Assembly (NCBI RefSeq): GCF_014217875.1
Contig: NZ_CP059060.1
Coordinates: 744,001-808,000, forward strand
Source: Synechococcus sp. LTW-R
Lineage (GTDB): Bacteria; Cyanobacteriota; Cyanobacteriia; PCC-6307; Cyanobiaceae
Length of the DNA: 64,000 nt
Direction: 5' to 3'
Below the pieces are notes generated by a model. It was not told where the DNA came from. It saw only the letters and a program-made list of their open reading frames with translations, and did not search any database. Position 1 is the first letter of the stretch; each line of letters opens with the position of its first letter. Shown here piece after piece: positions 1 to 64,000 of this stretch. The translations under genes were made by a program, and so were the position numbers.

Positions 1-370
1 CCGCTTCCATCCGTCGGCAGAAGTGACGTTGATCCGCGGCATAGGGACCGCTCTTTCGATCCCAGCGCTCTCCCGCGGCTCAAGCCCAGCCGAACTGCGG
101 TTCCAGCATCGCTAAGGTCTCCAGATCAGTCCGAAGCCGGAGGTCACCATCCGGACGCGCCAGGCGATGGGCCCCATCGATCACACCATCGGAGCGAAAG
201 GCATCCGAGACCGGTGAGAAGCCGACACCCTTGGCGATGGCCTCCGGCAGGTGGCGCAACGGCACCACTTTCACCAAGGTCTCTCCAGCATGGTTATCCC
301 AGGTCACGTCGACCTGCCGAACACCAGCCGCGCTCAGACGTTCCAGAACCGAGTCGACCGCAGCAACCAT
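1..370 (-). pseudogene. Glutamine synthetase-like (type III family) gene, interrupted by in-frame TGA; runs off window start
   Basis: The first 96 codons (ATG at 370 reading down) resemble the N-terminal part of the glutamine synthetase family: 'TWDNHAGETLVKVVPL', 'GVGFSPVSDAF' and 'GDLRLRTDLETLAML'. A TGA at 80-82 follows 'PQFGWA', but the same frame continues to base 1 as 'AAGERWDRKSGPYAADQRHF', which reads like the family's continuation after a 'GWAW' motif. The simplest reading is Trp TGG changed to TGA. A GGAG lies about 8 bases upstream of the ATG. It sits 59 bp downstream of the ggtC-type permease on the same strand. The rest of the gene is outside the window, so neither full length nor catalytic residues can be checked. 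A sequencing error is possible. Confidence 0.7.
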
Positions 371-429
371 GGCCCGCTCCGAACGCTCTCCAAGGATGTG
401 TTCGATTGCGGCATTCGTCTGCGTCGCCC

Positions 430-1326
430 CTAGGTGAAGCCGCGGTCCCCTGCGAACAGGAAGCGAACGAGCGACAGCAGCAACACGATCACGAAAAGCG
501 CCAAGCCGACCGTGCAGGCGTAGCTGAGCTCCAGCTCGGCAAAGGCCTGGTCGTAGACGTAATAGACCAGGGTCTTCGTGCTGTTCGCGGGTCCCCCCTG
601 GGTCATCAGATAGACCTCCTCGAAGACCTTGGTGGCCGCAATCGCTGAGATCACCGCGACCAAGGTGACGTAGGGACGCAGCAGGGGCAGGGTGATGTCG
701 AGGTGCTTACGCCAACCCTCACTGCCATCGAGCTCTGCCGCTTCGTAGAGGTCAGCCGGGATCCCCTGGAGACCGGCCAAAAAAATCACCATGTAGTATC
801 CCAGGCCCTTCCACAGAGTCACGACCATCACGGCCGGAAGCGCCAGCAAGGGATTGGTGATGAAACCAATCGGCTCAAAACCGGGACCCAAGAGCGTGCC
901 GAGCCATCCGTTGATCAAGCCGTTCTCGGCGTAGAGCCAACGAAAGGCAATCGCCGCCACAACGATCGAGACCAGCACCGGCGTGTAGAAAGCGGCCCGA
1001 AACCAGTGGATCCCCGGCAGCTGACGATTCACGATGACCGCCAGCGCCAGCGCCCCCAGAACCACCGGCGGCACCACTCCAAAGAGATACGCCAAGGTCG
1101 TCCCCAGGACCTTAAAGAACATCGGATCCGCCAGCAGGCGCCGCACATTCGCCAGGCCCACAAAGCGCAGGGGCTCCGACACATCCAAGCCGGTCTGGGT
1201 GAAGCTCATCACCAGGGCCATCGCCGCCGGGATGAGCACCGACAGGGAAATCAGCACCAGCGCCGGGGACAGGAAAGCCCAGGCGGTGGCAGAGGAGGCA
1301 CCGGTGCGGAGGGAACGCTCAGCCAT
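430..1326 (-). CDS. ggtC: Sugar ABC transporter permease, glucosylglycerol type (GgtC-like)
   Basis: A 298-residue inner-membrane permease of the MalF/UgpA type with six predicted hydrophobic spans, the first at about residues 16-42. The cytoplasmic EAA loop that docks the ATPase is clear at about 195-218 (EAAELDGSEGWRKHLDITLP). It would import a sugar-like solute together with a binding protein, a second permease and an ATPase, none of which is in the window to this side of the gene. Among cyanobacterial permeases it looks most like GgtC of the glucosylglycerol (compatible solute) system; that substrate is inferred from resemblance only. The glutamine-synthetase-like gene follows on the same strand. 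recQ diverges 44 bp away. Confidence 0.75.
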   Translation of the reverse strand: MAERSLRTGASSATAWAFLSPALVLISLSVLIPAAMALVMSFTQTGLDVSEPLRFVGLANVRRLLADPMFFKVLGTTLAYLFGVVPPVVLGALALAVIVNRQLPGIHWFRAAFYTPVLVSIVVAAIAFRWLYAENGLINGWLGTLLGPGFEPIGFITNPLLALPAVMVVTLWKGLGYYMVIFLAGLQGIPADLYEAAELDGSEGWRKHLDITLPLLRPYVTLVAVISAIAATKVFEEVYLMTQGGPANSTKTLVYYVYDQAFAELELSYACTVGLALFVIVLLLSLVRFLFAGDRGFT

Positions 1327-1370
1327 ATCGCGCCATTGTGGTGGATCTTTTCTGATCAGCCAGTCGCCCC

Positions 1371-3197
1371 ATGCTGAGTAGCCCGGCCCAGCCCAACAGC
1401 GATCCGCTGGAGGTGCTGCAACGGGTCTTTGGCTACGCCTCCTTCCGCGGACCGCAGGAGGCGATCGTGCGCCATGTCATCGGCGGCGGTTCGGGGCTGG
1501 TGCTGATGCCGACCGGCGGCGGTAAATCGCTCTGCTATCAGGTCCCGGCCCTCTGCACACCAGGGCTGGCCGTGGTGATTTCACCGCTGATCGCCCTGAT
1601 GCAGGACCAGGTGGAAGCGCTGCAGCAACTTGGTGTTGCGGCCGCCGCCCTGCATTCCGGCCTGGAGGTCGGCGCCAGCCAAACCATCTGGCGTCAGCTC
1701 AGCAACGACGAACTGGATCTCCTCTACGTCTCACCCGAGCGGCTCTTCAGCGCGGATGTGCTGGAGCGGCTGGGCGCCATGCCACTGGCCCTCTTCGCCA
1801 TCGATGAAGCCCATTGCGTCTCGCAGTGGGGGCATGACTTCAGGCCGGAGTACCGGCAACTCGATCAGCTCGCGACGCGCTTTTCCGCGGTGCCGCGGCT
1901 AGCCCTCACCGCGACCGCCGATCCGCGCACCCAGCGGGATATCCGCGCCTGCCTGCAGTTGGAGCAGGACGAGGTCTTCCTGGCCAGCTTTGATCGGCCC
2001 AACATCCGCTATCTACTGCGCCACAAACAGGGTGGTGTTACGCAGCTGCTGGAGTTCCTGGCACAACACCGCGGTGAATCAGGGATCGTCTACGCCCGCT
2101 CCCGCAACCGGGTGGACCGGGTGGCCGCTGAACTCAAGGCCGCCGGCATCGATGCGATCGCGTATCACGCTGGCATGGACGCCGAATCGCGGCGGGAGGC
2201 CCTGAAGCGCTTCCGCCTGGGCAGCGGCGTGGTCGTGGTGGCCACGATCGCCTTTGGCATGGGGATCGATAAACCCGATGTGCGCTTCGTGGCCCACGTC
2301 GACCTGCCCAAAAGCCTCGAGGCTTACTACCAAGAAACCGGTCGGGCGGGTCGCGATGGCCTACCTGCGGTGGCCTGGATGGCCCACGGCGCCGGCGACA
2401 TCCCCCAGCTGCGCCGGTTCATCGATGACTCCGGAGCCAGTGAGGAGCAGAAACGCATCGAACGCGACAAGCTCGAGGCCCTGATCGCCTACAGCGAAGC
2501 CAGCGGCTGCCGGCGTCAGGTGCTGCTCAGCCATTTCGGTGAGGAGCTGGCCGAGCCCTGCAACAACTGCGATGGCTGCCTTGAACCCAAACAGCGCAGC
2601 GACTGCCGGGTCGCGGCGCAGAAGGGGCTGTCGGCTGTCTACCGGACCGGCCAACGCTTTGGCGCAGGCCATGTCGTCGACGTGCTGTTGGGCGCGAACA
2701 CCGAGCGCATCCGATCGCTCGGGCACGAGCAGCTGAGTGTCTACGGCATCGGCAAGGAGCTGGATCGAGGCCAATGGCGGGCCCTCCTGCGCCAGCTGGT
2801 CAGCCTCGGGGCCCTGGATTCCCCAGACGACGCCAAGGGCGGGTTGTGTTTTGGTCCAGCCAAGCTGGTGCAGCCGCTGCTGCGGGGCGAGCGGGAGCTC
2901 CATCTGGTGCTGCCACCACCGGCGAAGGAGCAGCGGCGACGCAGCCAGAGCCCTGCTGCGGCCTTGCCGGACGACGATCCAGTGCTGGCGGCCTTGAAAA
3001 ACTGGCGGAGGGAGCAGGCCCGGCAGCAGGGCGTCCCGCCCTATGTGGTCTTCCACGACCGAACCCTGGTGGAGTTAGCGGCGCGTCGTCCCGGATCCCT
3101 CAGCGAACTCGCCGGCGTCAGCGGCATCGGCACGGCCAAGCAGGAGCGCTACGGCGCGGCACTGCTCGAGGTGCTGACGGCAACAGGGGACCGATAG
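1371..3197 (+). CDS. recQ: ATP-dependent DNA helicase RecQ
   Basis: A 608-residue 3'-5' DNA helicase of the RecQ family, acting in recombination and stalled-fork repair. Walker A is PTGGGKS (about 47-53) and the DEAH box with the RecQ aromatic-rich loop is IDEAHCVSQWGHDFRPEY (about 144-161). Motif VI reads YQETGRAGRDG. A zinc-binding Cys set follows (C..R at about 378 to CNNCDGC near 401), then a winged-helix region, and an HRDC domain at about 525-605 ending in SGIGTAKQERYG. Length and domain order are normal for bacterial RecQ. The ATG at 1371 is divergent from ggtC; aroB follows 25 bp after the stop. Confidence 0.95.
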   Translation: MLSSPAQPNSDPLEVLQRVFGYASFRGPQEAIVRHVIGGGSGLVLMPTGGGKSLCYQVPALCTPGLAVVISPLIALMQDQVEALQQLGVAAAALHSGLEVGASQTIWRQLSNDELDLLYVSPERLFSADVLERLGAMPLALFAIDEAHCVSQWGHDFRPEYRQLDQLATRFSAVPRLALTATADPRTQRDIRACLQLEQDEVFLASFDRPNIRYLLRHKQGGVTQLLEFLAQHRGESGIVYARSRNRVDRVAAELKAAGIDAIAYHAGMDAESRREALKRFRLGSGVVVVATIAFGMGIDKPDVRFVAHVDLPKSLEAYYQETGRAGRDGLPAVAWMAHGAGDIPQLRRFIDDSGASEEQKRIERDKLEALIAYSEASGCRRQVLLSHFGEELAEPCNNCDGCLEPKQRSDCRVAAQKGLSAVYRTGQRFGAGHVVDVLLGANTERIRSLGHEQLSVYGIGKELDRGQWRALLRQLVSLGALDSPDDAKGGLCFGPAKLVQPLLRGERELHLVLPPPAKEQRRRSQSPAAALPDDDPVLAALKNWRREQARQQGVPPYVVFHDRTLVELAARRPGSLSELAGVSGIGTAKQERYGAALLEVLTATGDR

Positions 3198-3222
3198 CCT
3201 CAAGCGACTGCAGCGTTAGTCC

Positions 3223-4341
3223 ATGAGCGCCACGGCCGCCGCGATCCGCACCATCGAGGTGGCACTCAGTGCGAATCCCTATCCCGTCGTGATCGGACGG
3301 GGAGCGCTCTCAAGCCTCGGTCAGCAGATCCTGGGCCGGGGCATCAAAGCGGGCACCAAGGTCCTGATCGTGACTAACCCCGTCGTGCATCAGCACTACG
3401 GCGCCCAGGCCTTGGGCAGCCTCCAGGCCGCGGGCTTTGAGGCGGAGCTCCTCGTGATTGAGGCCGGGGAAGAACAGAAAACCCCAGCCACCGTGGCTCA
3501 AATCCACGACGCGGCTTTCGCCCAAAAACTGGAGCGGGGATCGTTGATCGTCGCCCTCGGCGGCGGCGTCGTGGGGGACATGGCCGGCTTCGCCGCCGCG
3601 AGCTGGCTGCGGGGCATCGCCGTCGTCCAGGTGCCAACGACCCTGCTGGCCATGGTCGATGCCTCAATCGGCGGCAAAACCGGCGTGAATCACCCCGGTG
3701 GCAAGAACCTGATCGGGGCCTTCCACCAGCCCAAGCTGGTCCTGATTGATCCCGCCACCCTGTCCACCCTGCCGGAGCGGGAATTCCGGGCCGGCATGGC
3801 CGAGGTAATCAAGTACGGGGTCATCGGAGATCCGGACCTCTTCGCCGAACTGGAAGCCGCAGCGGGCGGTCTGCGGTCGATGGCGACCCTGCCCGCTTCG
3901 CTCCTGGAGAGCATCCTGGAGCGCTCCGCCGCCGCCAAGGCGAAGGTCGTCGCGGCGGATGAACGGGAAGGGGGGCTGCGGGCGATCCTCAATTACGGCC
4001 ACACCCTCGGCCACGTGGTGGAAGCCCTCTGCGGGTACGGCACCTATCTCCATGGCGAAGCCGTGGGCATCGGCATGGTGGCCGCCGGCGAGCTCAGCCT
4101 GGAGCTGGGGCTCTGGAGCGCCGATGACCAACGCCGGCAACGGGCCGTCATCGAAGCGGCAGGTCTGCCGATGCGCTGGCCCGAGCTTGATCCCCAGGCC
4201 GTTCTGCGCTGCTTGCAGGGGGATAAGAAGGTGCGCGACGGCCGCGTGCGCTTCGTGCTCCCCACCAGCCTTGGCAGGGTGGAGATCCGCAGTGATGTCC
4301 AACCCGAGCAGGTCTTGGCGGCCCTCTCCCGCTGCGCCTAG
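3223..4341 (+). CDS. aroB: 3-dehydroquinate synthase
   Basis: Second enzyme of the shikimate pathway: converts DAHP to 3-dehydroquinate using NAD and a divalent metal. The 372-residue protein shows the NAD-binding [13 protein letters not shown] stretch (about 107-120), the [17 protein letters not shown] signature, and metal ligands in [11 protein letters not shown] and [10 protein letters not shown]. Length is standard. It ends four bases inside the convergent methyltransferase gene (shared 4338-4341). Confidence 0.96.
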
Positions 4342-5504
4342 GCCAGGGGCGGATCCTGCAGGAACAACGGCTGGGCGCCCACAGCGCCGGAGCGCTGCAG
4401 GGCAATCCAGCGGAAATCCCCGAGGGCCGACGGGTCGACGTAGCGCAGCAGCGCTTCACGGCGACTGAGCAGATCGGCCAACTCCGCCGGAGATCCCTGC
4501 TGCAGGGCGTGCAGGCGCTGGGCTAGCCCCAAGGCCAGCAGAGCCTCACCCTGGCGCCGCTGCCCCAGCAGGCTCCAGCCACTGGCGGCGGCGGCCCGCT
4601 CCAGCGACTCCAAACAGAGGTGGGCCGTCAGGTCCCAGTGGCCCGGCTCCAGCAGCGGGTCATCGCTGGCCCGTTGACCGCGGTAGGCCATCAAGGTGCC
4701 ATTGCTGCGCTGCGGGGCGTAGTAACGCCAGGCCTCATGGGCGTAGTCGATCACGAGCAATTGGCCCTGGCTGAGGGCCGCAGCCGCCTGGGCCAGCCAG
4801 GGGGTTAGACCCACATGCCACTCCGTGCACCAGCCCTCTGGCCGCGAAGGCCCAGGGATCAAGGCGTCCAACTCCAGCCGCAGGGCCTCACTCAGCGGGG
4901 GGCCAGCCGCGAGCTCCAGCGCAGCGTCGCCCACCAGCGAGACCCCCTGAAGCCGCCAGTCCTGGCCATCCCAAAGCACCCGCTCAACCGCCAGGGCGTC
5001 CAGGACTTCATGGGCGAGCATCACCCCGGTGAGGGGCGACTCCTGGAGCTGGGCGAAGGACTGCCACCGGCAGCGCAGGGGAGCATCAGCCAAGAGCGCC
5101 CGCTGACGCTCCGCCATGCCCGGGTTCGGTTCCACCAGCACCAGTTCCAGGCGCTCGCGCAGCTCTGGTGCATCCCGCGCAATGGCCTCAGAGAGCTGGA
5201 GGGCGAGCTGGCCTTCCCCTGGGCCGGTCTCGATCAAGGCCAGGGGGCCGTCGCCTGGCTGCTGCTGGAACCACTGCAGAAGCTGAGGCAGCAGGAGCTC
5301 GGCGAAGTCCGGTCCCAGGGACGGGGAGGTGGCGAAGTCACCCGAAGGCCCCACCTGCAGGCGTCCCGCCCCATAGGCCCCATGGCTGGAATCGTGCAAC
5401 GCCCAGTCCATGTAGGTGCTGAAGGGCACCCAGCCACCGGCGGCCTGCAACCGCTCCATCAGCCAGGCGGGGGCCGCGTGCAGAGGAGATGAAGCAGAAC
5501 TCAC
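4338..5504 (-). CDS. MidA/NDUFAF7-family SAM-dependent methyltransferase
   Basis: A 388-residue protein of the former DUF185 family. The opening [15 protein letters not shown] and [17 protein letters not shown] are typical of the family, and a SAM-binding glycine loop is visible as [14 protein letters not shown] at about 88-101, followed by [13 protein letters not shown]. Eukaryotic members (NDUFAF7/MidA) methylate an arginine of complex I during assembly; in a cyanobacterium an equivalent target on the NDH-1 complex is only a guess. It converges on aroB with a 4-bp overlap, and the TPM-domain gene diverges 24 bp upstream. Confidence 0.8.
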
Positions 5505-5528
5505 GGCGCTGCGGAGGACTCAGGGAGA

Positions 5529-6389
5529 ATGCTCGCCACTGAAGCAGGTGCCATGACCGAGCCGCGTGCAGCCCACAGCGCCTCCGCCCTCCGCGGCTGG
5601 CTGCTGGGTCTAGCCCTCAGCCTGGCGCTCCTGCTGGGTTGGGGGGCTGCACCGGCCTGGGCCTATGACAACCCGGACCTATTGCCCGATCACCCAACCC
5701 CGGTGATCGACCTGGCAAAGATCCTCACGGACAACCAGCGCGCCGCTCTGGAAGCCGAGATCAACGACTTCGAAGCCGTCAGCGGCTGGAAGCTGCGCGT
5801 CCTCACCCAGTACGACCGCACACCCGGGCTCGCCGTTAAAGACTTCTGGGGCCTCGATGAGCGCAGCCTGCTGCTGATCGCCGACGAGCGCGGCGGGAAC
5901 CTGCTCAACTTCAACGTGGGCGACGCGCTATTCGCGTTGATGCCCCGCACCTACTGGGTGGAGCTGCAAACCCGCTTCGGCAACCAGTACTACGTGCGCG
6001 ACCACGGCCAGGATGCGGCGCTGCTCGACTCACTCCACACCGTCAAGGGCTGCCTTGAGATCGGCGGCTGCCAGGTCGTGCCCGGCCTGCCCCAGGAGCA
6101 ATGGCTGCTCACCCTCGCCACCTCGATCCTGGGTGGTCTGATCGTGGGATTTGCCGCCTATCCCCGCAAGCCGGAGCACACCGTGGAGTGGGCCTGGGTG
6201 CTGCTGCTCTCCCCCCTCTGGGTGATTCTCTTTGGGGTCTTCGGTGTGGCGCCGATCATCACCCGCACCTCCGACCTGCTGCCGCTGGTGCGGAACGCTC
6301 TGGGCTTCATCGGAGCGATTGCCGTCGCCTATCTGATCGCCCAAAACACGATCGGGAAGACCCGCCTCAAGGAAGGCGATCAGGGCTAA
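5529..6389 (+). CDS. TPM-domain protein, Psb32-like, secreted/membrane anchored
   Basis: The 286-residue product has a signal-like segment (about 23-46, ending in APAWAYDNPDLLP), a TPM (TLP18.3/Psb32/MOLO-1) domain at about 55-180 with the VIDLAKILTDNQRAALEAEI opening, and two hydrophobic spans near the C-terminus (about 200-215 and 228-280). The start could also be the second Met at 5553. Plant TLP18.3 and cyanobacterial Psb32 help photosystem II repair, so a thylakoid or lumenal role is likely but unproven. It lies between two minus-strand genes and ends 11 bp from the muramidase gene. Confidence 0.75.
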   Translation: MLATEAGAMTEPRAAHSASALRGWLLGLALSLALLLGWGAAPAWAYDNPDLLPDHPTPVIDLAKILTDNQRAALEAEINDFEAVSGWKLRVLTQYDRTPGLAVKDFWGLDERSLLLIADERGGNLLNFNVGDALFALMPRTYWVELQTRFGNQYYVRDHGQDAALLDSLHTVKGCLEIGGCQVVPGLPQEQWLLTLATSILGGLIVGFAAYPRKPEHTVEWAWVLLLSPLWVILFGVFGVAPIITRTSDLLPLVRNALGFIGAIAVAYLIAQNTIGKTRLKEGDQG

Positions 6390-6400
6390 GGGGCTCTGAT

Positions 6401-7267
6401 CTAGATGCCCAGGCTCTTCGGCTTGGGTCCAATCCGATCCAGGGCCTCGAGACGGCAACGCAGGGACTGGACCGGCTCGCAAGTCGGGAGCTCGACCACC
6501 GGCTCCTGGGGGGGGTCCGCCAGGGTCTTCAACTGGGCCAGGCTCTGCTCATAGAAGGCCTTCAGGGCCGCGTAGCGCTTGACCGGCTGGCCGTAATAGC
6601 TGTAGCCAGCCAGGGTCGGGAACGAGGCCCATTCGGGAGCGAGCTTGGCGGCAAGCTCCGGGGTGAACTCTCCGCGATCAGCCAGAGCGAGGGCACCGCG
6701 GCGCTGAATCAAAAAGATGGCGGCCTGGTCTTGAACATGGGGGCCAAACCCAGCCAGGCCCAGTTTTTGGCTGGCCATGGTCCAAGTGAAGGGCATGAAC
6801 TGGTAAGCCCCGGCGGCGGCGCTGGCATAGCGACCGGAATAGATCACCCGGTTCGGATGGCGATCCATTCCGCCCATCAGGCCACCGCCAAACATCACGC
6901 GGTAGCCCAGATCCTCACCGCGGGCCCAGGTGCCTTCGGCGAAGCGAATCGTGTTCAGCAGGGCGCGGCGCTCAGGCGTGATCGCGTAGCGGAAGGGCCC
7001 GCCTGGAGTGATCTGACCATCGCTGGCATCCAGCATCGCCAGGCGAGAACGGGGCGCGGCGGGCTGGCGAGGGACAGGAGGAAGCGCCGGCAGCAGGCTG
7101 AGGGTCTCAGCATTGGCGGCCTGAGGCTTGGACTGACCGGCATCGGCCAGGGCGGGCACGGGGGCCAGCAGAGCCGAGACACCCAGCAGGGATGCAACCG
7201 GGAGGGAGAAGAGAGAACGCGCAGCGCTCGAAGGAGCCATCGACTTCGAGGAGATCTGAGCGGTCAA
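6401..7267 (-). CDS. Secreted GH104/phage-lysozyme-like muramidase
   Basis: A 288-residue exported protein: N-terminal hydrophobic signal (about 20-42, LLGVSALLAPVPALA) and a proline-rich linker, then a lysozyme-like domain at about 95-245. It has IRFAEGTW, where the Glu is the likely catalytic acid, and SGRYASAAAGAYQFMPFTW, both typical of the GH104 family related to the lambda endolysin. It should cleave the glycan strands of peptidoglycan in the periplasm. No holin or other phage gene is adjacent, so it is probably a resident cell-wall enzyme. The C-terminus has a small Cys-containing tail (CEPVQSLRCRLE). The 301 bp upstream hold no gene. Confidence 0.75.
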   Translation of the reverse strand: MTAQISSKSMAPSSAARSLFSLPVASLLGVSALLAPVPALADAGQSKPQAANAETLSLLPALPPVPRQPAAPRSRLAMLDASDGQITPGGPFRYAITPERRALLNTIRFAEGTWARGEDLGYRVMFGGGLMGGMDRHPNRVIYSGRYASAAAGAYQFMPFTWTMASQKLGLAGFGPHVQDQAAIFLIQRRGALALADRGEFTPELAAKLAPEWASFPTLAGYSYYGQPVKRYAALKAFYEQSLAQLKTLADPPQEPVVELPTCEPVQSLRCRLEALDRIGPKPKSLGI

Positions 7268-7568
7268 ACCATCAAAAGCAGAGAACAGCGCACGTCAAGG
7301 GGGCCCTAAATAAAGGGTGACCAGGGGTCGGGCGCACCGAATCAAAAAGCCGTCAACAGAAGCGCAGGTATAACTCTGCGTGAGTATGGCAACTAATCAA
7401 TTGGATGCGGAGAGCTTGCCTAACTAACCGTCAGCGACGCAAGTAATTCATGACAGTGCAATAACCGTCCACAAGCATCAAGAATTCAAAAGAGTGATTT
7501 AAATCACTCTTGGACTGGAGTTTTGAGTCGCAAAAAGAACAAAATTCGAAAGCTTGCCTGCCTCGTCC
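7268..7568. other. 301-bp non-coding interval, AT-richer than its flanks
   Basis: No convincing reading frame is present. It should hold the promoter of the minus-strand muramidase gene (toward 7268) and the 3' end of the glycosyltransferase transcript (toward 7568). The only clear structure is the perfect palindrome at 7490-7511. Base composition is visibly richer in A and T than the adjacent coding DNA. No tRNA or known RNA motif was recognised. Confidence 0.5.
7490..7511 (-). terminator. Perfect 22-bp palindrome, possible terminator of the glycosyltransferase gene
   Basis: AAGAGTGATTT is followed directly by its exact reverse complement AAATCACTCTT with no spacer. Read on the minus strand, downstream of the gene ending at 7569, it ends in CTCTTTTGAATTCTT, which gives a short U-run after the stem. 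This fits a weak factor-independent terminator. A zero-spacer palindrome could equally be a dimeric protein's operator for the minus-strand muramidase gene. Confidence 0.45.
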
Positions 7569-8636
7569 TCAGCCGAGCGCCAAGCCGCTGAAGAAACGGG
7601 CCGCCTGCTGCGGGCCATCGGGGCTCAATCCAGCGCCCGAAGCCGGTACGAGGGGGCGATCCAACTGCCAGTCCCCCTGCTCCAGCTGCGCGCGACTCAA
7701 TAAGCGATGGGGAGCATGGCGCTGCAGGGCTACCTCCAAAACCTGAGCCTCGGCAAAGCCGTCCCGATGCACCAGGTGCACCCCCAATCCCATGGTCATC
7801 GCCTCACAGAAAGTGCTGTAACCGGGCTTCGTGATCACCCGGCTGCAGAGCGGCATGCACTCGAGGGGGCGGAGCTCCTTGGGAATGACGCTGACATTCA
7901 CCGCCTCGCAGTGGAGCCCGGGATCACTGACCAAAAAGTGATGCCCAGGCCAGCGTTCAAAGAGCCTGGAGTCCAGCTGCAGGCCGAGGCCGCCAAAGCC
8001 CATCAGCACCGTCCGCTCGGGCGCTGAGGTCAGACCCAGTTGATCACGGACCCGCTCGGGATCCAGGCGCGGCTGCCCGGCGGTCAAACCGATCTCCTCG
8101 CTCGGCAGTCCCCAGTCCATCTCCATCGCGAACGGACAACGCAGCAGGGCCGTGCCTTGGCGGTACTGCTCCAGGGCGCGGTCCGCCCAAGCCGTCAAGG
8201 CACCACCCATGGGCCCGTAGATGGCATCCCAGCCGAAATTGCCCATCCAGACCAGCGGTGCCTCCAAGGCCAAGGCCAAGCGGGCGGCCGCCGGAGGAAC
8301 ATCAGCAAGCACCAGGACCGAGTCCCCTTGCTGCTGCAACCAAGCCAGCTCCTGCTCGATCTGCTGCGGCATCTGCTGCTCAACAGCCTCCAAAGCCGCC
8401 AAGGTGGCGTCCGGATCAGCGCCGAGGGCATCGGCCTGAATCACCCCCACGTCCCAGCGCAGGTCGCGCTGTTCAAAAGGAATCTCGGCAAAGGCCAGCG
8501 CGAGAAACGACGCGGGCAAGGGCGTCGAGAGCACGATGCGCCAGCTCGGCTGCAGGCGGTGGACGGCGTTCAAGACCGCGGCGACCCGTGATCCATGGCC
8601 AAACCCGTGGCCACTGATGCAGACATACAGCAGCAT
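7569..8636 (-). CDS. Glycosyltransferase of the MurG/GT28-like type
   Basis: A 355-residue soluble protein. It opens LLYVCISGHGFGHGSR, a glycine/histidine-rich nucleotide-sugar transferase start as in GT28/GT1 enzymes. The C-terminal half carries VLMGFGGLGLQL and VITKPGYSTFCEAMTMGLGVHLVHR, matching the donor-binding loop region of MurG-like GT-B proteins. Substrate is unknown. It forms a two-gene minus-strand unit with the metallophosphoesterase, which ends 2 bp upstream of this start, so the two are probably co-transcribed. Confidence 0.7.
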   Translation of the reverse strand: MLLYVCISGHGFGHGSRVAAVLNAVHRLQPSWRIVLSTPLPASFLALAFAEIPFEQRDLRWDVGVIQADALGADPDATLAALEAVEQQMPQQIEQELAWLQQQGDSVLVLADVPPAAARLALALEAPLVWMGNFGWDAIYGPMGGALTAWADRALEQYRQGTALLRCPFAMEMDWGLPSEEIGLTAGQPRLDPERVRDQLGLTSAPERTVLMGFGGLGLQLDSRLFERWPGHHFLVSDPGLHCEAVNVSVIPKELRPLECMPLCSRVITKPGYSTFCEAMTMGLGVHLVHRDGFAEAQVLEVALQRHAPHRLLSRAQLEQGDWQLDRPLVPASGAGLSPDGPQQAARFFSGLALG

Positions 8637-8638
8637 CG

Positions 8639-9490
8639 CTAGGCCACCTCCGCCCGAAAGAGGGTCTGGCGGTAAGGGAGCGTCCCCCCGTGGCTGAACC
8701 AGCGGTGGGACACCTCCTGGAGGACGCCGTCCTCAAACTCAACCCAGCTGAAGTGCCGCAGCGCTCGGCCCTGGGGGTCCTCCCCGTGACGGGGAACAAA
8801 GGCGGTATTGAGATAGGTGGTTCCGGAACGGTCCCGGCTGAAGCTCTGCCGCTCCCCCTGGCCACGCTTCAGGCGGTGATGCATGTGGCCAAAGACCACC
8901 AAGGGGACGGGACGGCTGCGGCGAATCCGATCGATCGCGAGTGCCAAGTCCTGATCACCCCAATCGCAGGCGGGCGCCTTCCAATCCCGCCCACAGGGAT
9001 CGGCGGCCCCACTCCCCAAACCGCTCGGTCCGGAATGGGCCAGCACCACCAGGGGCAGGTGCGGATCGGCCGAGAGGGCCGCCGCATGGATGCGTTCAGC
9101 GGACTCCTCCAAGCCGACCGGTCCAAAGACCGCTTCGGCAGCGCGGTTGAGGTAGTGACCGCCACCGGCACTGGCGGGCCGAGCGCCGACGACGGCCAGC
9201 CCCGGTGGGTGCAACTCCCGCAGACCCCAGCCGCAATGGAGGTCACCCAACAGGTCCAATTGACGTTGCAGGGTGCGACCGCTGGCATCGCGACCGGTGT
9301 CGTGGTTCCCGAGGATGCAGGCCATCGGCAGGCTCAGGCGCGTCAGCCGCTTGGGGATCAGCTGCTGACCGTCGCTCAGGTCACCGACCAACAAGAGGGC
9401 GTCGGGCGCAAGTGCCGCCAAGACCTCTTCATCCAGACCATCCCACTGGCCATGCAGATCACCGGCGATGACAATGCGGAGGGTGGCCAA
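8639..9490 (-). CDS. Metallophosphoesterase (TIGR04168-like)
   Basis: Calcineurin-like phosphoesterase with the full metal-binding set: [32 protein letters not shown] and GHMHHRLK. I place the start at the TTG of 9490 ('[17 protein letters not shown]'), giving 283 residues; the frame is open to an ATG at 9562, but that extension would run over the start of the divergent nadA. Substrate unknown. It resembles the cyanobacterial TIGR04168 subgroup. It sits immediately upstream of the glycosyltransferase gene. Confidence 0.75.
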
Positions 9491-9536
9491 GCGGTGCCTA
9501 GGCTTCCGCCATCCTGCACCACTTAGGGCCAGAGCC

Positions 9537-10505
9537 TTGGTTTTCGCGGCAGCCCAGAACACCTCCTTCGGTTGCCCTGCTCACCGGGATCTCCCGGAGG
9601 CAATCGCCGCGTTGAAACGGCAGCGCAATGCCGTGATCCTGGCCCACTACTACCAAGAGCCTGAGATCCAGGACGTCGCTGATTTCATCGGCGACTCGCT
9701 GGAACTCTCCCGGAAGGCGGCCGCCACCGATGCGGACGTCATCGTCTTCTGTGGGGTGCACTTCATGGCCGAGGTCGCCAAGATCCTCAGCCCGCGGAAG
9801 ACCGTGTTGCTGCCGGACCTGGAGGCTGGCTGCACCCTGGCGGACGCCTGCCCCGCGGATGGCTTCGCCCAGTTCCGGGCCGAGCACCCCGACCACCTCG
9901 TGGTCAGCTACATCAACTGCTCGGCCGCGGTGAAAGCGCAGAGCGATCTGATCTGCACCAGCAGCAATGCCGTTGATCTGGTCCGACAGCTGCCGGCCGA
10001 TCGACCGATCCTGTTTGCACCGGATCAAAACCTCGGACGTTGGGTGCAAAGCCAAAGCGGGCGAGAACTCACCCTCTGGCCTGGCAGCTGCATCGTCCAC
10101 GAGACCTTCAGCGAGCAGGCCCTACTGCAACTGAAGCTCGATCACCCCGGTGCCGAAGTGCTGGCCCACCCCGAATGCCAGCAGCACCTGCTCGACCACG
10201 CTGATTTCATCGGCTCCACCAGTGCTCTGCTGCGCCGCTCGGAAGCCAGCCCAGCCGAGGCCTTCATCGTGCTGACCGAGCCCGGGATCCTGCACCAGAT
10301 GCGCAAGGCGGTCCCAGGCAAGTCCTTCTTTGAGGTGCCCGGCGCCGATGGCTGCAGCTGCAACGCCTGTCCCTACATGCGCCTCAACACGCTCGAGAAG
10401 CTCTGGCAGTGCCTGAGCGACCTCAGCCCCGCCATCGAGATGGATGAGGCGATGCGCCTGCGGGCCCTCGCGCCAATCCAAAAAATGCTGGAGATGAGCC
10501 GCTGA
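9537..10505 (+). CDS. nadA: Quinolinate synthase NadA
   Basis: Makes quinolinate from iminoaspartate and DHAP in de novo NAD synthesis, using a 4Fe-4S cluster. Visible hallmarks are [27 protein letters not shown], the cluster cysteines in [19 protein letters not shown] and the C-terminal [10 protein letters not shown], and [10 protein letters not shown]-like sequence (here [10 protein letters not shown]). I chose the TTG at 9537 (322 residues); the frame is open to an ATG at 9468 that would overlap the divergent phosphoesterase gene. Both divergent genes then start with TTG 46 bp apart. Confidence 0.92.
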
Positions 10506-10513
10506 GTTCAGGC

Positions 10514-11596
10514 TCAGTAGCTGTAGTTCGCGACAAACAAGCTGCTGTCATCGGAGGGTTCCGAGCCGGGGACATAGCTGCCCAGGCTGGCGGCCCCATT
10601 GGCCCGCGCCCGCGCCAAGAGGGCTGCCTGGCCAGCCTTGAGGTCCTTGCCCGCCCAGTTCTTGATGCAGGAGTGCTGGAGCGCCCGGCCGTAGGAGAAA
10701 CCCAAGTGCCAGGGGGCACCACAGCGAGCCGCCACCTGGTTGATGGCGTTCAAGCAGAGGCTGGCGTCTTCTTCGCTGAGGCCGCCACTGAGAAACAGGA
10801 TCGAGGGAACGGCCGAAGGAACCGTGCGCCTCAGGGTTCGAACCGTGAACTCCCCGACCTCCTCGGCACTGGGCTGCTGGGAGCAGCTCGCCCCAGCGCA
10901 GGTCATCGATGGCTTGAGGAGGCTGCCTTCAAGGAAGACGCCGTTGACCGCAAGTGCCTCGTAGGTGGTGCGCAACACCCACTCCTGAACGGCCGCGGTG
11001 GTGGTGATGTCGTGGTCACCATCCATCAGGATTTCCGGCTCCACGATGGGCACCAACCCCTGCTCCTGCACGGTCCGGGCATAGCGAGCCAGGCCCCAGG
11101 CGTTCTCGCGCACCGAGAGCTCGGAGGGGGAGCCGCTGGCGCTGATCTGGAGGACGGCGCGCCACTTGGCAAAGCGCGCGCCCCGTTCGTAGTAGCGGGC
11201 TGCCCGCTCCGCGAGGCCCTTCAAGCCGGTGCACCAGGTCTCGCCGCTCAAACCGCCGGCGAGGGGCTCCACCCCCTCATCGACCTTGATCCCGGGGACG
11301 ATGCCCTGGGCTTGAAAGAGCTCCGTGATCGGCGTTCCGCCCGCCTCCTTGGTGCTGTCCTGGAAGAGGGTTTCTTCGAAGAGGATCACACCGGAGATGT
11401 GATCGCTGAGGCCCGGGGTCGTGGCCAGAAGACTGCGGTAGGCGCGCCGGTTCTCTTCGCTGTTCTCGAGGTCGATCGCGTCGAAGCGTTTGCCGATGGT
11501 CCCGGTGGATTCATCGGCCGCCAAGAGTCCCGTCCCCGGGGCGGCCAAGGCCGCTGCGGTGCTGGCCAACTCATCGCGGAACGCTTGCAGGGCCAT
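10514..11596 (-). CDS. Fructose-bisphosphate aldolase, class I
   Basis: A 360-residue Schiff-base (metal-free) aldolase: GLLAADESTGTIGKRF near the N-terminus, IPGIKVDEGVEPL-like stretch (VPGIKVDEGVEPL), VPIVEPEIL, and FLEGSLLKPSM with the likely Schiff-base lysine. C-terminal FSYGRALQ completes the family pattern. It cleaves or forms fructose 1,6-bisphosphate. The unrelated class II enzyme is also encoded in this window at 47985-49058, so the cell carries both types. It ends 8 bp from nadA, convergent. Confidence 0.93.
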   Translation of the reverse strand: MALQAFRDELASTAAALAAPGTGLLAADESTGTIGKRFDAIDLENSEENRRAYRSLLATTPGLSDHISGVILFEETLFQDSTKEAGGTPITELFQAQGIVPGIKVDEGVEPLAGGLSGETWCTGLKGLAERAARYYERGARFAKWRAVLQISASGSPSELSVRENAWGLARYARTVQEQGLVPIVEPEILMDGDHDITTTAAVQEWVLRTTYEALAVNGVFLEGSLLKPSMTCAGASCSQQPSAEEVGEFTVRTLRRTVPSAVPSILFLSGGLSEEDASLCLNAINQVAARCGAPWHLGFSYGRALQHSCIKNWAGKDLKAGQAALLARARANGAASLGSYVPGSEPSDDSSLFVANYSY

Positions 11597-11692
11597 CGCA
11601 CGGGCAGCAGGGGCTTCCCCCTAGCTAGCGCCAAAACGCAGTCCTGGAAGGTCCGTGGTCATGATTCAGGCCGATCACGCCGCCCAGCGCCC

Positions 11693-12718
11693 ATGCCCCT
11701 CGCCCCAGGCGGCCTGTTGGAGCTCACCCCGGAGGGTCTCTACTGCGCGGCGGCTGGCGCCTGGATCGATCCCTGGCGGCCGGTCCCCAGGGCCCTGATC
11801 ACCCACGCCCACGCGGACCATGCCCGGCCTGGCTGCGGCGAGTATTGGGCGGTGGCCTCCAGCGAAGGAATCCTGCGGGAGCGGCTGGGGGCAGAGATCA
11901 ACCTGCTGCCAGTGGGCTACGGCGAACTCAACCGCATTGGCGAGGCGAGGGTCTCCTTTCATTCCGCCGGCCATGTCCTCGGATCGGCCCAGATCCGCCT
12001 GGAAGCCGGTGGGGAGAGCTGGTTGGTCAGTGGCGATTACAAGCGCTGCCACGACCCCAGTTGCACGCCCTTCGAACCCGTCCAGGCGGACGTCTTCATC
12101 AGCGAAGCCACCTTCGGCCTCCCGATCTACCGCTGGGAAACCGGAGCGGCGGTCGCCCGCCAAATCCAGAGCTGGTGGCAGACCGAGCCGGAGAAGCCAT
12201 CAGTGCTCTTCTGTTACGCCTTTGGCAAGGCACAGCGCGTGCTCGCGGAGCTGCATCAACTGGGAGTGGAGGACACGGTCCTGCTCCACGGCGCCGTCGA
12301 TCGACTGATGGGGCCCTATCGCGAGGCGGGCGTCGCTATGCCGCCGACAATGCCTCTCTCCCAGGTGCCGAAGGGGGAGTCCTTGGCGGGGCGTCTCGTC
12401 ATTGCACCACCGGCCGCCCACCGCAGCAGCGGCATGGCTCGGCTGGCCAAGGCACAGAACGGTTTCGTCAGCGGCTGGATGGCGGTCCGCGGTGCCCGCC
12501 GGCGACGGGGCTATGGCCGCGGTTTTGTCATGAGCGATCACGCCGACTGGGCGGGATTGGTGCGCAGTGTGCAGGAGAGCCGAGCGCAGCAGGTCTATGT
12601 GACCCACGGTCAAAGCACGGTCCTCTCCAGATATCTACGGGAGCTCGAGGGGATTAACGCGGAACCCCTCGAAGGGGCCTTTGAAGCCGAACGCTTTGAC
12701 GAGGAGGAGACGCCATGA
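11693..12718 (+). CDS. Ligase-associated MBL-fold DNA exonuclease
   Basis: A 341-residue metallo-beta-lactamase-fold protein of the TIGR04122 type. The HxHxDH metal motif is THAHADH (about 37-43), followed by HSAGHVLGSAQ and SGDYKRCHDPSC, and the beta-CASP-like part ends in FVMSDHADW and VYVTHGQS. The frame is open far upstream, but that part overlaps the aldolase gene; the ATG at 11693 fits the family start. Its last four bases overlap the ligase start (ATGA), so it is the first gene of the exonuclease-ligase-helicase operon and probably trims DNA before ligation. Confidence 0.88.
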   Translation: MPLAPGGLLELTPEGLYCAAAGAWIDPWRPVPRALITHAHADHARPGCGEYWAVASSEGILRERLGAEINLLPVGYGELNRIGEARVSFHSAGHVLGSAQIRLEAGGESWLVSGDYKRCHDPSCTPFEPVQADVFISEATFGLPIYRWETGAAVARQIQSWWQTEPEKPSVLFCYAFGKAQRVLAELHQLGVEDTVLLHGAVDRLMGPYREAGVAMPPTMPLSQVPKGESLAGRLVIAPPAAHRSSGMARLAKAQNGFVSGWMAVRGARRRRGYGRGFVMSDHADWAGLVRSVQESRAQQVYVTHGQSTVLSRYLRELEGINAEPLEGAFEAERFDEEETP

Positions 12719-14349
12719 AGGCCTTCTCCCAGCTGTTTGCCGAGCTGGATGGCACCAGCAGCACCACGGCCAAGTTGGGGGCCCTCGAGGCCTACTTCCG
12801 CAGTGCCCCTCCTGGAGATGCCGCCTGGGCCCTCGCCCTCCTGATGGGGAAACGGCGCAAACGGCTGATCAGTGGACGACGCCTCAGGGAGATCTGCCTG
12901 CATGCGGTCGGCCTACCGGATTGGTTGTTCGAGGCCTGTAGCAATCAAGTGGGTGATTCCGCAGAAACGGTCTCACTGCTGTGGAGCCAACAGCAAGCCG
13001 GTCCAACGGCGCCGAGTGGCGAGCGCAGCCTGAGCGAGTGGATGGTGCAGGTCTTGCCCACGCTGGCGGAAGCGGAGGGGGAGGCGCAGGAGGCCGCGGT
13101 GGTGCGCACCTGGCAAAGCCTCCCGACTGGGGAGCTGCTGCTGATCAACAAGTTGCTGAGCGGTGGCTTTCGCGTGGGCGTCTCCACCGGTCTGGTGACC
13201 CGGGGCGTCGCCCGCAGCGCTGGACTCGATGAGGCCCTGATTGCCCATCGCCTGATGGGAGGGTTCAACCCATCGGCCGAGAGCTATGGGGCCCTGACCG
13301 CAGAGGCCAGTGATGCGGATGCGCTCGCCGCCCGTCCCTTCCCGTTTTTCCTGGCCAGCCCGATCGAACGCGAGCAGATCGAGCAGACCCCCGCCGATCA
13401 GTGGCAGGTGGAGTGGAAGTGGGACGGCATCCGCGGGCAGCTGATCCACCGCAGTGGTGGCTGCAGCCTCTGGAGCCGCGGTGAAGACTTGATCAATGAG
13501 GCCTTCCCTGAGCTGATCGACCTGGCGGAGTCCTTACCCCAGGGGACGGTGCTCGATGGCGAGGTCTTGATTTGGCACGCGGACTCGGGCACCCCGGAAC
13601 CCTTTGCCACCCTGCAACGGCGCCTGGGGCGCAAGGCCCCAAGCCGGGCGCTGCAAAAGGACTGTCCAGCGGCCTTCATGGCCTATGACCTGCTGGAACT
13701 GGACGGGATGGACCAGCGTCAGACCCCGCTCGAGCAACGCCGCCGGCGGTTGGGAGCGCTCGTTCAGAGCTGGAGCGAGACCGAGCGGGATGGGACCTCA
13801 CGGCTGCGCCTCTCGGAGACACCACCCCTGAGGGGTTGGGGTGAGCTCGAGGGCTTGCGGGAGCAGGCGCGCCAGAAGGGGGCGGAGGGCTTGATGCTCA
13901 AGGCCAAGTCCTCGCCGTATCTGGTGGGGCGCAAACGGGGCCACTGGTGGAAACACAAGCTGGAGCCGTTTCACCTTGATGCGGTGCTGCTGTACGCCCA
14001 GTCCGGTAGCGGTCGACGGGCCAACCTCTACACGGATTACAGCTTTGGACTCTGGAATGACGAGGGCGAGTTGGTGACCTTCGCCAAGGCCTACTCCGGA
14101 CTCGACGACGGGGAAATTCGCCAGGTGGATCGGTGGATCCGGGCCCACACCACCGAACGCTTTGGGCCGGTGCGTGCCGTGGAGCCAACCCTGGTGTTCG
14201 AATTGGCCTTTGAAGGTCTGCAACCCTCGAAACGCCACAAGTGCGGTCTCGCGGTGCGCTTCCCGCGGATCAGCCGCTGGCGGCAGGACAAACCCGCCGC
14301 AGAAGCCGACAGCGTCGCCACGGCCCTGGCCCTGATGGAGGGCCGATGA
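12715..14349 (+). CDS. ATP-dependent DNA ligase (ligase-associated operon)
   Basis: A 544-residue ATP-dependent ligase, distinct from the NAD-dependent LigA that every bacterium needs. The adenylation motif I is EWKWDGIRG with catalytic Lys at about 235; motif III (VLDGEVLIW), motif IV (EGLMLKAK) and motif V (HWWKHKLE) follow. An N-terminal DNA-binding domain (about 1-200) precedes them, as in the bacterial LigB/LigC-like family. It overlaps the exonuclease by 4 bp and the helicase by 4 bp, so translation is probably coupled. Expected to act in repair rather than replication. Confidence 0.92.
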   Translation: MKAFSQLFAELDGTSSTTAKLGALEAYFRSAPPGDAAWALALLMGKRRKRLISGRRLREICLHAVGLPDWLFEACSNQVGDSAETVSLLWSQQQAGPTAPSGERSLSEWMVQVLPTLAEAEGEAQEAAVVRTWQSLPTGELLLINKLLSGGFRVGVSTGLVTRGVARSAGLDEALIAHRLMGGFNPSAESYGALTAEASDADALAARPFPFFLASPIEREQIEQTPADQWQVEWKWDGIRGQLIHRSGGCSLWSRGEDLINEAFPELIDLAESLPQGTVLDGEVLIWHADSGTPEPFATLQRRLGRKAPSRALQKDCPAAFMAYDLLELDGMDQRQTPLEQRRRRLGALVQSWSETERDGTSRLRLSETPPLRGWGELEGLREQARQKGAEGLMLKAKSSPYLVGRKRGHWWKHKLEPFHLDAVLLYAQSGSGRRANLYTDYSFGLWNDEGELVTFAKAYSGLDDGEIRQVDRWIRAHTTERFGPVRAVEPTLVFELAFEGLQPSKRHKCGLAVRFPRISRWRQDKPAAEADSVATALALMEGR

Positions 14350-16835
14350 GCGCAACGCTGCAGCCGATTCAGGACTGGTTCCGCAGCCAAGGCTGGACGC
14401 CGATGGCCTTTCAAGAAGAGGTCTGGCGGGCCTACCTGGAGGGGCAGAGCGGACTGCTGCAGGTGCCCACCGGCTCGGGCAAGACCTACGGGGCCGTGAT
14501 GGGTCCCATGGCCGAGATGCTCGAGCGCGGCGGGAAGGGGCTGCGGTTGCTCGTGATCACCCCCCTGCGCGCCCTCTCACGGGACTTGGCCCTGGCGATC
14601 GAGCAACCGATCGAGGCGATGGGCTGGCCGCTGCGAGTCGGGATTCGCAATGGCGACACGAGCACCTACGAACGCAGCAAGCAGCTGCGCACTCCCCCTG
14701 AAATCCTGATTACGACACCGGAATCCCTGAGCGTTCTGTTGGCCAACCCGAAGGCCCCGCAGCTGTTTGAGGGGCTGCAGGCGGTGGTGATCGACGAGTG
14801 GCACGAGCTCATGGGCAGCAAACGGGGGAGCCAGTGCGAGCTCTGCCTGAGCTGGCTCAGGCAGCTGCGGCCCACGCTGCGCACCTGGGCGATCAGCGCG
14901 ACGATCGGCAACCTCGAGGAGGCGGCCCGGGCAGCCCTGGGTTCAACGGCAGCCAAGCCCCTGATCGTGACGGCCCAACTGCAACGGGAGACCGCGATCC
15001 GCAGCCTCTTACCCGAACAGATCGATGGCTTCCCGTGGGGCGGTCACCTCGGCCTGCGGATGTACGAGGAGTTGGTCGCCGGACTGGATCCGGCCATCAG
15101 CACCCTGCTCTTCACCAACACCCGCAACCAGGCGGAGCGCTGGCACCAATGCCTGCGCTTCGCCTGCCCGGAGATGGAAGACGCCCTGGCGCTGCACCAC
15201 AGCGCCATCGACCGGACGGAGCGCGAGGCGATTGAGGCGGCGGTCAAGGCGGGGGATCTGCGCTGGGTGGTCTGTACGAGCTCCCTAGACCTCGGTGTGG
15301 ACTTCCAGCCGGTGGAGCGGGTCGTGCAAATCGGCAGTGCCAAAAATCTGGCCCGACTGTTGCAGCGTGCGGGCCGCAGCGCCCACTGCCCAGGCGGCAC
15401 CTCGCAGGTGCTCTTCATGCCAACGAACGCCCTGGAGTTACTCGAGGTCTCGGCGATGCGGCGGGGACTGGCCGATGGCTTGGTGGAACACCGCAAACCA
15501 CCGGAACTCCCCCTAGATGTCCTGCTCCAGCATCTGGTGACCCTGGCCTGCGGCCCTGGGTTTGAACCGTCCCAAGAGCTGGAGACGGTCCGCAGGAGCT
15601 GGAGCTTCCGCGGCCTCAGCGAGAGCCAATGGCAGTGGTGCCTGGATTTTCTGGAGCACGGAGGGCAATGCCTGGGGGCCTACCCCCGCTACTGCAAATT
15701 GGTGCGCTGCCAGCCCGGCAGCGACGAACCCGCCGAGGAGGGCCAGCCCTATCGCTACAGGGTGCTCGACAAGACGATTGCGCGGCACCATCGCTTCAAC
15801 ATCGGCACGATCACCGCAGACCGCTCCGTCACGGTGCGCTTTGTACGTGGGGCCGTTCTTGGCCATGTGGAAGAGGCCTTCATCGGGCGGCTGAAACCCG
15901 GTGATGTTTTCTTTTTTGCCGGCCGCCAGCTGGAGTTCGTGCGGCTGCGGGAGATGACGGCCCAGGTCAAGGCCACCACCCGCAAGAGCTCCACCGTGCC
16001 GGCCTGGGCGGGGGGACAGATGGCGCTCTCGGACCTGCTGAGCAGCCATCTGCGGGAGGAGGTCGATCGCTGCGCCCAAGGCCTCAGCGATGACGCGGAG
16101 CTGGACACACCTGAACTGCGCGCCCTGCGGCCCTTGCTGCAGCGCCAAGCGGATCTCTCACGCATCCCCAGGCGCGAGCAGATTTTGCTGGAGGTCTGCT
16201 CAAGCCGCGAAGGCAGTCACCTGTTCGTCTTTCCCTTTGAAGGGCGGTTTGTCCATGAGGGCATCGGATTCCTCTGGGCCTGGCGCCTGGCGCGCTACCG
16301 GCCCAGCACGATCACGGTCTCGATCAACGACTACGGCTTTGAGCTCCTCGCCCCGAAGCGCTACCCCTTCGATGAACTGATCGAGCTCCATGGCGACGAA
16401 CTGCTCGACGTCGCCAACCTCGATGACGACCTTGAGCAGGCGTTGAACTTCTCAGAGCTGTGCCGGCGTCGCTTTCGCTCGATCGCCCAGGTCAGCGGCT
16501 TGGTCACCCAGTCCATGCCCGGACAGAACAAAACGGGGGGGCAACTGCAGATCAGTGCGGCCCTGCTCTTTGACGTCTTCCAAAAACACGAGCCCAACCA
16601 CCTCTTGCTCGAGCAGGCACGCCGGGAAGTGCTCGAGGAGCAACTGGAAACGCAACGCCTCCGCACGGTCCTGGAGCGCATGGCGTCCAGTGAATGGCTG
16701 ATGGAGCGAACCCAACGGCCCGGTCCCCTGGCCTTCCCCCTTCTCGTGGAGCGACTCAACAACCGACTCAGCAATGAGTCCGTTCTCGATCGCGTGCAGC
16801 GCCTAATCGCGGAAGCGACGAAAGCCGAACGCTGA
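14346..16835 (+). CDS. Ligase-associated DEXH-box helicase (Lhr family)
   Basis: An 829-residue superfamily 2 helicase of the TIGR04121 type. Motif Q/I: MAFQEEVW and PTGSGKT (about 41-47); motif II DEWH (150-153); motif III SATIG; motif VI LLQRAGRSAHCPGG. The C-terminal half matches the Lhr core (winged-helix and DUF4442-like region). The ATG at 14346 overlaps the ligase stop (ATGA). The frame is open 35 codons further up, but that lies inside the ligase gene. It likely unwinds or remodels damaged DNA for the ligase and exonuclease. Confidence 0.9.
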   Translation: MSATLQPIQDWFRSQGWTPMAFQEEVWRAYLEGQSGLLQVPTGSGKTYGAVMGPMAEMLERGGKGLRLLVITPLRALSRDLALAIEQPIEAMGWPLRVGIRNGDTSTYERSKQLRTPPEILITTPESLSVLLANPKAPQLFEGLQAVVIDEWHELMGSKRGSQCELCLSWLRQLRPTLRTWAISATIGNLEEAARAALGSTAAKPLIVTAQLQRETAIRSLLPEQIDGFPWGGHLGLRMYEELVAGLDPAISTLLFTNTRNQAERWHQCLRFACPEMEDALALHHSAIDRTEREAIEAAVKAGDLRWVVCTSSLDLGVDFQPVERVVQIGSAKNLARLLQRAGRSAHCPGGTSQVLFMPTNALELLEVSAMRRGLADGLVEHRKPPELPLDVLLQHLVTLACGPGFEPSQELETVRRSWSFRGLSESQWQWCLDFLEHGGQCLGAYPRYCKLVRCQPGSDEPAEEGQPYRYRVLDKTIARHHRFNIGTITADRSVTVRFVRGAVLGHVEEAFIGRLKPGDVFFFAGRQLEFVRLREMTAQVKATTRKSSTVPAWAGGQMALSDLLSSHLREEVDRCAQGLSDDAELDTPELRALRPLLQRQADLSRIPRREQILLEVCSSREGSHLFVFPFEGRFVHEGIGFLWAWRLARYRPSTITVSINDYGFELLAPKRYPFDELIELHGDELLDVANLDDDLEQALNFSELCRRRFRSIAQVSGLVTQSMPGQNKTGGQLQISAALLFDVFQKHEPNHLLLEQARREVLEEQLETQRLRTVLERMASSEWLMERTQRPGPLAFPLLVERLNNRLSNESVLDRVQRLIAEATKAER

Positions 16836-16843
16836 GGACGCGT

Positions 16844-17020
16844 TCAGTAGCCGTAGCGCAGACGCCGGACTTCAACCTCAAGGCGAACCATCTCACGCCG
16901 CGCCTTCGAGGCCACGGTCGGGCCTTGTTCGAGGGCCTCGTTGTAGCGGTACATCGCCTGGATGTAGTGCTGCTCCAACTCCTGGAGCTGGCCATTACCA
17001 ATCCACCGTTTGCGCACCAT
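16844..17020 (-). CDS. Small conserved-looking basic protein of unknown function
   Basis: A 58-residue frame: MVRKRWIGNGQLQELEQHYI... to ...RRLRYGY. It is charged and strongly helical in appearance, with heptad-like Leu/Glu spacing, and no signal or membrane segment. It converges on the helicase gene, ending 8 bp past its stop. I do not recognise a function. The short length is the main reason for caution; the amino acid composition looks like a real protein. Confidence 0.55.
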   Translation of the reverse strand: MVRKRWIGNGQLQELEQHYIQAMYRYNEALEQGPTVASKARREMVRLEVEVRRLRYGY

Positions 17021-17053
17021 CGCCGTCTAAGCGAACACCAAAGGCGAGTCCCC

Positions 17054-17350
17054 GTGGACCCACCCTCCGGCTCTAGCAAGAGCTGGGAAAAGCGGCTGCA
17101 GCAGGCCATAACCGAAGCAGAGGCCTTGGAGTTGGCCCTGGGGTTGTTCCACTCACGTTTTGCGGTGCCCGCTCACCAGGACGGTAATGCCCTCCACTGG
17201 GGCAGCCTTCTCACCTGATGCGGGCAATGCCCTTACTTCCGTTCAGAGAACAGCTACTGCCGCGCTTGGCACACCGTGATCACACCCAGCTCCCTCTGCT
17301 GGAAAGGCTGCCCCTACCGCGACAACGGCGTTCAGCCGGACGCGGATTAG
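17054..17350 (+). pseudogene. Small gene with Cys-rich C-terminal part, interrupted by in-frame TGA
   Basis: From a GTG at 17054 the frame encodes 54 residues (SKSWEKRLQQAITEAEALELAL... HWGSLLT) and stops at TGA 17216-17218. The very next codons in the same frame encode 43 residues with a zinc-ribbon-like pattern, CGQC...NSYC...SSLCWKGC, ending at TAG 17348-17350. The Cys-rich part has no usable start codon of its own in this frame before a late GTG. I infer one original gene of about 98 codons broken by TGA. A different start for the Cys-rich part by frameshift cannot be ruled out. Function unknown. Confidence 0.45.
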
Positions 17351-17415
17351 GCATCAGAACTCATTGCTGAGCAGCGACGCCGCAGCAATAACAAGGCTGG
17401 TACGCGAGGTCGCCC

Positions 17416-17634
17416 ATGTCTGTGTCACGGAATCGCTCCGCTGCCCGCCACAGGCTCGAGCAGCAGGTCCACGCGGAGGCCCTCTCGTTTGTGGATGGCT
17501 TTCGACCGCTCAGCCCCAGGCCCTGCGAAGCCGCCATGGCACGGCCGAAGACGAGCCAACACGGGGTGAAGCACTGGTGGTCGGTGCTGGTGCGCTGGTG
17601 GCAGAGCCTCAAGGCCCGCTTCGCTTCAGCTTGA
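17416..17634 (+). CDS. Hypothetical small basic protein
   Basis: A 72-residue frame from ATG 17416 with a Trp-rich C-terminus (HWWSVLVRWWQSLKARFASA) that could form an amphipathic or membrane-associated helix. No recognised domain. It converges tail to tail with the DUF1651 gene with no gap. A longer minus-strand frame across the same bases looks less protein-like. Unassigned function; possibly not expressed. Confidence 0.4.
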   Translation: MSVSRNRSAARHRLEQQVHAEALSFVDGFRPLSPRPCEAAMARPKTSQHGVKHWWSVLVRWWQSLKARFASA

Positions 17635-17901
17635 TCACCACTGGGGGGGCACCTGACTCCAGCCCTGTCGCAGCAGGTTCTGCCAGAGGCGGACCGCGTT
17701 GTAGCGGAGCATTCGGCTGTTGTGGAAGGCCTGGATCGCTCCGTCACTCGCCAGATCGGCGTTGACCACTTCGCACCACTGGGCGTGGGCCGTCGGATCA
17801 ATCGTGGTGATGCGCACCACCTTGGTACCGCAGGCCGAGCGCAGCCATCCGGAACCGGGCCGGCCCAGACGCTTTTGCTCGCGTTTCTCCTGGGCTGCCA
17901 T
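17635..17901 (-). CDS. DUF1651-type protein
   Basis: An 88-residue protein whose last part, MLRYNAVRLWQNLLRQGWSQVPPQW, matches the DUF1651 pattern (aligned Trp, Leu and GW near the C-terminus) found in small paralogous families of Synechococcus and Prochlorococcus. Function is unknown in the family. GSGWLRSACGTKVVRITTIDP gives the usual GWL opening. It lies among several other tiny genes. Confidence 0.65.
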   Translation of the reverse strand: MAAQEKREQKRLGRPGSGWLRSACGTKVVRITTIDPTAHAQWCEVVNADLASDGAIQAFHNSRMLRYNAVRLWQNLLRQGWSQVPPQW

Positions 17902-17960
17902 GCCGGCTATTCAACCCGCTGATTTCACGCTTTGATGCCAGCACGCAGAGACAAGACCCA

Positions 17961-17984
17961 AGCCCCCGTCCGGGGGCTTTTTTA
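17961..17984 (+). terminator. Strong factor-independent terminator, plus-strand polarity
   Basis: AAGCCCCC, loop GTCC, GGGGGCTT, then a run of six T (17979-17984). The T-run is on the plus strand, so it stops rightward transcription. The lipoprotein gene on the minus strand ends at 17982, inside this element, and no plus-strand gene directly precedes it: the nearest is 17416-17634 with the minus-strand DUF1651 gene between. It may end an RNA antisense to DUF1651 or prevent read-through into the lipoprotein gene. Confidence 0.75.
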
Positions 17985-18539
17985 TGGCGAGGTCTGGGAG
18001 CCAAGGACCGGGAAGTTGGCATAGCGGCGGCACAACTTGGCCACCAACACCTCCCTGGGGTCCGAGGAATTCAACGCCCCTTGGCTGATCTTGAAGCGCG
18101 CCAGATTCTGCGCCACGCCGGGCAGGTCCTCCCGGACGCAGTAGGCCGTGACCCGAGGAAGCCGTTGGCGTTCTCCCTTCGGGCCTTCGACGACTGGAGC
18201 GAAGCGGGCCACGCGATAGAGAACACCATGCTCGCGCTCACTCTCCAGTAAGGCCTCAGCGGCGGCCAGACGGGCCTGATCCCCCTCGAGATCCTTCTGC
18301 CAGAAGTCAACGGGAATGCCGTCGCGCTCGATGAAGTCCACGTTCTTTTTCGCCCAGGCGATCTCGGCTTTGAGGGAGTCGAGATTCACCCGCTGGGCAA
18401 TGCGACGGTCCTCCAGTTGCACCGAGTCCTCCTCCACCAGGAGGCGTTGACCGGAGCTGGTCTTCACAACTACCTCCTGACTGTCCTCGCTGCCCTGACA
18501 GCCGGCCAACAGCAGCGCCAAGACCAGCAGCAGGCGCAT
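17982..18539 (-). CDS. Predicted lipoprotein of unknown function
   Basis: From the ATG at 18539 the protein is 185 residues and opens MRLLLVLALLLAGCQGSED, a clean lipoprotein signal with lipobox LAGC. The mature part is hydrophilic with a helical, charged central region (LDSLKAEIAWAKKNVDFIERDG; AAAEALLESEREHG) and a Cys pair (TAYC, AKLC). The frame is open 54 codons further upstream, but that extension is Arg-rich and lacks family-like features. Likely anchored at the outer or plasma membrane. Not recognised further. Confidence 0.65.
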   Translation of the reverse strand: MRLLLVLALLLAGCQGSEDSQEVVVKTSSGQRLLVEEDSVQLEDRRIAQRVNLDSLKAEIAWAKKNVDFIERDGIPVDFWQKDLEGDQARLAAAEALLESEREHGVLYRVARFAPVVEGPKGERQRLPRVTAYCVREDLPGVAQNLARFKISQGALNSSDPREVLVAKLCRRYANFPVLGSQTSP

Positions 18540-18745
18540 CGGGCCCCATCCATCGCCCTCCCCTTGTAGCCGCTCCCATGAAGATTCAGCGGGAATCCGA
18601 ACGGACGGTCGCAAAGCCTGCATGCTGAGCGGATGAGCCCCCTGCACTGTCCCCTCTGCATCGGCTTGGCCGTTCTCTCGATTGGCCGCGCCGCAGCCCA
18701 TCTCAGTGGGCTATGGCTCATGCTCTGGGGACCGGAACCAGGCGC

Positions 18746-19138
18746 ATGCGCACCCTCAGCTGGGCTGACTTTGACCGGGCCCTAGACAGCGCCATCGCGC
18801 GGCTCGCATCGTGCTCCTTGTCCGGGGTCTACGGCGTTCCCCGCGGCGGTCTCGTCCTGGCGGTCTGCCTGAGCCATCGCCTCGGCATCCCCCTGCTGGA
18901 GCAGCCGCAGGCCGGATGTCTCGTCGTCGATGACATCTACGAGACCGGGCGCACCGTTGCGCCCTACCGCGAGCGCTCCGACCTGACGACCCTCGTCTGG
19001 ATCAGCAAGGTGCCGCCGCTCTGGTGGCAGGCCCTCGAGGTTCAAGCCGACCCCGAGTGGATCCTCTTCCCCTGGGAGAACGCCGAAGCCGCCCTCGCCG
19101 ATAAAGAGCAGTACCGCGCTTCCCGCTCCCATGACTAA
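18746..19138 (+). CDS. Phosphoribosyltransferase-domain protein
   Basis: A 130-residue type I PRTase fold: VYGVPRGGLVLAV (pyrophosphate-loop side) and the PRPP-binding CLVVDDIYETGRT. It is shorter than classical PRTases. Start chosen at the ATG of 18746 (MRTLSWADFDRAL), with a further ATG 33 bp upstream. It overlaps the next gene, a deoxyribosyltransferase-like protein, by 8 bp, so the two form a nucleobase/nucleoside salvage pair or a related nucleotide-processing unit. The base it uses is unknown. Confidence 0.7.
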   Translation: MRTLSWADFDRALDSAIARLASCSLSGVYGVPRGGLVLAVCLSHRLGIPLLEQPQAGCLVVDDIYETGRTVAPYRERSDLTTLVWISKVPPLWWQALEVQADPEWILFPWENAEAALADKEQYRASRSHD

Positions 19139-19613
19139 ACCTCGGCTCTACCTGGCCTCTCCCTACGGCTTCTCCGCCCACTGGCGGACCCGCCTGCTGC
19201 CGGATTTTGTTAGCGCCCTCGAACAGCTCGGCCTGGAGGTCTGGGAACCCTTCTCGCGCAACGACCAAGTGGACCTCGCGGAACCAGGCTGGGCCTGGCG
19301 TGTGGCCCAGGCGGATCTGCAGGACGTCCGGGACGCCGATGCCCTCCTCGCCATCGTCAACGGCACGCCTCCCGACGAGGGGGTCATGCTCGAACTGGGC
19401 GCCGCGATTGCCCTCGGCAAGCCCGTCTTCCTCTACCGCGATGACTTCCGCCGCTGCAGCGATTCCGAGGACTATCCGCTCAACCTGATGGTCTTCAGCG
19501 GCCTACCGCAGGAGGGCTGGCAGGACTGGCTCTACGGCTCGATCGAGGAACTCCAGAGCAGCGAGAAAGCCCTCGTGCGATGGCTGAAGGACTTCCAATC
19601 AAGCGGGACCTAG
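19131..19613 (+). CDS. Nucleoside 2-deoxyribosyltransferase-like protein
   Basis: A 160-residue protein with the family opening YLASPYGFS, a central DADALLAIVNGTPPDEGVMLELGAAIALGKPVFLYRDD where the Asp and Glu match the catalytic acidic pair, and a C-terminal helix. Members swap bases on 2'-deoxyribosides or hydrolyse deoxynucleoside monophosphates. Start overlaps the PRTase gene by 8 bp. Its 3' end overlaps the convergent small gene by 15 bp. Confidence 0.75.
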   Translation: MTKPRLYLASPYGFSAHWRTRLLPDFVSALEQLGLEVWEPFSRNDQVDLAEPGWAWRVAQADLQDVRDADALLAIVNGTPPDEGVMLELGAAIALGKPVFLYRDDFRRCSDSEDYPLNLMVFSGLPQEGWQDWLYGSIEELQSSEKALVRWLKDFQSSGT

Positions 19614-19871
19614 GGACTCTCCGGAGGCCTTCGCGATCTGGGCAGCGCGCATGGCCACCTCAACGGGGACGGTCCCGTCGCTCGTGTTTTTGGCGGCCAG
19701 CTGTTGAACCATCTGACGGCGCTGTTCGGGAGTCAGCTTCAACAGATCGGCCAACACCTCAGGGTTGATCCGTCCCAGCCGCTCCCGAGCCAGCCCATCC
19801 ATCGGCGCCGTTCCATCCAAGGCCTGCCCTCCTAAGCGGAAAAGCCGCCAGAACGATGCTTTTTTTGGCAC
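19599..19871 (-). CDS. Conserved-looking small protein of unknown function
   Basis: A 90-residue frame: MPKKASFWRLFRLGGQAL..., with a helical core RINPEVLADLLKLTPEQRRQMVQQLAAKN and C-terminal VAMRAAQIAKASGESLG. The composition looks like a real soluble protein, but I recognise no domain. It overlaps the convergent deoxyribosyltransferase gene by 15 bp. Confidence 0.5.
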   Translation of the reverse strand: MPKKASFWRLFRLGGQALDGTAPMDGLARERLGRINPEVLADLLKLTPEQRRQMVQQLAAKNTSDGTVPVEVAMRAAQIAKASGESLGPA

Positions 19872-19909
19872 GCGTCAGCTCACCCAAACAGAGCGCGACA
19901 ATGCGGCCC

Positions 19910-20038
19910 ATGAACAACCACCGCCCCCTCTCCATCCTGTTCTTGGCGCTCGTGCTCGCCGTGGTGCCGCTCTCGGCGGCCCTGCTCATCCACGGCCATG
20001 CCAACGTCCAGGCGGTCTTCCAGAACGCTTTCGGTTGA
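19910..20038 (+). CDS. Small single-pass membrane peptide, hypothetical
   Basis: A 42-residue frame, MNNHRPLSILFLALVLAVVPLSAALLIHGHANVQ..., with one hydrophobic span (about 8-28) and no positive residue after it, suggesting N-in topology. The upstream 18 codons to 19856 are also open but hydrophilic and overlap the start of the minus-strand gene. Function unknown. Short length keeps the call tentative. Confidence 0.45.
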   Translation: MNNHRPLSILFLALVLAVVPLSAALLIHGHANVQAVFQNAFG

Positions 20039-20105
20039 ATCCAGGGGGGATTCACACCAAAACGACAATCTCTCGCTACCAACCGGATAGAGCTGGTGGC
20101 CGCGG

Positions 20106-20276
20106 ATGTTCTTCTACGAGCTGAGCGTCAACCTGCCCCACCGCACCCTGACCATTCCTCTCCAGGCGGAAAGCATGGAGCAGGCCTGGCATCTCGGCCG
20201 AGATCTCTTCCCTGATCACGAGATCGACCTGGCCCCCAGGCACAGGGACTGCGATCAAGAGTTCTGGGCCATCTAG
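20106..20276 (+). CDS. Small hypothetical protein, 56 residues
   Basis: ATG at 20106, stop TAG at 20274-20276: MFFYELSVNLPHRTLTIPLQAESMEQAWHLGRDLFPDHE... The alternating pattern of a short beta strand followed by a helix (SMEQAWHLGRDLFP) looks like a compact globular protein. No domain recognised. It is part of a cluster of four tiny genes between 19.6 and 20.4 kb. Confidence 0.45.
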   Translation: MFFYELSVNLPHRTLTIPLQAESMEQAWHLGRDLFPDHEIDLAPRHRDCDQEFWAI

Positions 20277-20289
20277 GGCCGCCAAACGA

Positions 20290-20373
20290 TCAGGACTTCT
20301 TCTCCAGACGGCGAACGATCCACGCCATTGCCCCCAAGGAACCGGCCAGAGCAATCAGCAACGCAATCGTCAT
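20290..20373 (-). CDS. 27-residue single-pass membrane peptide
   Basis: ATG at 20373, TGA at 20290-20292. One hydrophobic helix (MTIALLIALAGSLGAMAWIV) is followed by a basic tail RRLEKKS, so the C-terminus should stay in the cytoplasm. The layout matches the many tiny thylakoid or plasma-membrane peptides of cyanobacteria, but it is not one that I can name. It lies 13 bp beyond the preceding convergent gene. Confidence 0.45.
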   Translation of the reverse strand: MTIALLIALAGSLGAMAWIVRRLEKKS

Positions 20374-20410
20374 AGGTGGGCCCGGCGGAAGACCTGATTA
20401 TGTCGGCCTG

Positions 20411-20803
20411 GTGTTCGTCTACGGCAGCCTGAAACGCGGGGAGCGCTTTCACCATCAGCTGGCCGGCGCAACGTTTGAGGGAACCGCGGAGCTCCAGGGC
20501 CTCGAGCTCTACGACCTCGGACCCTTCCCGATGGCCATCGCCAACGCGCAAGCCGAGACACCCGTCAATGGCGAGCTCTATCGACTGAACGCGCAGCAGC
20601 TTCAGGCCCTGGATCACTTCGAAGGAGCACCCCGGCTCTACCAACGCACGTTGCACGTGCTTGCCGATTGTCGCGAGGCCTGGGTGTATCTCGGAACCCG
20701 CCAGCAGGTGAGGTTTGTCCGGGCCATACCCAGTGGGTGCTGGCGGGGATCAGACCGCCACCAACCAGCGGCCCGCGAAGGCCAGGGCAACGGCCAGACC
20801 TGA
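20411..20803 (+). CDS. Gamma-glutamylcyclotransferase-fold protein
   Basis: A 130-residue protein opening VFVYGSLKRGE (GTG start at 20411), the glycine-rich loop of the GGCT/AIG2 family, with LYDLGPFPMAI and GELYRLNAQQLQALDHFEG, whose Glu is the probable catalytic residue. Members act on gamma-glutamyl amines or peptides. The last 18 codons overlap the 3' end of the convergent AAA+/polyferredoxin gene by 54 bp and look unconserved. Confidence 0.75.
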   Translation: MFVYGSLKRGERFHHQLAGATFEGTAELQGLELYDLGPFPMAIANAQAETPVNGELYRLNAQQLQALDHFEGAPRLYQRTLHVLADCREAWVYLGTRQQVRFVRAIPSGCWRGSDRHQPAAREGQGNGQT

Positions 20804-22864
20804 GGCCCCCAGCCAGACGGCCCGATGGGTCGCCAACTGACGCCGCAGCAGCACCACGCTGGAGGCCCAGCCGAGCAAGACGACCAGGCTCTGGCAAAAC
20901 GCGATCACATGGGCATCCGCCTGCCAAGACGGCATGGACTGGATCCAAGTCCCCGCGAATGGCGAGAGGCTGACAGGCAGCAGCTGTCCGGCTTCGCCCA
21001 TGCCCAAGGGCAGATGCCGGGCTAACAACAGCGCCCAAATCAGGGGCAGGAGTCCATACAGCGTGCGGCGGAGACGTTGACGGCTGAAGACCAACCAGGC
21101 CAGCCCGTAGAGCAGCGCCGGGATCGAGAGAGCCAGCAGAGCCAGGAGCAATCGGGGCAGCAGTGGCCCCTCCACCAGGCTCAACGGAGCACCAGGAATC
21201 CACCCCAGCAGGCGAGGGGCCTGGTGCAAACAGAAGTCGCCGGCCAGCACCAGCAGCAGGCTGGGCTCTCCAGGGGGCACGTCCATCTTCCGCTGGATGT
21301 CGGCGGCAGGTGGCCGCAAGGCGAGCTGCACCGAGCGATGGGGGCAGGCCTGGGCGCAGGTCAGACACAGAACACAGTTCCGGTTGTCGTTGAGGTGGGC
21401 CGGATGGGTGCCCAGAGGGCAACCCGCAGTGGCCAGCCCCTCGCCATCGGCCGGTCCGCCTTTGAAGCAGGCATAGCTGCTGCAACTGCCGCTGCAGGTG
21501 CCGACCTGGGCGCGGAGCTCGAGCACTGACAACTTCGCGAAGAGCCCGTTCATCCCGCCAACGGGGCAGAGATAGCGGCACCAAAAGCGCTTCTCAAAGC
21601 GCAATGAGCCAATCACCGCGCCAGCCGTGATCAACAACAGCAAACAGCTGCTCAACCAGGCCGTGTTCTGGAGGTTCCAGACCTCCTCCCAGAGCAGGAT
21701 CAGGGCAAAGCCGGCCGCCAGCAGGGGGGAGGCCCACTGGTCACTCTCCCCGCGGGGCCAGCGGGCGGGTTACCAACCCAGGGCTCGCGCCAACCGTTGG
21801 CTGATCTCACCCCAGACCATGAATGGGCAAAAGGAACACCAGAGACGGCCAACCAGGGGGAAGCCCAGCAGGATCAACGGCCACCACCAGGCCCAGAAGA
21901 GGTTCAGGGCGCCGTTGTGGGCCCGGTCCTGCGGCCCCAGCCAGAGCCAGAGATTCACCAGAACGAACAGCCAGCTGACCAGGCCAAAGAGGAGGGTGTT
22001 CCAGAGCCGTGGGGCCCGCATCCACTCCCTGAGTTGAGGCTTCCAGCGCCAGATGTCGAAGCGATAGCGCTGTTGGCGAGGCGGCGTCCAAAAGACGTCC
22101 TCCGGAATCAGTGCCTGCACCGTGCTGCCCTCCTGGCGCCGGATCTGCTGCAGGGCCCGGTAGACCAGGGTCTCGAGCTCGCGAATGTTGTTCGGGAAGT
22201 CGTAGGCCTGGAGGCGTTTAATCACCGCCTCGGACACCTCAAGGGACTGGGGCCAGCCGAGTTTGCGGCTGCGCAATCGGATCCCGTAGCGCAGCCATTC
22301 CCCAAGGTACTGCCGGCGCACCCGCAGCGGCGGCACTCGAATCAGGCTGCAGCGCCGCTCCACGTCGGGGCAGACCGTCTCTGAGGTGAAGAACAGGCGT
22401 CCCCGGAAGCCGTGCCGCCCCTCAAGCAGCTCCAGGAGGAACGGTTTGAGGCCCTCTGGGGCACGGTCGAGCTGATCGATCAGGAGTGAGCCCTCGCCAA
22501 CGAGCTCAAGGAGGGAGCGGCCATCCGAGGCCTCGAGGGGCTCGAGCAGGTCGCTCCCATCGGCCTTCAGCAAGGCTGCGTCCAGGCGCAGCATCAACTC
22601 CTTGCGCTGGGGGGATCCGAAGTGGATCAACGCCGCCAGGTTGTCCTTCTCCAGCCCCGGTTCTCCGAGGATGAAGACCGCGCGCCGCTGACCATCCGCG
22701 GCGGCCTGACGCACGGACTCCCGCAGCGTCTTGGCGTAACGACTGCTGCCCACGACACCGCGTCGGGCACGGCCCACCAGCAGGGGCGCCAAGCTCAGCA
22801 GAACAGGGGGTGCGGCCAAGGCCAAGCCAGTGCCAACGTCTTCAGTCTGGAAACAATTGGCCAA
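20750..22864 (-). pseudogene. AAA+ (sigma-54-activator-like)/membrane polyferredoxin fusion gene, broken by in-frame TAA
   Basis: One 705-codon frame with a single stop (TAA at 21770-21772). N-terminal half: degenerate AAA+ domain with GEPGLEKDNLA (Walker A-like), GSLLIDQLDRAP (Walker B with Gln for Glu) and FPNNIRELETLVYRAL, but no GAFTGA loop. Then two membrane spans and GRLWCSFCPFMVWGE. After the TAA the frame continues without interruption: PARWPRGESDQWASPLL, a span, RFWCRYLCPVGG, CSGSCSSYACFKGG, a 4Fe-4S motif CVLCLTCAQACPH, and further spans. This resembles NosR/NapH-type polyferredoxins. The 5' end is uncertain: the only start is a TTG at 22864, ten codons below a stop, beside a low-GC insert. 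Natural decay or sequence error are both possible. Confidence 0.75.
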
Positions 22865-22960
22865 GCTGACCGCGGCTGAGCGGGACGGATACGCTCAGGC
22901 CGATCTCCTCCTGATCGATGGCCCTCACCCTGTTCGGAGACGCCCGCAGCCGTGCCTACA

Positions 22961-23161
22961 TCACATGATTGGATGACTACAGGTGCGACTTCTTTTAGTG
23001 CTTGTCGACATAATTATCTGCTCCAGTACGCCGGAAAGCATCAATTGACAAAACGACATCCACACAACGAAGCCAATCAGAACAAACCAGCGGGAATACA
23101 TAAAGACTGACATCCACCCACGAGACAAAAAGGTGTCATCGAGTACAATCGCAATATGCAC
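22961..23161 (-). CDS. Possible small membrane protein in the low-GC insert
   Basis: A 66-residue frame from a GTG at 23161, or 50 residues from the ATG at 23113 (MSVFMYSRWFVLIGFVVWMSFCQLML...), with one long hydrophobic span and a basic Ser/Thr-rich tail. It diverges from the hydrolase gene. In AT-rich DNA a frame of this size can be chance, so the call is weak. If it is not real, 22898-23190 is non-coding and contains only the promoter of the hydrolase gene. Confidence 0.25.
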   Translation of the reverse strand: MHIAIVLDDTFLSRGWMSVFMYSRWFVLIGFVVWMSFCQLMLSGVLEQIIMSTSTKRSRTCSHPIM

Positions 23162-23190
23162 CGGAATTTTGCGCTACTTCCCGCTGAGCG

Positions 23191-23964
23191 ATGAGAGACT
23201 CCGAAGGCAGACGTATAGCAATCGTTATACATGGGGCCTTTCAGTCCCATGGAAATATTGCAGGTGCAGCCTTGGTCCTAAAGGACTCAGGCGTCAAGGA
23301 AGTTCACATGCCCGACCTTGCAGGTCACGGCGCCGAGAAAGACATAGAGAGATCAGAACAAAATCTGACAGAGAGACTTGCCGAGGAGCTACTGTCCAGG
23401 AGGGAAATAAACCAATCACTTAAAGAAGGCATTGCAGATAGCGTGACAGTTATTGGACACTCACTTGGAGCATCTGTAGCGCTCACTGTTGCCACACAGG
23501 CAATGGTACATTCAAAAAGCCTTAACCTGATCCTAGTTGAACCAATCTTTTGGCTAGGTAGCGAATGCGAAGGCCAAGACCATTTGTCGCAAAATCTAGA
23601 TATCCATACACCACACAATAAAACTCATATTGAAATCACCGAGTACCTCAGGGCGCTTCTAAAAGGCGACAAGCAGCAATCTAGCGACTTCAGCTTACTG
23701 ACCAATCTTGCGAACTTAGACAAAGCCACAATCACACTCATTAGAGGCGGAGTGAGAACTATTCAATCAAAAGAAGAATTCAAGATTGAGACCTCAGAGA
23801 AAGTCATTACTTACAGCGTCAGCGGGCAAGAGATTGGATCGCTAGTTCCGGACAATTACTGCAATAGGGAACTATTTGACAACCAGCTCACAATTAGAGA
23901 TGCAGGTCACAACCCGTTTGCTAGTTCAAGTTTTTACAGGTGGTTGAGGCTTTTAATAAGCTAA
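23191..23964 (+). CDS. Alpha/beta-hydrolase, probably horizontally acquired
   Basis: A 257-residue alpha/beta-hydrolase: oxyanion region VIHGAFQSHGN near the N-terminus, nucleophile elbow GHSLGAS at about 91-97, and the terminal catalytic His in DAGHNPFA. No signal peptide or lid domain is obvious. Codon use is AT-rich (many AAA, ATT, GAA) unlike every other long gene here, which points to transfer from a lower-GC donor. The substrate is unknown. It stands alone between the broken AAA+ gene and the GST gene. Confidence 0.7.
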   Translation: MRDSEGRRIAIVIHGAFQSHGNIAGAALVLKDSGVKEVHMPDLAGHGAEKDIERSEQNLTERLAEELLSRREINQSLKEGIADSVTVIGHSLGASVALTVATQAMVHSKSLNLILVEPIFWLGSECEGQDHLSQNLDIHTPHNKTHIEITEYLRALLKGDKQQSSDFSLLTNLANLDKATITLIRGGVRTIQSKEEFKIETSEKVITYSVSGQEIGSLVPDNYCNRELFDNQLTIRDAGHNPFASSSFYRWLRLLIS

Positions 23965-24053
23965 GCCTACATGAGTGCCAATGTCATAACCTTTGCGCGT
24001 GATGCACACAAGCGGGCGGTTTGCACTTGCTGGCCACTACAACATCAGCAATT

Positions 24054-24073
24054 TATTGAGAACTATTGAGAAC
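24054..24073 (+). repeat. Tandem 10-bp repeat directly upstream of the GST gene
   Basis: TATTGAGAAC occurs twice in direct succession, ending 3 bp before the GST start codon at 24077. It covers the place where a ribosome binding site should be; no AGGAGG-like sequence is present there. It could be a slippage product or a duplicated operator half-site. It lies at the right edge of the low-GC stretch. Confidence 0.6.
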
Positions 24074-24076
24074 CCA

Positions 24077-24655
24077 ATGACAATAACGCTTTACGGTGGA
24101 TTGAGAAGCCGAGCAACAATTCCACATTGGTACATGGAGGAGCGAGGTATCCCCTACACCTGGCAGTTCGTCGATATGGAAGCTGGGGAACACCGCCGGG
24201 ATCCCTACCTCGCCATCAACCCGTTCGGGAAAGTGCCGGCGTTGGTGGATGAGGATCCCGCTCTCCCCGGCGGTCGGGTCCAGCTGTTTGAGAGCGGCGC
24301 GATCCTGCTCTATTTGGCGGAGCGCTTCGGTGGGGAATGTCAGACCGCCGCTGAGCGGGGGCTGGCGCAGCAGTGGGTGCTCTTCGCGAACGCGACCCTG
24401 GCCACCGCACTCTTTGTTCCCTCCAACCGAGAACGGGAATTCCCCCGCCTAATGGAGGTGCTGGATCGCAAGCTCGTGGACGGTCCCCTGATGGGTGGCG
24501 ACTGGGGCGTCGCCGATTGCGCCGTCAACGCCTACCTGGCCTACCTGCCGATCTTCTTCCCGCAGATCGACCTCAGTCCCTATCCCCAGGTTCAGGCAAC
24601 CATTGCCGCCACCCAACAGCGGGCCGCCTACCAACGGGTGATGGGCCAGCGTTGA
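24077..24655 (+). CDS. Glutathione S-transferase family protein
   Basis: A 192-residue GST. The thioredoxin-fold N-domain carries ITLYGGLRSRATIPHWYMEE, NPFGKVPALVD with the cis-Pro, and LFESGAILLYLAERFG (the glutathione-binding Glu-Ser). The helical C-domain ends at VADCAVNAYLAYLPIFF. I start it at the ATG of 24077; the open frame back to 23993 is AT-rich and unlike the family. It overlaps the pdeM-like gene by 4 bp. The first 30 codons are lower in GC than the rest, so the insert boundary may run into the gene. Confidence 0.85.
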   Translation: MTITLYGGLRSRATIPHWYMEERGIPYTWQFVDMEAGEHRRDPYLAINPFGKVPALVDEDPALPGGRVQLFESGAILLYLAERFGGECQTAAERGLAQQWVLFANATLATALFVPSNREREFPRLMEVLDRKLVDGPLMGGDWGVADCAVNAYLAYLPIFFPQIDLSPYPQVQATIAATQQRAAYQRVMGQR

Positions 24656-25296
24656 GCAGCCGCGCAAACCTCAGCTGGGGCTCGAGCACCCTCGAACTGC
24701 TGCCCGAGCGGGCCGCCTGGGATCCCCAACGACGGGCCCTCCTCGTGGCCGATCTGCACCTCGGTAAAGCCGAGAGCTTTCAGGCCCAGGGCATTTCCCT
24801 TCCAAGCGATGGCGACCAGGGGAACCTCAATCGCCTGCTCGCGCTCTGCACCCGCCTGGGCCCCGAGCAGGTGCTAGTGCTCGGTGACCTGATCCACAGC
24901 CGACTCGGCCTGACGGGCGAGCTGCAGGAGAAGCTCGCCGCCCTCCCCGACTTAATGGGCTGCGAGCTCGTTCTGGTCGGCGGCAACCATGACCGCGGCG
25001 CCGTCTTTCCCTCCCTGCGCGCGCAACCCTCGCTGCAACTGGGGGACTGGTGGCTCAGCCATGAACCCGAGCGACCGCCGCAAGCCGGCCTGCTGAACAT
25101 CTGCGGCCATCTCCATCCGGTCGCGCAGCTCGGGCAGGGCGCCGATCGTCTGCGGCTGCCCTGCTTTGGCCTGGATCAAGTCCAACAACGGCTGCTGCTG
25201 CCGGCCTTCGGTGACCTCACCGGCGGACACCCCGCCCCGGCTGGACTGGAGCGTTGGGTGATCGCCGAGGACCAGGTCCTCAAACTGCCGGCCTAG
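24652..25296 (+). CDS. pdeM: Ligase-associated DNA damage response endonuclease PdeM
   Basis: A 214-residue calcineurin-type phosphoesterase of the TIGR04123 family: VADLHLGKAESF, GDLIHSRLG, GGNHDRGA, LSHEPE and CGHLHP supply the metal ligands. The HLGKAE phrase is typical of PdeM, the fourth member of the ligase-exonuclease-helicase set found at 11693-16835, here 7.8 kb away from its partners. Start is the TTG at 24652, overlapping the GST stop by 4 bp, so it is probably co-translated with GST. Confidence 0.82.
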   Translation: MSSRANLSWGSSTLELLPERAAWDPQRRALLVADLHLGKAESFQAQGISLPSDGDQGNLNRLLALCTRLGPEQVLVLGDLIHSRLGLTGELQEKLAALPDLMGCELVLVGGNHDRGAVFPSLRAQPSLQLGDWWLSHEPERPPQAGLLNICGHLHPVAQLGQGADRLRLPCFGLDQVQQRLLLPAFGDLTGGHPAPAGLERWVIAEDQVLKLPA

Positions 25297-25314
25297 GTCC
25301 GCGCTCTTCGTAGA

Positions 25315-26775
25315 TTGCAGATCTCTGGTCCCTTCATCTGGACTCCGCCGCAGCGCCACCGTCCAAACCGAAGCGCCCCCCATTGGCGACGCAAACGCTG
25401 GATCCCGATCTGGCTCCCAGCGGGTCTCTTTGCGTTCTTCGTCGCCATCGCTCCCCCCTTGCCGGAGGGGGAACCCGCGAAGACGGGCTCGTCGCGGCTG
25501 ATCCCGGTCAACGGCCAAGCGGAGCCCTTCCGCTATCTCCCCGACCAGGACGTCTACGCCCTCGATTTCGATCCGCGCAAGGTCCGCATTGACCTGCTCG
25601 AGGGTTGGGATCGGGAACAGGACGCCTTCAACGACAGCGCTGCCCTGGCCTATGTGTCCGGGCCGATGTACGAGCGGCACGTCAACGGCCTGGGCCGGGA
25701 AATCACCGTTCCCCTCGGTGACCTCAAGTTGGGCGATCAGGTCTGGAGGGGCCGCAACCGGACCGCGGCACGCCAACGGGCCTTTGTCGGGATTCGCCAC
25801 GACGGCGGCGCCAATTTTGGGTTTGGCGAACTCACCCCAGAGCGGGCGGCTCGTTACGACACCTTTATCGGCGGACTGCACAGCCTCTACAACGACCTGC
25901 TGGATCCGCCGCCGGAGTACCGCGGCGCCTACAGCGTCTCGATGGGGCAGCAGATCCGCTACTACCTGCCCCGGATCCGCATGATGATCGGCCTCCGGGG
26001 CGATGGACGGCTCGAGGTGCTGATGAGCCGTGACGGCCTCACCCTTGAGCAAACCAAAAGCCTGGCGCGCCAGCGCGGCTTTAAGGCCGCCTACCTGCCC
26101 GATCACGCCTCCAAAAGCCGCCTGATCATCCCCGGGGTCAAGGGCTTCACCGAGGCCGATGCCAACTGGATCAGCGGCGGCGCCACCAGCATTGTCCACG
26201 TCCCCTACCTGCTGCGTCTCAGCCCCCGAGCCATCCCCCTGCGGGGCAACCTGCTGGCCAGCCTCACGCCCCGATTAGGGCAGCGGGATTGCAGCAATCC
26301 GCTGCAGTGCGGCCAGAGCTTTGGTGCACAGCTCGCCGATCGAGCCCTCGCGGGACTGAACCGCCTGATGGAGCAGGGGGTCGAGCCGGTCGCCCGCCTG
26401 ATCTGGTCACCGGCGCCCGTGGCGCAGCCTCACGGGGACGGCAAGCGTGCACCGCTGCGGGAACCGCCGATCACCGCCGACCCCCTGGCCCTGCGCGAAC
26501 TGCAGGAGAACGCCGCCAACAGCCAGCTGGACAACGAACTCACCCCCGACGCCCCGGACCTGCCGCCACCCCTCGTGCTGCTCGATGGTCAGTCCCTACC
26601 GCCGTCACCCGAGTTTGTGGACGGGGACTTCGATGCCCTCGCCCCAGCCGAAGCCCCGCCACCGGGGGAGAGGCCCCTGGGTGCTCCGCCACCGCCGCCC
26701 CTGCTGCCCCCGCGGCCGCTGCCGCCGATTAATGGCGCCAGCATGGTTCCCTTGACCGCGCCGCCGCCGCTCTAG
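25315..26775 (+). CDS. Membrane-anchored conserved hypothetical protein with Pro-rich tail
   Basis: A 486-residue protein: basic N-terminus, one membrane span (about 31-48, IWLPAGLFAFFVAIAPPLP), then a large extracytoplasmic domain (about 60-345) rich in Arg/Gly with ISGGATSIVHVPYLLRL, and a low-complexity Pro/Ala tail from about 430 (PPPPPLLPPRPLPPI). The start is a TTG at 25315. I do not recognise the domain. The tail ends by overlapping the convergent CBS gene by 4 bp. Likely a periplasmic or envelope protein; function unknown. Confidence 0.6.
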   Translation: MQISGPFIWTPPQRHRPNRSAPHWRRKRWIPIWLPAGLFAFFVAIAPPLPEGEPAKTGSSRLIPVNGQAEPFRYLPDQDVYALDFDPRKVRIDLLEGWDREQDAFNDSAALAYVSGPMYERHVNGLGREITVPLGDLKLGDQVWRGRNRTAARQRAFVGIRHDGGANFGFGELTPERAARYDTFIGGLHSLYNDLLDPPPEYRGAYSVSMGQQIRYYLPRIRMMIGLRGDGRLEVLMSRDGLTLEQTKSLARQRGFKAAYLPDHASKSRLIIPGVKGFTEADANWISGGATSIVHVPYLLRLSPRAIPLRGNLLASLTPRLGQRDCSNPLQCGQSFGAQLADRALAGLNRLMEQGVEPVARLIWSPAPVAQPHGDGKRAPLREPPITADPLALRELQENAANSQLDNELTPDAPDLPPPLVLLDGQSLPPSPEFVDGDFDALAPAEAPPPGERPLGAPPPPPLLPPRPLPPINGASMVPLTAPPPL

Positions 26776-27236
26776 GCCGAAGCCAGCGCCCGCACCACAT
26801 CGCCGCGGGTGAGCACCCCCAGCGGACGCTTCTGCGCATCCAGGACAAACAACCGTTGGGTGCCCTGCTCATGCAAGAGCCGTGCAGCCTCCGGCAGCAA
26901 GGTCTCCGCGCTGCAGGTGTGGGGGCTCTGGCTCATCACCTCGCCCACGCTGTTGCCCAGCACTTGATGCACCTGCTTGTCCCACTGCAGCGGGTTGCGC
27001 AGGTAGATCACCGCGTCCAACAGCATCACGTAGGGGCCCGCATCAAAGCCGCTTTCGCGCACCATCAAGTCCTGCTCGGTCAGCTCGCCAATCAGGGTGC
27101 CGTTGCCATCAAGAACAGGCAGGCCGCTGATGTGGTGATCGCTCATCAACTGCACCGCGTCCTGGAGCGGCGTCTCGTTGCTGACGCTGCGAACGGGCGT
27201 GGTCATGACTTCCGAGACCCGGCGTTCAACGACCAT
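26772..27236 (-). CDS. Tandem CBS-domain protein
   Basis: A 154-residue protein made of two CBS motifs: VSEVMTTPVRSVSNETPLQDAVQLMSDHHISGLPVLD (about 7-43) and VGEVMSQSPHTCSAETLLPEAARLLHEQGTQRLFVLD (about 97-133), each followed by the usual LIGELTEQDL or LGVLTRGDVV. Such stand-alone pairs bind adenine nucleotides and regulate partner proteins; the partner is unknown. It ends inside the last codons of the preceding convergent gene. Confidence 0.85.
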   Translation of the reverse strand: MVVERRVSEVMTTPVRSVSNETPLQDAVQLMSDHHISGLPVLDGNGTLIGELTEQDLMVRESGFDAGPYVMLLDAVIYLRNPLQWDKQVHQVLGNSVGEVMSQSPHTCSAETLLPEAARLLHEQGTQRLFVLDAQKRPLGVLTRGDVVRALASA

Positions 27237-27312
27237 GACTGCGCTGCGGCTGCCGTCATTGTGGCCGCTCCGTCAGGCGAAAGAATGAATCGCAACGCTT
27301 GGTCGGAAAGCC

Positions 27313-27849
27313 ATGCCGAACCCATCCCTTAGCCGGCGGCTCGCTGATGGCCTCACCATCGCTCGCGCCGTCGTCGGTTTGCCCTTGATCGTGGCGTTGA
27401 GCCTCGGTCAGGCCTGGCTGGCCTGGTGGCTCCTGCTCCTGGGGGGCTTCAGTGATGCCGCCGATGGCTGGCTGGCGCGGCGGGCCGGCGGGGGATCGGT
27501 CTGGGGGGCACGCTTGGATCCCTTGACCGACAAGATCTTGATCCTGGCGCCCCTGCTCTGGCTGGGGGCTGCCGGCGCCCTACCGCTCTGGGCGATCTGG
27601 CTGCTGCTGGCCCGTGAGCTCCTCATCTCCGGCTGGCGGGCCGGTCAAGGCAGCGGTGGCCCGGCCTCCTCGGGCGGCAAGGCCAAGACGATCCTGCAGT
27701 TCGCCGCGTTGCTGCTCCTGCTCTGGCCCGGCGGCGGCGCCGCCCTGCTGAACAGCCTGGGGTTCTGGCTGTTCTGGCCGTCGCTGGTGCTCGCCCTGAG
27801 CTCAGCCTGGGGCTACATCAAAGCGCCAGCAACTGATCGTCGGAACTGA
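27313..27849 (+). CDS. CDP-alcohol phosphatidyltransferase family protein
   Basis: A 178-residue integral membrane enzyme. The family signature is SDAADGWLARRAGGGSVWGARLDPLTDK, containing the DG..AR...G...D...D pattern (about 45-72). About five hydrophobic spans surround it. It probably joins a CDP-diacylglycerol to an alcohol such as glycerol phosphate (PgsA-like), but the length and divergence do not fix the substrate. Its last 32 bp overlap the convergent epimerase gene. Confidence 0.75.
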   Translation: MPNPSLSRRLADGLTIARAVVGLPLIVALSLGQAWLAWWLLLLGGFSDAADGWLARRAGGGSVWGARLDPLTDKILILAPLLWLGAAGALPLWAIWLLLARELLISGWRAGQGSGGPASSGGKAKTILQFAALLLLLWPGGGAALLNSLGFWLFWPSLVLALSSAWGYIKAPATDRRN

Positions 27850-28738
27850 AATCCGGGCTCGTCGGCATCCGCTTGGCGTAGTCGTTGCTGTAGCTATCGA
27901 CGAGGGAGCGCTCGACGTCGTAGTGCGGCGTCCAGGCCAGCTCGCGCTGCACGCGATGAATGTCCGTGAGGAAGTGGGCCATCCGCAACGGGAAGGCCTT
28001 GCGGGCTTTCTTGTCCAAGCTGCTGGGATCAAAACTGCGGATCTCGACCGAGGCCGGGTCCTTCCCACAGGCCCGGGCGGCGGCGGCCACCAGGCCACGG
28101 AAGCTGATGCCCTGGACGCTCGAGCAGTTGTAGATCCGATTGGTGGCCGCATCGACGCCGATGCTCAGGGCCATCGCCGTCGCCAGGTCATTGACATGGC
28201 CCAACTGGGTGATCGTGCTTCCATCGCCGGGCAGGGGGACGGGGCGACCGTGCACGATCCGGTCGAAGAACCAGCTCTCGACGGGGTTGTAGTTGCCGGC
28301 GCCAACGATGTAGGTCGGGCGGAAGCTGGTGAAGGGGATTTTTTCCGCCGTCAGCCAGGCCTCGGTGTCGAGCTTGCCGCTGTGGCGACTCTCGGGATCA
28401 GTCGGGGAGGTTTCACTCAGCGGCCACAACTCGCTGTCGGCGTAGACACCGGCGGAGCTCACGTAGACGAAGCGATGGCTCGGAGCCCCGGTCACCTCAA
28501 CAACGGAGCGGCTGTCGGCAACCGTGCGCCCCGAGCTGTCGACGATCACATCAAATTGACGACCCGCCAGAGCTGAGAGCCCCTCGGCCGTGCTGCGGTC
28601 ACCACAGAGGTGCTCAACGCCGGCTGGAACCGGGTTTTTGCCGCGGGTGAACAGGGTTAAGGCGTGGCCGGCGTCCTGCAGCTGCTGCACGAGGGGGCGT
28701 CCCACGAAGCGGGTCCCGCCCATCACCAGGATTTTCAT
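27818..28738 (-). CDS. NAD-dependent epimerase/dehydratase, CSP41-like
   Basis: A 306-residue atypical short-chain dehydrogenase from the ATG at 28738: MKILVMGGTRFVGRPLVQQL (Rossmann glycine motif GxxxxxG), YVSSAGVYAD, and FRPTYIVGAGNYNP. The active-site Tyr-Lys pair of classic epimerases is not evident, as in the CSP41 chloroplast RNA-binding proteins and their cyanobacterial relatives. The open frame extends 21 codons further up but without family character. Divergent from the Coq4-like gene; convergent overlap with the CDP-alcohol transferase. Confidence 0.75.
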   Translation of the reverse strand: MKILVMGGTRFVGRPLVQQLQDAGHALTLFTRGKNPVPAGVEHLCGDRSTAEGLSALAGRQFDVIVDSSGRTVADSRSVVEVTGAPSHRFVYVSSAGVYADSELWPLSETSPTDPESRHSGKLDTEAWLTAEKIPFTSFRPTYIVGAGNYNPVESWFFDRIVHGRPVPLPGDGSTITQLGHVNDLATAMALSIGVDAATNRIYNCSSVQGISFRGLVAAAARACGKDPASVEIRSFDPSSLDKKARKAFPLRMAHFLTDIHRVQRELAWTPHYDVERSLVDSYSNDYAKRMPTSPDFSSDDQLLAL

Positions 28739-28778
28739 CACAGCCATCCGATGCTGCGCCCATTCAAAACGCTGGGCA

Positions 28779-28814
28779 CTCCCGCCAGAACGGGAGCACA
28801 CTGAGGGTTCTCAG
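28779..28814. promoter_or_regulatory. Two adjacent inverted repeats between divergent genes
   Basis: CTCCCG-N6-CGGGAG at 28779-28796 and CTGAG-GGTT-CTCAG at 28801-28814 occupy the 87-bp gap between the epimerase (minus) and the Coq4-like gene (plus). They lie 12-47 bp before the latter's start and have no T-run, so they look like operators or leader hairpins rather than terminators. No regulator can be assigned. Confidence 0.35.
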
Positions 28815-28825
28815 CGGTGGGCGCC

Positions 28826-29521
28826 ATGGGGCGATTCAGCGAGGTTCTGCGCTCCCTCAACAACCTCAAATTGCTGGCGGCCGTCGGCCGCAGCGGAGGT
28901 GAACTGGGCACCATCGCTGACCTGGTGGACAACTTTCTGGGCAGCCCCCAGATGGAGGACTGCATTCGCCGCTTCCGCGCCCTCCCGGGCGGTGCAGAAC
29001 TGATGGACGGGCGCTACCCACCCCTGGAGCCGCCCATCGCGCAACTCCAGACGCTCCCCGCTGGAACCCTGGGACGGGAGTACGCCCGCCTGATCCTCCA
29101 GCTCGGCTACGACCCCGAGTTCTTTCGTCCGCGGCCGATCGAGAGCGACGGGCAATGGCTAACCCAACGGATCGCCACCACCCATGACATCCATCACGTC
29201 ATCAGCGGTTTAGGCACCGAACGGGCCGGCGAGACCGGCGTCCTGGCCATCACCGCCGCCCAGATCGGCTTCCCGGCCTACGTCCTGCTGACCAGCGCCA
29301 GCCAGCTGGCGAACTTCCGACTGAAGCTCGAGGAGTTTGAAGGCATCAGCCGCGCCGCCGCCCATGGCTCTGCGATCGCCCGCCAGGCCCAGTGCCTGGC
29401 CATCGCCCGCTGGGAGGAGGGCTGGGAGAAACCCATTCAGCAATGGCGCCAGGAGTTGGGCCTTATCGATCCGGCTGACCATGAGCCCTACGGCCTGGCC
29501 CAGCAGCTCGCCGACGCATGA
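28826..29521 (+). CDS. Coq4-family protein
   Basis: A 231-residue protein with the metal-binding HDxxH of Coq4 in ATTHDIHHVISG and flanking TLGREYARLILQLGYDPEFF. Coq4 in eukaryotes is needed for ubiquinone synthesis; cyanobacteria make plastoquinone, so a related quinone or lipid role is plausible but unproven. Start at the ATG of 28826 rather than the GTG at 28817. Its stop overlaps the ATG at 29518 by 4 bp. Confidence 0.8.
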   Translation: MGRFSEVLRSLNNLKLLAAVGRSGGELGTIADLVDNFLGSPQMEDCIRRFRALPGGAELMDGRYPPLEPPIAQLQTLPAGTLGREYARLILQLGYDPEFFRPRPIESDGQWLTQRIATTHDIHHVISGLGTERAGETGVLAITAAQIGFPAYVLLTSASQLANFRLKLEEFEGISRAAAHGSAIARQAQCLAIARWEEGWEKPIQQWRQELGLIDPADHEPYGLAQQLADA

Positions 29522-29739
29522 AGTGGCCCCAGCAGTGGACAGCCCAGCCCCCTGTCCTGGGGCTGACCCGGGGCTATCGCCACTTCCGCGTCCTCGGGGA
29601 GATCGGTAAGGCCAAGGCACGACGCCTCGAACTCGAGGCCGTGCTGGAGAGGGGTTTCCGCCTGGTGGTTCCGCTGCAGGAGTTGCGGGATCGCAGCCTC
29701 TGGCAGCCTGGCTGGCAGTCCTTGAGCCGACCGGCCTCC
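29518..29739 (+). CDS. TIGR02450-like Trp-rich segment, fused in frame to HisA
   Basis: Seventy-four codons from ATG 29518: MKWPQQWTAQPPVLGLTRGYRHFRV... ...LQELRDRSLWQPGWQSLSRP. The WT.Q.P...G.RHF opening and RDRSLWQPGW close match the small Trp-rich TIGR02450 proteins of picocyanobacteria. Here no stop separates it from the hisA ATG at 29740, so one 331-residue protein could be made. No Shine-Dalgarno-like sequence precedes the hisA ATG. The function of the family is unknown. Confidence 0.65.
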
Positions 29740-30513
29740 ATGCAGATCATCCCCGCCATCGACCTGCTGGACGGCCATTGCGTACGGCTGCACCAGGGTG
29801 ACTACGGCCAGGTCACGCGCTTTAACGATGACCCGGTGGCCCAGGCCCTCGATTGGCAACGCCAGGGGGCCGAGCGGCTGCACTTGGTGGACCTCGATGG
29901 CGCCAAAACCGGGCAACCGGTGAATGACCAGGCGGTCAAGGCAATCACCTCGGCCCTCTCCATCCCGGTGCAGTTGGGCGGCGGGGTCCGCAGCGCCGAA
30001 CGGGCTGAAGAGCTGCTGCAATGCGGCCTCGACCGCGTCATCCTCGGCACGGTCGCCATCGAGAAGCCCGAGCTCGTCAAGGAGCTCGCCGGCCGTCACC
30101 AGGGCAAGGTCGTGGTCGGAATCGACGCCAAGGATGGGCTGGTGGCCACCCGGGGTTGGGTCGAGACCAGCACCGTGCAGGCCACGGAGCTGGCCAAGAG
30201 CTTTGAAGGCACGGGCGTCGCCGCGATCATCAGCACCGACATCGCCACCGACGGCACACTGGCTGGCCCCAACATCGACGCCCTGCGGGCCATGGCGGAG
30301 GCCAGCAGCATCCCCGTGATCGCCTCCGGCGGCATCGGCACCCTCGAAGACATCCTTTCGCTGCTCTCCATTGCTCCGCTTGGGGTCAGCGGCGTGATCG
30401 TCGGCCGGGCCCTCTACGACGGCACGGTGGACCTGGCGGAAGCACTCCAGGCCATTGGGCCTGAGCGACTCCAAGACGCACTCAATCCGCCTACGGGTTC
30501 TATAACGGTGTAA
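29740..30513 (+). CDS. hisA: HisA, phosphoribosylformimino-AICAR-P isomerase
   Basis: Fourth step of histidine synthesis, an Amadori isomerisation on a (beta/alpha)8 barrel. The 257 residues begin MQIIPAIDLLDGHCVRLHQGDY with the catalytic Asp in AIDL, then LHLVDLDGAKTG, VQLGGGVRS, IISTDIATDGTLAGPN with the second catalytic Asp, and VIASGGIGT for the phosphate. Length is standard, so HisA is complete from this Met. The reading frame continues upstream through the Trp-rich segment at 29518. Confidence 0.94.
   Translation: MQIIPAIDLLDGHCVRLHQGDYGQVTRFNDDPVAQALDWQRQGAERLHLVDLDGAKTGQPVNDQAVKAITSALSIPVQLGGGVRSAERAEELLQCGLDRVILGTVAIEKPELVKELAGRHQGKVVVGIDAKDGLVATRGWVETSTVQATELAKSFEGTGVAAIISTDIATDGTLAGPNIDALRAMAEASSIPVIASGGIGTLEDILSLLSIAPLGVSGVIVGRALYDGTVDLAEALQAIGPERLQDALNPPTGSITV
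30501..30506 (+). promoter_or_regulatory. Candidate -10 element TATAAC for the Fur-family gene
   Basis: TATAAC lies 24 bp before the GTG start at 30530, inside the last codons of hisA (TAACGGTGTAA follows). No good -35 is evident. It would allow the regulator to be transcribed separately from hisA. Support is sequence match only. Confidence 0.3.
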
Positions 30514-30529
30514 GAGACCTGTTTGGGTC

Positions 30530-30982
30530 GTGGCTGCTCACCCGGCACCCAACACCGCAACGAATGGCGAGACCCACGGGGTGGATCTCGCTTATTCGCG
30601 CTGCAAAGACCTGGGGATGCGGCTCTCGCGCCAGCGGCGCATGGTCCTTGAGCTGCTCTGGGATGAGCGGGATCACCTGAGCGCCCGCGACATCTTTGAG
30701 CGGCTCAACGCCAAGGGCCGCAACATCGGTCATACCTCCGTCTACCAAAACCTCGAAGCCCTCCAAAGCGCCGGGGTGATCGAGTGCCTGGACCGGGCCA
30801 ACGGCCGTCTCTACGGCTACCGCAGCGATCCCCACAGCCACATCACCTGCCTGGATTCCGGCGCGATTCAGGACCTGGATGTGGAACTGCCCGCGGATCT
30901 GCTCGATCGGATCGAGAAGGAAACCGGCTATCGCATCGAGAACTACACCCTGAGCCTCAGCGGCCGCCGGTTAAAGCCTTGA
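30530..30982 (+). CDS. Fur/PerR-family transcriptional regulator, lacking the structural Cys4 zinc site
   Basis: A 150-residue DNA-binding regulator from a GTG start. The winged-helix is clear: GMRLSRQRRMVLELLWDERDHLSARDIFERL and IGHTSVYQNLEALQSAGVIECL. The dimerisation domain has PHSHITCLDSGAI, where the usual CxxC is reduced to C-L-D-S, and the C-terminal CxxC pair is absent (ENYTLSLSGRRLKP ends the protein). The regulatory His pair remains. Iron, peroxide or zinc response cannot be told from sequence. Confidence 0.85.
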   Translation: MAAHPAPNTATNGETHGVDLAYSRCKDLGMRLSRQRRMVLELLWDERDHLSARDIFERLNAKGRNIGHTSVYQNLEALQSAGVIECLDRANGRLYGYRSDPHSHITCLDSGAIQDLDVELPADLLDRIEKETGYRIENYTLSLSGRRLKP

Positions 30983-31045
30983 GCAGGACTGGAAAGTCCG
31001 GCAATCCCCGTTAACTTGAGCTCCAACAAGGCTTGACGCTGATCC

Positions 31046-32656
31046 GTGCCTGAGGCGAAGGACGCCCCTCCAATACTGATCCTTGCCGAGCCCTTGATTC
31101 AGGCTGGGCTGGAGCGGTTGCTGGAGGACGACTTCCAGCTCAAGACGAGCGCCGCAGCCGAGACCGGGCGCGTCGACCTGGTGATCTGGAGCGTCAGCTC
31201 CGGCATGCCCGCGGCCACCTTGGAGCGGGAACTGCTCCAACTGCGGGAGCGCTGGCAGCCCGCACCGCTGCTGCTGCTCCTGCCGGCCGAATCCGATCTG
31301 CCCAGCAGTTGGTTGCTGCAACTCGGGGCTGAGGGTCTGCTGCAACAGGCAGAACCGCAGGAGATCCGCACAGCCATCGACACCCTGCTGACGGGGGGTC
31401 GCGTCGTCGAACTGCGCCCGCTCCACGCCGTCCAGCACCCTGAAACCAGCCGCGAAGCCCTGGGCCTCGGGCAATGGCTGCTTCGCAGCGGCCTGGCGCA
31501 GATCGAAGCCGAGATGCTGCGCTGCCAGCGTTGGCTGGACCTGCAACCCGTGGGCTTAAACGCCATCCTGCTGGCGGGTCGCCTGCGGGAACTGAACCTC
31601 GCGAAGCGCCTGCTGCTCTGGCTCTGGGGTCCGATCAGCATGGCCTTCCCCGCCGAAGCCCCCGCGCAACCGCCTGCAGCGCAAACGGTGGTGGGCATCA
31701 CCCTGCGGGAGCGCACCGCGATCGGCGTCTGGGACGCCATCCAAGAGCGACTGATCACGGCGGCCTCCGCCGGTGTGAGCAACAAGAGCGGTCAGCTGAT
31801 GGCCCTGGAGGGGCTCAATGCGGATCACCGCCGCGACCTGCTGCTGGCCCTGTTGGCCCAGTTCGACCTGCTGATTACCCGCTTCCGCCACGAGCAATTG
31901 CGCGGCGAAGCCCTCGAGAGCCGCTGGCTCGGCCAGCAACCCGAGCTGCGGCGCCTCTCCCTGCGCTCCATGGCCGGCGAATACGTCCAGTTGCCGCTCG
32001 AGGGGGGCCTGCTGCCCGTGGCCCAGAGCCTGAGCGACGCCAGTGATCTGACCGCGGTCGATCCCGAACTGCCCGCCGCCCTGCCTATGCTGGCAGCCCT
32101 GGTCAGCGCCCAACCGATCCTCGTGGACGGTCGCCTACTGGCGCCCGATGAGCCCCAAGCCCTGCTGCACCTGGAAGCCCTGATCAGCAACTGGCTGATC
32201 CGCAGCGCAGAACTGATCAGCGCCGAAATCCTGGCCAGCTGCAGCACCTGGCCGGACCTGCGCCGCTACCTGCTGCGCAGCGACCTGCTGCCCACCCGCA
32301 ACCTGGAGCGTCTGCGCAACCAGCTCAACTCCCAACAGCGTTGGGATGCCCTGTTTGAGCGGCCGGTCCAGCTCTACGAGAGCCGCCGTCTTCTCTATGG
32401 CCTCCAGCAGGGAGCGATCGTTCCGATCGAGCAGATGGAACCCCGCGACCGCGAACTGCAGCAACTCAGCTGGGGACAGCAGCTGATCACCCTGGTGCTG
32501 GAGGGCCGTGATGCCCTGGCCCCGCAGGTCCAGTCCCTGTTCAAGCGGCTCGGCGATCTGCTCGTGGTGGTGCTCACCCAGGTGATTGGCCGCGCCATCG
32601 GCCTGGTGGGTCGCGGGATTGTGCAGGGCATGGGCCGCAGCGTCGGCCGCGGCTGA
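31046..32656 (+). CDS. DUF3685/Ycf55-like protein
   Basis: A 536-residue cyanobacterial protein from a GTG start. The N-terminal 110 residues (PILILAEPLIQAGLERLLEDDFQLKTS...LVIWSV) resemble a response-regulator receiver fold without clear phospho-acceptor pockets. The large central and C-terminal part matches DUF3685, related to the plastid Ycf55. The C-terminus has a hydrophobic, glycine-rich tail (LLVVVLTQVIGRAIGLVGRGIVQGMG). Function unknown. Confidence 0.7.
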   Translation: MPEAKDAPPILILAEPLIQAGLERLLEDDFQLKTSAAAETGRVDLVIWSVSSGMPAATLERELLQLRERWQPAPLLLLLPAESDLPSSWLLQLGAEGLLQQAEPQEIRTAIDTLLTGGRVVELRPLHAVQHPETSREALGLGQWLLRSGLAQIEAEMLRCQRWLDLQPVGLNAILLAGRLRELNLAKRLLLWLWGPISMAFPAEAPAQPPAAQTVVGITLRERTAIGVWDAIQERLITAASAGVSNKSGQLMALEGLNADHRRDLLLALLAQFDLLITRFRHEQLRGEALESRWLGQQPELRRLSLRSMAGEYVQLPLEGGLLPVAQSLSDASDLTAVDPELPAALPMLAALVSAQPILVDGRLLAPDEPQALLHLEALISNWLIRSAELISAEILASCSTWPDLRRYLLRSDLLPTRNLERLRNQLNSQQRWDALFERPVQLYESRRLLYGLQQGAIVPIEQMEPRDRELQQLSWGQQLITLVLEGRDALAPQVQSLFKRLGDLLVVVLTQVIGRAIGLVGRGIVQGMGRSVGRG

Positions 32657-32688
32657 AGGCCACAATGGCCTGAGCTTTCCCTGCATTG

Positions 32689-33255
32689 ATGCCCCGCACC
32701 TTGGCCCGGCTGCTGAAGCCCCTCGCAGCGCTGGCCCTCAGCTTGGTCCTGGTGCTTGGCCTCGCCGCACCGAGCCAGGCCGCCCGGGACACCAACAGCT
32801 ACGACGGGAACATCTACGCGCTTTATGCCGGCAACGGCTCCCTGGTGCCGCCGCGCACCACGCTCTCCCAGGCCCTCGATGAGCACCGGGCGATCGTGCT
32901 GGGCTTCTTCCTTGATGACAGCGCCGCGAGCAAGCAGTACGCGGTCGTCTTTAACGAGCTGCAGCGACTCTGGGGCCGCAGCGCTGAGCTGATCCTGCTG
33001 CAGACCGATCCGCTGCAAAACCGAGAGACCCACGGGCCCAGCGATCCGGCCAGCTACTGGAGCGGCGTCATCCCCCAGGTGGTGGTGATCAACAACGACG
33101 GCAAGGTCGTGCTGGACGAGAGCGGCCCGGTGAGCATCGATGCCATCAACGAGGCCCTCAGCCAAGTCACCGGCCTCCGGCCCCAGGGTGATGTGAAGCT
33201 CAGCCTCAACCGCGAGGTGAACGAACTCAACAGCGAAATCGTCCCGGCCCCATGA
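32689..33255 (+). CDS. Thylakoid membrane photosystem I accumulation factor-like, thioredoxin-fold protein
   Basis: A 188-residue exported protein: signal segment [25 protein letters not shown], then [32 protein letters not shown] and [27 protein letters not shown], consistent with a thioredoxin-like fold without a CxxC. Close cyanobacterial relatives are annotated as PSI accumulation factors. A TTG precedes the ATG at 32686. Its stop overlaps the fumC start by 4 bp. Confidence 0.7.
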
Positions 33256-34628
33256 GTCAGCGCCAAGAGACCGACAGCCTCGGTGCCATCGGAGTCCCCG
33301 CTGAGCACTACTGGGGAGCGCAGACCCAGCGCTCCATTGGCAACTTCCCCTTCGGCCAGCGGATGCCCCTGGCGATCGTGCATGCCTTCGGTCAGCTGAA
33401 GGCGGCCTGCGCAGAAGCCAACCGGGATCTCGGCAAACTCGATGCGGGCCTCTGCAGCGCCATCGTGGCTGCCGCCGAGCAAGTGGCCGCGGGCGAATTG
33501 GACCAGGAGTTTCCGCTGAAGGTCTGGCAGACCGGCTCGGGCACCCAGAGCAACATGAACGCCAATGAGGTGATCGCCAACAAGGCGATTGAGGCCCTCG
33601 GCGGCGAGCTAGGCAGCAAGAGCCCAGTGCACCCCAACGACCACGTCAACCTCAGCCAATCCAGCAACGACACCTTCCCGGCGGCGATGCACATCGCCGT
33701 GGTGATTGAGCTGGAGCAACGGCTACTCCCGGCCGTCGAAAACCTGGCCACCGCGCTCCAGGCCAAGGCCACGGCCCATGCCGACCTGGTGAAAATCGGC
33801 CGGACGCACCTACAGGATGCGGTGCCCCTGAGCCTGGGCCAGGAGTTCAGCGGTTATGTCGCCCAGCTGCAGTTGGCGATCGAGGCGATCCGCCAGAGCC
33901 TGCCGCGGGTGCGGGAGTTGGCCATTGGCGGCACCGCGGTGGGCACCGGACTGAACGCCCCGAAGGGCTTTGGAGAGGCCGTCGCAGCGCGACTGAGTGA
34001 GCGGCTGGGCACCGGCTTCAGCAGCGCCCCGAACAAGTTCCAGGCCCTCGCCGGCCATGAGGCGCTGGCCTCCGCCCATGGCGCCCTGACGGTGCTGGCG
34101 GGTTCGCTGATGAAGATCGCCAATGACATCCGTTGGCTCGGCAGCGGTCCGCGCTGCGGCCTTGGGGAGTTGGTCCTTCCGGAGAACGAGCCGGGCTCCT
34201 CGATCATGCCGGGCAAGGTGAACCCCACCCAGTGCGAGAGCCTGACGATGGTGGCGGCCCAGGTGATGGGCAACAACACCGCGGTTCAGATCGGCGCGAG
34301 CCAGGGGAACTTCGAGCTGAACGTCTTCAAGCCGCTCATCGCCCACAACGTGCTCGAGAGCATCGAGCTCCTGGCGGGTGGCTGCAGCAGCTTCCGTGAG
34401 CACTGCATCGAGGGCCTCAAGGCCAACGAGACGCGGATCGAGCGGCTGCTGAACCAGAGCTTGATGCTCGTCACCGCCCTGACCCCCGCCATTGGCTACG
34501 ACCGCGCCAGTGGCATCGCTAAACATGCCCACAAACATGGGCTGAGCCTCAAGGAAGCCGCCCTGGTGCTCGGTGAAATCAGCGCCGAGGAGTTTGACCA
34601 GTGGGTGCGCCCGGAGGCGATGGTCTGA
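33252..34628 (+). CDS. fumC: Fumarate hydratase class II
   Basis: A 458-residue fumarase C, converting fumarate and malate in central metabolism. Family landmarks: [53 protein letters not shown] and the active-site loop [15 protein letters not shown] with the catalytic Ser. Length is standard. The phoH gene converges 4 bp beyond the stop. Confidence 0.96.
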
Positions 34629-34632
34629 GGCG

Positions 34633-36045
34633 CTAGAGCAGGTTCGCCGCCAGCTCCGCCAGTTCGCTGCGCTCACCCCGGATCAAGGTGATGTGGCCCG
34701 CCAGTGGCTGGCCCTTGAAGCGCTCGACGAGCCAGGTCAAGCCGTTGCTCTCTGCATCCACGTAGGGGTTATCGATCTGATAGGGATCGCCCGTGAAGAC
34801 GATCTTGGTGCCCTCGCCCACCCGGGTCACGATCGTCTTGACCTCATGGGGGGTGAGGTTTTGGGCCTCGTCCACGACCATGTATTGCCGCGGGATGGAG
34901 CGACCGCGGATGTAGCTGATCGCCTCCACCTCCAGCAGACCCATACCTTTGAGGTCCGTCCAGTTGCTGCGGGGAGCGCGGTTGGTCCCCGCACGGTTCG
35001 CCGGACCCGATGCCCCTTTCGATCCCGAGCGACCCTCCTCCTCGGGGCTGTTGCCGAGCAGGAAATCAAGGTTGTCGATGATTGGCTGCATCCAGGGGCC
35101 CATCTTTTCCTCGAGGCTCCCCGGCAGAAAACCGATCTCTTTGCCCAAGGAGATCACCGGCCGGGTCACAAGCAGCCGCTCATAGAGCTGCTCATCCGCC
35201 ACCTGGTGCAAGCCGGCCGCCAGGGCCAGCAGGGTTTTGCCGGTACCGGCCTTCCCCACCAAGGTCAGCAATTGAACCGAGGGATCCAGCAGCAGATCCA
35301 AGGCAAAGGTCTGCTCACGGTTTCGGGCAGCGACCTTGCCCAGTCGGGCGCGCGTGCTGCGCTGCAAGGGCACCAGCCGTTGACCCTGGGCCTCAAACCG
35401 CGCCAGGAGCGTGTGGTTCGGCTGCGCCTCATCCACCAGGGTCACCCCCTCGTTGGCTTGGAGCTCAGAACCCGATGCGGAGGGAAGCGCAGCCAGCGCT
35501 AAGCCCCCCTCCTGCTTGAGGGTTTCCATCGCCGTGGCACTGGCCGATAGCTCACTCACCCCGGCGTAGAGGTCCGCAATATCGACCTTGTCGGTGGTGT
35601 AGTCCTGGGCCGTCAGACCGACCGCATCGGCCTTGATCCGCAGGTTGGTGTCCTTGGTGACCAGCACCACGGGGGGTTGATCGGCAATCAAGCCGGAGCG
35701 GAGCTGCTCGAGCGCCACCGCCAGGATGTTGTTGTCTCCGCTGCCCCCTTTGAGCTCGGGTGGCAGCTGCGCCAGGGTTTCGCTGCGGCAGAAGACCACC
35801 TGAAGGGTGCCGCCACTGCTCCCATCAATCGGCACCCCATCCGCCAGGTTTCCCTTCTCCCGCAGGGCATCCAGCAGGCGCGAGATCTGACGTGCATTGC
35901 GGCCCTTCTCGGAGGGGTCCTTCTTGAAGCGATCGATCTCCTCGACCACCTCGATGGGGATCACCACCGCGTTGTCTTCAAAGCGGGTGAGGGCCTGGGG
36001 GTCATGCAGCAACACATTCGTATCGAGAACGAAGGTCTTGCGCAT
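34633..36045 (-). CDS. PIN-PhoH fusion protein (PhoH2-like)
   Basis: A 470-residue protein with an N-terminal PIN nuclease domain (FVLDTNVLLHDPQAL, IPIEVVEEIDRFK, VTKDTNLRIKA; about 4-150) and a C-terminal PhoH P-loop ATPase ([21 protein letters not shown] near 258; MVVDEAQNLTPHEVKTI near 385). PIN-PhoH proteins are RNA helicase/nucleases. A low-complexity Ser/Gly/Arg linker sits in the ATPase (about 330-350). The gene is divergent from the CofE-like gene. Confidence 0.9.
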   Translation of the reverse strand: MRKTFVLDTNVLLHDPQALTRFEDNAVVIPIEVVEEIDRFKKDPSEKGRNARQISRLLDALREKGNLADGVPIDGSSGGTLQVVFCRSETLAQLPPELKGGSGDNNILAVALEQLRSGLIADQPPVVLVTKDTNLRIKADAVGLTAQDYTTDKVDIADLYAGVSELSASATAMETLKQEGGLALAALPSASGSELQANEGVTLVDEAQPNHTLLARFEAQGQRLVPLQRSTRARLGKVAARNREQTFALDLLLDPSVQLLTLVGKAGTGKTLLALAAGLHQVADEQLYERLLVTRPVISLGKEIGFLPGSLEEKMGPWMQPIIDNLDFLLGNSPEEEGRSGSKGASGPANRAGTNRAPRSNWTDLKGMGLLEVEAISYIRGRSIPRQYMVVDEAQNLTPHEVKTIVTRVGEGTKIVFTGDPYQIDNPYVDAESNGLTWLVERFKGQPLAGHITLIRGERSELAELAANLL

Positions 36046-36130
36046 CGGGGTTCACCACCGCGTTACCGAAACGCTAAGCGGGTTTTTCGGCTGCACCACC
36101 TACGCTCCCGCAGAACGCAAAGCTCTGCCG

Positions 36131-37312
36131 TTGGCCGCCCTGTTTGCCGTCGTCTTGATCGCCGCCCTGGTCTTCGGCCTGGTGCTGCTCTGGCTGGAGC
36201 TGCGCCATCGCCTACGGCCGGCCTCCCCCCTGCGTCTCAGAAGCAGCGGCTGGAAGGTTCAACGCAGCAGCGTCAACCAGTGGCAGGTCAAGGGAACCAT
36301 CAGCATTCGCAACCCCCATCCGCGGATGGAGGTCTTTGTCCCTGAAATTGAGCTCAAGCCGACCCTGTTGGGGCGCTCCGATCTCTCCAACGTCAACGTC
36401 CGCTGCAGCCTGACCCCGCAGCACCCCGATGAGGAGGCCCGCAGCGATGGCTACTGGTTCGCCTACATCGTTAAAGGACGCAAGACGACCCAGGCTGAGG
36501 CGCTGATCACCCTGGAAGCCAGCGACGGAACCGAGCTGCGCCAACTGCTCGACACCCTCTGGCTGGAGATCCTCTGGATCAACTACGGCCCCTTCGGTCG
36601 CCTCCAGCAACGCGATGGGGTGCTCATTCCCCTGCGCCGTCCCGCCCCCGCCCAGAGCTCGAGCAGCAACTGGCGCCAGGGTGATCGCTGCAGCGTGTTG
36701 CCCATCCGCACCCATCTGCTCGGAACCCTCGACGATCCCGCCGACGTGCTCCGCCACTACGCCGGTGCGGTGCTCCAACCCGGTGATGTCCTGACCATCG
36801 GTGAGACCCCCCTGGCGGTGATGCAGGGCCGCTACAACCACCCGGCCAACCTCCAGCCCTCGAGACTGGCCCGGCTGCTCTGCCGCGTCTTCCACCCCAC
36901 CAGCTCCCTGGCGACCGCCTGCGGCCTGCAGACCCTGATCGACAACGTCGGTCCCGCCCGGGTGCTCTGCGCTTGGCTCGCAGGCACCGCCCTCAAGCTG
37001 GTGGGCTCCAAGGGTTGGTTCTACCGACTGGCCGGCGAACAGGCCCGCCTCATCGATGACGTCACCGGCACCACGCCGCCCTACGACCAGACCATCGTCT
37101 TGGGCCCCGTCCAGAGCAGCGAGGTCTGCCGGCAGCTCGCTGCCGAATTGGGCGTCGCCGTTGCGGTTGTCGATGTCAACGACCTGGGCCGGGTGAAGGT
37201 GCTGGCCTCCAGTCCCGGTTGCGATGAAGCGCTGCTGGCCCGCGCCCTCAAGCCGAATCCTGCGGGCAACGCCAACGAACGCACCCCCTTGGTGCTCGTT
37301 CGCCCGAACTAG
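36131..37312 (+). CDS. F420-0:gamma-glutamyl ligase-like protein (COG1478), membrane anchored
   Basis: A 393-residue protein if started at the TTG of 36131, with an N-terminal membrane span (LPLAALFAVVLIAALVFGLVLLWLEL). The C-terminal two-thirds resembles CofE-like proteins (VLPIRTHLLGTLDDPADVLRHYAGAVLQPGDVLTIGETPLAVMQGRY). Cyanobacteria of this type are not known to make F420 by this pathway, so the substrate is uncertain. Upstream open frame overlaps phoH and is not protein-like. Confidence 0.65.
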   Translation: MAALFAVVLIAALVFGLVLLWLELRHRLRPASPLRLRSSGWKVQRSSVNQWQVKGTISIRNPHPRMEVFVPEIELKPTLLGRSDLSNVNVRCSLTPQHPDEEARSDGYWFAYIVKGRKTTQAEALITLEASDGTELRQLLDTLWLEILWINYGPFGRLQQRDGVLIPLRRPAPAQSSSSNWRQGDRCSVLPIRTHLLGTLDDPADVLRHYAGAVLQPGDVLTIGETPLAVMQGRYNHPANLQPSRLARLLCRVFHPTSSLATACGLQTLIDNVGPARVLCAWLAGTALKLVGSKGWFYRLAGEQARLIDDVTGTTPPYDQTIVLGPVQSSEVCRQLAAELGVAVAVVDVNDLGRVKVLASSPGCDEALLARALKPNPAGNANERTPLVLVRPN

Positions 37313-37353
37313 CGATCGCCCATAACATTGATAGAGGCCCCCTCGGCGCCGCC

Positions 37354-38385
37354 GTGTCCTCAGCCGCTCAACCCAGTCTTCAGGTGAAGCCGCTGCGGGG
37401 ATGGCAGCTGCCCTTTCTGCAGGATCCCTGCTTCACCGACCTCCTGCCCCTGCTGCAGCGCTCCCTGCTGCTGCAGGGACCGGAGCGGCTGCTGCAACGC
37501 CTCGCCCCCCGTCCGTCGTTGGCCTCGGAAACCTTCGTGGCCTTCCGGGACCCCCAGGCTCCGCTGGGGTTGGTGGTCAGCCAACGGCTCAACCGCAGCG
37601 GGAGCTGCTGGCAGATCCAACACCTGCGCAGCGGTGAGGCCAGCCTTGAAGCGGGGGAAGCGGGTCGGATGGCCATCGAGGCCGCCCTGGTGCGGGCCGC
37701 GATCCAGGGGAGCCCGAATGCCGCCAGTTGGATCGCCACCAGCCCCGGCACCGACAGCACTCGCCTCGGTTTGCTGCGGCAACAGGGCTTCCAACAGCTC
37801 CGCCACGAAACCCTCTGGCGCTGGGAACCGCCCCAGCAGCCCCTCGATTTGGCCCTGCCTGCGGAGCTGGAACTGCTGCCGCTCAATCGCCGAACCGCCC
37901 TGGCGATGTGGCAACTCGAGCAGGCCGCCCTGCCGGCCCAACTGCGGCAGCTGCTCGACCGACGTGTCGATGACCTCTTGGATCAAAGCGAGCAACCGAG
38001 CTTGATGCTGCTGGACACCAACCGCCAACAGGCCGTGGCGGGGGTGCGCAGGTTGCGGCCCGGACACCGCGAGATCCCCGAACTGGAGCTCAGCCTTCAC
38101 CCCGGCTGGCAGCACCTGCTCGGACAACCCCTCCAGCTGCTCCTCGAGCAATGCGCCAGCGGCCTCGGGGAGGTGCTCATCCGCAGCGATGTCCTCCAAC
38201 ACGATCACAACCAATGGCTGCAAAGCCTGGGCATGGCCCCTGAGGGCGAAGAGGTGGTGATGGCCCGCAGTGTCTGGCGCCGCCATGCCCCCCAAACCAG
38301 CCAGGTAGTCAGCCGCAAGCTCGAGGCCGTCCTGGGGCAGCTGCAACCCGGGCAAAAGCCCATCCCCACCCCACTGGGGCGCTAG
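37354..38385 (+). CDS. GNAT-like protein of unknown function
   Basis: A 343-residue Leu/Gln-rich protein from a GTG start. Its repeating strand/helix layout with AMAIE-like segments and an end motif VLIRSDVLQHDHNQWLQSLGM is compatible with a double acetyltransferase (GNAT) fold, but no canonical acetyl-CoA loop stands out. A conserved cyanobacterial hypothetical. The stop overlaps the ruvX GTG start by one base. Confidence 0.5.
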   Translation: MSSAAQPSLQVKPLRGWQLPFLQDPCFTDLLPLLQRSLLLQGPERLLQRLAPRPSLASETFVAFRDPQAPLGLVVSQRLNRSGSCWQIQHLRSGEASLEAGEAGRMAIEAALVRAAIQGSPNAASWIATSPGTDSTRLGLLRQQGFQQLRHETLWRWEPPQQPLDLALPAELELLPLNRRTALAMWQLEQAALPAQLRQLLDRRVDDLLDQSEQPSLMLLDTNRQQAVAGVRRLRPGHREIPELELSLHPGWQHLLGQPLQLLLEQCASGLGEVLIRSDVLQHDHNQWLQSLGMAPEGEEVVMARSVWRRHAPQTSQVVSRKLEAVLGQLQPGQKPIPTPLGR

Positions 38386-38864
38386 TGGCGGCGCCTGCTC
38401 CGCGATCGGTCCTTTCTCTGGACGTGGGCCGCAAACGCATCGGCCTCGCCGGCTGTGATGCCCTGGGCCTCACCGTCAAAGCACTGCCCGCTCTGCACCG
38501 CGGCCGCTACCCGGCCGACCTGGAGTGGCTGAAGACGCTCGTCCACGAGCGCCGGATCCTGGCGCTCGTGGTGGGGCTCCCCCTCGATGCCCAGCAGCAG
38601 CCCACCGCCCAAGCCGAGCACTGCCGCCGTTATGGCGAGCGTCTCGCCAGGGATCTGGATCTGCCGCTGGCCTTCGTCAATGAATACGCCAGCAGCTGGG
38701 ATGCCGCCGAGCGCTTTGGCCTGCGCGGTGATCGCAGCGGCGCCCTCGACAGCGCCGCCGCCGCTCTGCTCTTGGAACAGTGGCTCCAGGAAGGACCCGA
38801 ACCGGCAGCGGTCAGCAAGGCGACCCCGTCCCTTGGCCGCGGGCCCGATGCCCAGGCATCCTGA
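38385..38864 (+). CDS. ruvX: YqgF/RuvX-like Holliday junction resolvase
   Basis: A 159-residue RNase H-fold protein: LSLDVGRKRIGLAGCD (first catalytic Asp), LVVGLPLDAQQQ and VNEYASSWDAAE, then ALDSAAAALLLEQWL with the last catalytic Asp. Family members process Holliday junctions or 16S rRNA precursor. GTG start. The C-terminal 25 residues are variable. Confidence 0.85.
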   Translation: MAAPAPRSVLSLDVGRKRIGLAGCDALGLTVKALPALHRGRYPADLEWLKTLVHERRILALVVGLPLDAQQQPTAQAEHCRRYGERLARDLDLPLAFVNEYASSWDAAERFGLRGDRSGALDSAAAALLLEQWLQEGPEPAAVSKATPSLGRGPDAQAS

Positions 38865-38884
38865 GTACATCTCCCCCACGCGCC

Positions 38885-39454
38885 ATGAGCACTGACGGCC
38901 CCAGCATCAACGGCACCGGTGATGTCCCCACCGTGCTGGTGCGGGACCAGAGCGGGCGCCAACTGCTCTGCTTCCTTGAGCAACTCATTCCCCTCGAGGG
39001 CAAGGACTACGCCCTGCTGACCCCCGTCGACACCCCGGTCTGCCTCGTGCAGATCGCCGAGAACGAGAACGGCGAAGACGAGGTCATCGAAGAGCTCAGC
39101 AATGCCGAGCCGATCCTCTCGATCGCGGATGTCGTCCTGCAGGAGCACGACCTGACACTCGTGCGCTCCGCCGTCACCCTCACCGTCAGTGGTGATCTGG
39201 AGGAGCCCGACCCCGAGGAGTACGACGACGACGAGCTGGACGGGGACGACGAGGACGAGACCGACCTCTACGAAATGCTGATCCAGTTCCGGGCTGAGGA
39301 GAAGGAATACGGCCTCTTCATCCCCCTGGATCCTTTCTTTGTGGTCGCCCGCATGGAGAACGGCGAGGGCGTCCTGGTGGAAGGCGAGGAGTTCGAGCGC
39401 GTCCAGCCCCTGATCGAAGCTGAACTCGATGAGCGGGAGCTCGGTGACGACTGA
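38885..39454 (+). CDS. DUF3727-type protein
   Basis: A 189-residue acidic protein from the ATG at 38885. It contains two related beta-rich halves (VLVRDQSGRQLLCFLEQLIPLEGKDYALLTPVDTPV and LIQFRAEEKEYGLFIPLDPFFVVA) joined by an Asp/Glu-rich linker (about 110-125), as in the cyanobacterial/plastid DUF3727 family. Function unknown. Overlaps the next gene by 26 bp. Confidence 0.75.
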   Translation: MSTDGPSINGTGDVPTVLVRDQSGRQLLCFLEQLIPLEGKDYALLTPVDTPVCLVQIAENENGEDEVIEELSNAEPILSIADVVLQEHDLTLVRSAVTLTVSGDLEEPDPEEYDDDELDGDDEDETDLYEMLIQFRAEEKEYGLFIPLDPFFVVARMENGEGVLVEGEEFERVQPLIEAELDERELGDD

Positions 39455-39980
39455 TTCGGTGACCCGTCGCTCCGTCTCGGATCTGCTGCAACCCAACCTG
39501 GTGGCCGCCGGCACCCTGGTGGATCTTCCCCTGGATGGCCTGCTGGCCCAGGGGATCAGGGCTCTCGTGCTCGATGTGGACCGGACCCTGCTGCCCCACC
39601 GGGGCTCCACGCTGCCGGAGCCGATGGAGGCCTGGCTGAAGCGTGCCCAGGCGACCATGCCCCTGCACCTCTTCAGCAACAACCCCTCCCGATCCCGCAT
39701 CGGCGGTGTCGCCGAGCAGTTGGGCGTGGACTTCACCACCAGTGCCGGCAAGCCGCGCCGCTCTCCCCTGCGGCGGGTCCTGCAGCAACTCGATCTCCCC
39801 GCCGCCGAGGTGGCCATGGTGGGGGACCGGGTCTTTACCGACGTGCTGGCGGGCAACCGCCTAGGGATGTACACCGTGCTGGTGAAACCGATTGATCCCA
39901 GCGGGCAACCCTGCCGCCATGACCACTGGCAGCGCTTTGAGGTGAAGCTGGCCCAGCTCGCCGGAGCGGAACTTCCCTAA
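39429..39980 (+). CDS. YqeG-family HAD phosphatase
   Basis: A 183-residue class IIIA HAD phosphatase: nucleophile motif VLDVDRTLL at about 47-55, FSNNPSRSRI (motif II), KPRRSPLRRVL (Lys motif) and MVGDRVFTDVLAGNRLGM (motif IV). The substrate may be phosphatidylglycerophosphate, as for the plant homologue, but this is family knowledge only. Overlaps DUF3727; proB follows 2 bp after. Confidence 0.85.
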   Translation: MSGSSVTTDSVTRRSVSDLLQPNLVAAGTLVDLPLDGLLAQGIRALVLDVDRTLLPHRGSTLPEPMEAWLKRAQATMPLHLFSNNPSRSRIGGVAEQLGVDFTTSAGKPRRSPLRRVLQQLDLPAAEVAMVGDRVFTDVLAGNRLGMYTVLVKPIDPSGQPCRHDHWQRFEVKLAQLAGAELP

Positions 39981-39982
39981 AG

Positions 39983-41056
39983 ATGGGCACGCGCCGAGTC
40001 ATTAAAGTCGGCACCAGCGTTCTGCGGGGCAGCGGTGCCCGCGGAACCGAAGCGGTCATCGCTGATCTGGCCTCCAGCCTCTGCGGCCTCTGGCGGCGGG
40101 AGGAGCCGGTGGTGCTCGTCACCAGTGGCGCCGTCGGTCTTGGCTGCAATGCCCTCCAATTGGGGGAGCGGCCCACGGAGCTCGAAGCACTCCAGGCTTC
40201 AGCCGCAGTTGGCCAGGGCCGGCTGATGACGCTCTATGACCAGGCCTTTGCCGCCCACGGCCGTTGTGTCGCCCAGGTGCTCCTGACCCGCGCCGATCTG
40301 GCCTCGCGGCGCCGCTACCAAAACGCCTGCCGCACCCTCGAGCAGTTGCTCAGCTGGGGGGTGACGCCGGTGATCAACGAAAACGACACCCTGGCGACCG
40401 ATGAACTGCGCTTTGGCGATAACGACACCCTCTCGGCGCTCGCCGCGGTAGCGATACAGGCGGACGAGCTGGTGTTGCTGACCGACATCGACAGCCTCTA
40501 CTCGGGGGATCCCCGCAGTGATGCCGATGCCAAACCGATCCCCGAGGTCCATTCCCTCGCCGAGATCGAAGCCTTAGCGGGCGTGGCCAAGGGCAACGGC
40601 CGCTGGGGAACCGGCGGGATGACCACCAAGCTCTCCGCGGCCCGCATCGCGACGGCCAGCGGCATTCCGGTGCGCCTGGCCGATGGCCGCGACCCCGCCG
40701 TGCTGGAGGCGCTCTTAGCGGGAGAACAGCTGGGCACCCTCTTCCGCCCCAGCGAGACCCCCCTGAGTAGCCGCAAGGGTTGGCTCGCCCATGCCCTGCT
40801 GCCCAAGGGCAGCATCACGGTGGATGCCGGCGCCGAACAGGCACTGCTCGAGCAGGGAGCCTCACTCCTGGCCGTGGGGGTCTGCAGCGTGGAGGGATCC
40901 TTTGGCCGCCGGGAAGCCGTCCGGGTGATCAGCGAGGACGGCCGGGAACTGGCCCGGGGCCTCAGCGCCCTTGCCAGCGAGGAGTTGGAGGGGAACCCGA
41001 GCCAGCGCGGTGTGGTCATTCATCGGGATCACCTCGTCGTCATCGCCGCCAGCTGA
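39983..41056 (+). CDS. proB: Glutamate 5-kinase
   Basis: First step of proline synthesis. The 357 residues comprise an amino-acid-kinase domain ([39 protein letters not shown]) and a C-terminal PUA domain (about 275-355, [25 protein letters not shown]). Length and order are standard. Confidence 0.95.
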
Positions 41057-41103
41057 GACCTGCGGAATCGGCCTACCATCCGCTGCACATCCCCCTGCCG
41101 CCA

Positions 41104-42171
41104 ATGCGCTTCAGCCAACTGCTCAGCCAACTGAGCGAGGTGAAGGCCGCAGGTGGGATCGAGTCCCTTCAGCACCACCTCGGGGAGGATCCCGAGCTGG
41201 GGGCGGCGGCGGCCCTCGATCAAGCCCTCAGTGGGCAGGTGAGTTTCCTGGAGGCCGGCAACGCCCTTGCGGCCGCCCTCAACGCCAGTGGTGCCAGCGC
41301 CGTCCTGCTGCCGGCCAAGGGCAACGAATGCGAGGCCGCCCAAGCGGAGGCCACCGCCAAGGGCATGGCTTGGATCGCCCTGGCTGATCCGCGCCTGGGC
41401 TTTGCAGAAACCCTCGACGCCCTCTATCCCCGGAAGCCCAAGGCTCCCGGCGTTCACCCCAGCGCCGTCATTGCCCCGGAGGCCGTGGTGGGCATGGGCA
41501 GCCACGTGGGCGCCCATGTCGTTGTCGGCGGCGACGTGCAGATCGGGGCCTCCTGCACGATTCACCCCAACGTCGTCATCTATGACGACGTGCAGATCGG
41601 CGATGGCTGTGAACTCCACGCCGGTGCCGTGTTGCACCCCGGCTCCCGCCTCGGCCGGGGCTGCGTGGTCCACTCCAATGCCGTCGTCGGCAGTGAAGGC
41701 TTCGGCTTCGTTCCCACCGCGAGCGGCTGGCGCAAGATGCCGCAGACCGGCCTGGTGGTGCTCGAGGACGGTGTTGAGGTGGGCTGCGGCAGCACCATCG
41801 ATCGCCCCTCCGTCGGCGAGACCCGGATCGGAGCCGGCAGCAAGATCGACAACCTGGTCCACATCGGCCACGGCGTCACCACCGGCAAGGGTTGCGCCCT
41901 GGCCGCCCAGGTCGGCATCGCCGGTGGAGCCCGGCTGGGCAACGGCGTGATCCTGGCCGGCCAGGTGGGCCTGGCCAACAAGGCCGTCATGGGCGATCGC
42001 TCCATCGCCTCCTCCAAATCCGGGGTCCACGGAGAGGTGGCCGCCGGTGAGGTCGTCAGTGGCTATCCCGCCATCCCGAACCGCCTCTGGCTGCGCTGTT
42101 CAGCGGCCTTCAACAAACTTCCCGAGCTGGGCAAGGCGCTGCGCCAGCTGGAGAAACAAGTCAAGCCGTAG
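41104..42171 (+). CDS. lpxD: UDP-3-O-acylglucosamine N-acyltransferase
   Basis: A 355-residue lipid A enzyme with a left-handed beta-helix of hexapeptide repeats from about 115 ([32 protein letters not shown]...). The catalytic His lies in NLVHIGHGV. Residues 1-110 form the uridine-binding domain. It shows that this lineage keeps lipid A biosynthesis. ATG at 41104, 47 bp after proB. Confidence 0.93.
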
Positions 42172-42198
42172 CCTCCCCGGAAGCCCAGGCGGACGTCG

Positions 42199-43281
42199 AT
42201 GACCAGCTTCCGGATCACCCTGCTCCCCGGTGACGGGATCGGTCCTGAAATCACGGCGGTGGCCCGCCAGATGCTGGATGCGGTCAGCCGCAGCAACGGC
42301 TTCGAGCTGATCTACAACGAGCAGCCCATGGGGGGCTGCGCCATCGACGCCACCGGCGAACCCCTTCCCGCCAGCACCCTCGAGGCCTGCAAGGCCGCCG
42401 ACGCCGTGCTGCTGGCCGCCATCGGCTCCCCGCAATACGACAGCCTTCCCCGCGAGAAGCGTCCCGAGACCGGCCTGCTGGGCCTGCGTTCCGGCATGGG
42501 ACTCTTCGCGAATCTGCGCCCGGTGAAGATCATCCCGGCCCTGATCGATGCCTCGACCCTGAAGCGCGAGGTCATTGAAGGGGTCGACCTGATGGTGGTC
42601 CGCGAACTCACCGGTGGCGTCTACTTCGGCACGCCCAAGGGCCGCGTCGAGGCCGAGGGCCGCGTGCGCGGCTTCAACACGATGGCCTACTTCGACGACG
42701 AGATCGATCGGATCGCCAAGGTGGGCTTTGACATCGCCCAACAGCGCAGCAGCCGCCTCTGCAGCGTCGATAAGGCCAACGTCCTCGACGTGAGTCAGCT
42801 CTGGCGCGATCGCGTTGAGGCTCTTCACGCCAGCAGCTACGCGGGCGTGGAACTCAGCCACATGTACGTGGACAACGCCGCGATGCAGCTGGTGCGCAAT
42901 CCCCGCCAGTTCGACGTGTTATTGACCAGCAACCTCTTCGGCGACATCCTCAGCGATGAGGCGGCGATGCTCAGCGGCTCGATCGGCATGCTGCCGTCGG
43001 CCTCCCTCGGCGAAAGCGGCCCGGGCCTGTTCGAGCCCATCCACGGCTCCGCACCCGACATCGCCCGCCAGGACAAGGCCAATCCCATGGCCATGGTCCT
43101 CAGCGCCGCGATGATGCTGCGGGTCGGCCTCAAGCAGGACGCCGCCGCCGCCGCCCTCGAGCAGGCCGTCGACCGCGTGCTGGCCCAGGGCTATCGCACC
43201 GGCGATCTGATGGCCGACGGTTGCACCCAACTGGGTTGTAAGGCGATGGGCGATCAACTGCTGGCAGCCCTCGAAGACTGA
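42199..43281 (+). CDS. leuB: 3-isopropylmalate dehydrogenase
   Basis: Leucine synthesis enzyme, 360 residues: ITLLPGDGIGPEI at the start, RELTGGVYFG, the ATP/NAD-binding region, and GLFEPIHGSAPDIARQDKANPMA near the C-terminus, plus NLFGDILSDEAAML with metal-binding Asp residues. Standard length. prk follows 70 bp downstream. Confidence 0.95.
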   Translation: MTSFRITLLPGDGIGPEITAVARQMLDAVSRSNGFELIYNEQPMGGCAIDATGEPLPASTLEACKAADAVLLAAIGSPQYDSLPREKRPETGLLGLRSGMGLFANLRPVKIIPALIDASTLKREVIEGVDLMVVRELTGGVYFGTPKGRVEAEGRVRGFNTMAYFDDEIDRIAKVGFDIAQQRSSRLCSVDKANVLDVSQLWRDRVEALHASSYAGVELSHMYVDNAAMQLVRNPRQFDVLLTSNLFGDILSDEAAMLSGSIGMLPSASLGESGPGLFEPIHGSAPDIARQDKANPMAMVLSAAMMLRVGLKQDAAAAALEQAVDRVLAQGYRTGDLMADGCTQLGCKAMGDQLLAALED

Positions 43282-43301
43282 TCCGCAACGGATTGGTGGG
43301 A

Positions 43302-43321
43302 TTGGCACCGCGACCTGCCAA
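43302..43321. promoter_or_regulatory. Interrupted palindrome upstream of prk, candidate operator
   Basis: TTGGCA-N8-TGCCAA, centred about 40 bp upstream of the prk start. The half-sites are perfect. The site contains T-N-A features expected of LysR-type regulators such as CbbR, which control Calvin-cycle genes in proteobacteria and some alpha-cyanobacteria, but no regulator gene is present in the window. It may also be an RNA hairpin in the leader. Confidence 0.4.
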
Positions 43322-43351
43322 ACTCGCCGTCAGTTCCACTGATCCCTGCGC

Positions 43352-44254
43352 ATGTCGAAGCGTCACCCGGTTGTGGCTGTCACCGGTTCCTCCGGCGCAG
43401 GCACCAGCACCGTGAAGCGTGCCTTTGAGCACATCTTCAAGCGCGAGGGCATCACCCCGGCCGTGGTGGAAGGCGACAGCTACCACCGCTATGAGCGGGC
43501 CGCCATGAAGGAAGCCATGGCGGGCGCCCTGGCCAAAGGCGAGAACTTCTCCCACTTCGGCCCTGAGGCCAACCTCTTCGACAAGCTCGAAGAACTCTTC
43601 CGCAGCTACGGCGAATCCGGTGGTGGCCAGAAGCGCTACTACCTGCACTCCGTCGAAGAGGCCGCTGACCACAACGCCCGCCTCGGCACCAACCTCGAGC
43701 CCGGTCAGTTCACCCCCTGGGAGAACATCCCCGCCGGCACCGACCTGCTTTTCTACGAAGGCCTGCACGGCGGCGTGAAGGGTGAGGGCTACGACGTGGC
43801 CGGCCTGGCTGACCTGCTGGTGGGCGTGGTGCCCATCGTCAACCTGGAGTGGATCCAGAAGATCTCCCGTGACAACGCTGAGCGCGGCTATTCCGCCGAG
43901 GCCACCGTTGACACGATCCTGCGCCGGATGCCGGATTACATCAACCACATCTGCCCGCAGTTCAGCCAGACCGACATCAACTTCCAGCGTGTCCCCACCG
44001 TGGACACCTCGAACCCCTTCATGATCCGGAACATCCCCACCCCGGATGAGTCCTTCGTGATCATTCACTTCCGCAAGGGTGCTCGCGAGAAGTGGGGGAT
44101 CGACTTCACCTACCTGCTCGACATGATCCACGATTCGTTCATGTCCAGCCCCACCTCGATCGTGGTGAACGGCGGCAAGATGGGCTTCGCGATGGAGCTG
44201 ATCCTGACCCCGATCATTCACCGCATGATCGAAGAGAAAAAGAAGCTGGCCTGA
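43352..44254 (+). CDS. prk: Phosphoribulokinase, proteobacterial-type (class I)
   Basis: A 300-residue enzyme that makes ribulose 1,5-bisphosphate for Rubisco. Walker A is GSSGAGTST (12-20); EGDSYHRYER, FTPWENIPAGTDLLFYEGLHGGV and SQTDINFQRVPTVDTSNPF follow. This is the form typical of proteobacteria and of alpha-cyanobacteria, not the longer plant/beta-cyanobacterial form, so it supports the lineage assignment. Codon use is dominated by G/C-ending codons and strongly biased, as expected for a highly expressed gene. Confidence 0.95.
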   Translation: MSKRHPVVAVTGSSGAGTSTVKRAFEHIFKREGITPAVVEGDSYHRYERAAMKEAMAGALAKGENFSHFGPEANLFDKLEELFRSYGESGGGQKRYYLHSVEEAADHNARLGTNLEPGQFTPWENIPAGTDLLFYEGLHGGVKGEGYDVAGLADLLVGVVPIVNLEWIQKISRDNAERGYSAEATVDTILRRMPDYINHICPQFSQTDINFQRVPTVDTSNPFMIRNIPTPDESFVIIHFRKGAREKWGIDFTYLLDMIHDSFMSSPTSIVVNGGKMGFAMELILTPIIHRMIEEKKKLA

Positions 44255-44350
44255 GCCTGCTTCCCGCCTAATCTGGGGCGCAACTGGCGGACACGGTCCT
44301 CCCACCTCGGTTGCTCCTCAGACCAGTTCCATGGAGCGCCCCCGGCGCTC

Positions 44351-44398
44351 GAACCCACCAGCTCCTCTCTCGTTTGAGATTCGAGGGGCGGTGGGTTC
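44351..44398 (+). terminator. Long stem-loop after prk, possible terminator
   Basis: GAACCCACC at 44351-44359 pairs exactly with GGTGGGTTC at 44390-44398; an inner pairing between the C/T-rich stretch ending TCTCG and CGAGGGG extends the stem. TTCTGT follows, so the U-tract is weak. It lies about 100 bp after prk and overlaps the possible start of the next small gene, so it could instead control that gene. Confidence 0.5.
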
Positions 44399-44657
44399 TT
44401 CTGTATCCGCGCAACCCCGTTGGGACCGCATCAACAGCGCTGCCGTGATCGCTCAGGCGCGGCGGATCTACTTCCAGTTCCTGGAGCGCTCACCCTCAGC
44501 GCTGGAACCTCAGGGGATCGTCCTGGGTCCAGGCCAGGGCCGGGTGGTCTTTGAACTGCCGGTGCTCCTGCCCGACGAGCAGTTCATCCCCCTGGATTGG
44601 GTGCGAGCCCGTCCGTCCCGCTCCCGCACCTCCCGCTCGCCCTACCGCGGCCTCTAA
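44391..44657 (+). CDS. Hypothetical protein upstream of pilD
   Basis: From the GTG at 44391 an 88-residue protein: [26 protein letters not shown]..., [30 protein letters not shown], and an Arg/Ser-rich tail. An ATG at 44331 would extend it by 20 residues but across the stem-loop. The stop overlaps the pilD start (TAATG). Function unknown; composition is protein-like. Confidence 0.55.
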
Positions 44658-45490
44658 TGCCTCCCGCCACGCTGCTGCTGTCGATCACCGCCCTCGGGCT
44701 CTGCGTGGGCAGCTTCCTGAACGTGGTCGCCTGGCGCTACCCCCGCCAGGAGTCCGTGGTGCGCCCCGGCAGCCACTGCCCCCATTGCGGCACGCCACTG
44801 GCCTGGAGCGAGAACATCCCCGTTCTGAGCTGGCTGCTGCTGCGGGGCCGCTGTCGCCATTGCCAGAGCCCCATCAGCCTGCGCTACCCCGCCGTGGAAC
44901 TGCTCTGCGGAGGCCTCTTCCTGGCAGCAGCCCTGGGCTGTCCCGAGGCCCTCGGCCAGGCACCAGGCGCTCTCACCGTGGTGGCGGGCTGGTGTCTGGT
45001 AACCCTGCTGCTGCCGCTGCTGCTGATTGATCTGGACCAGCTCTGGTTGCCCGAGCCCCTCTGCCGCACCGGCGTCCTGCTAGGCCTGGTCTTCACGCTG
45101 CTGGCGGTCTTCAGCCAAAGCGGTGGACCCGAGCCCCAGCTCCTGCTCTGGCACCTGCTCGCCGCCAGTGCTGGCCTGCTGGGCTTCGAAGCCACCAGCG
45201 CCGCTGGCCAGTCGATCCTAGGCAAACCGGCCCTGGGCTTAGGCGATGCCAAGTTGGCCGCCCTCCTGGGGGCCTGGCTCGGGCTGACGGGCCTGGGGCT
45301 GAGCGTGGCCCTGGCTGTCTTCTCGGGTGCGGTCTTTGGCGTCCTCGGTCTGCTGAGTGGCCGGCTCAAGCACGGGCAACCCTTCCCGTTTGGCCCCTTC
45401 CTGGCGGCCGCTGGACTGGCGGTCTGGATGGCGGGAAACAGCTTCTGGCTGCAACAGCTCAGCAGGCACTTGGGCTGGAGCGCCCTTTAA
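44657..45490 (+). CDS. pilD: Prepilin peptidase (type IV leader peptidase)
   Basis: A 277-residue polytopic membrane protease that cleaves and N-methylates type IV pilin leaders. It has [14 protein letters not shown], the two CxxC pairs CPHCG and CRHCQ, the first catalytic Asp region IDLDQLWLP, and the second in [12 protein letters not shown]. Family length is normal. Start overlaps the previous stop by one base. Confidence 0.93.
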
Positions 45491-45524
45491 TGGTCTGATC
45501 TGACCACCGGAGACCGCTTTCACC

Positions 45525-46400
45525 ATGTCGCTATTCGACTGGTTTGCCGATCGCCGCAAGACCGCTCCTGCCGTGCGCAATGCCCAGGAGGTCAACGAAG
45601 ACGACGGCCTCTGGAGCAAATGCCCCGAGTGCGGCCTGGTGGTCTACCGCAAGGACCTCGCCGCCAACGCCAGTGTCTGCAGCGGCTGCGGCTATCACCA
45701 CCGGATCTTCAGCGAAGAGCGCATTCGCCTGATCGTCGACGAGGGCAGCTTTGAGGCGCTCGACACCGAGCTCTGCCCGACGGATCCCCTCGCCTTCAAG
45801 GATCGCCGCAGTTACGCCGATCGCATTCGCGACACCCAACGTTCCACCGGCCTGAAGGACAGCGTCATCACTGGGATGTGCACGGTTGAGGGCATCCCGA
45901 TGGCCCTGGGCGTGATGGATTTCCGCTTCATGGGCGGCTCGATGGGCTCGGTGGTGGGCGAGAAGCTGGCCCGGCTGATCGAGACGGCCACCGCCAAGCG
46001 CGCTCCGGTGCTGATCGTCTGTGCCTCCGGCGGCGCCCGCATGCAAGAGGGGATGCTCTCGCTGATGCAGATGGCGAAGATCTCCGGCGCCCTCGAGCGC
46101 CATCGCCAGGCGGAACTCCTCTATCTACCGCTTCTCACCCACCCCACCACCGGGGGGGTGACCGCGAGCTTCGCCATGCTCGGCGACCTGATCCTGGCGG
46201 AACCCAAGGCCCTGATTGGCTTCGCCGGTCGTCGTGTGATCGAGCAGACCCTGCGGGAGAAGCTCCCCGATGACTTCCAAACCGCGGAATACCTCCAGGA
46301 CCACGGCTTCGTGGACCACATCGTGCCCCGCACCAAGCTGCGCAGCACCCTGGCCAGCCTGTTGACGATGCACGGCTACAGCAAAGCCGTCGCCGCGTGA
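45525..46400 (+). CDS. accD: Acetyl-CoA carboxylase carboxyltransferase, beta subunit
   Basis: A 291-residue subunit of the fatty-acid-initiating carboxylase. N-terminal zinc finger CPECG...CSGCGYHH (about 29-55), then the crotonase-like core [12 protein letters not shown] and [18 protein letters not shown]. Standard length. The following gene starts inside its last codon (GTGA overlap). Confidence 0.95.
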
Positions 46401-46807
46401 GCAGGATCCTGCGCGCCTGCTGCGCACTCCTGCTCGGACTGCTCCTGCTGGGCGGCCCTGCCCAGGCGGGTCCGGTGGACTGGCAGGAGGTGCCCGCCAC
46501 CAGCGAAGGGCAGCAGTGGTGGGATCAAGGCAGCCTGCGCCTGAATAAAAGCGGCAACCTGACGGTCCTGAGTCGCTTCCAGCCACCGACCCCGGAGGCG
46601 GATGCCGATGGAAAGGAGCCCCGTCCGCCCGCCAGCAGCCTCTACGTGATGGAGCTGGACTGCGGCCAGCGGCTCTACCGGGACACCTCCATCAATGGAC
46701 TGCCCCAATGGGGAAGCCAATGGCAGGCCTCCGCCAATGACGGATTGATCGAAGCCACCATCGAAGCGGTCTGCACCGCCGGGGGAGAGCTCCTGGCAGG
46801 CTCCTAA
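46397..46807 (+). CDS. Small secreted protein of unknown function
   Basis: A 136-residue protein from a GTG that overlaps the accD stop by 4 bp. Signal segment [15 protein letters not shown], then a mature part with [16 protein letters not shown] and IEAVCTAGG giving two Cys that could form a disulphide. Not recognised further. Translational coupling to accD is likely, but a role in lipid synthesis is not implied. Confidence 0.6.
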
Positions 46808-46825
46808 GACCACTGCCAGACCGCC

Positions 46826-47935
46826 GTGACCGGATCCAGCACCCACCAGCGTCCCTTGGGGGTCGCCCTTGTTGGTTTGGGGTTCGGCGAGAAGGTGCAC
46901 CTACCCGCCCTGCGGGATTGCCACCTGACCGAGCCGGTCGCCCTCTGGCATCACCGCAACGAACGGCTCGACCAGGCCTGCAACGCCCACGGGCTACCGG
47001 GCTTCACTGATTTCGACGCCCTCCTGGCGGATCCACGGGTGGATGCGCTGGTGATTGCCACCCCCCCGGAACCCCGTTTCGCCCTCGCCCAGGCCGCCAT
47101 CGCCGCCGGCAAACACCTGCTGCTGGAGAAACCCGTCGCCCTGGAGGCCGCCCAGGTCGAGGCCCTGCAGCGCCAAGCCCTCCAGGCGGGAGTGAGCGTG
47201 GCCGTGGACTTCGAGTACCGCGGCGTCCCGGAATTCCAGCAATTCGCGGCGCTCCTGCAGGACGGAGCCGTAGGCACCCCCTGGCTGGTGAAACTCGATT
47301 GGCTGATGGGCAGCCGCGCCGATGCCAGCCGCCCCTGGAACTGGTATTCCCAGCGGGCCGCCGGTGGGGGCGTGCTCGGATCCCTCGGCACCCATGCCTT
47401 CGACACGCTGCATTGGTTGGTGGGACCCACCCGCAACCTCAGTGCCCAGCGCAGCATGGCCATCCCCCAGCGTCCCTTGGCCGACGGCCGCGGACGCATG
47501 GCCGCCGTGGATGCTGAGGACATCGCCCTCTTGCTACTCGAGTTGGAGGATCGCCAGGGGCGTTGCATCCCGGCCCAAGTCGCCCTGGCCTCCGTGACCA
47601 AGCCGGGTCGCGGCTACTGGATTGAGGTCTACGGCAGCGAAGGCAGCCTGGTGCTGGGCTCGAGCAACCAAAGCGATTACGTCCATGGCTTCAAGCTCTG
47701 GCGCTCCGGTCCCTCCGGTGCCCTCGAGGAGATCAGCCCGGATCCGAGCTTGGCCTTCCCCCAGACCTGGCCGGACGGTCGCCTGGCCGCCGTGCGCCGC
47801 ATCACCCAGTGGTGGGCCGAGGCCGCGATGGACGGCAGGCCCATGGTTCCCGGCCTGTCAGAGGCGGTCTTGAGCCAGCGGGTTTGCGATTTGGCACTGG
47901 AATCCGCCGACAGCGGGCTCAGGGCCCGGCTTTAA
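46826..47935 (+). CDS. Gfo/Idh/MocA-family oxidoreductase
   Basis: A 369-residue NAD(P)-dependent oxidoreductase: Rossmann start VALVGLGFGEKVHLPAL, CRTTP-like VDALVIATPPEPRF, and the family EKPVALE (LLLEKPVALEAAQVEAL). The second half carries the catalytic Gly/His region LGSLGTHAFDTLHWLVG. Substrate is probably a sugar or sugar-like compound; not assignable. GTG start. Confidence 0.82.
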   Translation: MTGSSTHQRPLGVALVGLGFGEKVHLPALRDCHLTEPVALWHHRNERLDQACNAHGLPGFTDFDALLADPRVDALVIATPPEPRFALAQAAIAAGKHLLLEKPVALEAAQVEALQRQALQAGVSVAVDFEYRGVPEFQQFAALLQDGAVGTPWLVKLDWLMGSRADASRPWNWYSQRAAGGGVLGSLGTHAFDTLHWLVGPTRNLSAQRSMAIPQRPLADGRGRMAAVDAEDIALLLLELEDRQGRCIPAQVALASVTKPGRGYWIEVYGSEGSLVLGSSNQSDYVHGFKLWRSGPSGALEEISPDPSLAFPQTWPDGRLAAVRRITQWWAEAAMDGRPMVPGLSEAVLSQRVCDLALESADSGLRARL

Positions 47936-47984
47936 CGGAAAAGGCGCCGGTTAGGATCCCCGCCATTCCCTTATTGGTGTCCCC

Positions 47985-49058
47985 ATGGCGCTCGTTCCGC
48001 TTCGGCTGCTGCTCGACCACGCCGCTGAAAACGGCTACGGCATCCCTGCTTTCAACGTCAACAACCTGGAGCAGGTGCAGTCGATCATGGAGGCTGCCTA
48101 CGAGACCGATAGCCCCGTCATCCTGCAGGCCTCCCGCGGTGCCCGTCAGTACGCCGGTGAGAACTTCCTGCGTCACCTGATCCTGGCTGCTGTTGAGACC
48201 TATCCCGACATCCCCGTCGTGATGCACCAGGACCACGGCAACAGCCCCGCCACCTGCTTCGGTGCTGCTGCCAACGGCTTCACCTCCGTGATGATGGACG
48301 GCTCCCTGGAAGCCGACGCCAAGACCCCTGCCAGCTACGACTACAACGTGGCTGTCACCAAGGAAGTCGTGGACGTGGCCCACGCCATTGGCGTCAGCGT
48401 CGAGGGTGAGCTGGGTTGCCTGGGCTCCCTGGAGACCGGCATGGGCGAAGCCGAGGACGGCCACGGTTTCGAGGGCAAGCTCGACCACAGCCAGCTGCTG
48501 ACCGACCCCGCTGAGGCTGCCGACTTCGTCGCCAAGACCAAGGTGGATGCCCTGGCCATCGCCATCGGCACCAGCCACGGCGCCTACAAGTTCACCCGGA
48601 AGCCCACCGGTGAAGTGCTGGCCATCAGCCGCATCGCTGAAATCCACAAGGCCATCCCCAACACCCACCTGGTGATGCACGGTTCCTCCTCCGTGCCCCA
48701 GGAATGGCTGGAGATGATCAACAAGTTCGGTGGCGCCATCCCCGAGACCTACGGCGTGCCCGTCGAGGAAATCCAGGAAGGCATCCGCAACGGTGTCCGC
48801 AAGGTCAACATCGACACCGACAACCGCCTGGCCTTCACCGCCGCTGTGCGTGAAGCCGCGATGAAGGATCCCGCCAACTTCGACCCCCGTCACTTCAACA
48901 AGCCCGCCCGGGCCTACATGAAGCAGGTCTGCCTCGATCGCTACCAACAGTTCTGGTGTGCCGGCAACGCCAGCAAGATCAAGCAGCGCGACATCAACTA
49001 CTACGCCGGCCTCTACGCCAAGGGCGAACTGGACCCCAAGTCCGCCGTGGCTGCCTGA
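47985..49058 (+). CDS. fbaA: Fructose-bisphosphate aldolase, class II
   Basis: A 357-residue zinc aldolase, central to the Calvin cycle. Zinc ligands are in VMHQDHGNS and [22 protein letters not shown] and [11 protein letters not shown] complete the pattern. Codon bias is extreme, like prk, indicating high expression. A strong terminator follows at 49081. The unrelated class I enzyme is at 10514-11596. Confidence 0.95.
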
Positions 49059-49080
49059 TCCAGGCGCACTGATGTCATCC

Positions 49081-49105
49081 GGGGCCCGCAAGGGCCCTTT
49101 TTTTT
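49081..49105 (+). terminator. Factor-independent terminator of fbaA
   Basis: GGGCCC and GGGCCC flank a GCAA loop, and eight T follow. It lies 23 bp after the fbaA stop, and its T-run runs up to the 3' end of the convergent UPF0182 gene. Confidence 0.88.
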
Positions 49106-49107
49106 GC

Positions 49108-51960
49108 CTATGGCAGGAGCGGCTGGGGCAGGGTCAAGGCCCGCATACCGGTGCTGGGCTGAGCGGCCACCAGCTTGGCGAGGGCCTCATCAAAGGTGGG
49201 CTCCATCACGAAGCGCCGGCCATCGGTCACGACCACCCGCACCAAGGTCGGCAGGGCGTTGCTGTTGCTCTGGAGGTAGATGGGCTCCACGTAGAGCAGG
49301 CCCTGGCCCACGGGCATCGCCAGGAGGTTGCCCCGCAGGAGGCGGGAGCCCACCCGGTTCCAAAGACCGAACTGATAGCTAATCGCCGGGTCCTGCTCGA
49401 TCAGCGCCGAGATCTGCTGGGGTCCCAACAGCAGCCGCTGCTGCGGGAAGCGCACCAGGAACAACTCGCCGTAGTTCGGAGTGTCGTTGCGGGCCGCCAA
49501 CCAACCGACCATGTTGGGCCGCTTCAGCGGAGTGAACGGGAGCAGCAGGACGAATTCAGGACGCTGCTGCCCGGGAAGCTGCATGGTCACGTGGTACGGA
49601 CGGACCGGCACCGGAGCCTCGGCGTCGCCGTAGATCTCCACGGGCAACGCCCAGACGTCATCACCGTTGTAAAAGGTGCGCACGTCCGTGACGTGGTAGC
49701 GCAGCAGGCGTTCGGCCTGAATGTTGAACTGACTCTTGGGAACCTGGATGTGGGCCAGCAGGGCCTTCGGCATCGCTGAGAGCGGGAGGAAGAGATCCGG
49801 GAAGACCTTCCGCCAGGTGCGCAGTACCGGATCGCTCGGGTCGTTCACATAGAGCCAGACGTCGCCGTTGTAGGCATTGACGACCGCCTTGACCGGGTTG
49901 CGGAAGTAGCGAATCCCATCGGGATTGACATCGGAATAGGGGTAGCTGCGGCTCTCCGTGAAGCCGTCGAGCATCCAGTACTGGTGATGCTCGGGCCGGT
50001 AGTCGGGGTCATCGTCCACCCGGGCCGTGACCAGATAGGGCTTGCTCTCAAAGCGCAGGAACGGGGCCAGGGCCTGGAGACGGTCGTTGACCTGCCGGCG
50101 CACGAGCAGGCGCGACGAGGGGGTCAAGGACCCGGTGAACAGCAAGCGGGCCTCATTGAGATAGATCGCCGCCATCAGGCGATCCAGGGGGCCATGGATC
50201 GGAACCCCGGCCTTCCCGTCGTAGTGGGAATAGACGTTGAGGTCACCCTCGGGGTAGTCGAACTCCCGCACCTGGGAGGGGGCGATCGCGTAGGGCGCCG
50301 GGGCTGAGGCGAAATAGAGCCGCGGGCGACCCACCGGCAGATAGCGCTCCACGCGCTTCTGGCTCTGGCCGAGCTGGGGCAGGGCCTGAACACGGCCGCT
50401 GCGGCCCAGGTCTTTGACGAAGTACAGCGGCAGCCCGTCGCTGCCCGAGACGTTCACCGGGGACACCGTGAAGCCGTAGCCATGGGTGAAGACCAGGTGG
50501 CGGTTCAGCCAGGTGCGCGATCCCTTGGCCAAGGCCGAGGAGTCCAGTTCACGGGCTGCGATCAAGACCTGCTGGGAGCCCAACGCGCTGGCGTCGGCAT
50601 TCAGGGGATAGCGATCGACGGCGGCGGAGGGGAAGTTGTAGTAGAGCCGCAATTGCTGCAGCTGACGGTTGGCCTCCAGCAAGGGGGTGCTGTCCCAGAG
50701 CCGCACGTTGGCCAGGGTCCCCTCAGCGCTCTTGAGATCCGCCGCGCTGAGTTGCTGCTTGGGCTCGAGATCGAGCTCGCGCACCGCCTCCAGACCAAAG
50801 GCCCGGCGGGTGGCCGCGATGGCCCGCCGCAGATAGGGGGTTTCCAGTTCCAGCTCCCGGGGCTGCACCCAGACCCGCTGCACAAGCGGTGCCAGTCCCC
50901 ACTCCACGATCGGCAGCAGGCAGGCCGCCGCCAGCAAGGGGAGCATCGCCGCCCGGCGAAACCAGGCGCGGGGAACGGGAACCAACAGCCCGAGGCCACT
51001 CATCAGGAGCAAGAGGGCCAAGAGCAGGCGCAGCGGCAGGCGGATGTGCAGGTCGACGAAGCCGGCCCCTGAGGCGACCCCACTCCCTTCCACCATCAGG
51101 TCAAAGGGACTCAGGCCATAGCTGAGGGCGGCCATCAGGGCCAGAACGGCCAGCTGGGGTTGCAGCACCCGCTGCTGCTCGCGGCTCAAGCCCGGGAAGC
51201 GCAGGTCGCTCAAGACCGTGCCTTCGCTGAAGGTCAACCAGAGGCAGCCCACAAAGCCGATCAACACCTGGGCGATCACCAGGCTCACCAGCAGGTGCAG
51301 AGCCGGCAGGCGCAGCACCGTGAAGCTCAGGTCAAAGCCGGTGAGGGGATCAGCCTCGCCAAAGGGAACCGCCAAGAGGCCCGGGAGCCACAGGCTCCAC
51401 CCCCGGGCACAGGCGGTGGCCGATCCGGCCAGGGCAGCCGCCAGGCTGATGCGCAAGGTCGTGTACGGCCAACGCAGGAGGCAGGGGAGCAGCACCACCG
51501 CCAGGCCAAACACCAGGGCCGGCGGCAACTCAGCCAGGACCGAGAGGCCGGTGATCACCTCACCGCCGAAGGGATCCAGGATCAGCCCTCGGGCCTGCAA
51601 AAAGAGATAGCTCAGGCCCATCACCAGCAGGAGCAACAGACCCACGAGCACGGCTACGAGCGGCCCGCTGGAGAGGGGGGCCAGGGGGCGCTCCCGCAGT
51701 TGCTTACGCGCTGCCTCCTGCCTGAGGCGCCAACAACGGCGCAACTGCTGAAGCTGCAGCGGTAAGCCAAGGCCAAGCACCAGGGCAAAGGCCAGGCATT
51801 GGAAGAGCCAGCGCCGCAAGACCACCGTCACGGCATCGAATTGGGCGAACCACTGCGCCTCGATCACCAGGCGCGGCAGGAGCACCAGCAAACCCAGCAC
51901 CAGGGCGGCGCCTGCGGCCCAACGCAAGAGCCGCCTGAGGCCTTGAACCGATACCTGCAC
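49108..51960 (-). CDS. UPF0182 family large membrane protein
   Basis: A large multi-spanning protein (about 950 residues from the GTG at 51960; the frame is open to 52134, overlapping thrC). The N-terminal third has about seven hydrophobic spans; the C-terminal part is a long extracytoplasmic region with RYHVTDVRTFYNGDDVWALPVE and NLLAMPVGQGLLYVEPIYLQ, characteristic of UPF0182/COG1615. Function unknown. The true start is uncertain; the earlier stretch up to 52134 is weakly protein-like. Confidence 0.8.
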   Translation of the reverse strand: MQVSVQGLRRLLRWAAGAALVLGLLVLLPRLVIEAQWFAQFDAVTVVLRRWLFQCLAFALVLGLGLPLQLQQLRRCWRLRQEAARKQLRERPLAPLSSGPLVAVLVGLLLLLVMGLSYLFLQARGLILDPFGGEVITGLSVLAELPPALVFGLAVVLLPCLLRWPYTTLRISLAAALAGSATACARGWSLWLPGLLAVPFGEADPLTGFDLSFTVLRLPALHLLVSLVIAQVLIGFVGCLWLTFSEGTVLSDLRFPGLSREQQRVLQPQLAVLALMAALSYGLSPFDLMVEGSGVASGAGFVDLHIRLPLRLLLALLLLMSGLGLLVPVPRAWFRRAAMLPLLAAACLLPIVEWGLAPLVQRVWVQPRELELETPYLRRAIAATRRAFGLEAVRELDLEPKQQLSAADLKSAEGTLANVRLWDSTPLLEANRQLQQLRLYYNFPSAAVDRYPLNADASALGSQQVLIAARELDSSALAKGSRTWLNRHLVFTHGYGFTVSPVNVSGSDGLPLYFVKDLGRSGRVQALPQLGQSQKRVERYLPVGRPRLYFASAPAPYAIAPSQVREFDYPEGDLNVYSHYDGKAGVPIHGPLDRLMAAIYLNEARLLFTGSLTPSSRLLVRRQVNDRLQALAPFLRFESKPYLVTARVDDDPDYRPEHHQYWMLDGFTESRSYPYSDVNPDGIRYFRNPVKAVVNAYNGDVWLYVNDPSDPVLRTWRKVFPDLFLPLSAMPKALLAHIQVPKSQFNIQAERLLRYHVTDVRTFYNGDDVWALPVEIYGDAEAPVPVRPYHVTMQLPGQQRPEFVLLLPFTPLKRPNMVGWLAARNDTPNYGELFLVRFPQQRLLLGPQQISALIEQDPAISYQFGLWNRVGSRLLRGNLLAMPVGQGLLYVEPIYLQSNSNALPTLVRVVVTDGRRFVMEPTFDEALAKLVAAQPSTGMRALTLPQPLLP

Positions 51961-52124
51961 AAACTGAGCCGATCCCTGGCCGAGACTAGGCAGCACAACC
52001 GCTGGGTCAAGCCACAGACCAGGGATCAACACGACTTTCAGCCAATACCCGACCTCCAGGATCGGGTTTAAACAAGTCGGTGAATTGCCGCTGCTAGTTT
52101 CAATCGAACGTTCAGGGTCTGAAC

Positions 52125-53405
52125 TTGACGGCAACCCTTTCCCGCTCCAGCGTGGGACCGACCTTCACCGGACTGCGCTGCAAGGAATGCGGCCAGGCCT
52201 ACGACCCTGGTGCCCGCCACGTCTGTGAGGACGTCTGCTTCGGTCCCCTCGAGGTGGTCTACGACTACGAGGCGATCAAGAACCGCGTCAGCCGCGCCAC
52301 GATCGAAGCCGGCCCCGCCTCCATCTGGCGTTACCGCGATTTTCTGCCGATCGAGGGTGACCCGATCGATGTCGGCACCGGCTTCACCCCCCTGCTCAAG
52401 GCGGACAACCTCGCCAAGCGCCTGGGCCTGAAGAGCCTCTACATCAAGAACGACGGCGTCAACATGCCGACCCTGTCCTTTAAGGACCGGGTCGTTTCTG
52501 TTGCCCTGACCCGAGCCCGCGAACTGGGCTTCAAGACCGTCAGCTGCGCCTCCACCGGCAACCTCGCGAACTCCACCGCCGCCATCGCCGCCCACGCGGG
52601 CCTCGATTGCTGTGTCTTCATCCCCAGCGACCTGGAGCTGGGCAAGGTGCTCGGCACCTTGATCTACAACCCCACCCTGATGGCGGTGAAGGGCAACTAC
52701 GACCAGGTCAACCGCCTGTGCTCGGAAGTCGCCAACACCTACGGCTGGGGCTTCGTCAACATCAACCTGCGCCCCTACTACTCCGAGGGCTCCAAGACCC
52801 TCGGCTATGAGGTGATCGAGCAGCTGGGCTGGGAACTCCCCGACCACGTCGTCGCCCCCCTGGCCTCCGGCTCCCTCTTCACCAAGATCCGCAAGGGCTT
52901 CGACGAATTCATCAAGTGCGGCTTGGTGGACGAGAAGGCCGTGCGCTTCAGCGGCGCCCAAGCCGAGGGCTGCAACCCCATCGCCGAGGCCTTCCGCGAA
53001 GGCCGTGACTTCATCACCCCGGTAAAGCCCAACACGATCGCCAAATCGATCGCCATCGGCAACCCCGCCGATGGTCCCTACGCCATCGACATCGCCAACC
53101 GCACCGGCGGCAACATCACCGACGTCAACGACACCGAGATCGTTGAGGGCATCAAGCTCCTGGCCGAGACCGAAGGCGTGTTCACCGAAACCGCTGGCGG
53201 CACCACGATTGCCGTCCTCAAGAAGCTGGTGGAACAGGGCAAGATCAACCCCGAAGAGCGCACCGTGGCTTACATCACGGGCAACGGCCTCAAGACCACC
53301 GAAGCCGTGGTCGACGCCATCGGCAAGCCCTACACGATCGAAGCGCAACTCGACAGCTTCAACAGCGCCTGGAAGCAAGCCCAAGCCGATCAAGCACAGG
53401 CCTGA
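52125..53405 (+). CDS. thrC: Threonine synthase
   Basis: A 426-residue PLP enzyme, last step of threonine synthesis. N-terminal zinc-finger-like [22 protein letters not shown] (about 17-39) precedes the fold-type II core; the PLP Lys lies in [13 protein letters not shown], and [11 protein letters not shown] and [10 protein letters not shown] bind phosphate and substrate. TTG start at 52125. The MoaD-like gene follows 37 bp on. Confidence 0.93.
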
Positions 53406-53442
53406 TCTCCACGACCTCCGTCCGACCCATCCCCCCCCTGCC

Positions 53443-53718
53443 ATGCCCGTTCAGGTCCTGATCCCCACCCCCCTGCAGAAGTTCACCAACGACGAGGCCA
53501 GCGTCGCCCTGGACGCCACCAGCGTGGACGGACTGATCGACGCCCTCGATGGCCGCTACCCCGGTCTCAAGGGTCGCCTCTGTGACGAGGCCGGCAAGCT
53601 GCGCCGCTTCCTGAACGTCTACGTGAACAGCGAGGATATTCGCTTCCTCGAGAACCAAACCACCCCCCTCAAGGATGGGGACGAAGTCAGCATCGTCCCC
53701 GCCGTTGCTGGGGGCTGA
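53443..53718 (+). CDS. MoaD/ThiS-family sulfur carrier-like protein
   Basis: A 91-residue ubiquitin-like protein ending in the di-glycine needed for thiocarboxylation (SIVPAVAGG). It has [29 protein letters not shown], the typical beta-grasp half. Its place directly after thrC, rather than with molybdopterin or thiamine genes, suggests it serves another sulfur transfer, perhaps to an amino acid pathway. ATG at 53443. Confidence 0.83.
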
Positions 53719-53824
53719 TCCTCCGCTGTAGCGATTCCTGCAGCAGCCCAGCGCCAAAGCTGACTGAATCAAGACTCTGCAGGTTCGCCCTGGAGCCGCC
53801 TCTCTCTGGACCTGGTGTCATCCG

Positions 53825-54808
53825 ATGACTCAAACCCCGAATCGTCCATCAACGGACCTTGGGCTCAACGTCCAGGGCGAGGCCGCTCAGCAGACCCCCG
53901 TGGCCGACAAGGCCCAACTGTTTGATTACCGGCAAGCCGCGAACCCGATCCGTAGCGGCCTGACCGAACCGATTCCCTACCGCTGCTGGGGTGCCGATCT
54001 CCACAGCAGCGGGCCCAGCGGCATTCTTCCGTTGGACCTCAGCAGCGAGCTCGGCACCAGTGGCCCCGCCACCAGCCCCGGTCTCGCCGCCCACTTCATT
54101 CGCATCGAAGCGGGAGAAGGGGTGCGCGCCGCAGCCAGCGCCACCAGCTCCCTCTTCTTTGTCCTCTCCGGTGAGGGGGTCTGCCGCGTCCGCGAGACCG
54201 ACCAAGACACCACCATCCACTGGGGCGAAGGGGACCTCTTTGTCCTGCCCTGTGGCGGGACCCCGTTGCTCGAGGCGACCTCCACGAGCGTCCTCTACTG
54301 GGTGCACGACGGCCCCCTGCTCCACTACCTGGGCGTCCTCCCCAGCGAGCCCCGCTTCGACGCCACCCATTACCGGGGGGATTGGCTGCGCTCCGAGCTG
54401 CTCAAGCTCGTCGAGCAGCCCGGCAGCGCCAGCAGCAATCGCATCAGCCTGCTGCTGGCCAACCGGGATTTGCCCAGCACCCGCACGGTCACCCACGTCC
54501 TTTGGGCGATGTATGGCATCGTCCCGCCCGGCGCGACCCAGGCGCCCCACCGTCACCAATCGGTCGCCCTGGACCTGATCATTGATTGCCAGCCCGGGGT
54601 CTACACCCTGGTGGGCAGCGAACTCAACGCCGATGGCAGCATCCACAACCCGAAGCGGATCGACTGGGAAGCGGGTGGCGCCTTCATCACGCCTCCCGGC
54701 CATTGGCACTCCCACGTCAACGAGAGCGGCGAACCGGCCTATTTGCTGCCGGTTCAGGACGCCGGGTTACAGACCCACCTGCGCAGCCTCGACATCCGCT
54801 TTGCCTAG
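53825..54808 (+). CDS. Bicupin protein
   Basis: A 327-residue protein with two cupin barrels. The second contains [15 protein letters not shown] and a late H in [12 protein letters not shown], consistent with a metal site; the first (about 95-150, [13 protein letters not shown]) has lost clear His ligands. Overall it resembles gentisate dioxygenase-type bicupins, but the substrate is unknown. Its 3' end overlaps the convergent ftsH by 42 bp. Confidence 0.7.
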
Positions 54809-56647
54809 GTCGCCGGCGCGTTCGACCACGGCCCGGAAATCAGGCCCCTCGATGGTTTCGCGTTCGATCAACAGGTTGACCAGCTCATCCATCAGATCCC
54901 GGCGGGGCTCAAGCAGCGAGACCGCCTGATCGAGGGCGTGGCGCGCCAACTGCTGCACCTCGGCATCGATGCGGTTGCTCGTCTTCTGGGAGTGGTGCGG
55001 TTCGGAACGCAACCAATCGCGGCCTAGGAACACCTCAGAGCCCTCGCCCTCCAGGGAGAGCGGCCCCATTGATGAGAAGCCGTAGCGGGTCACCATCTCC
55101 CGGGCGATCCGGCTCACCATCTCCAGGTCACTGGAGGCCCCCTGGGTGATCTCACTGGGGCCGAAGACAACCAATTCAGCGGCTCGGCCGCCCATCGCCA
55201 TCACCATCCGGGCTTCGAGATAGGCCTTGCTAATCAAGCCCGAATCGAGGACCTCCTCATCGGGCATCGTGCGGGCAAATCCACCGACGCCCCCGGCCCG
55301 GGGCAGCAGGGTGACTTTGTCGAGTTCATCCGACTTGGGCAGCAGGGTGGCCAAAAGGGCATGGCCAATTTCGTGATACGCGATCAGGCGTTTCTTCGCG
55401 TTGTCCTGAAGCGGCGCCGCCGTCAGGCCCATCGTGATCCGCTCCAGGGCATCGCTGATGGCCTGGTCGTTGATGCTTTGGCGCTCACGACGGGCCGTCA
55501 GGATGGCCGCCTCATTGAGCAGGTTGGAGAGATCAGCGCCCGAGAAGCCGGGCGTTCGGCTCGCCCAATCCGCCAGGGAGACCTCCGGTTCCAGTGGCCT
55601 GGAGCGGGCATGGACCGCCAGGATCGCCTCGCGGCCCCGGCGGTCGGGCAGATCCACATGGATCCGCCGGTCGAATCGACCGGGACGCATCAGGGCAGCA
55701 TCCAAGACATCGGGGCGGTTCGTCGCCGCCAGCAGGATCACCCCGGAGTTTTCCGCAAAGCCATCCATCTCCGTCAGGAGTTGGTTCAGGGTCTGCTCGC
55801 GCTCATCGTTGCCGCCTCCGATCCCCGCGCCGCGCTGGCGGCCGACGGCATCGATCTCGTCGATAAAGATGATGCAGGGAGCCTTCTCCTTGGCCTGGCG
55901 GAAGAGATCACGGACGCGGCTCGCACCAACACCCACAAAGAGCTCCACAAATTCGGAGGCGGCCATCGAGAAGAAGGGCACACCCGCCTCACCGGCAATC
56001 GCCTTGGCCAAGAGGGTCTTACCCGTCCCTGGAGGCCCTACCAGGAGGACGCCCTTCGGGATGCGCGCGCCAACGGCCGTGAAGCGTTCGGGCTCCTTCA
56101 AGAAAGCCACCACTTCCTGGAGTTCTTCCTTGGCTTCGTTGATGCCGGCGACATCTTCAAAACGAACTGCCACCGCCGATTCTGGTTCGGCCATGCGGGC
56201 CTTGCTTCGGCCAAAACCCATCGCGCGATTGGCCACCTGACTGGAGCGGCGAATCAAGAGGGCCAAGCCCGCGAAGAGCAACAGCAGCAGCAAGCCGTTG
56301 GAGACCAGGCTGGCCGTCGCGCGGTCCTGCCGGTCATCGCGGACCGTGAGTGGGACCTGCGCCTCCTGGGCCGTGCGCAGCAGGACCTGATCGTTACTGA
56401 AGACCGGCACCTGGGTGCGGCGGCCATCGGTGTATGTCACCTGCACCTCGCGGCGGCCCGGTGAGAGAACGAGTTCTTTGACGCTCCCGCCCTTGAGCTG
56501 CGTCAGCAACTGGCTGTAGCTGGGTGGTGCCGGACGGTTGATGCCGAGATCACTCCAGAGTTCCGCGCGCCTGGAGGCAGGGGCGGGCGAGGCTTGTGAG
56601 GAGGGCACCTGCTGCGCTTGCTGATCCGGAGACGCGCCGCTGCTCAC
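54767..56647 (-). CDS. ftsH: ATP-dependent zinc metalloprotease FtsH
   Basis: A 626-residue membrane protease. Walker A GPPGTGK (about 204-210), Walker [40 protein letters not shown], and the zinc motif HEIGHALL, where Ile replaces the usual Ala of HEAGH. Only one membrane span is evident (about 115-132); the N-terminal signal-anchor usual in FtsH is missing, with a Gln/Pro/Ser-rich start in its place. GTG start. Divergent from rpmF. Confidence 0.93.
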
Positions 56648-56735
56648 ATCGATCTGTCGTTGGTCGGAGCTTAGCGATTTGACGAAAGGAAAGACGGCAA
56701 GGGAAGATCTTGGTTTGGCTGACTAGGTAAGCGGG

Positions 56736-56912
56736 ATGGCTGTTCCCAAGAAGAAAACGTCCAAGGGCAAGCGGAACCAGCGCCACGCCACCTGGAAGGG
56801 CAAGGCTGCCGTGGCAGCACAGAAAGCACTCTCCATCGGCAAGGCCGTGCTGAGCGGCCGCGCTCAGGGCTTCGTCTACCCCGTGGCTGAAGAGGACGGC
56901 GACGAGGCCTGA
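56736..56912 (+). CDS. rpmF: Ribosomal protein L32 (bL32)
   Basis: A 58-residue protein: [25 protein letters not shown], the L32 N-terminus, ending EEDGDEA. It lacks the C-terminal Cys zinc motif, as in many cyanobacterial L32 proteins. A terminator lies 52 bp downstream. Confidence 0.9.
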
Positions 56913-56963
56913 TCGCCCGTCTCCATCGTCCGCTCTCCTCTGCGGAGGAGGGCAGAAGCATCG

Positions 56964-56993
56964 AAGCGCTGCTCAACCGGGTGGCGCTTTTTT
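56964..56993 (+). terminator. Factor-independent terminator of rpmF
   Basis: AAGCGC at 56964-56969 pairs with GCGCTT at 56984-56989 over a 14-base loop, followed by six T (56988-56993). A second, stable hairpin (CTCCTC-TGCG-GAGGAG, 56935-56950) sits just upstream. Confidence 0.75.
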
Positions 56994-57005
56994 GCTGCCA
57001 AGCAC

Positions 57006-57350
57006 TCAGGAGCCGAGCTTGAAGGCCTCCAGGACGACGGCATAGACCAAGCCGATCCTGAGGTTGTCGAGCACAAGCCATCCCAAAGCCGGACGGCACT
57101 GAACGACCCGGGTGCGGATGCGCACGACCAGCTCGAGCAGCAGAACCACGGAGAGCACCACCAAGGGGCGCTGGCCGATCGTCTGCAACCACCAGCTGGT
57201 GACGTTCTGGCCCGCATAGAAGCCGAAGAGCAGGGCGAGCACCCCGACGCTGCGGCGACGCCAACTGCCCTGGAACGATCCCGAGAGCACCTGGGCACCC
57301 TGGCGTTGCAGACGGTCAAAGCGGGTGGCCTGAATGGGCATCCGGGTCAT
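57006..57350 (-). CDS. DUF565/Ycf20-like membrane protein
   Basis: A 114-residue protein with two or three hydrophobic spans (about 34-48, 61-78, 93-111) and the family phrase GQNVTSWWLQTIGQRP. Ycf20 homologues in algae affect non-photochemical quenching, so a thylakoid role is plausible. It overlaps the HAD gene upstream by 4 bp, so the two form a unit. Confidence 0.75.
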   Translation of the reverse strand: MTRMPIQATRFDRLQRQGAQVLSGSFQGSWRRRSVGVLALLFGFYAGQNVTSWWLQTIGQRPLVVLSVVLLLELVVRIRTRVVQCRPALGWLVLDNLRIGLVYAVVLEAFKLGS

Positions 57351-58111
57351 CCGCCTGGAAAGAGCTGCTGGAGATAGGACAGCGTGATCTGCCCCTCAGG
57401 GCAAGCCGGTCCGCGCAAGACCTGACAGGGCATTGCGGGATCCCCCAGACCATCGACCAAGGCAGCGGCACCGGTGAAGTGGGCGTCAGGTTCCTGGAAG
57501 CTCGAGGCACTGCGGGTGGCCAAAACCGTCAGCCCCGCTCCGCAGGCCGCCGTCACCCCATGGCCGGAGTCCTCCACGGCCAAAACCCGATCAGCGCTGC
57601 AGGCCAATCGCTCGAGGGCACGGCCATAGCCCTGGGGATCGGGCTTTTTGGCCGTGACGTCTTCCCCGCAGACCCAAAACTCCAACCAGTCCCGGTGCTG
57701 CTGCAGCTGGCGCGAGAGCAGGGCCTCCACGGCGGAGCGCCCACTGGTGGTGACGATGGCCTGCCGCACTCCCGCGGCTGCGGCGGCCCCCATCAGGCGC
57801 ATGACACCCGGCCTGAGACGGATCTCGCCCGCCGCCACCAGCTCGCCGTAGTGGCGCTGCTTGGAGCGCTGCAGGGCATCCAAACGATCCTCACTCGGGC
57901 GCTGGCCCTCCGCTTGCTCGAGAAAGACCGCCATCCGCTCGCGGCCGCCAGTCACCCGGAGCAACGTGAGATAGAGGGAGGGGTCCCATTGCCAGGGCAG
58001 GCCTGCCTCGGTCATGGCGCGGTTGAAGGCCAGACGGTGCCCATCGAGCTCCGTCTCAGCCAGGGTGCCGTCCACATCCCACAGGAGCGCCTCGGGGGCC
58101 AATCGCGACAC
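57347..58111 (-). CDS. CbbY/beta-phosphoglucomutase-like HAD hydrolase
   Basis: About 254 residues from the GTG at 58111. HAD motif I is LLWDVDGTLAETE (nucleophile Asp), followed by a helical cap, then TSGRSAVEALL (motif II), KKPDPQGYGRAL (motif III Lys) and VLAVEDSGHGVTAACGAG (motif IV). CbbY proteins hydrolyse Rubisco-inhibiting sugar phosphates such as xylulose 1,5-bisphosphate, which would fit a Calvin-cycle organism. The frame is open beyond 58111 over the recJ start, Arg-rich and not family-like. Confidence 0.8.
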   Translation of the reverse strand: MSRLAPEALLWDVDGTLAETELDGHRLAFNRAMTEAGLPWQWDPSLYLTLLRVTGGRERMAVFLEQAEGQRPSEDRLDALQRSKQRHYGELVAAGEIRLRPGVMRLMGAAAAAGVRQAIVTTSGRSAVEALLSRQLQQHRDWLEFWVCGEDVTAKKPDPQGYGRALERLACSADRVLAVEDSGHGVTAACGAGLTVLATRSASSFQEPDAHFTGAAALVDGLGDPAMPCQVLRGPACPEGQITLSYLQQLFPGG

Positions 58112-58209
58112 GGAGCGGCGGACTGCTGGGGTGAGGCTAAGGGAGCTGGACGGTGGGGCCTCGACAGAGTCTTTCCACGGCACACAATGGAGTCCGACGA
58201 ACCGCAGGC

Positions 58210-60150
58210 GTGCTCCTCGAGTCTCCAGAGCAACGCCTGTTGGAGCAGCGTCTCCAGCAGAACTGGCAACTCCCCGCCGCGGTGGACCTGGAGGCTCTCC
58301 CCAGCGGGATGCAGCGGTTGGGGCTCTCGGAACCCATTCTGGCCCTGCTGAACCGGCGCGGCTTCGGCAGCGCCGAGGCGATCGAAGCGCTGCTGGATCC
58401 CGCCGAAGCCCCCGACCCAAAAGAGCATTTCCCCGACTTAGGCCTGGCGGTCAAGCGCCTCAAGCAGGCCTGCAAAACCAACGAACGCCTGGCGATCTGC
58501 GGCGACTACGACGCCGATGGCATGACCAGCACGGCGCTCCTGATCGGCGTTCTGCAGCAGTTGGGGGCCCAACCCCAAGCGGCCATCCCCAGCCGCCAGG
58601 CCGATGGCTATGGCCTGAATGTCTCCATGGTGGAGGAGCTCGCTGAGGACGGAATCCGGCTGATGGTCACCGTCGACAACGGAGTGTCGGCCCGGGAGGC
58701 CCTCGAGCGCGCCCAGGAGCTCGGTTTGGAGGTGATCGTCACCGATCACCACACCATCCCGGAGCAACGGCCACCCCTTAGCGCCCTGCTCCACCCCCAC
58801 TGCACCCCCGAGGGTTCGCCCTACCGGGGGCTGGCCGGCGTCGGCATCGCCTATGTCCTGGCCGGGGCCCTCGCCAAGGCCAGTCGCTCCGCGAAGGCCC
58901 TGGCCATGGCGCTGGACCTCTTCTGCATCGGCACCATCGCGGACATGGCTCCGCTTCAGGGGGTCAACCGCCGCTGGTTGATGGACGGTTTGCCGCGGCT
59001 CAAGGACAGCCCCCTCCCAGGTCTCCAGGCCCTGCAGCAGGTCGCTGGTTTGGACGACGCCCCCATCGATGCCGGGGCCGTTGGCTTCCAACTGGCACCG
59101 CGCATCAATGCCGTCGGACGGCTCGGTGATCCGCGCCTGGTGGTGGATCTACTGACCACGGATGACACGGAGCAGGCCCTCGAGCTCGCCCGGGAATGCG
59201 AAAGCCTGAATCGCCAGCGCCGGGAACTCTGTGATGCGATCGAGGCGGAGGCACGGGCCCTGGCCGAGGCCGATGGGGAGCAGCGCAGCCCCTTCCTGCT
59301 GCTCGCCCAGAGCCACTGGCACCACGGGGTGATCGGCATCGTGGCGGCGCGGCTAGTGGAGCATTTCGGCGCCCCCGTCGCCCTACTGGCCGCCGAGGGG
59401 GATGGGCGGATGCGCGCGTCCGTGCGGGCCCCCAAAGGCTTTGCCGTGGATGCCGCCCTCCAGGCCTGCGGCGATCTGCTGGAGCGCTTCGGCGGTCACC
59501 CGGCCGCGGGGGGCTTCACCGTCAAAGCGGAGCGAGTCACAGCCCTGCATGAACGCTTGAATGACCTGGCGCAGGCCTGGCGGGAACGGGAAGGCCTGCA
59601 GTTGGTTACGCCGGAAGCCCTGCTGCAGCTCGAGGAGATCAACCGGCCCCTCTGGCGTGAACTGCAGCGGCTCGAACCATTCGGCATCGGCAACCCCACC
59701 CCACTGTTCTGGAGCTGCGGCTGCACCATCAGCCAACAGCGGGAACTGCGGGGCGGGCACCTGCAACTGACCCTGCGCCAAGGGGAGGCCCGGGTGCGGG
59801 CCATGGCCTGGCGCTGGGGAGCCATCGGCCACCTCCTGCCCAAGCAGGTGGATGTGGCCTATCACCTGCGACTGAACCGCTGGAACAGCCAAGAAACGCT
59901 GCAGCTCGAACTGGTGGGCATCCGCCCCAGCAGCGGAGACGCCCTGGTGCTGCAGCATCAGCTGCGCAGCTATTGGGTGCGGCGGGACGGCAACGCGGTC
60001 GTCATCCGCAACGCCGACGGTGAGGAATTACGCGGCGAAGCCCAGCGGGGCGGTCCGGACAGCCTCCAGATCGATCACCCCAAGGCGGACCATCCCTACG
60101 TCAAGGCTCTCGTGCAGGACGCGGCTCGCGCGATGGGGCTGGCGGCCTAG
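58210..60150 (+). CDS. recJ: Single-stranded DNA exonuclease RecJ
   Basis: A 646-residue DHH-family 5'-3' exonuclease. Metal motifs: GDYDADGMTS and TVDNGVSA, VTDHHTIPE, then HWHHGVIGIVAARLVEHFG and GGHPAAGGFTV of the DHHA1 part. The C-terminal OB domain (about 490-600) binds ssDNA. I use the GTG at 58210; an open frame extends to 58153. A bidirectional-looking terminator follows the stop by 7 bp. Confidence 0.92.
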   Translation: MLLESPEQRLLEQRLQQNWQLPAAVDLEALPSGMQRLGLSEPILALLNRRGFGSAEAIEALLDPAEAPDPKEHFPDLGLAVKRLKQACKTNERLAICGDYDADGMTSTALLIGVLQQLGAQPQAAIPSRQADGYGLNVSMVEELAEDGIRLMVTVDNGVSAREALERAQELGLEVIVTDHHTIPEQRPPLSALLHPHCTPEGSPYRGLAGVGIAYVLAGALAKASRSAKALAMALDLFCIGTIADMAPLQGVNRRWLMDGLPRLKDSPLPGLQALQQVAGLDDAPIDAGAVGFQLAPRINAVGRLGDPRLVVDLLTTDDTEQALELARECESLNRQRRELCDAIEAEARALAEADGEQRSPFLLLAQSHWHHGVIGIVAARLVEHFGAPVALLAAEGDGRMRASVRAPKGFAVDAALQACGDLLERFGGHPAAGGFTVKAERVTALHERLNDLAQAWREREGLQLVTPEALLQLEEINRPLWRELQRLEPFGIGNPTPLFWSCGCTISQQRELRGGHLQLTLRQGEARVRAMAWRWGAIGHLLPKQVDVAYHLRLNRWNSQETLQLELVGIRPSSGDALVLQHQLRSYWVRRDGNAVVIRNADGEELRGEAQRGGPDSLQIDHPKADHPYVKALVQDAARAMGLAA

Positions 60151-60157
60151 TCAAAAC

Positions 60158-60192
60158 AAAGCCCCCAGGACGGCCATCGTCCTGGGGGCTTT
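60158..60192. terminator. Long factor-independent terminator between recJ and psb30
   Basis: A 14-bp perfect stem, AAAGCCCCCAGGAC with GTCCTGGGGGCTTT, over a 7-base loop. The ends give a short T-run on each strand, so it can stop both recJ (plus) and psb30 (minus). Confidence 0.85.
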
Positions 60193-60215
60193 GAACGCTT
60201 GCAGACCTCAGGGGA

Positions 60216-60323
60216 TCAGAGGGCGCCGCGGCGGTAGAAGAGGATGAAGATCACGGCTGGACCCACCAGGGTGATCAGGAACAGAGCAGCGAAGTTGGCG
60301 ATCAGGTGGAAGTCGATTCCCAT
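60216..60323 (-). CDS. psb30: Photosystem II reaction centre protein Psb30 (Ycf12)
   Basis: A 35-residue single-span membrane protein: [19 protein letters not shown] then [16 protein letters not shown]. The AGP.VI...L..RRG.L end is the Psb30/Ycf12 signature. It is part of the PSII core. Too short for usual gene finders; the terminator directly downstream and the divergent YkgJ gene upstream support a separate transcript. Confidence 0.8.
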
Positions 60324-60403
60324 GGGAGAACGGCTCAGGAGCTGCACGTGGTTGATGCAGCCTAAAAGCAGAGGGGCCCAACCCGATCGAGCGGGGATCG
60401 CTC

Positions 60404-60422
60404 CTGTGACGGGTTGTCACAG
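60404..60422. promoter_or_regulatory. Inverted repeat just upstream of the YkgJ gene
   Basis: CTGTGAC-N5-GTCACAG, ending 17 bp before the ATG at 60440 and just upstream of an AGGAGG ribosome binding site at 60426-60431. The arms resemble a CRP half-site (TGTGA), but the spacing of seven differs from the CRP consensus of six. It could be an operator for the divergent psb30/YkgJ pair or a leader hairpin. Confidence 0.4.
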
Positions 60423-60439
60423 CACCAGGAGGTTGAACG

Positions 60440-60820
60440 ATGGCTGAGACCCTGCAATGGCGCTGCATCAGCGGCTGCGGCTCCTGCTGCCGCCTGGATC
60501 CGGGGGAGCGCAACGAGGCCCTCGAAGCCCTCGATGAAGAGCAACAACAGCTCTATCTGTCGATGGTGGGGCCCGATGGCTGGTGCATCCACTTCGACAC
60601 CGGCTCCAGTTCCTGCCGGATCTACGAGGAGCGGCCCGTCTTCTGCCGTGTGGAGAACCTGGCCCAGTTGTTTGAGGTCCCAGCGGAGGAGGCCAACGAC
60701 TTCGCGATTGCCTGTTGCCGGCAGCAGATCCGCTGCGAACACGGTGGTCGTGGCATGGTGATGAAGCGTTTCGAGCAGGCGATCCGCCGGCCCGCTGAAG
60801 ACACCGATCGCCAGCCCTGA
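60440..60820 (+). CDS. YkgJ-family Cys-cluster protein
   Basis: A 126-residue protein with the family's zinc or iron-binding cysteine set: RCISGCGSCCRLDPG near the N-terminus, WCIHFDTGSSSCRIYEERPVFCRV and ACCRQQIRC. Function unknown. The AGGAGG ribosome binding site is clear. Its stop overlaps the next gene's start by one base. Confidence 0.85.
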   Translation: MAETLQWRCISGCGSCCRLDPGERNEALEALDEEQQQLYLSMVGPDGWCIHFDTGSSSCRIYEERPVFCRVENLAQLFEVPAEEANDFAIACCRQQIRCEHGGRGMVMKRFEQAIRRPAEDTDRQP

Positions 60821-61173
60821 TGCCTGAGTCCGCCACGAGCAGCGACAGTCCCAAACCCAAAAAAGAGGACCAAGCTGCCAGCTTTGGCGCGGTCTTCCTG
60901 ACGACCTTCACCACCGTCTTCCTGGCGGAACTGGGCGACAAGACCCAGCTGGCCGCCCTGCTGCTCTCGGCTGAATCCGGTCGACCGGTGCTGGTCTTTA
61001 TCGGAGCCTCCCTGGCCCTGATCAGCTCCAGCCTGGTGGGAGTGGTGCTCGGCCGCTGGTTGTCCCGGGTCCTGCCCCCCGGTCAACTCGAGCGCCTGGC
61101 CGGCATCTTGATGATTGGCCTCGGCCTCTGGCTGGGCCGGCAAGCCGCCGTCAGCATGTTCCCCCTGGCCTGA
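60820..61173 (+). CDS. UPF0016 (GDT1/TMEM165) half-size transporter, first copy
   Basis: A 117-residue membrane protein with three spans and the signature ELGDKTQLAALLL at about 37-48. UPF0016 proteins carry this motif twice in one chain; here each copy is a separate gene, and the partner follows 5 bp on. Cyanobacterial members such as Mnx move Mn2+ across the thylakoid or plasma membrane, so a heterodimer for Mn2+ or Ca2+ is likely. Confidence 0.85.
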   Translation: MPESATSSDSPKPKKEDQAASFGAVFLTTFTTVFLAELGDKTQLAALLLSAESGRPVLVFIGASLALISSSLVGVVLGRWLSRVLPPGQLERLAGILMIGLGLWLGRQAAVSMFPLA

Positions 61174-61178
61174 TCGTC

Positions 61179-61493
61179 ATGCAGCTCCCCCTTCTGGCCT
61201 CCACCTTTCTGACGGTCTTCCTCGCTGAACTCGGGGACAAAACCCAACTGGCGATCGTCACCATCAGCGGCACCTCCAACCGCAGCGGAGCGGTCTTTGC
61301 TGGCAGTGCCTCGGCCCTCGTCCTCGCCAGCCTGCTCGGCGCGGGAGCGGGCGGATCCCTCTCGGCCGTCATCCCAACGGACGCCCTCCAATTGGCCGCT
61401 TCGGTTGGCTTCCTCGTGATTGGAGGCCGGCTCCTGCTGAAGGCCGGTCAAGAGGACGACGAGGCTGCCGCAGAAGTCACAGAGGACGCCTAG
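61179..61493 (+). CDS. UPF0016 (GDT1/TMEM165) half-size transporter, second copy
   Basis: A 104-residue membrane protein with three spans and the same motif, ELGDKTQLAIVTI at about 16-28. It pairs with the gene directly upstream to give one full-size transporter with two EGDK-type motifs. The C-terminus ends in an acidic tail, AGQEDDEAAAEVTEDA. Confidence 0.85.
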   Translation: MQLPLLASTFLTVFLAELGDKTQLAIVTISGTSNRSGAVFAGSASALVLASLLGAGAGGSLSAVIPTDALQLAASVGFLVIGGRLLLKAGQEDDEAAAEVTEDA

Positions 61494-61496
61494 CCA

Positions 61497-61521
61497 AACA
61501 GCTCAGTAGGATGGAGCTGTT
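61497..61521 (+). terminator. Stem-loop after the UPF0016 pair
   Basis: AACAGCTC and GAGCTGTT, a perfect 8-bp inverted repeat over 9 bases, start 4 bp after the stop. There is no T-run, so it is a weak terminator or an RNA-stability hairpin. Confidence 0.4.
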
Positions 61522-61627
61522 GCAACCCTGCTGGAAGGCGTTGGCCGTCTTCGAGTGATCGCTGCAGCAAGCAGAACCTCCATCCCCCTGGGGCTTGTCC
61601 GCTCCGCAGAAGCCCTCCCCAACAGCC

Positions 61628-63916
61628 ATGAAGTTCACGGTCGCGGACCTCATCGAGCAGCTCCCCCACCAGGAGCCCCTCAGCCTCAGCAAGCTTGAAA
61701 AAGGGCTCGGCCTGAGCACCAAGGCCGATAAAGAGCAGCTCCGCATCGCCCTCACGGCCCTCACCCGGGTCGGCGTGCTCGAAGAAGCCGATGACGGCAT
61801 TAGCCGCGTCGAAGACGAAGGCCTGATCGAAGCCCGACTCCGTTGCAGCAGCAAAGGCTTCTGCTTTGCCCTGCGCGAGGACGGCGGCGAGGACATCTAC
61901 ATCCGCGACAACCAGCTCAACCACGCCTGGAACGGTGACCGCGTGCTGGTGCGGGTCACCCGGGAGGGCGGGCGCCGCCGCTCGCCCGAAGGGGGCGTGC
62001 AGTGCATCCTGCAGCGCAACACCACCAGCCTGCTGGCGCAGGTGGAGCAGCAGAACGACACCCTCGTCGCGGTCCCACTGGACGATCGCCTGCTGACCGC
62101 CATCAACCTGCCGGCCGGCGACAGCGAACACCTCAAACCCGCCACGGAAGCCGTGGTTGAGGTCAAGTTGGACCGCTACCCCGTCGGCCAACTTCCCCCT
62201 GAAGGCCATGTGGCCCGCAGCCTGGCGGTCAACGCCGGCCCCAAGGCCGACCTGGACCTCTTGCTGACCAAGCACGGCCTGCGGGAGTTGCCGGCGGCGC
62301 CCAAGGCCAGTGCCAAGGCCCCCGACCTCAAAACCCGGGATGACCTAACCGCCCTCCCCACCCTGCTACTGCAGCTGTGGGGTAGCGCCGATGCACCGCT
62401 CCTTCCGGCGGTCTCCTTGGAGCCCCTGGAGAACGGTCAGCGCCTCTGGGTGCACGCCCCGGCCATCGCCGAGCGCGTCAGCTTTGGTAGCGCCCTCGAT
62501 CTCTTCCTGCGGGACCGCAGCGAAGCCCTCTGCGTGGGGGACAGCTGGCTGCCGTTGCTCCCCAGCGCCACCACCAAGGCGGCGGCCTTTAAGGCTGGGA
62601 CCCCGGCGGCGGCCCTCTCGGTCGCCCTCGACCTGAACGCCGAGGGGCAGCTGGAGCACTTCCGCTTCTGCCGCAGCACCATCTCGGCCGATGGACTGGT
62701 CGATGCCAAGGCGCTCCAGGCCCTGGCCGATCGCAAGCCCAAGGCGCGCACCACCCCTGCGGCCCTGAAAGGACTGAAGGATCAGCTCCCCCTGCTGGAG
62801 CAACTGATCGCCCTGGCCCAGACCCTCAGGCAAAACCGCCTCGACCAAGGATCCATCGATCTCGACCTCGGCATCCCGAACCTGGAGGGACTGGCTGAAC
62901 TCGCGATTCCTGAACCGGATGAGCGTCGCCAGGGCTGGATGGTTCAACTCGACCCCGCCCTCTCCACCGCGGGGCTCTTGCGGGAGATGGTCCTGCAGGC
63001 CCACCGGGCCTTTGGCCGCCACATGGCCGCCCTCGAGCTACCGGCCATCTACGCAGTCAATGCCGCCCCGGAAGCCGAGGCCCTCAACGACGTGGCCAAG
63101 GCGGCCCTCGCCCTCGAGATTCCCCTTGAACTGTCCGCCGATGGCAACGCCAGCGCCCAAGAACTGGCTGTGGCCTTTGCGGCGAGCGATCGCTCCCGGG
63201 TGCTCCTGCAGCAATTGCGGGATCCGCTCAAACCGGTGAGCCTCAGCACCGAGGCCGGCGGCAACACCCTGGCGGGCGAAGAGCAGGCCTATGCCCCCTG
63301 GTGCTGCGCGGCCCTGCACTACGCCGACCTCTGGAACCAACACCTCCTGGTGCTGCTGCTGAGCGAAGGCAAGGATCGCCCCTCCGTTCGGCACAAAACC
63401 CGGGTCGACATCGCCTCGGATGCCAGCCATGGGGTGATCGACTGGCCCCTGCTGACCGCCAGTCAGCTCTCCCCCGTTGAAGAGGGGCTGAGCGGAACCC
63501 TCCTGAACCGCCTGAATGAGCGCAGCCGCTTCGTCAGCGAGCTCCAGGGGGATGCCCTGGCCATGGCCCAGGCACGCCAGGCCGAGCCCCTGGTTGGTCA
63601 AACCCTGAATGGGGTGATCAGCGGGGTCCAGAGCTACGGCTTCTTCGTCGAGGTGCCCCCCTCCCATGTGGAGGGGCTGGTGCACGTGAGCTCCCTGAAG
63701 GACGACTGGTACGAGTACCGCTCCCGTCAGAACAAGCTGGTGGGGCGCAAGAACCGCCGCGCCTACATGCTCGGCGACCAGGTCGAGGTCACCATCCAGA
63801 AGGTGGATGTGCTGCGCCATCAAATCGATCTCGCCGTGGTGCTGCCGGAGGGCTACGAAGAGTTCTCCCCCGATGACGCCGATGCGGGCGACGGCGACGC
63901 CAGCAGCGAGGACTGA
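61628..63916 (+). CDS. RNase II/R-like protein with degenerate catalytic residues
   Basis: A 762-residue protein from the ATG at 61628. Domain order is that of RNase II/R: a helical N-terminus, cold-shock domain (FCFALREDGGEDIYI), RNB-like core (about 230-600) and a C-terminal S1 domain (GVISGVQSYGFFVEVPPSHVEGLVHVSSL). Yet the RNB core lacks the DxxDxDD cluster that holds the catalytic Mg (the matching stretch runs from TRDDLTALPTLLLQLW to RLWVHAPA) and the TSPIRRY arginines (ALHYADLWNQH instead). It is probably not a nuclease, but may bind RNA. An 11-codon extension upstream is open. Confidence 0.8.
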   Translation: MKFTVADLIEQLPHQEPLSLSKLEKGLGLSTKADKEQLRIALTALTRVGVLEEADDGISRVEDEGLIEARLRCSSKGFCFALREDGGEDIYIRDNQLNHAWNGDRVLVRVTREGGRRRSPEGGVQCILQRNTTSLLAQVEQQNDTLVAVPLDDRLLTAINLPAGDSEHLKPATEAVVEVKLDRYPVGQLPPEGHVARSLAVNAGPKADLDLLLTKHGLRELPAAPKASAKAPDLKTRDDLTALPTLLLQLWGSADAPLLPAVSLEPLENGQRLWVHAPAIAERVSFGSALDLFLRDRSEALCVGDSWLPLLPSATTKAAAFKAGTPAAALSVALDLNAEGQLEHFRFCRSTISADGLVDAKALQALADRKPKARTTPAALKGLKDQLPLLEQLIALAQTLRQNRLDQGSIDLDLGIPNLEGLAELAIPEPDERRQGWMVQLDPALSTAGLLREMVLQAHRAFGRHMAALELPAIYAVNAAPEAEALNDVAKAALALEIPLELSADGNASAQELAVAFAASDRSRVLLQQLRDPLKPVSLSTEAGGNTLAGEEQAYAPWCCAALHYADLWNQHLLVLLLSEGKDRPSVRHKTRVDIASDASHGVIDWPLLTASQLSPVEEGLSGTLLNRLNERSRFVSELQGDALAMAQARQAEPLVGQTLNGVISGVQSYGFFVEVPPSHVEGLVHVSSLKDDWYEYRSRQNKLVGRKNRRAYMLGDQVEVTIQKVDVLRHQIDLAVVLPEGYEEFSPDDADAGDGDASSED

Positions 63917-63919
63917 ACG

Positions 63920-64000
63920 TTGAGCGACAACACCGCCCAGGCAGCGCTGCTGCCGATTGTTCTGGCGGTGTCCGGGGCCAGCGCCCAACCGCTCGCGGAG
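63920..64000 (+). CDS. ubiX: Flavin prenyltransferase UbiX-like, 5' end only
   Basis: Twenty-seven codons from a TTG at 63920: ...LLPIVLAVSGASAQPLAE, which is the UbiX start (LAV(S/T)GAS...) containing the FMN-binding glycine-serine loop. UbiX makes the prenylated flavin cofactor. The rest lies outside the window. It starts 3 bp after the preceding stop. Confidence 0.7.
   Translation, partial: MSDNTAQAALLPIVLAVSGASAQPLAE

Follow-up and report, generated by a model that had tools for sequence, protein, structure and literature searches.

A recent in-frame stop codon, or a sequencing error, in a conserved cyanobacterial gene that joins a degenerate sigma-54-activator-like AAA+ domain to a membrane iron-sulfur module

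On the minus strand of the 64,000-nucleotide stretch of Synechococcus sp. LTW-R DNA analysed here (the window), a long reading frame at 20750..22864 is interrupted by a single TAA, and the locus raises a double question: is this one gene recently broken, two genes, or one gene that still works in spite of its stop, and what would the intact protein do? The frame comprises 704 codons followed by a terminal TGA (20752-20750); translated from 22864 to 20750, it yields 364 residues, the TAA as codon 365 (21770..21772, read 21772-21770 on the minus strand), 339 further residues and the TGA, so that a 704-residue protein results if the TAA is read as glutamine. An earlier note on this DNA, which omitted the strand, had placed the stop between two halves of one frame and the residues PARWPRGESDQ after it; the translation reproduces both exactly. 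The earliest possible start is the TTG at 22864, but a second TTG at 22828 (codon 13), whose counterpart in a homologue of another genus (genome G242) is an ATG, is about as likely a start, and the natural protein may therefore be about 692 residues long.

The ancestral state of the frame can be read from its relatives. Among 25 genomes of the genus, the window's own included, 20 carry the gene (again including its own), two of them as fragments at contig ends. In the 19 other species the two halves line up, in register, with single open reading frames, at 67-96% identity and without any internal stop, which shows that the interrupted frame is not a chance arrangement. In most genus mates the codon at the site is CAA or CAG; besides the closest copy (that of genome G014, with 96% identity across residues 308-704), two other near relatives have CAA, the codon recorded at locus L142 too. 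Across 98 aligned homologous copies, in which some genomes are counted twice, residue 365 is glutamine in 69 and R, T, P, S, K, H or L in the rest, and in none is it a stop. A single gene split by one nonsense codon, as the earlier note had proposed, is what these single open frames and the prevalence of glutamine imply, with CAA to TAA as the simplest change; the alignment with relatives for which that note had called gives one intact gene as the normal condition, and an origin from two separate genes is ruled out by the single frames found in genus and family alike. The window copy has an internal stop where its orthologues are one open gene, the usual mark of a pseudogene.

Apart from the stop, the sequence has hardly aged. 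Of 165 near-invariant columns, the window copy departs from the consensus at one only, D186Y in the RVRRxDL motif (22307..22309, minus strand), and no other decay is measurable. Measured against the G014 copy, dN/dS is 0.066 overall, and downstream of the stop it is 0.079. On the branch of the window copy itself, with the intact, 91%-identical copy of another genus (G237) as sister, the ratio is 0.195 before the stop, 0.200 after it and 0.197 overall, as compared with 0.206 for the whole gene on the sister branch; relaxed selection in the window copy is not seen in this comparison. As substitutions on both sides of the stop follow the pattern of the intact sister, the stop is either recent or a sequencing error. 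Taken as a whole, the locus is probably best explained by a recent CAA to TAA change at Gln365 that leaves a probable null allele of a gene whose intact product may be a redox protein with a pseudo-AAA+ domain. Loss of function is the probable consequence, judging from the sequence. What remains would be a 364-residue N-terminal product, comprising the AAA+ domain together with the first membrane helices and devoid of the second CxxxCP motif and of the ferredoxin clusters, while the distal half after the stop is probably untranslated.

The most durable of the competing explanations is that the wild strain has an intact gene and that the TAA stems from an error of sequencing or assembly, or from a change in culture. 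The stop lies one base away from the codon of close relatives in an otherwise undecayed gene; however, the assembly consists of one contig with 100% completeness, true loss of the gene is frequent across genus and family, and in this very strain a foreign gene has entered the region upstream. An error or culture artefact is considered unlikely, though it deserves to be kept in mind.

The evidence of loss is extensive. The gene is absent from 4 of the 14 good (near-complete) genomes of the genus, two of which have clean empty sites: in G017 and G003 the two genes that normally flank it, for a gamma-glutamyl cyclotransferase-like protein and a glutathione S-transferase (GST), are adjacent, with nothing between. 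Family-wide, 82 of 167 good genomes hold the gene. Copies in G133, G159 and G070 carry frameshifts at differing places, that of G241 has two internal stops and that of G140 is a remnant; a programmed frameshift or a stop common to the family is ruled out, since other copies break at different places. Loci L102, L103, L104, L107 and L108 are such independently broken copies in other species, with frameshifts, stops or a remnant. The gene is hence conserved yet dispensable, and its break in the window is ordinary pseudogenisation, that is, gene loss at an early stage, or possibly a sequencing error; a nonsense transition in one strain would open a process of loss that some sister species have already completed. 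The gene also appears to move. After G014, the nearest copies by tree include those of G237 (L093, 91% identical to the window protein) and G242 (L097, 85%), which belong to other genera and lie at unrelated chromosomal places, G237 carrying a second, native-type copy as well; this suggests horizontal transfer.

The surroundings of the interrupted gene are partly normal and partly peculiar to this strain. At its 3' end, the convergent gamma-glutamyl cyclotransferase-like gene (20411..20803, plus strand) overlaps it by 54 bases, and the divergent GST gene (23993..24655, plus strand) is likewise a normal neighbour. Between the interrupted gene and the GST gene, an alpha/beta hydrolase reading frame (23191..23964, plus strand) has been inserted, which is found at this place in none of the 24 other genomes of the genus; the stretch that holds it (22,901-24,000) has a GC content of 47%, against 66% for the window. 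This insertion may have cut the gene off from its upstream control. In G014, the contig ends before the insertion point.

That the gene still works, either by readthrough of the TAA or because its two parts serve as two proteins, is very improbable. Purifying selection is indeed equally strong before and after the stop, but a recent stop predicts equal constraint too, and every relative aligned lacks a stop at the site. Moreover, the earliest candidate for an in-frame restart is the TTG of codon 404, 39 codons downstream, and as this lies beyond the conserved membrane helix 375-395, a working split is unlikely.

In the intact protein, the N-terminal half contains a sigma-54-activator-like AAA+ domain with its lid (residues about 38-260; 22085..22753, minus strand), recognised by Pfam (Sigma54_activat and AAA_lid_14), by profile matches and by structural comparison. 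Pfam PF00158 scores 21.1 bits on the N-terminal half, above the cut-off of 20.2, and 18.8 bits, below the cut-off, on the whole read-through protein; a profile search of the PDB matches NifA (9qq6, E 4.8e-32), PspF, NtrC1, FleQ, VpsR and NtrX; and a Foldseek search with an AlphaFold2 model, whose pLDDT is mostly near 90 in this half, retrieves FleQ, NtrX and NtrC1 at E about 2e-9. The catalytic motifs are degenerate. Walker A reads GEPGLEKDN (residues 67-75; 22640..22666, minus strand) here, in the genus and in most members of the A-type, to which the window protein belongs, with GEPGLGKDN in some homologues, and a canonical-looking version (GSGKT or GTGKT) occurs only in the B-type paralogue discussed below. 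Walker B reads GSLLIDQLD (residues 125-133; 22466..22492, minus strand), its Asp-Glu pair being replaced in all 43 aligned family members (by DQ, DK, NN or others). In the same 43, GAFTGA was not found in the corresponding stretch. The description in the earlier note of a sigma-54-activator-like domain with a weakened Walker B and no GAFTGA is borne out by these matches, and the altered Walker A, which it had missed, is to be added. The changed Walker residues, though conserved, do not prove that ATP binding or hydrolysis has been lost.

By comparison with the bacterial enhancer-binding proteins (NtrC/PspF/FleQ/NifA, PF00158), with which it shares the AAA+ fold, the lid and the PPLRxRxxDL and FPxNxREL motifs, the window protein has GLEK in its Walker A, lacks GAFTGA, the Walker B D-E pair and a DNA-binding domain (none appears in Pfam scans), is fused to a membrane ferredoxin module and is encoded in a genome without sigma-54. 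Cyanobacteria were already said in the earlier note to lack sigma-54, and this holds well: Sigma54_DBD (PF04552) has no match in the window's own genome and exceeds the cut-off in 1 of 194 genomes sampled from the phylum, and PMC3162934 reports neither sigma-54 nor its activators in any of the 29 cyanobacteria sequenced at the time. A Sigma54_DBD match at G382:C1:411956-412339, in a frame of 207 aa, is strong (62 bits, E 2.3e-16) and unexpected in a cyanobacterial genome; contamination or transfer may lie behind it. As GAFTGA is absent, the Walker pair lost and sigma-54 missing from the genome, the protein is not a sigma-54 activator, although both share a fold. That it is nonetheless a true transcription activator of this type working with a different sigma factor, in the manner reported for TyrR-like proteins, is barely credible, for while fold and lid match those of sigma-54 activators and activators without sigma-54 do exist (PMC3162934), neither GAFTGA nor the Walker B Asp-Glu pair is present in any of the 43 members, no DNA-binding domain is detected by Pfam and the AAA+ domain is tied to the membrane.

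The remainder of the protein (residues 285-704; 20753..22012, minus strand) forms a membrane 4Fe-4S module, identified by Pfam Fer4_5, by the helices of the AlphaFold2 model and by 12 cysteines conserved without exception in the 43 aligned family members. It contains paired CxxCP motifs and a CX2CX2CX3CP ferredoxin motif, the latter being C497-x2-C500-x2-C503-x3-C507-P (21344..21376, minus strand) in the translation and the family alignment. The earlier assignment to a NosR/NapH type stands as a resemblance to NapH and fails as a membership: NCBIfam NapH/MauN (TIGR02163) scores 41.6 bits over residues 337-513, far from its curated cut-off of 213. In both, two CxxCP/CxxxCP motifs adjoin membrane helices, and a CX2CX2CX3CP ferredoxin motif comes after them; in comparison with NapH/MauN, the window protein has extra C-terminal helices (533-703) and the AAA+ fusion. 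Neighbouring nap, nos or mau genes were not seen, and comparison of the model of the membrane half with solved structures returns no fold match (best E 1.6).

How might such a protein work? Tentatively, and going by sequence features, the intact protein can be viewed as a membrane iron-sulfur electron-transfer protein whose AAA+ part, without hydrolysing ATP, acts as a regulatory platform that binds nucleotide or oligomerises. The AAA+ domain would be cytoplasmic and make no contact with sigma-54; the Walker B change predicts a loss of hydrolysis, so that this part may bind nucleotide or form a ring without turnover. Located beside the membrane ferredoxin chain, the platform would be joined in most cyanobacteria to a cyclic-nucleotide domain: homologues from genomes beyond the window's family usually run to about 850 residues and start with a cNMP-binding domain, which the window's clade lacks. 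Electron flow through the 4Fe-4S module could in this manner be tuned to the redox or sulfur state of the cell.

The sulfur connection comes from the B-type, a deep paralogue, which resembles the window protein in architecture and in its 12 cysteines at about 34% identity and differs from it by its GSGKT/GTGKT Walker A, its N-terminal cNMP domain and its proximity to cysK. In seven (L121, L137, L234, L235, L237, L238 and L239) of the nine B-type loci matched with full context, cysK adjoins the gene or lies within about 600 bases; several B-type loci also carry sulfide:quinone oxidoreductase (SQR)-like genes, an ArsR-type regulator, rhodanese, petC or psbA, and two copies reside on plasmids. 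This gene company points to a tie between the B-type and sulfide or sulfur redox. To carry that role over to the A-type, by analogy, is conjectural, because no conserved operon partner of the A-type gene is found outside the window's own family of genomes.

More speculatively still, a catalytically dead AAA+ domain, usually equipped with a cyclic-nucleotide sensor, may gate a polyferredoxin module in an unstudied class of cyanobacterial membrane redox regulators, with a general form, that of the window, and a sulfide/cysteine form. The family is widespread and, as far as found in the open-access literature, unstudied: searches there with combined terms for the AAA+/membrane-ferredoxin architecture returned nothing. 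The stop as such is an early stage of ordinary gene loss, and the interest of the locus rests on this family. In annotation, a sigma-54-activator domain is taken to mark a transcription activator, and at least one deposited record describes a member of this family in that way; the B-type records BAZ78296.1 and WP_281009908.1 carry the labels 'nitrogen assimilation regulatory protein' or 'cyclic nucleotide-binding domain-containing protein'. Here, the domain has lost its catalytic residues and is joined to a membrane iron-sulfur module, in a phylum generally without sigma-54. Should a redox or sulfide role prove true, a whole set of cyanobacterial annotations would change, and the natural null of this strain would offer a ready comparison. 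As a separate observation, ArsR-type regulator genes adjoin A-type copies in two distant genomes (L119:10287-10640 and L123:11042-11443).
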